Shown here: positions 1-47,034 of the stretch, piece by piece
Position numbering within the stretch: the first letter of the stretch is position 1
Layout: every line of letters starts with the position of its first letter
Assembly: GCA_003024175.1 (NCBI GenBank)
Contig: MDYQ01000214.1
Span: forward strand, 1 to 47,034
DNA: 47,034 nucleotides
Direction of reading: 5' to 3'
From: Planoprotostelium fungivorum
Lineage: Eukaryota > Evosea > Variosea > Cavosteliida > Cavosteliaceae
Program-made: the position numbers and the translations under genes
The notes under the pieces: generated by a model
Seen by the model: only the letters and a program-made list of their open reading frames with translations
Told to the model about the DNA's origin: nothing
Databases searched by the model: none

Positions 1-1
1 A

Positions 2-448
2 GCTGAAGGTGAGATCTTCAAGTCGATGGAATTGGAGTTGACCTCTGATCTCGATACAGATCAACAATCAGCGAACAGGACTCGACTGCCTGGACAGCAT
101 AATCGAGACGAAGGGGAGAGGTGAGTCCGAGGTTGATGTGATACCCCTGATTATGGAGATGGAGATCACCTCTGATCTCGATGCAGATTGACAATCACTC
201 AACAAGACTCGAACGCCACATCACTGGGGCCAAGATAAAGGGGAGAGGTGACGATGCTGTTGATGATAATGAGTGGGAGATGACCTCTGATCTCAATGCA
301 GATCTATCACTGGGACCAAGACAAAGAGACAGGTGAGTCTGATGTCACTGATGTGGTGATTATGAGGGTGGTAGGAATTAGAATGGGTGAAGATGAAGAA
401 TTCATTGATATGGATACAGCACAGTTTGGAAGACTGATACATGTATGA
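2..448 (+). CDS. 3' end of an unrecognised repeat-containing protein (partial, entering from the left edge)
   Basis: From base 2 the + strand is open as acidic, Ser/Thr-containing sequence (LELTSDLDTDQQSANRTR) up to a GTGAGT donor at 121. A related segment at 283-332 reads EMTSDLNADLSLGPRQRDR up to another GTGAGT donor at 333. Splicing out a 34-nt intron there joins in frame to VVGIRMGEDEEFIDMDTAQF, ending at TGA 446-448, with an AATAAA polyadenylation signal at 455-460. The middle repeat copy carries a stop in the equivalent frame, so the exon join between 121 and 283 is not resolved. No family is recognised. The gene is inferred from splice signals, acidic coding bias and the polyadenylation signal; it could also be a decayed gene. 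Confidence 0.35.
30..335 (+). repeat. Degenerate tandem repeat, three copies of about 115-127 bp
   Basis: The phrase ACCTCTGATCTCRATRCAGAT recurs at 41, 168 and 283, and each copy ends in a RRGASAGGTGA-like segment (near 114, 241 and 325) that includes a possible splice donor. The copies differ by many substitutions and by length. The repeat may represent duplicated exons of the partial gene entering from the left. Confidence 0.6.
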
Positions 449-460
449 AACTATAATAAA

Positions 461-778
461 CATTGAAGATGAGATTGTGCTTCTATACTATTGCTATATT
501 ATTGACTAACTCTCTGCACTTTCATTTCATTGTGTATCGTGGCACTTTGTTGATGAATATACTTCACATAGACCTTCAGTACAAAGACAGATGAAAGATG
601 ACACCAGTGTAAGGATAAAGCAGAAAGCAACAAAAATCTAACATAGAATCTAGGGAAAAGCATATACACTGACAATAAGAGCATATTTTGCCAATTTATC
701 CACCAGCATTGGACATTGTTGTAAGATTGTATTGATCTTGTCAGCCCCTGTGGACTACTAGACTCTCTCTTAGATGAA
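461..778. other. Intergenic, nothing recognised
   Basis: AT-rich sequence between the AATAAA signal of the left-edge gene and the palindromic element. The only open frame (499-783, - strand, 94 codons) shows no motif, has atypical composition and runs into the palindrome, so no gene is called. Confidence 0.5.
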
Positions 779-1433
779 GACACAACAACCTTTTGGTTCT
801 CAGATGCACTTCAAATGCACGTTTATTATATATTCCCAACATCTACAATGATAAATAATTGGCCCAATTATTGTCCTGATTATTTACATCTACAATCTAT
901 TTGTTAATTCTACCTTTTCCCTTTGCTCTTTGTAATCCACAGAGCTCAGCATGTATTGCTCTACATCCTGACAATTGTGACCTGTTTCTGACTCAGCCAA
1001 CTGTGCTGATTCCAATGGTATATGTCACAGTTCATAAAAACAATGCATATGATGTGTGCACTATTTTGATTTAACACACAGAGGCCTTTATCTCATGAAC
1101 ATCCAGACAAAAAAACTGAATATGCCACCATGTAGCCCAGGTGATTTTACACCTGGGTAAACTAAGAAAACAGACCTGACACCCTCCCTAAATGAGATAT
1201 GGCCTTGTGTGCGCTATTTTGAAATAATACACGCTGTCAGGATGTAGAGCAAATACATGCAAAGTATTGTGGATAGCAAAAGGTGAAGGAGAAAGGTAGA
1301 ATTAACAAATAGGATTGTAGATGTAAACAATTGGGTCAATAATTGGGCCAATTATTTATCATTGTAGATGTTGGGAATATATAATAAATGCACATTCAAA
1401 GTGCATAAGAGAACTGCAAGGTTGTTGCGTCAT
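779..1433. mobile_element. Long palindromic (foldback or MITE-like) element of about 655 bp
   Basis: The left arm from GACACAACAACC at 779 and the right arm ending GGTTGTTGCGTC at about 1433 are inverted copies. Shared blocks include TATATTCCCAACATCTACAA, GATAAATAATTGGCCCAATT, TTTGTTAATTCTACCTTT and GCTCTACATCCTGACA, separated by small indels. The inner part continues the palindrome (a block around GTGTGCRCTATTTTGA on both sides) down to a perfect 8-bp hairpin CCCAGGTG/CACCTGGG at 1136-1157. The left arm carries about 80 extra bases (974-1054) absent from the right. The element is AT-rich and has no coding potential. It resembles a non-autonomous foldback element; no clear target-site duplication could be assigned. 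Confidence 0.75.
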
Positions 1434-1746
1434 TGTCTAGAGTCCAACAGTCCATAGGAGACTACCATCATAGATCATTAAGATCTTACAGACCTTGGTT
1501 TCATACAAATGTTTCATCTGCAGACCCTGCCCATGGAAGTTTATCTCTTTTGTTTTTCTCAAGAGGCCACACATCAGGGTGCCCCTTCCTTTCAGTCTCT
1601 TCAATGCTGATTTTGTGAAGAAGATCTCTCTCTTCTCTTTGAGGGCCTTTTTGTACTTGGTTCCTCCAGGAGAGGAACACTCATCTGGGACATCCACAAG
1701 ATGGACAATGTGACAGGCTTCCATAGCATTTATTACAAATTTGGGA
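1434..1746. other. 3' flank of the receptor kinase gene
   Basis: No gene supported. It lies just 3' of the receptor tyrosine kinase stop codon and presumably holds its 3' UTR and terminator. Open frames on both strands here (1433-1817) lack motifs and overlap the kinase C-terminus antisense or out of frame. Confidence 0.45.
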
Positions 1747-4700
1747 TTATACGTCATTATCATAATGCATGTTTGCATCTGGGTACAATGATTGGTCCAC
1801 ATGATTCTGTGAACCATAGATAGAATCTTGGTAATGTGGTGCAGTAATAGATACAGTCTGTGTTGATCTCACAGGAACTAACACTGCATGGATGTGCTCA
1901 CGTGGCAGATTATTGTACATCTCTCTCATCTGCACATAAATGTCTTTGAATGAGGGTCGTCTCTCTGAGTCAAATTCCCAACAGTCACAGAGAACATCAA
2001 AGAGCTCTTCTGGACATCTACAACAATCAATCATGTGTCTCAAATTATGATGGTGTCACCTGAATGGCCTGTCAAGAGTACCTTTCTCTTCCACAACGTA
2101 GGTTGAGACTTGTGCATTTGAAGGAAGGTGGTAGTAAGGCACTCTGCCTAATGTGAAGATTTCCCTGGCATGTTGATAAAGTTTCTCAAAAAAACCCTCA
2201 CCATGTGACAACACCAAAGCTCCACACATCTGACTTGTATGTGCTGACATTGTACAAAATGGTCTCTGGTGCACACCATCTAACTGGCATCACCTTGTCT
2301 TTTGCCTCATACACATTGTTCTCCCTGCTCATACCAAAGTCTGAAATCTGAGTCTTTCAATATTCTTCCTCTTTTGTTCCTCACCTTTATGTGCCTCATT
2401 GAGTTGATGAGAATATTCCTTGCTGCCAGATCTCTATGTATGACTCCCCTTGATTGCAGATACATCATACCCTTCACAATGTCAAAGCACATCTCAATCA
2501 GATGATTGTCTGTCAAATCCTTCTGACTCTTCTTGAGATACCTATAGGTTTCAGCACAGTGTTGTTGCACACCACTCACTCATCAAGGGAACCTTTGTCA
2601 ACATATTCAAGTACCATCAAGAACTGGTTGTTATAATGGGTGACGCCCAACAGTCTCACTACATTGGGATGATTCAGTCTTCTCAGTAGGTGGATCTCCT
2701 CTCTCCATTTTGTTTCCATCTCAGGATTCAGATTCTGGCAAATGATCAGAAAAGAATCTGCTGCCAACTCTCACCTTGAGGCCCTTGAGGGCAACAGTGG
2801 TCTCATTCCACTCCCCTTTGTACACTTCACCAAAGTGGCCCTTGCCAATGATCTCTTGCACCTGCACTGTCAATCCACCTCCCTTCATATGCACTCACTG
2901 TCACATCATCTAATATCAGATCAGACAGATTGAGTCTCTGCATCTCTTCCTCTAGCATCATTTTGGATTTCTTGTGTAAGTGATGACGCCTGGCAAGTAC
3001 TAGCAAGAGTAGAAGAACCAGGAGGAAGAAGACACTGCAGATAACAATAGCAGCTATTGCACCCTGACTGATGGATTGAATACCCTTCTGAATTAGGATG
3101 CAATATGTGATTTGATCTACTGATGGTCACGTGATGTTTTAGTGTTGATCACCTTGAATACTAGACGTGTAATGGTTGGGACATTGTACTGAATTCTGTG
3201 TACCAGATATCACGGAATCAGATGACATGGAGATGTCATTCTCACCCAAAAACCTGATTTTTTCATCAACATATGTGTGTACATGATATGATGACTCACT
3301 CAGAATTGGATGTGGATAAGCTGGCAGATTGTAACATGATGCTACTACCATTGTTGGCATGGTTATCATTGAATACAGTTGTCTTCACATAAGGTTTACC
3401 TCCTTGTATGTACAGGGCACCTCCAGTGTCTGCAGTGTTGGAGCTGAACATTGAGGATGTTACATACAAATCTGTTGCTGTCTCTTGGCGGGTCAAGCTT
3501 GATGTTTTGATGAATATAGCTCCTCCACTATCCTCAGCATGATTGGAAGAGAAATTGCAGGTGTCTAGAACCACCTGCCCCCTTCCATCTTTGATGATAT
3601 TAGAGATGAATGTAGATTAGATTGTGACATCACCTGATACATAGACAGCTCCTCCACTGTCTGAGGCTGCGTTCCCATGGTAACTACAATTGGACATGTT
3701 GATTCCTTTTGTTCTGGCGCTCTTGGAGATGTACACAGCTGCTCCACTTGTTCCTTGATTCCTGAATAAAAGTAAAGAAAAGATCTTGCCAGTGTTCTCA
3801 CCCAGCAAAAGATCCATTTGATATCACAATGGTAGTGATGGAAGAACCATCAAAATATAGAGCAGCTCCATTGGACATGGCTGTGTTGTTGTGTGCCCTC
3901 AGATTCTGTGCAAAAAAGGAGAAGGAAGGAGAATTGACATAGATTGATCCTCCATAGATCTTTTTCATCTCAGATATCTTTCTGAAATTCTTCTCACCTG
4001 GTTTTCAACAAAGGTCTCATTGTAGATCTCCAAATCACCACTTCCTGTTACCTCCAGTGTTCCACCTTGTGATGCCACATTGCTTTTCCATTGATTGTTG
4101 AACAGTATCAAGTGTGAAGATGAGATGTACCCCCCAGCTCCATTGGGAGATGTGTTTCCAAAAAACAAAGAAGAAGAAATGTTTGTTGATCCCTATCTAC
4201 TTCAATTGATATTCAAATGAGAACATCTTACCTGTGTTGTAGATGACAGATGGAAGCAACCTCCAGATGTGGTCGCTGTATTATTTGCACAAGTCCATCT
4301 TTGGACAGACAAGAGAAGGTTCCCTGATACGTACAGTGACCCACCAGAGGCTCCAGCAGCATTTGAGTCACTCTTCCATCCCCCCACACTCATTCTCCTG
4401 CAGTGATTGACATACAAGGCACCTCCAGAGACAACTGCTACATTTCCAGTGGTAGAAAGATCTGTGATGCTTGTGTTGTAGATGTTGCCCAACCATATGG
4501 TACCTCCAGATAGTTCTGCCGTGTTGTTTGCGCTGTTGTAGGAAGTCACACTCAGGGTGAATACAGTGGATATGTAAGTAGTTCCACCACTGAGTCCTGC
4601 AGTGTTCGAGTCACTTGTCCAGTTGTTGATGTATACAGAAGCACAGTTCTCTGCGTATAGGACACCGCCGGACTGGCTGGCTGTGTTTCTCTTGTTTGTC

Positions 4701-7700
4701 CAGTTGATCAGAGATAGCAGATTGTATCCACTCATGTAAGCTCCTGCACCGTTGAAGATGGCATGGTTGTCTGTCATGAGGATGTCTGTCACACATCAGT
4801 GTCACATCAACGTACAATAGTCACCCAACATGGTCACCGTAACGTTGGATTGACCTTGAGTGTTGCGGAGGTACACAGCTCCTCCAATCGATCCACTGTT
4901 CCCAGAAAAGACACAATCTGAGATCTGGATGACATTGCAGTTGGTAGAGATGTAGATTGCTCCTCCACTAGACGCTGAGTGCAGATTCTCAAATCTCGAT
5001 TCCATGATGTCTGTGGGAAATGAACGGAGACCAACAGAATTTGGCTCACTGATGACAGATATTGGACCGGTGATCTGTATTCCACCACCACTGCTGTCAG
5101 CAATTTGATTCTTCATGATGACATCTCTCATGCTGAAGTTTCTGATGTTTCCTGTGTGGTAGATTCCAACACCTCCCACGCCCACGTTCCCATCAAATGT
5201 ACAATTCACCAACAACACTGAAGAGATCTGACGCGTGTCACAGATGACATGCCACGTGATACTCACGTTACCAGCGTTGAAGATAGCCGCACCTGACAGC
5301 CCTTTGTTTCCAATCATATCAACGTTGGTGAGAGCGAGTGAGCCGATAGAAGCCTGAGATGCAACTTGTATGCATCCACCACTGAAACCGCCATTGTTGT
5401 TAATGAACACGCCATCGCTGATGTTGTACGTTCCATCACGGCCTGTCAGGATGAAGATGCTCCCTGAGGAGTCAGATCATGGAGAATTCTCCCAGTCATC
5501 CCACCTCCCACAAAAGGCCCGTGGTTGTTTGCCATTCTGAAACGGCTCAAAGTGAAGGACTGCAGAGCAGAGTTGAAGTACATGGATGCCCCGAAATTAT
5601 CCGCAGTATTCTCTGAGATTTCCGCATCTGTCCTCCACGTCATTCTCGCTTGTACGCAGAGATGTTCACCTGTGATCGATATCCAACTGCCATCAGAGCC
5701 ACTGTCACTGTAGAGACATCCCCCACTGACACCAGAGTTCTTGGTGCAGGTGAATCCTTGAATATTCACTTGGGCTCCGTTCGTATAGATGGCACCCAGA
5801 TCTGAGGAACCCTCCATCAACGTCAAGTTGTAAAGCTGGATTGATTCTGACGTTCAATCAGTCAATCAGATGTTAAGCTTGGCTGAACTCACTGGCAGAG
5901 GTGATGCGAACAGCAGGACCCCCACTGAAGTTTACAAAAGTGTCATTGGTGGAGATCCAATTGACCCCAGTGGCCCCCACACCTGACGCGTCCGTGGTAG
6001 AGTCATACGCACGACAGGCCCAGAAGTAATTGTTCTCCGTCACCGCATTTCCCGAGTTGAGATTCATTGGATTTAAGCAGAGGATGAACTGATTGTCACT
6101 GATGGTGGCAGAGATGGACCCAGACAGTGAGATGAGAGATGAATCAGAGGCCATACCTGAGAGAATGAATCAAACGTTCATTGAGAGACTCACGGCTAAA
6201 GTAGCAGTTTTGTATGGTGACAAAACCGATGAGAGAGACGACCACGGAGGGTCCGGTTCCAGTGAATGTGGAGTGAGAGAGTTGGAAAGTGGTGAAGACA
6301 GAAGAGATGAAGAAGGGACCTCTACAAGCGGAAGGATAATATGTGGCGTAGTTACCATTCTTACCAAAGAACGTAGAGTTTTGGATGTCATAGAGTTGAA
6401 TGCCTTGATAGTACTGATGGAGTGAGTCGATGTGGGAACGGTGAACGCACCTGAGGGTTTCTCGTGACCAACATGCAAGAGTCAGTATTGATTAACTGTG
6501 CTCGTCAGTCTTTTGAATATCTTGATGCAATCTTTCATTGATCCTTTGTGTGGTTTCTTGTGAATCGATCGGTTGTTTATGGAATCACGATGAATAGGTG
6601 AAAGATCGATATATCACCTGCGAGCCTCGTACGCGGAAAAAGACAGAGTTGTAGATCAAGTAGCGTTTGAGAGTCTGCACGTTTGGCATGTCCACCTATT
6701 TGTCTCACTTTCGGTCAAAAAATAAATCTCTTACCGTGAGAGCGTAGCACTTGTCAAAAATCAGGTCACCCACCACCCCCGTGGTGTAGATGAAAGGTAC
6801 GACGGTGTCCTTGACTTTCCCTTGGGTCACATTACAACGAACCAGAGAGAGGGTCCGAACATCTCCTCTCATGAACAGGAATGGTTCGTACATGTCTTTA
6901 CCCCCCACCAATGCGATGTCATACATGTACAACGTATTGATACCACTGATGTCGAGCTGACAATCTACAACGGTAAGTGAGAACTTTGGCAGGAATCTCA
7001 CTCGTGAGGTTGGTCTGTCCCATGGTACTACCACGCAGTGTGACTGCCCCACTGGGAGATGAGAACAGGATGGCGGGGCCAAAAGCAGAGCAGTTGTAGA
7101 CGCCGGGTGGTAACTGGATGTCTAACGTTGAACCATTCATCTGACCCAGGAACCTCAAAGCTGCTACGGGCAATCGGCTCAAAGTGGTCTGATCTGCTCC
7201 CGTGTGATTACACCATCTCGTATAGACACTCACTCGATTGGAAGAAGTAGAAGTCGAAAGATACGATCTGCTGTTCTCCAATGACCAATGAAGCCAACCG
7301 TTGAGAGGATGTATTTGATCGACACGTGCAAGATAAAGTGTAATTGGCCAGCAGGTAATGATCACACGTGAACCCCTCTCCTACCAATTGGATAGTCTCT
7401 GTTGAATTCAACCCCTTCAATTCAGATGTGGATATCTGGATGTCTTCTTCCGTGTTGGCTGCGAAACATGAGGATGGGGTGAGAGTGAGGCGAGATGTGA
7501 GAGAAGGAACTCACCTTGAAGGATCTGGTTGCTGATCGACAGGCATTTTGTTGTATAGACGGCTGTTATCGTGGCGTTGTTGGTACTATTGGTATTGAGC
7601 GAAAAGAAGTTCCGATCGACTGTCTGATCGCAAATGATGTCCACAGATACAGAGATGATCCGATCTCCTCGGGTAGTGAAATGGGATACGTTGATTCCAA

Positions 7701-8110
7701 CCGATCAGACACCCGTGAAATAAGAGGTGAGGGGATCATAACTAGCAGAATACGTTCCAATATCCTGATTGTCCATCACACAAATGAAGGCATTTGGTGT
7801 GGCGAGACATTCTTGAGAAATGTTGGATGGTCGATTGAGTGTTCTGAACAAGTTCAGATTGATGCGTACTCACAAGACTCACCCGCAGGGCTGCCACCAG
7901 ATAGAGTATCGGCTATTCGATGCAAAATAGTTCCCGCTGAGACCACATCAGATCGAGGGTGTAGGATCTACAAGATGCACACCTTATCTCGCCAAGACCT
8001 CTACCCCAAGAAAGATCGACATACCCGCTATCATCCATCTGTTTGCAGCCCTGAGCATGTACGTGAGCAAACAGTAAGACCACCAAAGTAAAGAAGCATG
8101 TTTGACTCAT
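1747..8110 (-). CDS. Receptor tyrosine kinase with Pmp-like parallel beta-helix ectodomain
   Basis: Multi-exon gene, product roughly 1,700-1,800 residues (estimate). It starts at ATG 8110 with a signal peptide (MSQTCFFTLVVLLFAHVHA). The ectodomain holds at least a dozen FxxN / GGAIY-type repeats, for example FSSNTADTGGALYI near 3430 and FSGNSGSIGGAVYL near 4890, the pattern of chlamydial polymorphic outer-membrane proteins and other right-handed beta-helices. One membrane segment (AIAAIVICSVFFLLVLLLLL, about 2990-3065) is followed by a basic juxtamembrane stretch. The kinase domain (about 1900-2860) has IGKGHFGEVYKG, VALKGLK, HRDLAARN, ISDFGMSRENN, PVRWCAPE and SDVWSFGVV, which define a true tyrosine kinase. 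It ends YPDANMHYDNDV at TAA 1747. Short GTGAG..AG introns join these exons in frame. The ligand is unknown; the beta-helix suggests glycan or surface-protein recognition. Exact exon borders in the ectodomain are uncertain. Confidence 0.85.
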
Positions 8111-8375
8111 GCCCTTCGATCTGTCGGGTTCCTCTTTTGATTTGCTTCCAGAGGGCTTTCCTCACTTCCGTCGAGTGCGACCGTCACGTGACCAATGGGA
8201 ACGTAAGGGGATTACATTTCTTTAGACATAAAACTTCAGAAGAACAAAGGCGGCTCTGCCACAACAGCAACAGACATGATACTGAATACATGGACCTCTC
8301 CATCCCCTCATTCGTTTAAAATAGAATCCTACCATCACAGATGTTTTACTTGCACAGAATTGACAATGGCCCAAA

Positions 8376-11300
8376 TTACACCACCTTACATCCAATCCCC
8401 TTCCGTTTTTCTGTGAAACGATCAGTCCATGCGATCTCATCACAATCATTCACATCGTTTGTCCGAGGGGAATGTGACGGAAGACTCCGACTTGCATCGT
8501 CTCGTGAGGTGATACTCGGATGGCCCCCTGTCTCGGTCATTCTTCTCCCCTCGACGTTAAGACTCACACGTGTGTCGTTGAACAGATCCTTCATGATGGC
8601 GAACGCCTTGATGGCCAGCCACTTCCAGTTGAATCCCTTCACTTTGATGGACTCTGCGTGGATGTAATATTGCGTCAGCTCGTGTGTCGGCAGGCCGCAA
8701 TACTTCTGTGCCAATTCGATGATGGCCGTGATGCGTGGACGATTCTCGATGTATCCGTAACGAGAGGTGATGGAGTAACATCCCCTTCCGTGGGTGATCA
8801 CCGTCAGCTTCTGGTCTTCCTCCACCGTTGGCCTCTTCACGTTCTCTAATCTCAAGAACACGACTGTTTCATCGTGAGAAGGAGCAGAATGAACGGAATC
8901 GTATCAATCGATTTGAGCTCACCGATGCGAGGAGCCGAACGAGAGAAGGTGAGGTAAGAAGCGAAGCACTCTGGAACTTGCTCTTTCTTATCCATGTTCG
9001 TGGAGACGAACACACCCATCCCTGTCCATCTCATCATCCTGAACGAGATCCACCTCACCTTCCCATCTGCTGATGGTCTTCAGATCGATTCCACTGTTCG
9101 TCTCCAGTATACGGTCGAGAGAGGCTGTCTTATCTCCCTTCAGACGATCTACCAGGCTCGCACTGCTCTCTCGTCATGACCTGTGACCTCTCATCATCGA
9201 CTCACTCTCCGATCTCTGTGCTCTCCTTCAAGTCCATCCTTCTGAAACGGAACTGTCGACTCACTCGCAGGAATCTGATGTTTGTCATCGAGGCGTTCTG
9301 GACGTTGACCCACCTCTGCAGTTCGACTCGACCGATGAGCCAGCTGAACATGATGAAGGAGAAGAAGGCCGCGATCGCCATAGCTGGCCATCTGAATAGA
9401 ATGAGCATTTATCCTTTTCGATGTGATGTTGTGATGATGTTGTGATGTTGTTGTGATGATGTTGTGATGATGTTGTGATGATGTTGTGACGACGTTGTGA
9501 TGACGTTGTGATGACGTTGTGATGATGTTGTGATGTTGTTGTGATGTTGTGATGATGTTGTGATGATGTTGTGATGATGTGAAGGTGTCATGAATCACCC
9601 GGAAGCTTCTGCGGTCAATACAGAGCCCGTTCCAAGGATGAAGATGATGTCGCTGAAGATAACCAAGATCAAAATGGGGAAGAGCAGGATCCACCACTTC
9701 TTCGAGTGTTTCTTCCCCCAGACGAAACTAATTACGTCATCCTCTCTACCAGAGGAATCGACTCACACTACAACGAGGGAGTAGAGCACGGTGGTGGTCA
9801 GCATCAGAAGAGCCACGGCAAAACTGTAAATCTCCGTGATCGTTCCATCGTCATCCGAGTGGAATCCCAACACGACGGCGAGACAGGCGATCATGAGGAC
9901 CTGGTTGATCTACAACGAGTCAGGGTGGAGAGCGAGAGGAGTGAACCTGAGGGAGATAGACGCATGCCATGAAACCAGAAGTCTTTGTGATGGCCACGGG
10001 AGGAAATAGTCCCAGATTCACCGCCTGAGAGATGGTAGCAAAGACACCACCCACTATAGAGGTTAGGGGATGGTTCATGTGTCTGTGATGGAAATTCACG
10101 TTGAGATGCCAAGAGGAGCATGATGAAGGAGATGCCGATGAAGATGTTCCTGGCTGCACCGGCACCCGGTAAGAGGGCTAGACTCACCTGAAGAATATCC
10201 ATGAGAAAGACGTTGTAGATCGATGCAGAATCACCTGATCCCACAGATCGGAAGCGTCTTCGGAGATCAATCGACCACCGATGCCCAGGTAGCTATCACA
10301 GTCAGTGCCACGTGAAATACGATGACATCACCTGACGATGAGACAGGGTAAGACCAGGACGAACCAACAGATTCGAACGGACCTAGCACCAAAGTCCCCC
10401 ATGTCAGCGTAGATGGTCTCCATTCCTGCCACGGCCACGAAGCAGTGACCGATTTGATTCAACACAGCGACGAAATCGTGATTCTGGAATGTCTGTCCGA
10501 TTCAGTTCCGCTCCTCTTTATCTCGCTCACGTGCAGGAGGTAATACCCAGCCGATGCTGGATTGAAGGCTCTCAAGATCATCGGTGCTTTGGTGATTCCG
10601 ATGATGCCTGAGGGAAGATGAGGTGATGTCACGTGATTCCATGTGTGACACGATGTGACGATGAGGTGAGATGAGATAGGATGGAATAGACAGATTCACC
10701 CGTGATGCCCGTGAAACAGAACCACATGAGAACGAAAGGACCGATGACGATACCGAAACGATCTGCACCGAAGCGATTGCACTGATAGATGATGATCACT
10801 GCCAACGCTGTCAAGAGGAGGATGACCCCGGGAGACAGTGTTTTACTGTTTGGAACTCAATTGAAGTCGAACAGAATAGACTCACTGTGGATCAACGATA
10901 CTGATGGCTTTGGAGATCTTCACGGCGGGAGAGATGGCACCCTGTCCGATGATGAGACTTCCTCCCACGATGGCGATGACTCTGCATGATCTCTTCAGAC
11001 GCGCTGTTGACTCTGTTAGAAGTGGAATAAGTGGAATCATCACCCCCGAGGCCGTCCTGTTTCAAGAGAATGGCACAGAGACTGAAGGTTCCACCCTCTC
11101 CATGATTACTGAAGGTAAGTCACCCGAAAGCCTCTCTCCTGATACTCACTTGGCCGTCAAGATGAGAGCCATGTATTTGATGGTAGCGTGAATCATGATG
11201 GACCATATGATGAGACTGATTGCCCCAAGAACCTTATTCTGTCAGACCGTCATTAGAATGGCTGTGTGTCACCGCTTCCTCCTTCTCTTCTTGGTCCGGG

Positions 11301-11577
11301 TTGTGATCTTTGCTGTAATGGAAGGGATGGACAAGACTATGTGATGTTATCAATCGCTGAGGAATTGAGCTTATCAGTTGCAACTCACATCTGAGAGGTA
11401 GAAACGTCAGGGAAGATTACACCCAAACACTTGATACAAAGCAGTAGGAACCCCCAAAATGTTCTTAATCTGTGTCATTACGAGAGCGAATCGCATTCGG
11501 GCACCTGCTGATGGGAACAATGTGATCTGAGTGCCGGGCGTGTTCGTGATGAGATAGCAGAGCGTGTTCCTCGGCAT
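8376..11577 (-). CDS. KUP/HAK/KT-family potassium transporter
   Basis: High-affinity K+ uptake permease of the K_trans family, about a dozen membrane segments expected. Family landmarks in order on the - strand: GVPTALYQVF at the position of the canonical GDIGTSPLY (11420-11460); VLGAISLIIWSIMIHATIKY (about 11175-11240); NHGEGGTFSLCAILLKQ (about 11060-11110); IVGGSLIIGQGAISPAVKIS (about 10910-10980); IIIYQCNRFGADRFGIVIGP (about 10740-10800); VAGMETIYADMGDFGARSVR (about 10380-10440); ISQAVNLGLFPPVAITKTSG followed by VNQVLMIACLAVVLGF (about 9850-10050). The cytosolic C-terminus includes LAIKAFAIMKDLF and ends at TAA 8376. A simple-repeat intron lies at 9420-9590. The start at ATG 11577 is the first Met in frame with the first plausible exon and is only moderately sure; the N-terminal motif is degenerate. 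Confidence 0.85.
9420..9590. repeat. Simple repeat (TGATGTTG)n inside an intron
   Basis: Nearly pure reiteration of GATGTTGTGATGATG-type units with occasional C substitutions, within the potassium transporter gene. On the - strand it reads as artificial His/Asn/Thr/Ile-rich frames. Confidence 0.9.
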
Positions 11578-11768
11578 CCTTCTTGCCGCGAGTCATCTAC
11601 TTCTCGAGCGGTTTTGGTCAGCAAGAAAAGGGCTGAAGCGCTTCTGTCAACTTGTTGTCTGTTCGTTTGTCAGCCAGCCGATTCTACAACCCTACTCCGG
11701 AGATAATTAGTCTAGTGTTACTCGCAATATACACATATGCATAGGCGGATGGAAATTCATCTACACCT

Positions 11769-11839
11769 GGCTCCATAGTTTAGAGGTAAAATTCCTGCTT
11801 TGGGTGCAGGAGGCCCGGGTTCGAGTCCCGGTGGAGCCC
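11769..11839 (+). tRNA. tRNA-Pro (anticodon TGG)
   Basis: A 71-nt cloverleaf: acceptor GGCTCCA pairs with TGGAGCC plus discriminator C; the D-arm contains AGAGGTA; the anticodon stem CCTGC/GCAGG encloses loop TTTGGGT (anticodon TGG, reading CCA and other CCN codons); the T-arm is CCGGG-TTCGAGT-CCCGG. The internal B box GGTTCGAGTCC is present. No intron. A TTTT Pol III terminator follows within about 10 nt. CCA is not encoded, as expected in a eukaryote. Confidence 0.95.
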
Positions 11840-12107
11840 CTCTGTTTTGCTTCTGTACAGTATCATCTATTGACTGTTGGAAACTTAATCATGTAGAACG
11901 CTTGTATCTCGTGATCACGCCATGTTGCCGTCCTCTGACTCGCTATGGTATAGAGTCAGCACTAACTATCCTTTTGTCGATATCGTATCTCTCAGACTTC
12001 TCTTCTCGCGGTATGACGGACGATTGTCATTTAGGCTTTGTCATTCGTGAAACGACGAGAATTGTCTTTCGTGTTGGGTCACCAGAGAATCCAATTTCCA
12101 AAACACG

Positions 12108-15100
12108 ATGAGGCCGACAGTCGTCTGTGTCGTCTTGTTCACGATCTCTGTAGCCACTGCTCTACCCTCCTGGTGTGGAGGAAGGACGAACCTAACTGAA
12201 TGCGCCACTTACGTAGTCTCCCAACTTACATTAGAGGAGAAAATCAAACAAGTGAGAGCAGTGCTCATACTCTGGATCTCACCAGTTTTCTCAGCTCGGT
12301 AATGATGCACCTGCAGTTGAAAGACTCAACATCGAAAAGTGGGACTGGTGGGGAGAAGCACTTCACGGACTCCAACGTCAAGGATACACAACTTCTTTCC
12401 CTCAGTCAATCGGTCTTGGCGCCACTTTCGATCCTGAACTTCTTCACGAGGTGTTTGATGAAAGAAAATATTTTCGCTTACAAGGGCAGATAGGGGATCA
12501 GATCTCGACAGAAGATCGTTTGAAGAGGTTTGAATGGGCTTTTCTCAACGGTTATCCCCTCAAAGGTCTCTCTGTATGGACACCCAACATCAACATTTTC
12601 AGGGATCCCAGATGGGGTAGAGGTCAAGAGACATATGGAGAGGATCCATTCCTCACTGGTACCCTCGCCATTCAATTCGTCAGAGGTGAGGTCCTTTTAA
12701 GAGAATACGCTTTCTCAACAACATTCAGGCATTCAGGGACCTGAAGCCCCAGAGAGATTAAAGGCCATCGCTACTCCCAAACACTTTGCCGTTCATTCTG
12801 GTCCTGAGTTGGGACGTCACTCATTCAACGTCAACCCCTCCAAATATGATTTTGAAGACACATTCATGCCCGCTTTCCGTGCTGCCATTCATGAGGGAAG
12901 AGCTGCCTCCGTGATGTGCTCATACAATGCCATCGATGGCGTCCCTGCCTGTGCCAACGAAGGTCTCTTGGGCAAGAAGTTGAGACAAGAATGGAACTTC
13001 TGGGGTTACGTCGTATCAGACTGTGACGCCGTAGTCGATGAGGTGAAGATATGATCCTCCATGTGAGTGGATGCTGATGGTGAGAATAGGTCGGTCCCAA
13101 CAACCACCACAATTACACCCAAACGAAACCAGAAGCGGCCGCGCTGTCCATCATCGCCGGAACTGATCTGGATTGTGGCAACACGTACGACTCTCTCAAC
13201 GATGCCCTCACCCAAGGCCTCGTCACCATAGATGTGATGGACAGAGCCCTCGAGAGGCTCTTCCACGTCAGATTGACCACCCACGAGGATGATCATCCCG
13301 CATCCACTCCCTTCCCTGACAACCGTGATCTTGCCTTGAGAGCATCCCTGGAGTCCATGGTTCTACTGCAGAACGATGGCATCTTACCCCTTCAGAAGGG
13401 AATGAAGGTGGCCATCGTGGGGCCCACGGTTGATATCTTGGAGGATCTGGAGGGAAATTATCACGGTACACCCAGGGATCCCGTGTCTACTCTAGATGCT
13501 GCCTACGATTTCTTCGGTGCAGAGAACGTGAGTCGATCGTGGTGACGATCATGATAATGATGATGATGATGATGATGATGAAACTGATGAAATCAGGTGA
13601 CGTACGCTCAAGGAAGTCTCATCGACGATGGTGTCCCCCTCATCGTCCCCAGATCTGCTCTGAGAACACCCGACGGAAAGGTTGGACTGAGGGGAGAATA
13701 CTTCACCAACACCCAGCTCATGGGACAGCCCGCACTGGTCCGTAACGATCACACCATCGACTTTGACACCGACTTCACTCCCCTCTTTGACGCTCCCAAC
13801 CCCTGGGACTACTCTGTCCGTTGGACTGGCTCTCTCGTCGTCCCTGGCCCGGGCACCTACGATCTTGGCTTCAACAACGACGGAGACAATTCGGTTCTCT
13901 TGTACGTGGAGGGTCGATTGTTATTGAATACGACGGGGCAGAAGGTGTACGAGAAGATCACATTCCAACGATCGGGCGCTCACGACATTCTCATCGAGTT
14001 CCATCACAAGGTGAGTCACGATACGAATCGTAAAGGATAGAAGAAGCCAGTTGTAGAATGAATGTGAACCGAGGACAGGGAGGAATGAGATTCCGCATGG
14101 AGTGGATGGCCCCCGTGAACGTTCAATTGAAGGAGATGGTACAAGCAACTGCAGCCGCCGATGTCGTGGTTGTCTTTGTCGGTCTCTCTCCTTCTCTCGA
14201 ATCTGAAGAGACTGGCTTCAACGTCACCGGTTTCGTCAGTGGTGATCGATCCACCATTCGTCTACCCAAGGTGATTCTCTCTTCACTCCAACGNTCGGGC
14301 GCTCACGACATTCTCATCGAGTTCCATCACAAGGTGAGCCACGAAAGAATCTTCAAGGACAGAAGAAGCCAATCGTAGAATGAAAGTGAACCGAGGACAG
14401 GGAGGAATGAGATTCCGCATGGAGTGGATGGCCCCCGTGAACGTTCAATTGAAGCAGATGGTACAAGCAACTGCAGCCGCCGATGTCGTGGTTGTCTTTG
14501 TCGGTCTCTCTCCCTCTCTCGAATCAGAAGAGACTGGCTTCAACGTCACTGGATTCGTCAGTGGTGATCGGTCCACCATTCGTCTACCCAAGGTGATTCT
14601 CTCTTCACTCCAACGAAACGTTCAGGCTGAGGCGAGAGCAGGTGCAGAGAGTCCTCTTGAAAGCTCTGGAGAAGCTGAGAAAGCCCGTCGTCCTCGTTCT
14701 CAACTCGGGCAGTGCCGTCGCGATCGATTGGGCTACCCAGCACGCCCGTGCCGCCCTTGCGGCGTGGTACAGTGGTGAGTTGGGAGGAAAGGCCATCATC
14801 GACACCCTCGTCGGACGTTACAACCCCGCCGGACGCCTTCCCATCACCTTCTACCGCTCAGACAAAGACTTGCCTCCCTTCAAGAGCTACGAGATGGAGG
14901 GAAGGACTTATCGCTACTTCAGAGGTACCCCCCTGTATCCGTTCGGTCACGGTCTGTCCTACACGACCTTCTCTTATTCGGGCCTGGTGGTTCCCAGCAG
15001 CGTCAGGGCTGGAGACGATGTCAATGTGACCGTTACGGTTCGTAACACGGGTGATCGTGATGGAGATGAGGTGGGACGGACCATGAGAAGAGGAGAATGA

Positions 15101-15385
15101 CGAGAGTAGGTCATTCAAGTGTACCTGAGACACTTTGACGGAGCGACACCGAAGAAGGTGAACCACGCGCTAGTGGCCTTCCAGCGTGTGACGTTGAAGG
15201 CGGGAGAGAGTGGAACGTTCACGATGGTTGTGAGGAGCAGACAGCTGTCTGTTGTGGATGAGATGGGGGAGAGAGCAGTGAAGGAGGGACAGTACCAGTT
15301 CTTCGTGGGTGGTGGTCAGCCTGGGTTTGTTGATACCCTCAACGTACCCTTTGATATTACTGGAACTGTGGGTCTTCCTGGTTGA
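12108..15385 (+). CDS. Secreted GH3 beta-xylosidase/beta-glucosidase with PA14 insert
   Basis: Glycoside hydrolase family 3 exo-enzyme, closest in motifs to plant and fungal beta-xylosidases. A signal peptide (VVCVVLFTISVATALPSWC) is followed by LTLEEKIKQ, WWGEALHGLQ, the family motif NINIFRDPRWGRGQET, KHFAVHSGPE and VVSDCDAVVD, whose first Asp (codon 13019-13021) is the catalytic nucleophile. The second domain begins near SLESMVLLQNDGILPL, and a PA14 module (GLRGEYFTNTQLMGQPALV to GAHDILIEFHHK, about 13680-14010) is inserted. The gene continues with ADVVVVFVGL, PVVLVLNSGSAVAIDWA, YNPAGRLPITFY, YPFGHGLSYTTF and a fibronectin-III-like C-terminus ending at TGA 15385. Introns are 39-50 nt. The stretch 13972-14615 contains an apparent false tandem duplication around an N, so the gene as assembled carries one exon twice. 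Likely substrate is xylan or glucan oligomers; which sugar is not decided by sequence. Confidence 0.9.
13549..13582. repeat. (ATG)n microsatellite in a GH3 intron
   Basis: A run of ATGATG units immediately after a GTGAGT donor in the GH3 gene. Confidence 0.85.
13972..14615 (+). repeat. Apparent assembly-made tandem duplication in the GH3 gene
   Basis: Copy 1 (13972-14293) and copy 2 (14295-14615) run from TCGGGCGCTCACGACATTC to CTTCACTCCAACG and differ at a few percent of positions, more in the intron than in the exon. They are separated by exactly one N at 14294. Copy 2 continues properly into the rest of the gene. This is most simply two overlapping contig ends or two haplotypes joined without collapsing the overlap. 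Confidence 0.8.
14294..14294. other. Assembly gap (single N)
   Basis: An ambiguous base at the junction of two near-identical 321-322-bp copies in the GH3 gene. Confidence 0.95.
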
Positions 15386-15513
15386 AAATAAACCATTCCT
15401 CAACATCCTTGCTATGTACCATCCCAGAGCTGAAGCGAATCCACTTGTCTCTGTCGGATATTTGCCAACTCTGCGATGGTCTGCATTGTGCCACCTGCCG
15501 AAGCATAACACTT

Positions 15514-15584
15514 GGCTCCATAGTTTAGAGGTAAAATTCCTGCTTCGGGTGCAGGAGGCCCGGGTTCGAGTCCCGGTGGAGCCC
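15514..15584 (+). tRNA. tRNA-Pro (anticodon CGG)
   Basis: Identical to the upstream tRNA-Pro except that the anticodon loop is TTCGGGT, giving anticodon CGG for codon CCG. Acceptor GGCTCCA/TGGAGCC, discriminator C, T-arm CCGGG-TTCGAGT-CCCGG. Immediate 3' flank CCTCTATTTTGCTG resembles that of the first copy (CCTCTGTTTTGCTT), suggesting duplication with some flank, and includes a TTTT terminator. Confidence 0.95.
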
Positions 15585-15747
15585 CTCTATTTTGCTGCGG
15601 CAGCTAAGTCTCTTCGAGGCGACTGTTAGAAATCTCAAAGAAGCGATTGCAGGACGTCTCCATTCTGGATAGGGCTGGGGAGCAACACTGTATACAGCAA
15701 GAACATGAGATGAATACACGCATGTGAGTAATCTGGGATCTCACGTA

Positions 15748-15818
15748 GGCTCCATAGTTTAGAGGTAAAATTCCTGCTTCGGGTGCAGGAGGCCCGAGTT
15801 CGAGTCTCGGTGGAGCCC
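15748..15818 (+). tRNA. tRNA-Pro (anticodon CGG), second copy
   Basis: Same body as the copy 163 bp upstream, with anticodon CGG, but the T-stem is CCGAG/CTCGG: a G-C pair has become A-T on both sides, a compensatory change that keeps pairing and argues that the gene is functional. The flanks are unrelated to the other copies. A TTTTT terminator follows. Confidence 0.95.
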
Positions 15819-15920
15819 TTGAACTTTTTCCGAATGATAAATTTTTATACCGATTTATTTTGGTCCAGGCGGAATAAGACAGAGACCTTTCCTTCACGAT
15901 TCACTCTGTAGGCTCAACTT

Positions 15921-18600
15921 ATGGTCCGTGAGCGAGCAGCTAATCGTTGTCCATATCATTGTTGTAGACCATGCCAGAAATTGAAATGGTCACACATCGC
16001 CCGAGACATGCCCGGTCGGGAGTCAAGTACCTCCACCATCTCGACCATCTCCTCAAGAGGAAACTCTGTATTGTTTCCTGCACAGCAGGTGAGCCTTTTC
16101 GTCTCCATCCGATTGATTCAACGTACTAATCTCACATTTTTATAGGAGGTAATCAGTTCTATATGGTTAGAAAAGAGAGGTGACCTCAACAAATCCTATC
16201 GGAAACGATATTGCGTGTTGAGAAAGAATAGTATAGATTATTACACTGATGCATCGGTGAGTCAGAAATCCACACGCAATCGTGGATGTATTCAATCCCA
16301 TTCAGATGAATCAGAGACCTAGAGGCTCAGTCGATCAATTAACTACTTGGTATTCTGTGAGATCTTTCCATTCGCATTCATCTGAAATGTCACCACCAGT
16401 TATCCATCCGAACCGATCGAAAGAACTTCACGTTGGAACCATTACAGCACATTGTCCACGGTAAAAAGAGAACGTGGCATTTTCGATATTCAGAGGAGGA
16501 GTCCTATGATGAATGGAGTGACTGGTTAGACAAATTAGAGGGTCGATTCCATAGCGGTACTGCTGCAGTTCCTCCCACCCGATCCAAGTTGGATCCAAAT
16601 GATATCACCATCAAGAAACAGATCAGTGATGGTGACATCGATAGCGGATCCACATGAGGAACTGAAATCGTACGTCACAGGTGCAGCAGCGAAAGTGTTT
16701 CTCGGTGAATACACTCTCAACTCTGTTGCCATCAAACAACTGAAGAACCTCTCCTCGTTCTTATCCGAAGAAGAATTGAGATCCTTCTACGACGAAGTGG
16801 ACATCCTCCATTCCATTCATCACCCCCAGATCTTAGAGATGGTGATCCATCCACTCTCTCTCATGATGACCTTCCACAGTTTGGATGGTGTCTGAAAGAA
16901 GGATTTCACTGTCTGGTGATGGAGTACATGCCCAACGGAGATCTATCCAGGATCATAGAGGATAAAAGCGTGAGAGACAACCATCGGATGGAACTGAAGA
17001 CAGAAAGGTCGAATTCGATTTCGCCGGTCTGCTGCGGTTCCTGTTATCCATATCGAAGGGAATGGAATATTTACACAAGACGAGAAAGGCGGTACACAGG
17101 GATTTGAAGGTGAGAGGGAGAGGATGGGAGAGAGAATGAGAGAATGCAGCCGGAGAACATCTTGATCAAAGACTTGGCCAGGGGGGACGTCAAATTGTGT
17201 GATTTCGGGTTATCCAAGAACATCGATACGTCAGACGAATACGTGTTGGGCACACCTCAATACGCTGCACCCGAGTTGCCCACCGACAGTAACTTCCCCG
17301 TGGACGTCTATTCCATGGGCATCATGTGAGTGGTCATCCACATACATCATGGTAGACCTCACCTTCAATCAGAATGTGGGAGCTGTGCCACAGGAAGAGG
17401 GCGTGGAAGGATGTATCTGCGGGCTATCTCATCGCAGAGAAGGTGAGGAGAAGAGAAGGCGAAGAGAGTGACATCACAGGTGATCGCGGGAGAGAGACCA
17501 CCCATGGAAGAAGGTTGCAAATTGGAGTCTCAGATTCAGGCTTGTTGGTCCGCAGGTGATGATTTATTTGTGTGATGGAGAGAGTGACGTTCGATGTAGA
17601 TCCATCTCTCAGACCCACCTTCACGGATCTGCGTAAAGAGTTGTACAACATTTACATCACCATCTGTCCGGATGATGCCACGGTGTCAAGGGTGACTTTC
17701 ATTCTTCTCTCACGAGAGATTTGAATTGAAGATGGAACAGGCAACGATGAGTCTGATCGAGTCCCCTGTGATGGTGAAAAGTCTGAGGGAGAGAATCCAA
17801 TCCATCTTCTCGGATGGTCAATACGCCACCTGGAATTCCTTCGCCGATCGATTGGCTGTGAGCCTCTTCGTTCCACTCCATCTCATTCCTGCATACACTG
17901 GGTTTCATTCATCTCATATTTGTAGGAATACCTGGAAGGTACTCGAGAGCAGGTGGAAAAATTGAAACATTGTCTCACGGATGCACCAAATCGAGTGAGT
18001 CATTCTCTTTCAATGGACGTAAAAGAGTGAGATCTAACATTTCACTCTGCAGGTCAGTCTTGAGAGGTGGAGCAAGTTTGAAGCTCAATTCGCACCCATC
18101 GTGGCAAAGACAGACTGCCAGTCGTGAGACAAATCACAAAATGAGAGAGACTGAACATACGAAACAGAGGTAGCACACTAGATAACGTGGTGTCCGTGGC
18201 GGGATTAGAATGGTTCTGGGGATGGGCCGCACAGGAGGAAGTGAGGGACACGCTGAGAAAGTGTTCCGACGGAATGTATCTATTGCGATTTTCCACCCGG
18301 CAGGGGATGCTCACCTTATCCACCTACAGCAGCGGGGTGAGTCCATTCATCCTGATCCATCTCAACGATCGACAGACGGTATTCCACTGGAGGTTGGGCA
18401 AGAAGCAGACGTCCACGATGGAGAAGATGAGGATCGTCGTGGAGGACACGGGGGAGGACTTTGCCGGGGTTCAGGAGATGGTGGATCACTACACGGAGAA
18501 TCCACTCATCGACAGGAGGAACGTGGGGAGGAGCTTCCGTCTGACGAAGCCTCTCGTGAGACAAGACGCCACGACGATGTACCGTGATGATGTAGAATAA
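15921..18600 (+). CDS. PH-kinase-SH2 signalling protein (SHK-like)
   Basis: Multi-exon gene, roughly 700 residues by estimate. A PH domain opens at about 16150 (IWLEKRGDLNKSYRKRYCVL) and closes at about 16540 (YDEWSDWLDKLEG, with the conserved helix Trp). The protein kinase domain follows: GAAAKVFLGEY, VAIKQLK, VMEYMPNGDLS, KAVHRDLKPENILI, KLCDFGLSK, GTPQYAAPE and VDVYSMGIM. The HRDLKPEN loop is of serine/threonine or dual-specificity type. A linker (LRERIQSIF, VSLERWSKFEAQF) leads to an SH2 domain (WFWGWAAQEEVRDTL, then YLLRFS with the phosphotyrosine-binding Arg) ending at TAA 18600. Kinase plus C-terminal SH2 is the dictyostelid SHK layout; a PH domain in front would tether it to phosphoinositides. 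The Gly-rich loop is unusual (GAAAKV). Start at 15921 is the first Met; Met 16010 in the same frame is equally possible. Confidence 0.85.
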
Positions 18601-18627
18601 AAGTGGACGTTGTTTATCCATAGCAAT

Positions 18628-21600
18628 TTACTTCCTCTTGTCTGCGTTGGCAAAGTGGATGGCGAGGAAGCTGAAAATACGCCAGACTGAGAGGGAGTTA
18701 ATGAGGTGATGGGTGGATGATGAAGGTGACGCAATAAGATCAGATGTAGATGCATACGACAGATGAATAGTGAACTCACTGATTCCCATCACAAAGAGGA
18801 TACCAAAGCACAAGGGAAGGTGATCGTTTTCGTAACCGAAGATGCTGTTCAGGCCATCTCTCTCGTCGTCAAAGACGTGAGTCAACTTCCTGGTGTTGAT
18901 GATGAACAGAGCTTCCATCATCCAACTGGCGAACGAAGATCTGGCCATGATGTACACTGTTCTCACTCAGTCCTTCTCTTCTTCTCTTCCACTCACGTGA
19001 ATAATGGATGTCCTTCAGAGAAGTCAAGGTGGGACTGAAACCACAGACGGCACATTGGATCAACGTGGCAACCACACCAAACAATTGAGCCTTTTATCGT
19101 TGAGAAACGCAAGGAATCGAGATCTCCTCACCTTTGCAGGCTGCATGATGATGGACAAGAGGTGAGCGAGACCGGAGGTACAGAAGTGGGCGACGAAGAG
19201 GAGAGCGAGGTACCAAAGGTAGTCACCTCTGGGCATGCTGAGCGTGTAGTAGAAGAGGAGGAAGAAGATGACGGCGACGAGGTAAGAAGGGAAGGAGGCG
19301 ATGTTCTTTCCAAAGAAGTAAGCCGTTCCACTCAGTCCTGTGGCAGACTCTCTCCAGAAGACAACCTTCACATCATCAGTCTCCCACTCACACTCATTCT
19401 CACCTTCTCGTTACCAAAGAGACGGAGGGACACGACAACAGAGGTCATGGATGCACAGAGAGTGAGCAAGAAGGCAGCCTGAGGGATCTGTGCAGAGTGA
19501 GAGAGGAGAGAAGATATAACTTACCCCTCCGACTGCTACGTTACGGTAGATGAGACCGACGATGACACCACTGAAGATGGCCAACAGCAAATCACTGTGA
19601 GTGGTTGTCAATTGTCTCCACTGTAGAGAGTTAGAGATGGAGGATGAAGAGGAAGTCACCTGTTGGATGGAAGCACGGATGAAGATGTACAGGGTCTGAT
19701 AGAGGACGTTGGGGGTGGTACGAGCTGGAGGGTAATTGTAGCTGATGGTCACTTGAGGGAGGGGGTTCGGCTTGATGTCATCCTTGTGAGGTCCACTGTA
19801 CCATCGTCATTCTCTCATCCCCATCGATATCATTCATCGTGTGATGTGATGTGATGTGTGTGATGTTGTGTGATGTTGTGTGATGTGATGTGATGTGATG
19901 TTGTGTGATGTGATGTGATGTGATGTTGTCATCGTCTCTTCACCTGATGAGATCCAAAAAGTGATCACAGGGGTTCTGGTTCATAGGAAAGTTGTATCCC
20001 TGTGTCTCGAAATGGGAGACTACATCCTCTCTGGGTCCCAGATAGATGAGAGATCCTCCCTTCTTCAGCAGTAAGATGTCATCGAATTGCTCAAAGATAT
20101 CGTATCTGGGCTGATGGATGACGGCAATGACGTTGACTGATGACGTCAGTCCATTGTGATATCTCATGCGACATCTCACCGGAAACTTGAGTCAACTTCT
20201 TTAGAACGTGGCACACTTCGAGGGACATGGTACTGTCTAGTCCAGATGTGGGCTCGTCTAAAAATAGAACGGAAGGGCAGGACACCAACTCCATTCCAAT
20301 GTTGACTCTCTTTCTCTGACCACCGCTGACTCCTCTCCTGTTCTCGTCTCCCACTATGGTGTTCTGAACGGCTGTGAGGCCCAGCATCTCCAATGAGGAT
20401 TCTACGATCTGCTTCCTCTGCTCTCGGCTGATGTGTCTGGGCAGACGGTACGATGCACTGTGGAGGTTCAGCGTGTTCTGTGTTTCTTTTCTCCTTTGTG
20501 ATGAATGGATGTGATGATGTGGATGTGATGTGATGTGGATGTGATGTGATGTGGATGTGATGTGGATGTGATGAGAGGATGATGAGAGGGTGTATACCTG
20601 AACATCATGTTCTCTCTGACAGTGAGTTCTCTGTGCATGACATCCTCTTGTGGAACGAATCCAATGAGGGTCCTGATGTCATTGATGGGGGGTGACACTT
20701 TACCTATCCATACATCAGCATCATCACACATCATCACACATCATCACACATCATCACACTTCATCACACATAGACGTATGATCTCTTCACTCACCAGTGT
20801 AGTTGACCTTTCCCATGACAGCAGACAGGAGAGTCGTCTTACCCGAACCAGAAGGGCCCATGATGGCCGTGATCCTTCCCGCCTTGAAGGTTCCCGTGAT
20901 GTCATCCAGAATGACGGCTCCACTGCTCAGCGTCACGTTCAGCCCGATGAATTGGATGTCCATCGGGTTCACCGGAACCGTGTACAACGTCTGTTCTCCG
21001 TCAGTTTTCTGCGAGTTCTCCGTCTGTTCACGTTGATGTCGATGTCGGGGGCACGGTAGGAGGATTGATCGGTGTTCTGGCTGCTGTTGAGATCGACATC
21101 AACGATGGAGCCCTCTGCATCGGACTCTTGATCGTTGGGAAGCAAGAGACTCTTCTCGGGTCGGTGGGTCTTGTTCTTCATCTTCCTCTGCTTGAGGTAG
21201 TTGAACAGTTTGACGCAGAAGCCGTAGGCAAAGGGGATGAAGATCAAGAGGAGGGGGGGAATGAAGATGGCTGAGATACGTGTCTCGGGTCGTGATGATC
21301 CTGAATGGGTCAGCGTGGTCTACTACAGTCATACGATTCGTTATGATAAAATGATAGGATGATATTCATTATGATAGAATGATAGAGTTTCATTGATGAT
21401 CGTATAGATGATAGAACGATAGAAGAAGAGAGGAGGATGAATACCTGGGGGACATTTGATACCGATCTGCAATAGTTTGAAGAATGGAGGAGGGAAACAG
21501 GATTGAGGAGCGATGGATCCTGTTCTGCAGAAGTAATCGTGAGGACATTTGATCCTGTGTTCATCAGCTGGAGAACCAAACAAAAGACGATCGAAATTGA

Positions 21601-24256
21601 AGATAGACGACGTGGACTCACTTGGCGGTAGTATTCGGGCAGTAATAGCCCTGCTCGCATTGGACTTGGAGGTTGGCACCACCACAACCCAACTGAGGTG
21701 AAATCAAGTTCCTCTCGTACGGTTCACAGATGACCACGGTGTTATTGTTGTTGCTCTCCTCTCTCTTCACCTTCTTCTCTTCTGGGTACTTTGCCTCGGC
21801 CGTCGGACAGTACGCTCCTGAAGAGAGAGTTCACACGACAGACGATGAAATAAAATAAAAGGGTCTCACCCTCCATGCATTTGAGAGTGCAGACCCAGCT
21901 CTCGGGGCAAGCGTAACCGGGGCAACACTTTCTGACAGTCTTGGTGCTGTTGGAAGTGGACCAGAAGTTGGTGGAAGCCTCGTTCGTCTGTACAAAATGA
22001 GTCTCTCCTCTCTTTTCAATTTCTTCTGTGAGATGGATTTCAACTCACTTCAAAGAAACCACCCAAACAGGCACTCGATTTGTAGATGCTCGTAGGGTGG
22101 CAGTTTTCAGAGTCGAAGACTTTCTCCTTGATGTCGTTCGGACACAGATAAGGCTGCAGTTCCGCATCACTGCACTGATCGATACCTGTATCTCATCAGC
22201 TGTCCTTCTACAACGCACGTCTCCCACTTGGAACATCAGGACAAGATTGAGCGACGGTGGGAATGAGAGCGGGATCGACGTAAGAGTGGTACACGGTCGC
22301 CTGGTGAAATGTCATCATCTGACATCACCATGGTAACCCACGTTGAGCTTCTCGCAGCGATCGTGAAGGAAAGACCAGGAACAAGATCTGTTCTTTCCTC
22401 CGATATCAGAGCATTCTTGACAGTCGGCTGCTCCGATACAGAAGTCGAAGCAGGGCGTGGTCACGTGACCGGGCAGGTTGACGGCCTCACATTTACCCGA
22501 ATTTCCGTTCCAACCGCAGGTGGGTATTGCGTTGCAGAGATCACAGCTGTCTGATACATCCGGGGTACTTCCACATTTGTCATCTGTGTGCAGGTGAGTC
22601 ATCAGCAGATGATGGTGAAGCGTGATGTGCATGATGATGGTGAAGCGTGATGCGCATGATGATGGTGAACGATTTCGGTACCTCCGGCGATGTAAGGGCA
22701 CTGAGCGATATCGGTGATCATGTCGGGTAGATTCGATCTGTACTCCACGGCTGTGTTGTTCTTCAACAAGAATCCACACTTGACCTCTTGGGATGACAGG
22801 GCCAAGGTACAGTGTCTTCCAGCCAACGCCGTACACCTGTCGCCTGTCTCACATCAGGAGAAGAACGAGAGAGACCATGACTCTTAAAAGAGGGAGATGA
22901 TGATCAGTCGTGGATGGAGATGATGAGACGTAGAGAGGGGTGAGTCACCGTCAACAGACCAAGGACAGACGAGGGAATTCTTCTTCCAGAATGAGTAGGA
23001 GGGGTTAGAAGGGGAGATGCATGTGTCTCCGCTCCACCGGCAGTTGTATCTCTGTAGTCCATCTTGACATGCGCTGCAACTCTTGGCTCGACGACATAAT
23101 TCTATTCTACATCAGAGAGGGGGATATCACAGTGGATGACATCAAGATGATGAAGATGATGATGTCAGGATGGTGATGTCGATGAGAAAGAAGAGGATGA
23201 CCTTCGTCTGCAGAAGGACACTGACGAGAAACGTGAGGCAAATTTTGTGCGTCCTTGATCGACACGCAAGTGAAGTTGTCCATGTCGTACATGCAACTGT
23301 CGATGCACTGAGAACAGCTGCTGTAATACGAACAGAATTCGGCTGTCTTCATTTAGAAGAGACGATCGACCGAGACTCACTCTCTGGAGGGCAATAGAAG
23401 GGATCCGTGTTGACGGGGATTCTGGCCCAGTTGGCATCGACGCACATGCCATCACCGATTGACCATCCACAACCCTGGTTCAAGGCACTCTGTGCCATGC
23501 AGTCGGAACATTTTCGGACAATGTCATATTTACCACGGATGCAACGATCATCTGTGACAAATTCATTCCATGTTGGATGAGATGTGGAAATGAGAGTACA
23601 CACTGGTGGTGTTGTAGTCGCATTGGTAGTACGAGTAAAAGCTGTCTGAAGAAGAGACAGATTTAGACGCGCACGTCTGGTTGTGGGAGAAATATTGGCA
23701 GTCGGTCAACTCCTTGAGGCAGGTGTAGCAGTCGTTCGTCTTGCTGCAGCTGTCGACTGGGGTGGATGAGGGGTGAAGAGTGGGATGGAACCCTCACATT
23801 GTTTGTCATAAGGACACTGATCGATGGTTTCATTCTTGATGGTAGAACCTCCAGCATTCACGCCCCTGGTACCAGTGCAGCGAGTGTCTTCGATGTGATA
23901 GGAACATCCGGAAGCGGCACAGGCCTTACAGTTCCCCTCGTTCCGCTTGCATGGATCTACATCGGATCAGAAGATGGTTCCAAATTGTCGGTTCTAACGT
24001 ACCCTTGTTGTAGTCATATTCAGGACAATACTTGACCATGGGCTGTCCAGAATCCAGATTCATACATGTTCCCTTCAAGAAGTCAGGAGTGCATGAGGTC
24101 AACACTCACCGTGTAGCTGTTCCAGCCACATTCGGGATGATTGAAACATTCGAGACAACCTCCATACACAGAGGCACATTCGATGTCTCCCCTGACTATC
24201 GGGTAAGAGAGAGCCAAGAAGAACAGGAAGGAGAGAGATCCAAGGAGTCCTCTCAT
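18628..24256 (-). CDS. ABCG (WHITE-type) half-transporter with large secreted Cys-rich N-terminus
   Basis: Starts at Met 24256 with a clean signal peptide (MRGLLGSLSFLFFLALSY). About eight to nine Cys-rich, PSI-like repeats follow (for example CLECFNHPECGW, CKACAASGCSYH, CSQCIDSCMYD), then QCEQGYYCPNTTAK and CPHDYFCRTGS, a pattern seen in the N-termini of plant ABCG24/ABCG28. One membrane segment near 21200-21240 precedes the nucleotide-binding domain: Walker A GPSGSGKTT (about 20850), Q-loop GFVPQEDVMHRELTV, signature VSGGQRKRVNIG (about 20310), Walker B VLFLDEPTSGLD (about 20250), and IAVIHQPRYDIFEQ. The transmembrane domain includes VVFWRESATGLSGTAYFFGK and CGFSPTLTSLKD and ends at TAA 18628, only 27 bp from the convergent kinase stop. 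Substrate unknown (lipid or sterol-like is typical of the family). Several introns carry TGATG-type simple repeats. Confidence 0.88.
19838..19935. repeat. (TGTGATG)n simple repeat in an ABCG intron
   Basis: Reiterated GTGATGTGATG and GTTGTGTG units between coding exons of the ABCG gene. Confidence 0.9.
20505..20590. repeat. (TGATGTGGATG)n simple repeat in an ABCG intron
   Basis: Variable reiteration of GATGTGATGTG units in an intron of the ABCG nucleotide-binding-domain region. Confidence 0.85.
20708..20772. repeat. (CATCACACAT)n simple repeat in an ABCG intron
   Basis: Tandem copies of CATCATCACA within the intron between the Walker A exon and the Q-loop exon. Confidence 0.9.
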
Positions 24257-24393
24257 GCTGTTCTGCCCTATTGGTTCTCTTGTCGAAGCGAAAATGACAG
24301 GGTGAAGGGGTTTGCGAAAAAATGAGGTCGTGACATAGTCGCACCACAACGCGAAGATGGATCCGGAGTGATCACGCTTTATTTGATCACATC

Positions 24394-25212
24394 ATGAGCA
24401 ATGATATAAGGGATCTCATCAGAGATTTTCAAAACAACAAAGAATCAATACTGCAACGTATACAACCTACAGAGGAAGATAATGGAAGGCAGTTTCTTCT
24501 GGTCTTCGATCTGGATTTGACTCTGTGGCACTGCAATTCTGCCACTTGGGTGGAGATGTTGCTGATGCCAGTCCGGTATGATGAAAAGTGATGAGCATCA
24601 CATCGTTCGAGGTCTGACTCTGAATGTAGGAGGGGTATGGTCGTAGATAAGAAGGGTACCGCTGCAGAATACTTTCCAGACGTTCCACAGATCGTGGACA
24701 TTCTAACCATGAATGATTGTCGGTGGCAGCTGGGTCTGGCTTCGAGAACACCCACACCACACAAAGCAAACGCAGTGAGTCTACGTTTTCAGTCTACGTA
24801 GTCCATCATTCATCCTGCACCGCTGACACAACAACAGGTGCTGCAGATGTCTGGATACTTTGATAAGTTTCCACACAAACAGATCTACCCAGGGTCGAAG
24901 GTAACAAAAGAGTCTTGTGATCACTGATTGAACAATGTAGTTGGCACACTTCAAAGAACTGAGAGAGAAGACTGGGATACCCTTCGAGAATATGATTTTC
25001 TTCGATGATGAAGGAAGGAACATCAGAGAAGTGGGGACTCTGGGTGTCACGGCTGTATATGTTGAAGATGGTGAGGTTTTACACTGCGATGGTTCGTCTA
25101 AAGAAGAGAAGGTGTGAATTGGGAGATATTTCTGAAGGGAATAGACATGTTTCGTGCTCATCGAAAGAAGGAGAGGAACACTGAACATGAGATGACACAA
25201 GGAACACTATAG
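24394..25212 (+). CDS. Magnesium-dependent phosphatase-1 (HAD superfamily)
   Basis: Small HAD phosphatase of the MDP-1 family, a cytosolic enzyme proposed to act on glycated or phosphotyrosine substrates. HAD motif I is VFDLDLTLW with the DxDxT nucleophile; motif II is GLASRTPTPHKANA; motif III with the acidic pair is ENMIFFDDEGRNIREV, followed by GVTAVYVEDG. Exons join in frame across short introns at about 24573-24628, 24775-24836 and 24901-24940. The last intron (41 nt, from GTGAGGTTTT) joins VEDG to VNWEIFLKGIDMF and ends at TAG 25212; reading through it instead would give an early stop near 25116. The length, about 195 residues, matches the family. It is divergent from the ABCG gene with about 140 bp between starts. 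Confidence 0.9.
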
Positions 25213-25498
25213 GAGGCACAGATCAATCGAATCATCGTGATGTGATAAATCCTCCAATTAGTATTGTTTCCAACCCCAAGCGCCAGCGAACTCAGAAGAA
25301 GTATATACATGGTCGCACAACGGTAGGATCGATCATTTCGAGGGCCTATAATCTGTGATTTCTATTGAATCGCTGTCTCGTGTCTTTCTCTTTGCTTTTG
25401 AATGGTGATTGAAGAAAGAGATGGGATCTAATCAGATCAAAACTACAAAGCGGAGATCATCCATCTGACATCACAGGCAAGACCGAGTTGAGCCAACG

Positions 25499-27710
25499 AT
25501 GGACGGGAATTTATTGAAGAGGCCTCAACCTGCTTCGAGCAGTGAGAGTGCAGAAGATAGGGCAATCAAGAAAGCCAAATTACTCGAACAGCTCGCTGCG
25601 CTTGAAAAGAAGCAGCAGCAAGGACAACCAACCAGTACACACATAAATCAAGCCGCTCAATCCATTACACAGCGGATCCAATCTGCCACACAATCACCGC
25701 CGGCGATTCCTCCTCCCCCTCCAACGAATCAACAGAGACCTAACGTGCAGACGACAGTAACAACGAATGCTTCGAAACCAATCGAGACGAAATCGATGAC
25801 GAGTGAGATGCACACATCCATCAGATCAGTGATGAAGAATTAGAGAGCACACCCATCGTATTACCCTCAGACACGGAACAATTCCTCGCTTCGATGGGAC
25901 TCATTCCTCCCGCACCTCCGAAGGGTTCAGATGGCCAGGGTAGTCGAGACATCCCTCTCTTCTTCGATCCTCACGCAGGCATGAAGAAGGTCACAGCGTC
26001 ACCCATCTCAACTTCCACCGTCACCCATCCATCCTCTAATGCAGCTCCCATCCGAGCTCATCCTGCACCTGTCCAGATCCAGCCAGAGAAAAGAGTCCTC
26101 TCTGAGTCGAACAAGCCAGAACCAACTGGGACATCCATCCCACCCCCACCGGTCATCAATAAGCCAGCACCCACCACGACAAACTTGACGACGCCACCGT
26201 CTGTCACAACCAGCATGACACCCCCCGTGACCACATCGAATCCCATCATGATGACAACTGCTAAGCCACCTCCACCTCCCACCCCCAGCGTAACGTCTAA
26301 TCCAAGTGCGACGTCACCCGTGGATGCCCCTGTCGCACATTCAGCCTCCAAGGTGAATCTGACGAGCAAGACAGTCCCATCCACTCTCTCCAAGGGACAG
26401 TTCACCGACGAGTTCATCAATATCCCCTCCACCTCTCACTCCAACAACACGTACACCAGACCTGATCCTATGGGAGCTATCAAGGATGCGGCATTGAGAG
26501 CTGCAGAGGAATTCAATCTCAGGAGAAGAGAGGAAGAGTTACAGAGGGTAAGAGAAGAGAAGGCAAGAGAAGATAAGATAAGAGAGGAGAAGGCGAGAGA
26601 AGATAAGATAAGAGAGGAGAAGGCGAGAGAAGAGAAGATAAGAGAGGAGAAAGCAAGAGAAGAGAAAGCAAGAGAAGAGAAGGCAAGAGAAGATAAGATA
26701 AGAGAGGAGAGAGCAAGAGAGGAAAAGGCGAGAGAAGATAAGATAAGAGAGGACAAAGCGAGAGAGGAGAAGGCAAGAGAAGATAAGATAAGAGAGGACA
26801 AAGCAAGAGAAGAGAAGATAAGAGAGGACAAAGCAAGAGGAGAGAGAGAAGAGAGAATAAGAGAGGAGAAAGCAAGAGGAGAGAGAGAAGAGAAGGAAAG
26901 AGAGAGGAGGGAGGGAGCAGATGAGAATCGGAACGGAACAGGTAACCCCCCAACACCCCATCAATCCAACTTTAAGAAATGGACTACCACCGTATCATCC
27001 ACTCCTCCACTCGCATACGAGACAAAGGTGAGAAGAGAGAAGAAGAGAGGAGACTGAGAGATGAATAGGGAAACCGACAGACGTCGATATTGGAAGAGCT
27101 GAGAGAGAAGACACAGACGGGGGAGAGGGAGATGAAGAGATTGGAAGAGATCTACTTGAAGAGAGAGGAGGAGATCATCAAGCTCAGACACGAGACCCTC
27201 AGGATCTCTCTCGTGGAGAAACAGAACGAGACTAAGGTGAGGCATACGTGAGAGGTCATCCAGAGGAGAACATACAACATAGAACATAGAAGATAACATA
27301 GAAGAGAGAATAGATAGAAGATAACATAGAAGAGAGAATAGAAAGAAGATATGAAATAGAAGAGAGAATAGAAAGAAGAGATCATGTAGAAGAGAGAATA
27401 GAAAGAAGAGATCATGTAGAAGAGAGGATACGAATAGAAGAGGGAACATATAGAAGAGAGATGAGAGAGGGAAGATGAGAGAGACTGAAGAGAGAAGGTG
27501 GCGATATTGAGAGAGCAGAGGAGAGTGATCGAGCAAGAGATGCAAGAGGCGAAGAGGGAAGAAGAGAGTGCAGAGGAGGAGGCGAGAAAGTTGGAGGAGG
27601 AGAAGAAGGCCATCGAGAAGAAGCTGCACACGGAGATGGAGGAGTACCAGCGAGAAGGTCTGAGAATCGACCAGCTGGAGTATGAGCTTGAGGTTGTGGA
27701 TATCTCATGA
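25499..27710 (+). CDS. Proline-rich, highly charged coiled-coil protein
   Basis: Not assigned to a family. The first exon has a basic segment AIKKAKLLEQLAALEKKQQ and a run of prolines. An intron of about 68 nt (GTAACAACG..CATCAG) joins it to ISDEELESTPIVLPSDTEQF and then MGLIPPAPPKGS. A Pro/Thr/Ser-rich stretch leads into a long Glu/Arg/Lys coiled coil made of ten-residue units such as REEKAREDKI (26559-26860), then ILEELREKTQTGEREMKRLE, ETKVAILREQRRVIEQEM and an acidic end ELEVVDIS at TGA 27710. The penultimate intron (about 27238-27497) is a purine-rich tandem repeat. A structural or cytoskeletal role is a guess from composition only. Long antisense frames here are shadows of the repeat. 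Confidence 0.75.
26559..26860 (+). repeat. Coding minisatellite, 30-bp unit (REEKAREDKI)
   Basis: Imperfect tandem copies of a 30-nt unit (AGAGAGGAGAAGGCGAGAGA followed by AGATAAGATA) encoding a ten-residue charged helix repeat. Variation between EEK, EDK and EEKI units is mainly by single substitutions, and frame is kept throughout. Confidence 0.9.
27260..27480 (+). repeat. Purine-rich tandem repeat in an intron
   Basis: Reiterated AGAAGAGAGAATAGAAAGA and AGATAACATAG units lying entirely between a GTGAGG donor (about 27238) and the AGAGAGAAG acceptor before VAILREQRR. Confidence 0.85.
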
Positions 27711-27743
27711 CAATAAATGTATGAGTCGACGGTTGCATCTTCT

Positions 27744-28163
27744 TTATTCCTTCTTTCCGAGGGATTTCGGGGTCCAATCTCTCTGCATGATGTGAGTCGA
27801 AGAGGACGATTGAAAATGTGAAACTGAAATCACCCGCTCGATGCCCTCGGGAGGCTGAGAACCAAAGAAATACAGATAAAGACCGAATAGAATACAAACG
27901 GGAAGGATGGGCAGGACTGGGTAAGAATCTTGTGAACGAACGGGAGGAGTGCCCTTGATCTCATTTCCTTCAATGTAATATGCTGTGCTCAGATCAAGAT
28001 GTTTGTGCTCGTGTCCGTGGTCGTGTCCGTGAGTATCATGGCCGTGAGAGGTACCTCCACCATTTCGACGGGGTTGGATGTTGCGCACGTTCAGGTGATT
28101 GCGGGTGACACTTCCCTGAGTCCTAATAAAGAGGCCACGGGCACTGGTGGAGAGGCGCTGCAT
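27744..28163 (-). CDS. Small His-rich membrane protein, probably mitochondrial
   Basis: Not recognised as a named family. ATG at 28163 opens an Arg/Ser-rich, acid-free N-terminus (MQRLSTSARGLFIRTQGSV) typical of mitochondrial targeting. A His/Gly/Asp run follows (SHGHDTHGHDHGHEHKH), then one membrane segment (LPILPVCILFGLYLYFF) and a short basic tail. The size and layout recall accessory subunits of respiratory complexes. The last part contains a 51-nt segment with GTGATT..CATGCAG borders and no stop. Spliced, the end reads PPEGIERRDWTPKSLGKKE; unspliced, it gains 17 Ser/His-rich residues. Splicing is more likely. Stop TAA 27744 is 33 bp from the convergent coiled-coil gene. Confidence 0.7.
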   Translation of the reverse strand: MQRLSTSARGLFIRTQGSVTRNHLNVRNIQPRRNGGGTSHGHDTHGHDHGHEHKHLDLSTAYYIEGNEIKGTPPVRSQDSYPVLPILPVCILFGLYLYFFGSQPPEGIERVISVSHFQSSSSTHIMQRDWTPKSLGKKE

Positions 28164-28292
28164 GATCTTAGATCTGATGTCTCGATATTCTTCAAAAATC
28201 TCGTTGTATATTGGAGACTTTTAAATAGGGTAGATAAATCCAATTTCTCTCTTGATCCACAAAAGAAGAGGAGAACAGGGTCTACACATTCT

Positions 28293-29512
28293 TTAATTGA
28301 AACTGGCGCCTGCATCTAACAGAAGGTTCGTGGCCAGCTGCAGGTCATTGTTCGCTCTTCTCAGTGCAACGTTCGCCTGACCATCATCAACGCAAGTCCA
28401 CATCGATTGAGAGACACACCTGCTCCTGAGAGAAACCCAAAGCCATGAGAAAAGCGATGTTCTGATCAGAAGGGGCCACCGGTTGAACGTGTTCGTTCCA
28501 CTCTGTCTCATGGATGATGCCCTCCGTCGCTGGTGCCTGTTGTGCGTTGAGCCTCTGAGCTCTCCTCCCTTCAGATCCTTCTTGGGCGACACTCGCATCT
28601 ATCTCCGTCAGCTCATGATGATGCACGATGCGATGATGATCTCACTCGTTGAGAATGCTACGGGGTGTCTCTGAGGGGCCTTGGTGGTCTCTATGATGGG
28701 AAGAATGTATTGAGAACAGAATTGAATGAATGAGTTGGGAAAAGTGAATTGGTCCAATTTGAGGGTGGGAGAGCGGTAGAGGGAGGCACTGACGATGCCT
28801 AAGAAGCCGCTGATGAGTGATCCCGGGTAGTTGGCCAGCATCAACTGCACGCATTAATACGAGATGATGTCTGCATCAACAAAAGAGAACGAGTGAGGTG
28901 AAGGTGTGTGACTCAGAGGAAGTGACGAAGGAGTATGAGTTGAATGGATGAATCACCTGAGCTGCCACCAGATAGACGAACAACTTGTCGCTTGCGGGGA
29001 TACCACACAATTTGAATTTGTAGGTGGGAGGGATCTCTGATATATACAATGACATGCAGGCGAAGATGAATGGGTACGGTCCCGAGGGAAGAGAGACAGA
29101 TTTGGCGATCACATACAGGGCTAATTGCAGAGAAGAGTAGATACCTGTCGATGCCAGTATGAACATCTGGACGTAATCAGAATCGAACATTCAAGAGGCG
29201 ACTCACGCCAAATTTCCTCGTGCCCATGTGTCTCTCGAACATTCTGAATGTGTAAATGAGAATGAAACCGAACAGCAGCTCTCCAGCTCCTGTGAATGGA
29301 ATATGATGTGAGAAGAGTCTAAGGAAACCTGAAGCTTCTGAAGGTAATCTGGGAAAATCGAGGTTGTGTTTGAATTTCATGATGGAGGCCAGGACTGATA
29401 CGGATCCTGTGAGGAGGAGAACGCATTTACTGAGAGGTGCATGATCTGATAGAGTCAAGGATGGTTCGCAGAATTGTGACTCACGAAACCCTGACGGTCC
29501 TGAGTTGAGCAT
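28293..29512 (-). CDS. UBAC2-like rhomboid-fold/UBA protein
   Basis: ER membrane protein of the UBAC2 type: derlin/rhomboid-like transmembrane domain plus C-terminal ubiquitin-associated domain, linked in animals to ER-associated degradation and lipid-droplet regulation. Start ATG 29512 gives MLNSGPSGF, then (after a 39-nt intron) HHAPLSKCVLLLTGSVSVL, which lines up with the UBAC2 N-terminus. GELLFGFILIYTFRMFERHM and GTRKFG correspond to the conserved RIFERRYGSRKF segment. The UBA domain is NIAFLMALGFSQEQ, then across one intron ANVALRRANNDLQLATNLLL, ending at TAA 28293. An upstream in-frame Met at 29632 is possible but the match to family length favours 29512. Confidence 0.9.
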
Positions 29513-29683
29513 GATGTTCGTGATGGTGAGGAAATTGTCGAATTGTACAAAAGGTGCACGTTGTAATATTCCATTGCCCGACCAGCGAAAATTATCAACG
29601 TCTTCTCGCATAAGTCTACTCTTCTCAAACATTCAACTCTTTAAAATCTATTGATACTCGTCCTTCTTTTGTTGCTCATTGTT

Positions 29684-31166
29684 CTACGTGGGAATGGCAC
29701 CAATGGGTAAGATCATGATCTGCTCGTCTTCTCTTGGGTCAGGAGAGAAGTGACATACAAAGAGACTCGGCAGGCCAAACACATCTCTCTTGATCGACAC
29801 CACTGCATTTCCTTCCGTATACTTCTCTTCCTCGTTGGATGTCACTTTTGATTCTCCCGCATGAAATTCACCGTGGAATGCAAGGACCGAATGCCTAGTC
29901 GTTGATGGAAGGTGTTCAATCTTGAATCGACAAAGGCGTAAGGTAAACTCTTCGCCAAGAACTCTACAGATTCGAGGGAGAACATCTTTCATCGTCAGCG
30001 ATGATGGTGATGAGATGGATGGAAGAAGGACAGAATACCTGCATGATGCAGAGGAAATCAGGGTGAGGGAGAGGGAGGTCCCATTGACACAGTTTACGAA
30101 AGGGAGCGTTCAAGTGATGGATCTTCATGCTCCTCTCCCAGATGATGGTCGGGACATCGATGAGATCCGATGCGTCCGAATAAGTCTGCCATCATCACTC
30201 TTCCCATGTCTCTTTTGTAATATATAAAGCTCCTTCACCTTCAGATTCGACCAGAAGTCATCGATGAGCTGCTTCTTCTGTTGTATCGTCACGAACCTAC
30301 GCAGTCCCTCCACTCTGGTGGTCAGTTTCTCCCATATGCTGGCTCTCTCAGGGTCAGACATGTGTTTCAGTCCTCTGATGTGATGTCAGTCTGTGGATCT
30401 GCACGATGGGCGGCTCACTTGGCTACGAAGATAGATTTCATCTGTAATTTCTCCTCTTCACTACGGATGTAGAAGGATGGAGGATTGCTCGAGTTACCGC
30501 TGGGATCATCATGTGTGGGAGATGATTCTCCACCGGATGTTGCTGATGGAGGTGAAGAATGAATTGCAGGGGATATCGAATGGAAAGCCGTCAACCATTC
30601 GAAATCTACCTCTTTCAAGGTCATCCCATACTCACACCGCGTGATGTACAAGAGACAAGTGACTCACCCACGTTACCACTCGATGATGATGGAGGAGCTT
30701 CGGCGAAAGGGGGAGGGCTGTGCTGTATAATCTGAGATTGTGATGGGGTATGAAGTGGTGGAGGCGTGAAAGGAAAGAACGTCGTGGGCGTCAGTGGATT
30801 GATTGAGTATGTTTGAAGCTGCATGGGTGATGGCATAGGGACCATTTCAGGTATTGGTGGTGTGTGATTGTTTGGTATCGTTGGTGATTGTTCCTGCACT
30901 CTCTGCCGCTTCTCGTCTTCTTTTCTCGGTCCTCTCTTCTTCCGCACCGCATCTACACATTCTATTCCTCTGATCTCACATCTACGGCAAGGCCGCGCTG
31001 CTATCCTTCAATATGACATACAGGCTGAGAATACCTCACTGTCTTCACAACAAACATGTGATTTTCTGCAAGCACTACATGCAGAATTGACCCTCTTGAT
31101 ATTATTCTGCTGTGATTGTGTCCCAAAGGGAGCCGCTGCCTCAGCCAAATTATAGATGGATGCCAT
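29684..31166 (-). CDS. Fungal-type Zn(II)2Cys6 transcription factor
   Basis: Start ATG 31166 gives MASIYNLAEAAAPFG. The binuclear zinc cluster spans one 39-nt intron: ACSACRKSHVCC, then RPCRRCEIRGIECVDA, matching CX2CX6CX6CX2CX6C, followed by a basic RKKRGPRK. The style (RKSHxxC, RPCxRC) is that of the ERT1/RDS2/AcuK group of fungal regulators of gluconeogenesis. A Pro/Ser/Thr-rich region (30680-30880) could be an activation segment. C-terminal exons include WEKLTTRVEGLRRFVTIQQK and RVLGEEFTLRLCRFKIEHL and end at TAG 29684; I cannot assign a domain there, and a PAS domain, present in ERT1-type proteins, was not clearly seen. It is divergent from the oxidoreductase at 31238 with only 71 bp between start codons. 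Confidence 0.82.
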
Positions 31167-31237
31167 CGTCTGGTAATGGATCCCTGTCGGACCTCCGAAT
31201 CATCGGTAAAACAAACCCCGACGTCAGCTACTCTACG
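31167..31237. promoter_or_regulatory. Putative shared divergent promoter
   Basis: Only 71 bp separate the start codons of the Zn2Cys6 regulator (-) and the oxidoreductase (+), so the 5' regulatory sequences must overlap each other or the neighbouring coding regions. The segment contains several CGG and CCG triplets (for example CGGACCTCCGAATCATCGG at about 31188), the half-site type bound by Zn2Cys6 proteins. Function is inferred. Confidence 0.35.
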
Positions 31238-33056
31238 ATGGTCTTCACATATATCGTTATTGGTGCTGGTAATCGAGGCACCATATACTCTTATTACGCA
31301 AAAGAGAATCCTGACGTTGCACAAGTGGGTCACAAACATCTGTTTGATATTCTAAATGATGGACAGATAGTCGGTGTGGCTGAGCCACGTCCTTACAATA
31401 GAAGTTTATTTACGAAAATCCATCCTTCCATTCCTGAAGAGAATGTTTTCAACGATTGGAGAGAAGCTGCCTCTAAACCAAAGGTTTGATTCATCATTCA
31501 AACATTCAGTCGTATTTGAAACATCTTACTTTCGTCACAGTTTGCAGATGCAGTGGTCATCACGACACCCGATCAATTACACACGGAGCCAGCCGTCGCT
31601 TTTGCCAATTTAGGATATCACATCATGGTCGAGAAGCCCCTGGCCATTCGTGAGGAAGATTGCATCGAGATATGCAGGGCCGTCAAGAAGAATAATGTCA
31701 TCTTGGCCGTTGGACACGTTCTCAGGTTTGTCAATACATCATCCTTCTGGGATCATTAATCGTCGTCAGATATCATCCATACACACAGAAAATCAAAGAG
31801 ATCATCTCTCAAGGACACATCGGAGAGGTTGTCAACATCCAACACACCGAACCAGGTGAACCATCTCATCCCTTCACCATGTGAACGCGATGGACAGTCG
31901 GCTATTGGCATTTCGCACATTCCTACGTAAGAGGCAATTGGAGGAACGAAAAAATGTCTACTTTCTCTCTGATGGCCAAGAGCTGTCACGACATCGACTG
32001 GATACGCTACGTCATCGACACACCTTGCACGAAGATCTCATCCTTCGGGTCACTGTATCACTTTCGCGTGAGACATCGATGCATCGTTCTCCATCTCACT
32101 CGAACAACAGAAAGAGCAGAAACCAGAGGAGGCAGGAGACGCACACAGGTGATGATGTTGGAGAAAGATGGTGATCGAGTGTATGAGGCTGATGATGATG
32201 ACAGATGTTTAGAGTGTTCGATCAAAGACGAATGTTCTTATTCTGCCACGAAAGTGTATCTGGACGCCTTCCAACGTGGCGTGACCGGTGCGATTTTTCA
32301 TTGCGATGAAACTCCATTCATCTCCGTCAGGATGGCCGGTCAGCGTGATCGTGGACAGCGAGCCCAGCGTGGATTCAGTGACGGCAGCATTGCAGAAGGG
32401 GACATATGGTGTCTGTGTCTACGAATCAGACAACGACGTCTGCGATCATCAGGTGATGAAGAGGTCAGAGTGAGATGACTGAGATGGAGGAGGTGGTGAA
32501 CATGGAATTCGAAGGAGGAAAGACTGCGACGTTCACGATGGTGGCCTTCACAAAATCCATCTGCATCAGGAGGACGAGAATATTTGGCACTCACGGTGAG
32601 ATCGAAGGAGATGGCGCATCAAAGATCAAGGTGACTTGTCATCATCATGCGATGTCATCATCATCTTGATGTGATGACATCATCATCTTGATGCGATGAC
32701 ATCACGCAATGACGCTTTGCTGAGACGTGCAAGGTCATTGACTTCAGAGGGAACGAGAAAGAACACACCTTCGAACCTGAGTTAGTCCCCATCGACACCC
32801 AGATGCGTAACCACGAGTACGCTGACTGGTGAGGAACCCCTTCACAGAACGAGAGGAATCGCTGAAATCAATCAGGCACCTGATGAACAGCTTCGTTCAG
32901 GCAGCAAGAGATAACGACGTGACCAAGATCCTCAGCGGACCCGACGAAACGTTAGAGAGCCATCTCTTAGTCTTTGCCGCAGAGAAGTCCAGGAGAGACA
33001 AGTGTGTGGTAGATGTCTCGGCCATTAAACAGAAGCTGAGCGAGTTGTACGAATAA
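31238..33056 (+). CDS. Gfo/Idh/MocA-family NAD(P)-dependent oxidoreductase
   Basis: Start ATG 31238 gives MVFTYIVIGAGNRG, the Rossmann nucleotide-binding motif at the very N-terminus. Further family marks: GQIVGVAEPRPYNR, FADAVVITTPDQLHTEPA, the signature HIMVEKPLAIREEDC (EKP), VILAVGHVLR, YHPYTQKIKEII and a C-terminal half with NWRNEKMSTFSLMAKSCHD, typical of sugar or inositol dehydrogenases acting on a cyclic substrate. It ends at TAA 33056 after SAIKQKLSELYE. Introns are short; one (about 32631-32731) holds CATCATCATC-type simple repeat. Substrate is not predictable. The tight head-to-head arrangement with a Zn2Cys6 regulator suggests a shared promoter and possibly regulation of this gene by its neighbour. 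Confidence 0.85.
32636..32712. repeat. (GATGACATCATCATCTT)n repeat in an intron
   Basis: Imperfect tandem TGATGACATCATCATCTTGA units inside an intron of the oxidoreductase gene. The unit is partly self-complementary. Confidence 0.8.
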
Positions 33057-33356
33057 ATGGAGGAGGGAACCGAGGAATAGGAACGGCGTAAGGTTCGGTT
33101 CCATGTTTGGAGGAACGCTATTCTGAGGAGCAACGGCCTGACTTGTCATCATCATGCCTGCGTCAGTTCCACACAAGTTGATCCGCCCGATAAGATGACC
33201 TTAGCTCGCAATATCACCCTTCAATTGACAATGACAACAGCATTTCACGTCAGGGGATCCTGAGGACCTTCCAGTTCAGCTTCGGAAGGAGATAGAGAAG
33301 CAAACCCTTAGGGGTGCCAGCTTCTCACCGGATACTTTATTTTCTTTTGTACCAAC
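33057..33356. other. Intergenic region with promoter of the modular esterase
   Basis: No gene seen. An AT-rich stretch (ATACTTTATTTTCTTTTG) lies just upstream of the ATG at 33357 and may be core promoter or 5' UTR. Confidence 0.4.
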
Positions 33357-36300
33357 ATGCACCACCTTGCGGTCTTCCTCTTGTTGTCCCTCTGCCTTGG
33401 ACCCGTCTGCGCTGATGTCTATAGCGTTGCATCGCTCAACGACATCACCACAGGTGAAGATGACCCGACAATTAGACATGCCGTGACTGACCGCATCCAG
33501 CGTGGACCACTGCGACCAAGCAGGCTGATCCCAACATTGTCCTTCTCATCACCGCTCCTCTGACCTCTTCCACCCTCAAGAGCTACACTCTGGCTGGAAA
33601 CAAAACTCTGACGGCCACAGTGACCGCTAACTCTCAGATTACCCTGACAAATGTGTCCCTCACATTCAGCTCTGTCAGTTCTTCTGTTTCTGTCAGCAAC
33701 ATCACCTTCACCGCGAGAGGTTCTCAGACTACCGGAAATGTCCTCGTGTTGAACGTTCCTTCCATCAACATCAACAACTGTGCCTTCACTGACCTCTTTT
33801 TGAACGGTGGGCATCCTCGTCTGAATCATGTTCTGATCTGATCTTCATTTTAGCTGCCATCACCACCGCCACATCGACTCGCTTTTTGATCACCAACACG
33901 GTATTCACTGGATTAAACACCAATTATGGAGTTTATCTCAGCTCCCAGGGCGCATATGAGGCTCGCAACGTGAATTTCACCCAGAACTTCATGAAGTACT
34001 CCGCTTTCTACACCACCAACGGAGGAACTACCATCATCATCACCGACTCCACCTTTGTGGCCAACTCTGTGAACAGTGCTAACAATCAAGGAATCATCAA
34101 CAGAAAGGGCTACCAGTCCGCTTACTTTAGAGGTTGCACCTTCGCTCAGAACAACGGTGAGCCATCATCCATCGACATCAACATCTCATCTCACATCATC
34201 TCAGTTGCCCGTCTGGTCAGTGGAGCTTTCTCTTCGACTTTCACCATCCTGGACTCCAACTTCACCCAGAACATCGCCGTCTACGACATCATCAGCACTC
34301 AGACCGGTTCACCCTCCCCCATCACCTTCCAGAATACCAACTTCACCTCGAACAACGCACCCAACCTCTTCTACCTCCCGGACACCAAGAGTCAGCTGTC
34401 CATCAGCAACTCCCTCCTCTCCGATAATAACGTGGGAACTGTCTTCAGCGTCAACACCCTATCGGTCAACTTGGACAACCTCGATCACACCGGTGGCTAC
34501 GGTGCCGCTTTCATCAGCGCCGACCGCAGCTCTTCCACCGCCCCCGTCGGTGCCAGCCTCAGCGTGAAGAACTCTGTCATCCGCAGCTCGGGTAACAGCA
34601 TCATCGTCACAAAGTACTACGACAACGTCAACGTCAGCAATGTCGATTTCTCGGGCGCCACCATGGCCACCGGAAGATATCCTCTCATCGCCGTTTTCCC
34701 ATACTCCGTGTCCGTCACCGGCTCCACCTTCACCTCCATCGTGGCTCCATCGGTCGTCTACGTTACCGGCTCATACGTCCTCTCTTCCATCGTGGTGGAG
34801 GACAACACCTTCTCCCAGCTGCAGATCCAAGGCCAGATCTTGGGCTTGATCTCCACTGCCTCTCGCGTTTCGGTTGCTCGCAACCTCTTCGTCGACAGTC
34901 AGGGAGCTCCCCTCTACAGCACCGGTAACAACACGATCGTCAGTGACAACGTCGTTCAGAACGTCAACACCACCAACTACGCCCTCTTCTCTCTCTCCGG
35001 TGTCAGCCTCACCTTTGGCAACAACCGTTTGGCTTCTTTGAACTCGGCCTCCTGCGCCGTGCAGTTCAGGAGCGACGTCACAGCCTCTCTCGTGAAAATC
35101 GACAAGTCCACCGTGGGAAGTTACAGTGGATCCGTGGGTGTCTTCTGTGTGGAGACAGGCACTTCTCTCCTGCAGCTGTCCGACAGCTCCATCACTTCCT
35201 CCAATGGAGCCGCTCTGTCCGTCACCGCCTCTCAAGCCACCGTCGTCGTTGTCTTTGGCAACACCATCGAGGTGACACTTGATGAATTCTGATGAATGAC
35301 GAATGATAGGATAACACCGCCACCTCTGGATCTGCTCTGTACATCAGCCCTCAGACCACCGTCTCATCGGTGAGTCATTGGAGGCATCTCTTGGTGACAT
35401 CTGACAGACATCCATCTTTCGTAACGTCATCACAAACAACGCTGCCACCTCGAACGGAGGAGCCGTCGCCGTCTACGGAAAAGTCCAGAGCCTCACTCTG
35501 ACCGACAGCACGGTCAGCTACAATTCGGCAAACTCCACCGGTGGAGCCCTCTACTTGTCCACACAGGGAAGCGTACTCATCTCTTCCTCCAACCTGGAAC
35601 AGAACGTCGCCACCTACGGTGGTGCCATCACCATCTCAGGTGTCAGCCTCAAGGTGCGACATCATCACCACGTACGATGATGAGACTGACCATCTGCAGG
35701 TGTACAACAGTGAGATCAAGCAGAGCCTCGCATCGGGAGGATCTCTCCTGTACGTCACCTCTGCTTCATCTGCAGACGGTGCCGGAAATTCGATCGATGT
35801 CAAGGACATCACCACTGCTTCCGGCTCCCCCGTTTCCCTCTACGGAGATTTCTCTACCACCATCTCCTGCCCCAACGGTGACTCATACTCTCTCTAAATC
35901 TTCTAACCTGCTCAGGAAACCTCGTCGCCTACTCCGCCGGAACAAGCTGTGATGCGTACGGATACGTACCCCCCACCACCTCCAGCTCGAGCGTACAACC
36001 TACTTCCACCACTCCCCCACCTACCCCCGTGTACGGTTGCGGTGGTAACGCCCTTCCCAGTGGATACACCGCAGGCTCTACCACCCGATTCACCTTCGCC
36101 GCCGGCTACGCTCCCTCTCAGCCCAGCAGAAGCTACACCGTCCACGTACCCTCCGACTACGACTTTTCCGTCTCTACCCCCGTAGTCTTCTCCTTCCACG
36201 GCGCCACCCGTGATTCTGCCAACCAGGAAGACATCTCAGGTCTGTCTACCACCGGATTGAAGATCAACAACCGTCCCTTCATCGCCGTCTATCCTCAGGG

Positions 36301-38380
36301 TGTCGCCGGTACGAAGGGTACCACCGCTTGGTTGAGTGAGTCATCACGGTGGTGTGCGTGATCTAATCGTAACAGGTGCTCCCTACTCCAACTACAGCGT
36401 CGACGATGTCGGTTTCACTCTGGCCATCTTGGACGTCCTCGAGAAGGATCTGTGCGTTGATACGAACCGTGTGTACGCTACTGGTAAGTCCAACGGAGGA
36501 GGTTTCACCAACTACCTGGCCTGCACTCCCATCGCTGCCGCCAGAATCGCAGCTTTCTCCACTGTCAGTGCCGCCGTCTACACCGGTGAGTCTCACGTGG
36601 AGTGAAAGAAAGTACTGACGTGCGTAGACTACGCTTTTGGACCTGCCAACAGCTGCACCACGTACAGAGGTATTCCCATCATGGATTTCCACGGAACTGC
36701 GGACGATACCATCTACTACAACGGTGGTTTCTCTAATGGAGCCAATTACACTTCCTCCCCTGATTTTGTCTCTGGTTGGGCCGCTCGTGAGAACTGCGAC
36801 CTGAAGAACTCCACCCTGCAGACCATCGGAGGAGTGAGCCATTCACTCTCAATTTTGTATTATCTTCATCTCGTATTGACAAGATACAGGGTCTCGTCAA
36901 CCAGACCACTTGGTTGTCAGGTTGTAGAGTGGGTGCTCAGGTGGTGCACTTTAAGATCCAAGATATGGACCACGCATGGCCTAGGACTGTTCTGCCCAGC
37001 CAGTGCAATGGAATTGCTGGAAACAATGATTGTGATCCCACTGTCATCAACGCCAACGACTATATCTTACCCTTCTTCACCAAGTATTCCCTTCCTGCCG
37101 ACGTACCCACTGCTGCTTCAACCAGCTCCACCACTTCCTCCACTAGCTCGGTCATTCCGACCACAAGTTCTACAACTAGCTCCACTAGCTCTATCAGTTC
37201 TACTAGCTCCACTAGTTCGACCAGCTCCACTAGCTCCACCGAGTCTACCAGCTCCACTAGCTCCACCGAGTCTACCAGCTCCACTAGCTCGACAGAGTCT
37301 ACCAGCTCCACTAGCTCGACAGAGTCTACCAGCTCCACTAGCTCGACAGAGTCTACCAGCTCCACTAGCTCCACCGAGTCTACCAGCTCCACTAGTTCCA
37401 CTAGTTCGACCAGCTCGACAGAATCTACTAGCTCCACTGAGTCTACCAGCTCTACTGAGGCGACAACTAGCTCAACTACGAGCTCCGAGGCCCCCACAAC
37501 TAGTCTGACCACCAGCTCATCCACTAGCATAGTATCTCCCACCACAAGCTCAACTACAAGCTCCACAACCAGCTCTGTGGCCCCCACCACAAGCTCCACC
37601 AATAGCACTGCCTCTACGAGCTCTACCACCAAGGCCACCACCAGCTCTGTCCCCACCACCAGCTCCACCAAGGTCACCACCAGCTCTACCACTAAGGGCA
37701 CCACCAGTTCGACCTCCTCTCCCATTCCCACCACCGCGGCAGGCTCTTGCATCAGCGTGACCCAGACCCTCACTTCCAGCTGGGCCCTCTTTGGCGTGAC
37801 CTACTACCAGTACACCGTCACCCTCAAGAACACCGCTCAGATTCGCGTCAACCCCATCGCTCTGACCACACCTGCTATCGACTCCTCCAAGGTGACTCAG
37901 TATTGGAACATCGTCAAGGTATCTTCCACTGCCTGGTCCCTTCCCTCTTACACAATCGGAATCGACGCCGGAGAGAGCTTCACCTTCGGTTATATCGCCA
38001 CCGTGAAGGTTGGATATGCCTCTGCCAGCTCCAACCAATGCCAAGCTCCCGTGGTGGTGACACCCCCAGTCGTCTGTGGCTACCGAGTGGAGCAGACTCC
38101 CATCAGCAGCTGGTACATTGATAACCGTCTGGTGACTCAATACTCTGCCACCGTGTACAACGACAACAACTTGGCTGGAAAGCCCACCTTCACCGTCAGC
38201 GCTGCCGATAGCTCCAGCATCACCCTCATGTGGAGCATCACGAAGAAGGGAACCACTTCGACTGGCTCTGTCGCTTACGAGTTACCATTCTACGCCACGG
38301 TCAACGGCAGGGGCAGCTACACTTGGGGATACCAATCTTTCCAGAAGGTCGATTGGGTCATCAACAAGACCTGCAACTAA
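33357..38380 (+). CDS. Secreted modular enzyme: beta-helix, CE1 feruloyl-esterase-like domain, two CBM49-like modules
   Basis: Signal peptide (MHHLAVFLLLSLCLGPVCA), then a right-handed beta-helix of about 600 residues rich in N/T/S-V repeats (33620-35640; ends with STGGALYLST and GGAITISG). A Pro/Ser/Thr linker (VPPTTSSSSVQPTSTTPPP) leads to an alpha/beta hydrolase of the CE1 feruloyl esterase/PHB depolymerase type: VVFSFHGATRDSANQ (oxyanion), GKSNGGG with the nucleophile Ser at 36489-36491, MDFHGTADDTIYY (Asp, 36712-36714) and MDHAWP (His, 36971-36973). A long Ser/Thr mucin-like linker (37110-37730) is followed by two CBM49-like cellulose-binding domains (SVTQTLTSSWALFGVTYYQY; EQTPISSWYIDNRLVTQYS), ending at TAA 38380. 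A 40-nt intron at about 35880 joins beta-helix to esterase in frame, so this is one gene, not two. It probably releases ferulate or acetyl esters from plant cell wall. Confidence 0.85.
37226..37402 (+). repeat. 27-bp coding minisatellite (STSSTESTS) in the Ser/Thr linker
   Basis: GAGTCTACCAGCTCCACTAG recurs with a strict 27-nt period at 37241, 37268, 37295, 37322, 37349 and 37376, with synonymous changes (TCCACC versus TCGACA) between units. Encodes an O-glycosylation-prone linker. Confidence 0.92.
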
Positions 38381-38812
38381 GCAAATTGTACCACCAATAC
38401 ACATGTCTTCTCTATTTCAAAATTCTTCTGTCTCGTGACGAGCTGTCCTCCATCGTTCAACTTGCAAGTTCTCTCCGATATAACTGCTGCATCATCGTCA
38501 CCGAATGTCTTTGCATCGATCTGGCGGAAAATAGAAGTTCCAACCTTCTGCTGATGACGATGTTATTTCTCTTCGTTACGCATCATGTCAGCGGTACTAG
38601 ATTTCCTGGAATGTAAACAAATGAATGGATGGCATAGACCACCACCAGGAACCACCCTCAGAATGGATCAATTCAGCCTCGACACGTTCTGTAGAATTGT
38701 GTGAAATTTTGGAGGCCGTGTCCTCCTGGAAATTGGTTTGATGTGCAGGAGAACGAGGAGAGAAGAGAAGAGCGGAAATCAAAACCAATCGCACAAGATA
38801 AAGAGAAACACG
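38381..38812. other. Intergenic, nothing recognised
   Basis: Separates the modular esterase from the GH17 gene. It presumably carries the 3' UTR of the first and the promoter and 5' UTR of the second. No open frame with family motifs on either strand. Confidence 0.45.
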
Positions 38813-41008
38813 ATGAAGGTCGTAGTTCTACTCTGTTTGCTCTCTCTGGTCTCGGCTCAGTTGAGAGGTGTCAACTATGGAATCCAAAGGTCTGACGGAA
38901 GTTGCACCAATTACGACGATGTGAGAAGAAAACAACATCGATCACATGTGCTCATCAACAGAAGGTGCTGAAAGATTTCAACGTCATCGCGACATTTGCC
39001 CAAGCTGTGAAGATCTATAATCTGGGTTATTGCAATGGTGCTCAGAATAGCTTACGCGCTGCCAACGCCACCGGGTTGAAAGTCTTCCTCGGAATGGAGG
39101 GTTACGACGTTTCGGCTTATAATAACGAAAAGATAGTCCTACAACAACTCTATCAACAATTCGGGTTCTCCAATGTCCTGGGTGGATCATCTCTTTCCAC
39201 CCATCACCCTTACGCCGTCAGGTATTTCCATCGGTTCGGAGGACTTGTACAGAAATTGTGGTTGTGCAGATCGCTTTGGAGCTCAGATCACTGAAGTCCA
39301 GAACATTCTTAAAGGATTAGGGTCCAACGCGATCGTACCCGTGACACACACGGACGTCTACTATATGCAGCCTCCCGCCATCACCAACGTGGCTGACATC
39401 ATCATGTTCAATGCCTTTTCCTTTTGGGAAGGTGCAGACATCAATAGCGCCGTTCAGACCTTCATCGATCACTACAATTCGGTGAGTCCAGATCAAAAGG
39501 ACTCAAATTGATCTCGTACAGGTGAAGAATCAATTTCCCGGAAAACCAGTGTGGGTGGGAGAGACGGGATGGCCCGTGAAGGGAGCAAGCCAGGCGAACG
39601 CTGTACCTTCGGTAGAGAACGCACGCCAGTATTTGAATGGAATTGTCTGCTGGGCGAATGCCAATGGAGTGCCCTATTTCTATTTCGAAGCATTCGACGA
39701 GTCTTGGAAGGCTTCGCAAGTTTCTGGAGACATTGAAACCTCCTTTGGGCTGTACAACGCCGACCGCTCCAGGAAATCCTTTTTCCAATTGAACTGTCCG
39801 GGTGCAACTCAACCGATCATTACTTCTTCGGTTCAGAATCCTCCTTCCACGACACAAAGCTCACCTTCATTCACCCTCTCTCTCTATTGGTCGTTTGATA
39901 GTCCATCGTCTACGGTACAAGACCTTAGGTATGCTCTTCTCTCTCTCATCATCTCATCTTTGCAGTGGTAACAACCATTACGGTACCGTGGTTGGATCCT
40001 CCGTAATGGTCCCTGGAAAAGTTAACGGTGAATCAGCCTTCCTTTTCTTGTCTAATTGTCTGCAGGGGCTGCCTCACTCACTCAAACTAATGGGCTCAAC
40101 ACGTATCTTGTCAACGGCGGACAAGACTTCTTCAGTACGTTCACTGTTCTTCTGTGGGTCAATATCCCTCAATCTCTCGATGTACGGATGAAACTGGTTT
40201 CCTCCAAGATGCAATGGGATGCTGACACCGGCTTCCAAATCGAGTTTTATCCCACGGAGAAATCAATTTCCTTCGTCGGCGCCGGAGGCTCCGTTGCTTA
40301 TTGGGGAGGGTGAGCTCCCCTCGCTTGAATCGTGTTCACATTTATTAGGTTACCTGTTGTCTTTGGAGAATGGTTCCACGTGGCAGTGGTCAATAACGCA
40401 GGAAATGTCGTTCTCTATCTCAATGGACAAGCTTATAACGCGCAAGGAGTGGCAGTACCAGTCAAAGCTCGAGAGCAGTTGTACATCGGTTCAGACAACA
40501 CTCCAGCCGATGGTGTGACCGGTTATTTGGACGAGTTGTACGTGTACAGTTCTCCCCTTTCTGCTGCCCAGGTGTCTTCCGTCTACAGCAGGGGAGTGTC
40601 TTCACCTGCAACAAGTTCGATCACCACTTCAAAGTCAACCGCGTCTTCTACCAGTCAGACAAGCTCAACAAGCTCGGCAAGCTCAACAAGTTCGACAAGC
40701 TCGACAAGCTCAACAGAATCTCCCTCGACCACCAAAAGTTCCTCGACTACAAGCAGCCAAGTGGTACCGACCGGTGACACCTGTGGCTGTGGAGCCAACT
40801 TGAGTTGCTGCAATGGTCAGTGCTACAGTGTGAACCAATACGTCTGTGCATCCGATCAGCACGATCAGATGATCTTGTGTCCCATGGGTGAGTGAAGCAC
40901 TCTTCGTTATATCTCACATCATCAGGTACTGGTGCGTGTAGTGGTGGATGCTACGACCCTAAGCTGTACAACTGTGGAGCAGGTGGCCTCTCACAGAGGT
41001 CCAACTGA
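38813..41008 (+). CDS. Secreted GH17 endo-1,3-beta-glucanase with LamG-like and Cys-rich modules
   Basis: Signal peptide (MKVVVLLCLLSLVSA) followed at once by LRGVNYGIQRSDGS, the usual GH17 start. The acid/base site is ISIGSEDLYR and the nucleophile site VWVGETGWPVKG (about 39550), with YFYFEAFDESWK further on. After the barrel comes a laminin-G/concanavalin-A-like fold (LSLYWSFDSPSSTVQDL, NNHYGTVVG, EWFHVAVVNNAGNVVLYLNG, TGYLDELYVYSSPLSAAQV), a Ser/Thr linker (TSSTSSASSTSS) and a Cys-rich tail (CGCGANLSCCNGQCY, YVCASDQH, LCPMG, CSGGCYDPKLYNC) resembling the putative Carb_bind domain of fungal secreted proteins. Stop TGA 41008. Acts outside the cell on beta-1,3-glucans of fungal or own walls. 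It follows the CE1 gene in the same orientation. Confidence 0.88.
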
Positions 41009-41135
41009 ATACAAAGATGAACTAATATAATAATATATCCTCACGAAGAATTGTCCTCTAGATCTATCCGGGTTGTAGATTGCGAAACTCATCTGATGTT
41101 TTCGCACACCATTCGAATCACCATCATCGTCCGAG

Positions 41136-42096
41136 ATGAAGCGTGCCATCGATTTCTTCCGACGAAATCGACCACCTCCCATACAGAGGAAGATAGTTGA
41201 TACATCTTTAACGATGGAAAAGCAGATGAACAGTCAGGTCATCGCCAAACAGTTCCTGCACGTGTTCGAGCACCTTCATAATGGATCAATCCATTCAGAC
41301 TGTGAGACAGCAAACACACTGTAGAATCTAATCATCCTCGATGCGTTCAGGTCGAAGATTGTTGGGTTACGAATTGAAGAGATGTAAGTCGTCCATACCC
41401 AACGCCGGCAGAGGTAGATCCGTACCTGATCTTCAAGATGCAAATCTGATCTTCTGCTATAGGTGTGTTCCTCTCTGGAAAAGCATCTGCTGGAACTCCA
41501 GTGGCCATATACCCTGGAACGAGTGCGTAGCGATGATCTGAATGACCATCGTGAACGTCCCAGTCTTCTTGCCCGGAGACCCTTCTTTACTTCCATCTAT
41601 TCGAAACAACTACCTTCTGAGGAGATCTGATGGAGCTCTCATCGATGGAAAGCCTTTCGGGTTATCTCGTCTGATCTTCTCATCTTGTGCCTCTCGAAAT
41701 TACGTCGATGGAAACATCGAACTGCAGGTAATCTCCACGATGATCCGACTCCTCCGATCCTCATGCATCTTAGGATGAGACGTGGTTGAAAGAGGAAGGG
41801 AACACGAGGAATCCCCTCTCGATCGGTCACATGATCAATCATCGACCAGACGATGGAGAGCCCAATGTTATGTATACCGAATTCGAGTTCGAGTCGGTTC
41901 CGTTAGAATATAGAAGGTGAGGGGACATGTGATGTCGCGGGGTGAGAGAATAAGGTACATCCCCCATGTATATTATTCATCGCACGAGACGGAGGAACAT
42001 CAACTGCCCATCAAGAGTATTGCAATGGTCGCTGTGAGAGATGTAGAGGACGAGGAACTATTCAGTGATTACTGCTTCATTGCAACATCTCAATAA
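41136..42096 (+). CDS. SETD9-like SET-domain protein
   Basis: Start ATG 41136 (MKRAIDFFRRNRPPP). Exons join across five short introns into about 245 residues matching the SETD9 layout: LGYELKRCKSSIPNAGRG, then (intron 41414-41461) VFLSGKASAGTPVAIYPGT, FLPGDPSLLPSIRNNYLLRR, DGALIDGKPFGLSRLIFSSC, NPLSIGHMINH (the NH of the SET cofactor site), VMYTEFEF, YIPHVYYS and VAVRDVEDEELFSDY (the ELFxxY end of the SET fold), stop TAA 42096. SETD9 is a poorly characterised putative protein-lysine methyltransferase; the substrate is unknown. Convergent with the small secreted protein gene, 69 bp apart. Confidence 0.85.
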
Positions 42097-42165
42097 ACGA
42101 TGATGCGATGAGGATGTGTTCATCGGATGTCTCTTTGAGAAAGTCTGGCTTACATACATTTATGT

Positions 42166-42773
42166 TCATGGTTTAGAACATGGTTGGCACGGTCCAGAGA
42201 TGTTGTAGTTGTCTTCGATGTTACGGGGAACGTAGCTCGTCCAATTGGAGTAATAAGTGGTGACGTTGTAATTGCTTCCTCCAACTCTCGTATAATATGG
42301 CTCTATACCACTCATCGCGGTGCATGCATACAATTCCAGGTCTTCGATGGGCCTCTTCCACAGGATACCTCTCAATCCTTCGTTACTGAAGCAAGTGATG
42401 TTGGTCTGTGGTGTTCAGTAAACGTGATTTCTGTCACGTGGAATCACCATAGCATAAGGGATGTAAGGAAAGAGAGTACCACGTGAGCAGGAGCACTCTG
42501 AACCTTCTATTTGGAGTGTGGTGTGATTATTGAACGACATTTGGAAGGACTTTTCACTCTGTGCAAGAATCTGCACGCGTCGATTGACATAGACTAGTCC
42601 CTGAATGTGTCAAAACATTCACATACACGATTATTCACCTTGAAAGAGCTCGCCCTCGTGTCATTTTGGATGACTGCTGCACTCCATTTGTGTGGAAACT
42701 TCCAGTAAACATCGTTACCTTCACTGATACACAGATAGATGATGAATAAAAGAAGAAGTTGGCATCTCAGCAT
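42166..42773 (-). CDS. Small secreted Cys-containing protein
   Basis: ATG 42773 starts a signal peptide (MLRCQLLLLFIIYLCISEG). Two short introns (about 42601-42638 and 42409-42451) join NDTRASSFK to GLVYVNRRVQILAQSEKSF, then LFPYIPYAM to TNITCFSNEGLRGILWKRP, ending CQPCSKP at TGA 42166; about 180 residues. It has six or more cysteines in the mature part and several N-glycosylation sites (NDT, NHT, NIT, NVT, NWT). The spacing of WxxxFPxxWS, a 'FKGLVYVN' strand and a late Tyr/Cys-rich region recalls ependymin-related proteins, but only weakly, so function is left open. Confidence 0.7.
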
Positions 42774-42932
42774 GTCGGTCGTTGATTCCAAACCTGACGG
42801 AAAATTTGTGAGTTTATCCCTTCAATTCGCGACAGACTACAACGAAAATTGTCGGAGTTGTCACACGAATCTGCCGCATACCAACACCAACACGACAACA
42901 ACATCAATCAATCCTTGCAACTCTCTCTACAT

Positions 42933-44833
42933 TCACGATTTACCATCATCCCCAAAATCGATGACTTCATCTTCCTCCTGGACGATGACAGTCCTTCCAT
43001 CCGTCTGCGGGTCGATTTCTCCCTTCCTCTCCAGCCAGGCTACGAATACGACATCAACCTTCGTTCCGTTGAGGTGGTTGTGCTGCGTCTCTCCCAACCT
43101 CATGGCGTCGTAGCCGTCTCCTCCGTCTCGGACGAAGCGTGTGGCGACGCAGGTGTAAGAGCGGCTGGGATCATAAGGCTCGCCGTTGATTCTGAAACGA
43201 TGGTAAGTTGATGGACGATTCGGTGACGACCATTATGTAGGTGATGATGAAGCTCAGATGCCTCGTGGATGAAGATGAATGTAAATTGTGGTGATCACCT
43301 CAGCCGTGTGATGCGTTGCCCCGGAGGTTTCGTGGGGTCGATTCTCATGGATATTCCAGATACCTGTGGGAAGCATCCGGCTTGGGCGGGCAAGTGTCTC
43401 ACACCCTGCTCCAACCCAGCCTTCAAATTACTGCCCGTAATGTGGAACGCTTCCAGCGTGTTTGGTAGGGGAAACTCTCTCTGGATGTCGTGGTATGTGA
43501 TCTTGTGCCAGGGCTCGTAGACGGAGTCACCACGTATGGATCCTCCCTGAATGACTGCGGTCTCCGTGCCGAATGATTCTCTCACGGCATCGGCCAGTAG
43601 ATCGCCCATGGAGGTTTCTCTGGACCTCACCATGTATGTCTTCGATTCCAGTAGGGTGCGTGTGGTGGCGCAGGTCTTTAGCTTCAGGGCGTCGAGCTGA
43701 GAGAGGTGACCTCTGATGACATCTCTGATGTAATGATCCGGAAGTGTGTTGCGATTCAGGATGGTGTTCCAAGAGAGGTGCACGTGGGCGGGCTTCTTTG
43801 GACTGATGAAGGTCAATGGTGATGGAGTGATGCAGATGTTGTGACTCACTCTGGTTTCGACAGGTGGAGGTCTAGCCGTCCCAGGTACTGTGCATTCTGC
43901 CCAGCTTTGTAGATTAACGTTTCGTTCTCAAAGTTGGCGAATGGAATGTGATCGTGACCTCCGATGATGAGATTGATTCCCTTCACTCTCCTGTTTTCGG
44001 TGAGCTCAAAAATAGAGTTGATCGCCACACCTGGCCAGAACTTCATCTTCGTGCATGGACTGGTGGGTTACGGCAATGATGGCATCGCAGCCTTGTGCTC
44101 TCAGTTCATCTACGATCTTCTGAGAAGTTTCGACCACGGGAGAAAAGTGGGTCTCTCCGGGGAAGGAAAGGTTAATCGTCTCTGCCGTACAAACTCCAAA
44201 GAGGCCGATCTTAAATCCATTCACCTTGTCCGATTAAGACAACGCATCATCTCTTACGGTAATCACCTCCTTGATCTCAGTGGAGATGCAACCACCAAAG
44301 AGTTCACCACCCTGACGATCAAATACATTGGAGCCAAACCATTTGAAATTCGACTCTTTGATTCTGTCTCTGGTTTCATTTGGACCGTAATCAAATTCGT
44401 GGTTACCGAGGACGACGTAGTCGACCTCCATCTTGTTGAAAATGTCTAATCACATCAGCTCACGGTCAGTGTCAGGTCTCTCACCGATAATGTGTCCTCC
44501 TTTGGTCAAGTTGCTGAGACTGGTGGCGACCATAAAGTCACCGTTGACCTATACGAAGTCATTCGAAGACAAGGCTGGAAGACGTACCGTTGTGATGTGA
44601 TGCCGGGCTCTTCTTCTCTGTTCCTTGATGAGAGTCGTTATCTCAGCGAGACCTCCCAGCCCGTCTACCGCCTCTAATTCGTAGTTGTCGTTGAACATGA
44701 TGACAGAGAAGACCTGAACAGGGTCAGATGATGTGGTAAGATTCGGACAGAGTACCGTAGGCTCCCCGGGGACTTCAGGAGGGAATTCAGGGTCATCCTT
44801 CTGCACTCTGCTCACGCTGTTGCCTGATCCCAT
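42933..44833 (-). CDS. 5'-nucleotidase-like metallophosphoesterase
   Basis: Two-domain UshA/CD73-type phosphoesterase that hydrolyses nucleotides or related phosphate esters. The metallophosphatase domain shows VFSVIMFNDNYELEA (metal site with Asn-Tyr where most relatives have His), VVLGNHEFDYG (metal and catalytic His), FGVCTAETINLS, IIAVTHQSMHED and LIIGGHDHIPFA. The C-terminal 5_nucleotid_C domain has MGDLLADAVRESFG, VIQGGSIRGD, FPLPNTLEAFHITG, RINGEPYDPSRSYTCVAT and GGDGYDAMR, ending at TGA 42933. Start Met 44833 yields MGSGNSVSR, a good N-myristoylation signal, so the enzyme is probably membrane-anchored in the cytosol, not secreted. The frame stays open upstream to 45130 with another Met (MCDERSAM), an alternative start. 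Confidence 0.88.
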
Positions 44834-45411
44834 TGTGATAGCACTATTTATGTTCGAGGGGAGGCCACGGATAAATCCTATATTTACCCTCAGATTCCTG
44901 GGATTTCTTTCCGTTGTAGAACGCAGTGAATGATACGTACAGTCGTACTCGCATTGATTAAGCCATTCACAAGGGATGCACTTGAAGTTATATAGAGGAT
45001 CGAGATGGATCAAGTCTGCTCTTCTCCTATTTATCGCATCCATCGCAGATCGCTCATCGCACATCTCATTCACACGATGATTCTTGAAAGAGAAGTCGTC
45101 GACATTCTTAGCGATGAAAGAAGAAGACAAGCGAATGTTTTTTTATGTTCCATAAGCTAAAGACGACGATCGTCTTGAGATCCATGGATAAGAGATCATG
45201 TGATATTTTACACTCAACAGAAGATTGCATCGCACGATCAGCGATCCCTGTTCTCACCGAGGATCTCGGCTCCAGAGATTCAGATTTGGATTTGAAAGAG
45301 AGTACTCCCTTCCTCTGCCTCCATCGAGTGGGTGATCCGTGCAGAATGAGATGAATATTCCTCGAGATCTCTGTGTGGAACATTATCTTCACGTTCACGT
45401 TCCTCATCTGT
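44834..45411. other. Region upstream of the nucleotidase, no sure gene
   Basis: The - strand frame is open in phase with the nucleotidase up to 45130, so part may be 5' UTR or an extended N-terminus. Frames at 45108-45512 (-) and 45145-45354 (+) show no motif. It probably holds the nucleotidase promoter and the 3' UTR of the hypothetical gene. Confidence 0.4.
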
Positions 45412-45908
45412 TCATTTGAAACGCCTTCCAATCCGTGTGACGTACATCTTGGATCGAAATGGTGGTGACACGATTGTACTCCCATTGACACATCTGGTGC
45501 CTCCTTCAGCAACCCTATCGAGCTGTCTCATAAAAGAGTGAACCAACCGACTCATAAAGATGACCGGGTTGGTTGTCAACGACCAGGAGTCCGCAGTCAA
45601 ATAGATAGAGAATGTATCTTCGTGGCCGTCGTGAAGCCTGAATTGAGTGTCTTGGATTGTGACTGGAGATGATTCAATAATCGAGATCGGAACGATTGTA
45701 ATTGACATCCTCACCTAATACGAGGATATCACAAGGGGTGACTGTCTCCCTGAAGAAAATGGAAGTAAACGACAGCCGCGGCTGCGACCATCCACAATCT
45801 CGGCTACCGATCCCCCTTCTGACTGCAATCTCACGTTCCTCTTGGTCTTAGGTCCTCTCCACCTCCAAAATGCAACGTCTCCCCGAGCAACAACCTGCGT
45901 CGCACCAT
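45412..45908 (-). CDS. Hypothetical protein
   Basis: Tentative three-exon model. Met 45908 (MVRRRLLLGETLHFGGGEDL) splices across GTGAGATTGC..CTTCAG to ETVTPCDILVL, and across GTGAGGATGT..CTCCAG to VTIQDTQFRLHDGHEDTFSI, LTADSWSLTTNPVIFMSRLV, FMRQLDRVAEGGTRC and a basic end YVTRIGRRFK at TGA 45412. Both introns have good borders and keep frame, which is the main support. No domain is recognised. Another in-phase or spliced start upstream (for example Met 46057, MLRPIEVFVFLIGT) cannot be excluded. It is divergent from actin. Confidence 0.4.
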
Positions 45909-46198
45909 CGTTCCACCCCCTCGTCCATCGGATGTCGTACGCCCATCCCTTCCACGTCCAAAGAGCTCTCGAACTCCTCGGCATGCAGGGGGCTACGTGT
46001 CCCAATAAGGAAGACAAAGACCTCGATAGGCCGAAGCATTTTGCGACCTCCTGACGTCGACACGAAATGCGGTATCACGTGACTATCGGGTGACCCGAGA
46101 GCTCGCTTTTGGAGGAAGCCGACTGGGGGATGAAGGTCATTATTTCGGTCGAGCAGACTCCAACAGCCTCTTCTTCCAATCCAAACTCTATATCAAAC

Positions 46199-47034
<836 letters not shown>

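Follow-up and report, generated by a model that had tools for sequence, protein, structure and literature searches.

We find that positions 33357-38380 of a 47,034-nt stretch of Planoprotostelium fungivorum DNA (contig MDYQ01000214.1; hereafter the window) are predicted to encode a single 1527-aa protein composed of a signal peptide, a right-handed β-helix, a CE1-like esterase, a Ser/Thr linker and two CBM49 domains, and that its β-helix is, by sequence comparison, homologous to the ectodomains of receptor kinases of the same genome. We propose, with confidence that is evenly balanced, that this protein is a secreted, cellulose-tethered esterase with a receptor-type β-helix as its targeting module. 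In this scheme, a wall polysaccharide or glycopolymer would lose ester side groups to the CE1-type alpha/beta-hydrolase, which would be tethered to cellulose by the CBM49 pair that follows the Ser/Thr linker, and the N-terminal β-helix would recognise a further wall ligand and position the esterase there.

Gene model and domain order

The gene, all features of which lie on the + strand, runs from an ATG at 33357 to a TAA at 38378-38380 and has 11 exons. Removal of ten GT-AG introns of 38-56 nt (33454-33500, 33807-33853, 34157-34204, 35272-35309, 35370-35407, 35654-35699, 35878-35915, 36336-36375, 36586-36627 and 36834-36889) leaves one open frame. Intron borders were set by eye from the reading frames, and an in-house spliced aligner given the 1527-aa protein returned identical exons, which tests consistency only. 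A preliminary description of this DNA had proposed one in-frame protein from signal peptide to cellulose-binding domains, and this architecture is confirmed as a gene model. Residues 1-19 (MHHLAVFLLLSLCLGPVCA; 33357..33413) were identified by eye in the spliced model as a signal peptide, and the protein is probably secreted.

Esterase, linker and CBM49 pair

The esterase (residues 793-1099; 36035..37093) is interrupted by three introns and carries the Ser-Asp-His triad that had been described for it. Ser931 (36489..36491) lies in GKSNG, a G-x-S-x-G motif, and the alignment places the other two predicted catalytic residues at Asp988 (HGTADD; 36702..36704) and His1059 (MDHAWP; 36971..36973); all three are invariant in the nine sequences aligned, which include the solved structure 9j07. 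This structure, named “feruloyl esterase”, is also the best PDB match of the esterase (E 3.2e-53, 40% identity, query residues 21-329 of 338), and is linked to CE1 here by name and motif; in the literature on 9j07 and its enzyme class we recognised no paper describing the structure. Pfam esterase models fall below cut-off (PF00326, 20.6 bits against 22.6; AXE1, 11.4 bits against 21; others weaker). PMC7332973 states the G-x-S-x-G motif and the Ser/Asp/His triad for fungal CE1, a family that holds both acetyl xylan esterases and feruloyl esterases, so the specificity of the esterase is unreadable from sequence; the predicted enzyme presumably cleaves an ester of some kind. The flanks (up to 4 kb) of 80 bacterial esterase relatives contain no β-helix or CBM49 match at 1e-3.

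The mucin-like character ascribed to the linker is evident from its composition, as 170 of its 209 residues are Ser or Thr (residues 1105-1313; 37109..37735), and a 27/54-nt tandem repeat lies inside it (37175-37416). Two tandem CBM49 domains follow, as previously recognised, the first (37751..37999) with three conserved Trp and the second (38072..38377), the second Pfam stretch above threshold, with two Trp and a Tyr in place of the third. Pfam scores the family at 80.1 bits (cut-off 23.4; 1.5e-22 for the protein) in two stretches, and a PDB search with the pair returned one chance match (E 0.27). The Pfam search, made with the protein in three parts, recovers the CBM49 pair, with no β-helix or esterase model above its cut-off in the window copy. 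According to PMC6541295, the CBM49 family binds cellulose, the amoebozoan proteins with CBM49 in tandem are lectins of cyst walls (Luke) that have the same Trp pattern of three then two, and dozens of CBM49 proteins are reported in Dictyostelium. A six-frame search of the P. fungivorum genome placed CBM49 at two loci only, both with enzymes; this search missed the second CBM49 of the fusion gene, and further copies may exist.

Wall context

To which wall might such an esterase be tethered? Because the amoebozoan tandem-CBM49 proteins are cyst-wall lectins (PMC6541295), a plant wall is no better a target than the amoeba's own. GH16 and X8 frames are found at the second CBM49 locus, and on the window itself the neighbouring frames are GH17 and LamG. 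We infer that the wall is the amoeba's own cellulose/β-1,3-glucan wall or a prey wall rather than plant arabinoxylan. A more specific explanation, which overlaps the preferred one and names the wall, is that the protein remodels the cellulose-containing wall of the amoeba's own cyst, spore or stalk and is held there like the Luke lectins of Acanthamoeba. The CBM49 pair with its Luke-type Trp pattern (PMC6541295), the β-1,3-glucan-type enzymes nearby and at the other CBM49 locus, and a paralog (C39) whose GPI-like ending, identified by eye, suggests use at the cell surface are all consistent with this, but the occurrence of CBM49 at just two enzyme-bearing loci, in a search that missed one known copy, contrasts with the dozens in Dictyostelium (PMC6541295), and we advance own-wall remodelling tentatively.

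The preliminary description had instead read the protein as a plant-wall loosening feruloyl esterase, with the β-helix on pectin or xylan, ferulate removed by the esterase and the CBMs on plant cellulose. The architecture, triad, linker and CBM49 pair behind this interpretation all stand, the triad is intact, the nearest solved relative is named a feruloyl esterase, and CBM49 binds cellulose (PMC6541295). The loosening role itself fares less well. The genome yielded no GH10, GH11 or GH9 match at E<=0.001, although genes split by introns or lying in withheld stretches could escape these searches (control matches for the three families were obtained in 4, 1 and 2 of 14 genomes), so the usual feruloyl-esterase partners are not evident. 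An AA9 search was also without a match, and its control was equally silent. The enzymes that do accompany CBM49 are GH16 and X8 at the other locus and GH17 and LamG next on the window, CE1 also includes acetyl xylan esterases (PMC7332973), and the β-helix is of the receptor-ectodomain type described below. We consider the plant-wall explanation unlikely.

The β-helix and its receptor-kinase relatives

The predicted β-helix occupies about residues 20-765 (~735 aa; 33414..35953, exons 1-8) and is a member of the same family as receptor-kinase ectodomains. The window copy matches no Pfam β-helix model and is not among the sequences recovered by a genome search with PF13229, and that of C39 does not reach the PF13229 family cut-off, but the β-helix of a second paralog, C208, which is 60% identical to the window copy, matches PF13229 in six stretches (1.6e-13; 51 bits against a cut-off of 25.9). 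Structure prediction, which the preliminary description had proposed, yielded only low-confidence single-sequence AlphaFold2 models of 34207-35271 and 35408-35653 (mean pLDDT 42.0 and 37.6). A Foldseek search with the first of these models returned nothing at E<=0.001 (best E 0.09), and its list was not used as fold evidence because no E-value was significant. This non-significant list begins with phage tailspikes and includes polygalacturonase, alginate epimerase/lyase and pectin lyase amid many unrelated chains. A profile of the three β-helices had no PDB match at E<=1, and the maximum Fourier periodicity of hydropathy was reached by 160 (window), 494 (C208) and 455 (C39) of 500 shuffles. 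As structure prediction, Foldseek, the PDB profile and periodicity gave no positive result, the fold is assigned from the Pfam match of C208 and from homology. Turn-like motifs, counted with a pattern picked post hoc to replace an earlier one, number 23, 25 and 26 against largest values of 18, 19 and 20 in 300 shuffles, which weakly supports the assignment.

The relatives of this module are found in receptor-like genes. From 60 scored of 126 candidates we grouped by eye at least 27 β-helix loci, excluding the window, C208 and C39, and examined 21 (all but C441, C124:153491, C71, C321, C315 and C51). In every one of the 21 a kinase domain lies downstream of the β-helix match. C267, the source of the tblastn query, matches PF07714 at 4.1e-37; 19 of the other 20 match by tblastn at 1e-3 or better, and C139, at 0.003, matches PF07714 at 5.7e-29. 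A HRDLA[AVT]RN loop, which we take to be of the tyrosine-kinase type, is present in 18 of the 21, and in the remaining three (C134, C124:148441 and C115) the HRD loop was not found in one reading frame. All 60 listed PDB matches, of 702, to the C267 kinase piece are named tyrosine kinases. Between β-helix match and kinase, all 19 loci scanned (C427 was outside the scan) have a TM-like 19-mer with a mean hydropathy of 2.63-3.52; in control stretches, each 900 nt long, the value 2.63 was reached in 0 of 84 and in 2 of 70.

Only C267 and C427, among the loci examined, match the β-helix over nearly its full length. These two and the three fusions have 62 invariant residues in positions 20-339, the C267 and C427 gene models being rough in the mid β-helix. 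The sequence directly upstream of the C267 esterase showed no start codon in frame. In the other receptor loci the match is confined to positions 508-737 of the 753-position query, which are generic repeats, so a ligand common to all receptor loci is not implied. The fusion protein has an esterase, linker and CBM49 pair after its β-helix, not a TM helix and kinase, and Pfam searches of its three parts gave no kinase match; only the ectodomain is common to the receptors. The domain may have been transferred from receptor to enzyme. We hold the targeting proposal with less confidence than we otherwise would, since most receptor loci match generic repeats only and a transfer in this direction is conjectural.

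Because the β-helix falls in a receptor-kinase ectodomain family, a recognition role is likelier than the pectin- or xylan-specific one first suggested, and the module may bind a ligand. It could instead be a spacer or catalytic. Many β-helix proteins act on polysaccharides, and a bifunctional protein whose β-helix is a polysaccharide lyase or hydrolase might use N217, R218 and K219, which do not vary among the five sequences compared (the three fusions, C267 and C427). These residues end the motif NQGIINRK (residues 212-219; 34084..34107 from the exon map, in which residue 206 is 34066-34068), found as NQG(I/V)INRK in the same five sequences. However, they are thereby also present in two receptor kinases, where catalysis is less expected, and neither the window copy nor C208 has a Pfam lyase, GH28 or CE8 match; a catalytic β-helix is improbable.

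Paralogous fusions

The order of β-helix and esterase recurs in C208 and C39, which suggests that the fusion is more than chance. All nine introns of C208 match the alignment columns and phases of the window gene; of the ten in C39, nine are in the same column and one is two columns off, with all phases equal. The intron at the junction between the β-helix and the linker-esterase region (35878..35915, phase 1), whose removal keeps the frame, falls in an identical column of the alignment, with equal phase, across the three fusion genes. In all three pairwise comparisons dN is below dS in the β-helix, junction and esterase, with dS mostly above 1 and near saturation. The C-terminal endings differ: C208 and C39 alike lack the CBM49 pair, which is confined to the window copy, one paralog ending after the esterase and the other, C39, in a Ser/Thr stalk and GPI-like tail (by eye). 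That the model joins two neighbouring genes, or reflects an artefact of assembly or splicing, is very improbable, and we reject the two-gene and misassembly readings: the gene is modelled here from genomic sequence and its frame would stop inside intron 35878-35915 were that retained (ORF 35502-35897), but the order and junction intron are common to three paralogs, and a single unbroken exon (36890-38380) holds the end of the esterase, the linker and the CBM49 pair.

To our knowledge, the ligands of amoebozoan receptor tyrosine kinases have not been identified. Tentatively, the β-helix receptor tyrosine kinases and the cellulose-anchored esterase may use a common ligand-recognising module, with the conserved block NGGTT...NQGxINRKxY, such that the same wall polymer is both perceived and edited. 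As an equally tentative part of this idea, the free fusion would carry the module into the medium, the GPI-like one would display it on the cell, and the CBM49-bearing one would fix it to cellulose. A secreted enzyme with a related ectodomain would offer a handle on the receptors, its esterase substrate and CBM49 surface narrowing the β-helix ligand, and the shared β-helix points to an exchange of domains between the receptor genes and the wall-enzyme genes of a single genome, in which the fusions have three different C-terminal endings (none, GPI-like, CBM49). Among titles and abstract openings of the open-access literature we recognised no such fusion and no amoebal β-helix receptor tyrosine kinase.

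Comparison with known systems

The protein combines parts of several known systems. Among CE1-type feruloyl and acetyl xylan esterases, 9j07 resembles the esterase over the full domain, with G-x-S-x-G and Ser/Asp/His in both; however, its 326 aa align to the esterase alone, the β-helix and CBM49 being extra. The receptor kinases C267 and C427 have the same N-terminal β-helix family and NQG(I/V)INRK block, with a TM helix and kinase where the fusion has an esterase, while the 19 other receptor loci examined resemble part of the β-helix only. The Luke lectins of Acanthamoeba cyst walls likewise have a signal peptide and tandem CBM49 with three then two Trp, but, as described in PMC6541295, consist of CBM49s and spacers, without an enzyme or β-helix. 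Finally, the class C GPCRs of gut fungi, although 7TM receptors that are likened here to the fusion by fold, have a pectin-lyase-fold β-helix as a putative carbohydrate-binding ectodomain (PMC5168858) and provide a precedent for β-helix ectodomains.

A single predicted gene joins the beta-helix, esterase and CBM49 modules

The preliminary description had proposed that a beta-helix, an esterase and a CBM49 pair are joined in one in-frame gene. Rebuilt from sequence, the window gene (33357-38380) is predicted to read in a single frame of 1527 amino acids to a TAA stop at 38378-38380, with ten GT-AG introns of 38-56 nt positioned by eye, which agrees with this proposal. The beta-helix/esterase intron is at 35878-35915 in phase 1, and its retention would stop the frame inside the intron, so splicing of this predicted intron matters. 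The final exon (36890-38380) is unbroken and encodes the end of the esterase, a linker and both CBM49 modules.

Two tandem cellulose-binding modules were confirmed by Pfam as CBM49 (1.5e-22, two stretches); the first keeps three Trp residues, while the second keeps two and has Tyr as the third. The linker (residues 1105-1313) has Ser or Thr at 170 of 209 positions and contains a 27/54-nt tandem repeat. Against Pfam, the esterase gave sub-threshold matches only (best Peptidase_S9, 20.6 bits; cut-off 22.6). Against the PDB, its matches at E<=0.1 comprise four different sequences, led by 9j07, named "feruloyl esterase" (3.2e-53). In an alignment of 9j07 with eight esterase loci of this genome, Ser931, Asp988 and His1059 are identical in all nine rows, as expected from the Ser-Asp-His triad of a CE1-type hydrolase noted earlier.

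The beta-helix fared less evenly. The assignment is retained on a Pfam match in the paralog C208, Chlam_PMP/Beta_helix matches in a piece of a related receptor gene, C267 (2.8e-7 and a sub-threshold 0.0045), and homology, but structure prediction was of low confidence (AlphaFold2 without alignments; pLDDT 42.0 and 37.6 for two pieces). The window copy has no Pfam beta-helix match, a PDB search with a profile of the three fusion beta-helices (window, C208 and C39) found nothing at E<=1, Foldseek returned no significant match for the predicted model, and a hydropathy periodicity test was negative.

The beta-helix belongs to a family of receptor ectodomains

As judged by sequence, the window beta-helix is a member of a receptor ectodomain family of this genome. 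In C267, the beta-helix gene runs on into a transmembrane-like helix and then a kinase domain (PF07714, 4.1e-37); joined by hand, the kinase piece matches PK_Tyr_Ser-Thr at 2.5e-52, and its best 60 of 702 PDB rows are all named tyrosine kinases. Leaving aside the window gene and its paralogs C208 and C39, we grouped the beta-helix matches scored (60 of 126 candidates) into at least 27 loci and examined 21 of them: C267, a second receptor C427, and 19 others. With the C267 kinase as tblastn query, 19 of the 20 examined loci besides C267 have a kinase at 1e-3 or better; the kinase of C139 (tblastn 0.003) was found via the PF07714 profile. The kinase lies downstream of the beta-helix match on the same strand in 21/21 loci, as read from the coordinates of C267 and C427 and checked with a script in the remaining 19, and 18 of the 21 carry the loop HRDLA[AVT]RN, which is typical of tyrosine kinases. 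No kinase was found at 1e-3 in eight other loci of the genome (L001-L003, L005-L009); one of these, L005, covers the front of C427. In all 19 loci scanned, a hydrophobic 19-mer (mean hydropathy 2.63-3.52) lies between the beta-helix match and the kinase; in 900-nt control stretches, a hydropathy of 2.63 was reached in 0/84 from other loci and 2/70 from the opposite strand.

Near-full-length beta-helix matches are found in C267 (250/732 aligned residues identical) and C427 (242/704), with mid-region models that are rough. The match in the other 25 grouped loci is confined to query positions 508-737 of 753, which are generic beta-helix repeats, so these loci support family membership and do not imply a shared ligand. 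Conservation between the window protein and these two receptors peaks in block 180-219 (55% for C267, 57% for C427), the runners-up being 620-659 in C267 (54%) and 20-59 in C427 (45%). NQG(I/V)INRK is common to all five sequences (three fusions and two receptors). A probable receptor gene also lies on the same contig at approximately 1750-6998 (minus strand), with beta-helix-like repeats (Chlam_PMP, 3.6e-4), a transmembrane-like stretch and a kinase with IHRDLAARN; its ectodomain had no match to the window beta-helix in the genome search (60 of 126 candidates scored).

Paralogs of the fusion and relatives of the esterase

Genome searches identified two further genes, C208 and C39, in which a beta-helix is followed by the esterase. 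All nine C208 introns match the window gene in alignment column and phase; of ten in C39, nine share the column and one is two columns off, with equal phases. In 3/3 fusions the junction intron follows CPN, inside the codon for G. Compared with the window gene, C208 and C39 are 60% and 48% identical in the beta-helix, and 80% and 76% in the esterase. In all three comparisons among the fusions, dN is below dS for beta-helix, junction and esterase; dS exceeds 1 with a single exception. The C208 protein terminates shortly past the esterase. By eye, C39 (L003, C39:188000-195500, minus strand) has a Ser/Thr-rich stalk and a hydrophobic GPI-like tail, not CBM49.

CBM49 matches were found in the window gene and C81 only, in a search that overlooked the window gene's second copy, so more weak copies are possible. 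The C81 locus (L001, C81:6500-13500) contains GH16, X8, a Ser/Thr linker and tandem CBM49; one frame has GH16 and X8, an overlapping one X8 and two CBM49, and these are likely one gene.

When bacterial and archaeal genomes were scanned, 365 of 421 pattern matches proved to be esterase relatives. We retained the top 80, all from genera that we take to be Actinomycetota, and no beta-helix or CBM49 was found at 1e-3 in these 80 loci (flanks up to 4 kb). The 67 that entered the tree (76 rows) are all labelled Actinomycetota. Seven of the eight esterases from the amoeba cluster together (100/99), and within this cluster the three fusions and the C267 esterase make up a smaller group (97/89). The eighth (L006, C281:230000-233800), a more distant esterase with a Cys-containing stretch and linker upstream, pairs with 9j07 on long branches, a pairing that the tree program warns may be false. 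The C267 esterase (L004, C267:6500-14500) lies head-to-head with the receptor-kinase gene, with ~0.4 kb between modelled ends; no in-frame start codon was found directly upstream of it.

Target wall and comparison with known systems

The earlier suggestion of plant-wall loosening is only partly supported: the usual partners GH10, GH11 and GH9 have no genome match at E<=0.001, a search that exon-split genes may escape. Downstream of the window gene, frames at 38813-40892 (plus strand) match GH17 (2.2e-15) and a LamG-type domain (2e-14), followed by a Ser/Thr linker and a Cys-rich tail. Together with GH16/X8 at C81, these frames favor a wall of beta-1,3-glucan and cellulose, for instance that of the amoeba itself, or a prey wall, as the putative target. 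A 5'-nucleotidase C-terminal domain (2.1e-22) is found at 43298-43927 (minus strand).

The three-then-two Trp pattern of the CBM49 pair is the same as that described for the Luke lectins of Acanthamoeba (PMC6541295), and PMC4053784 reports seven Acanthamoeba tyrosine kinases with predicted transmembrane domains. For a putative carbohydrate-binding beta-helix ectodomain, there is a precedent in the class C GPCRs of gut fungi (PMC5168858).
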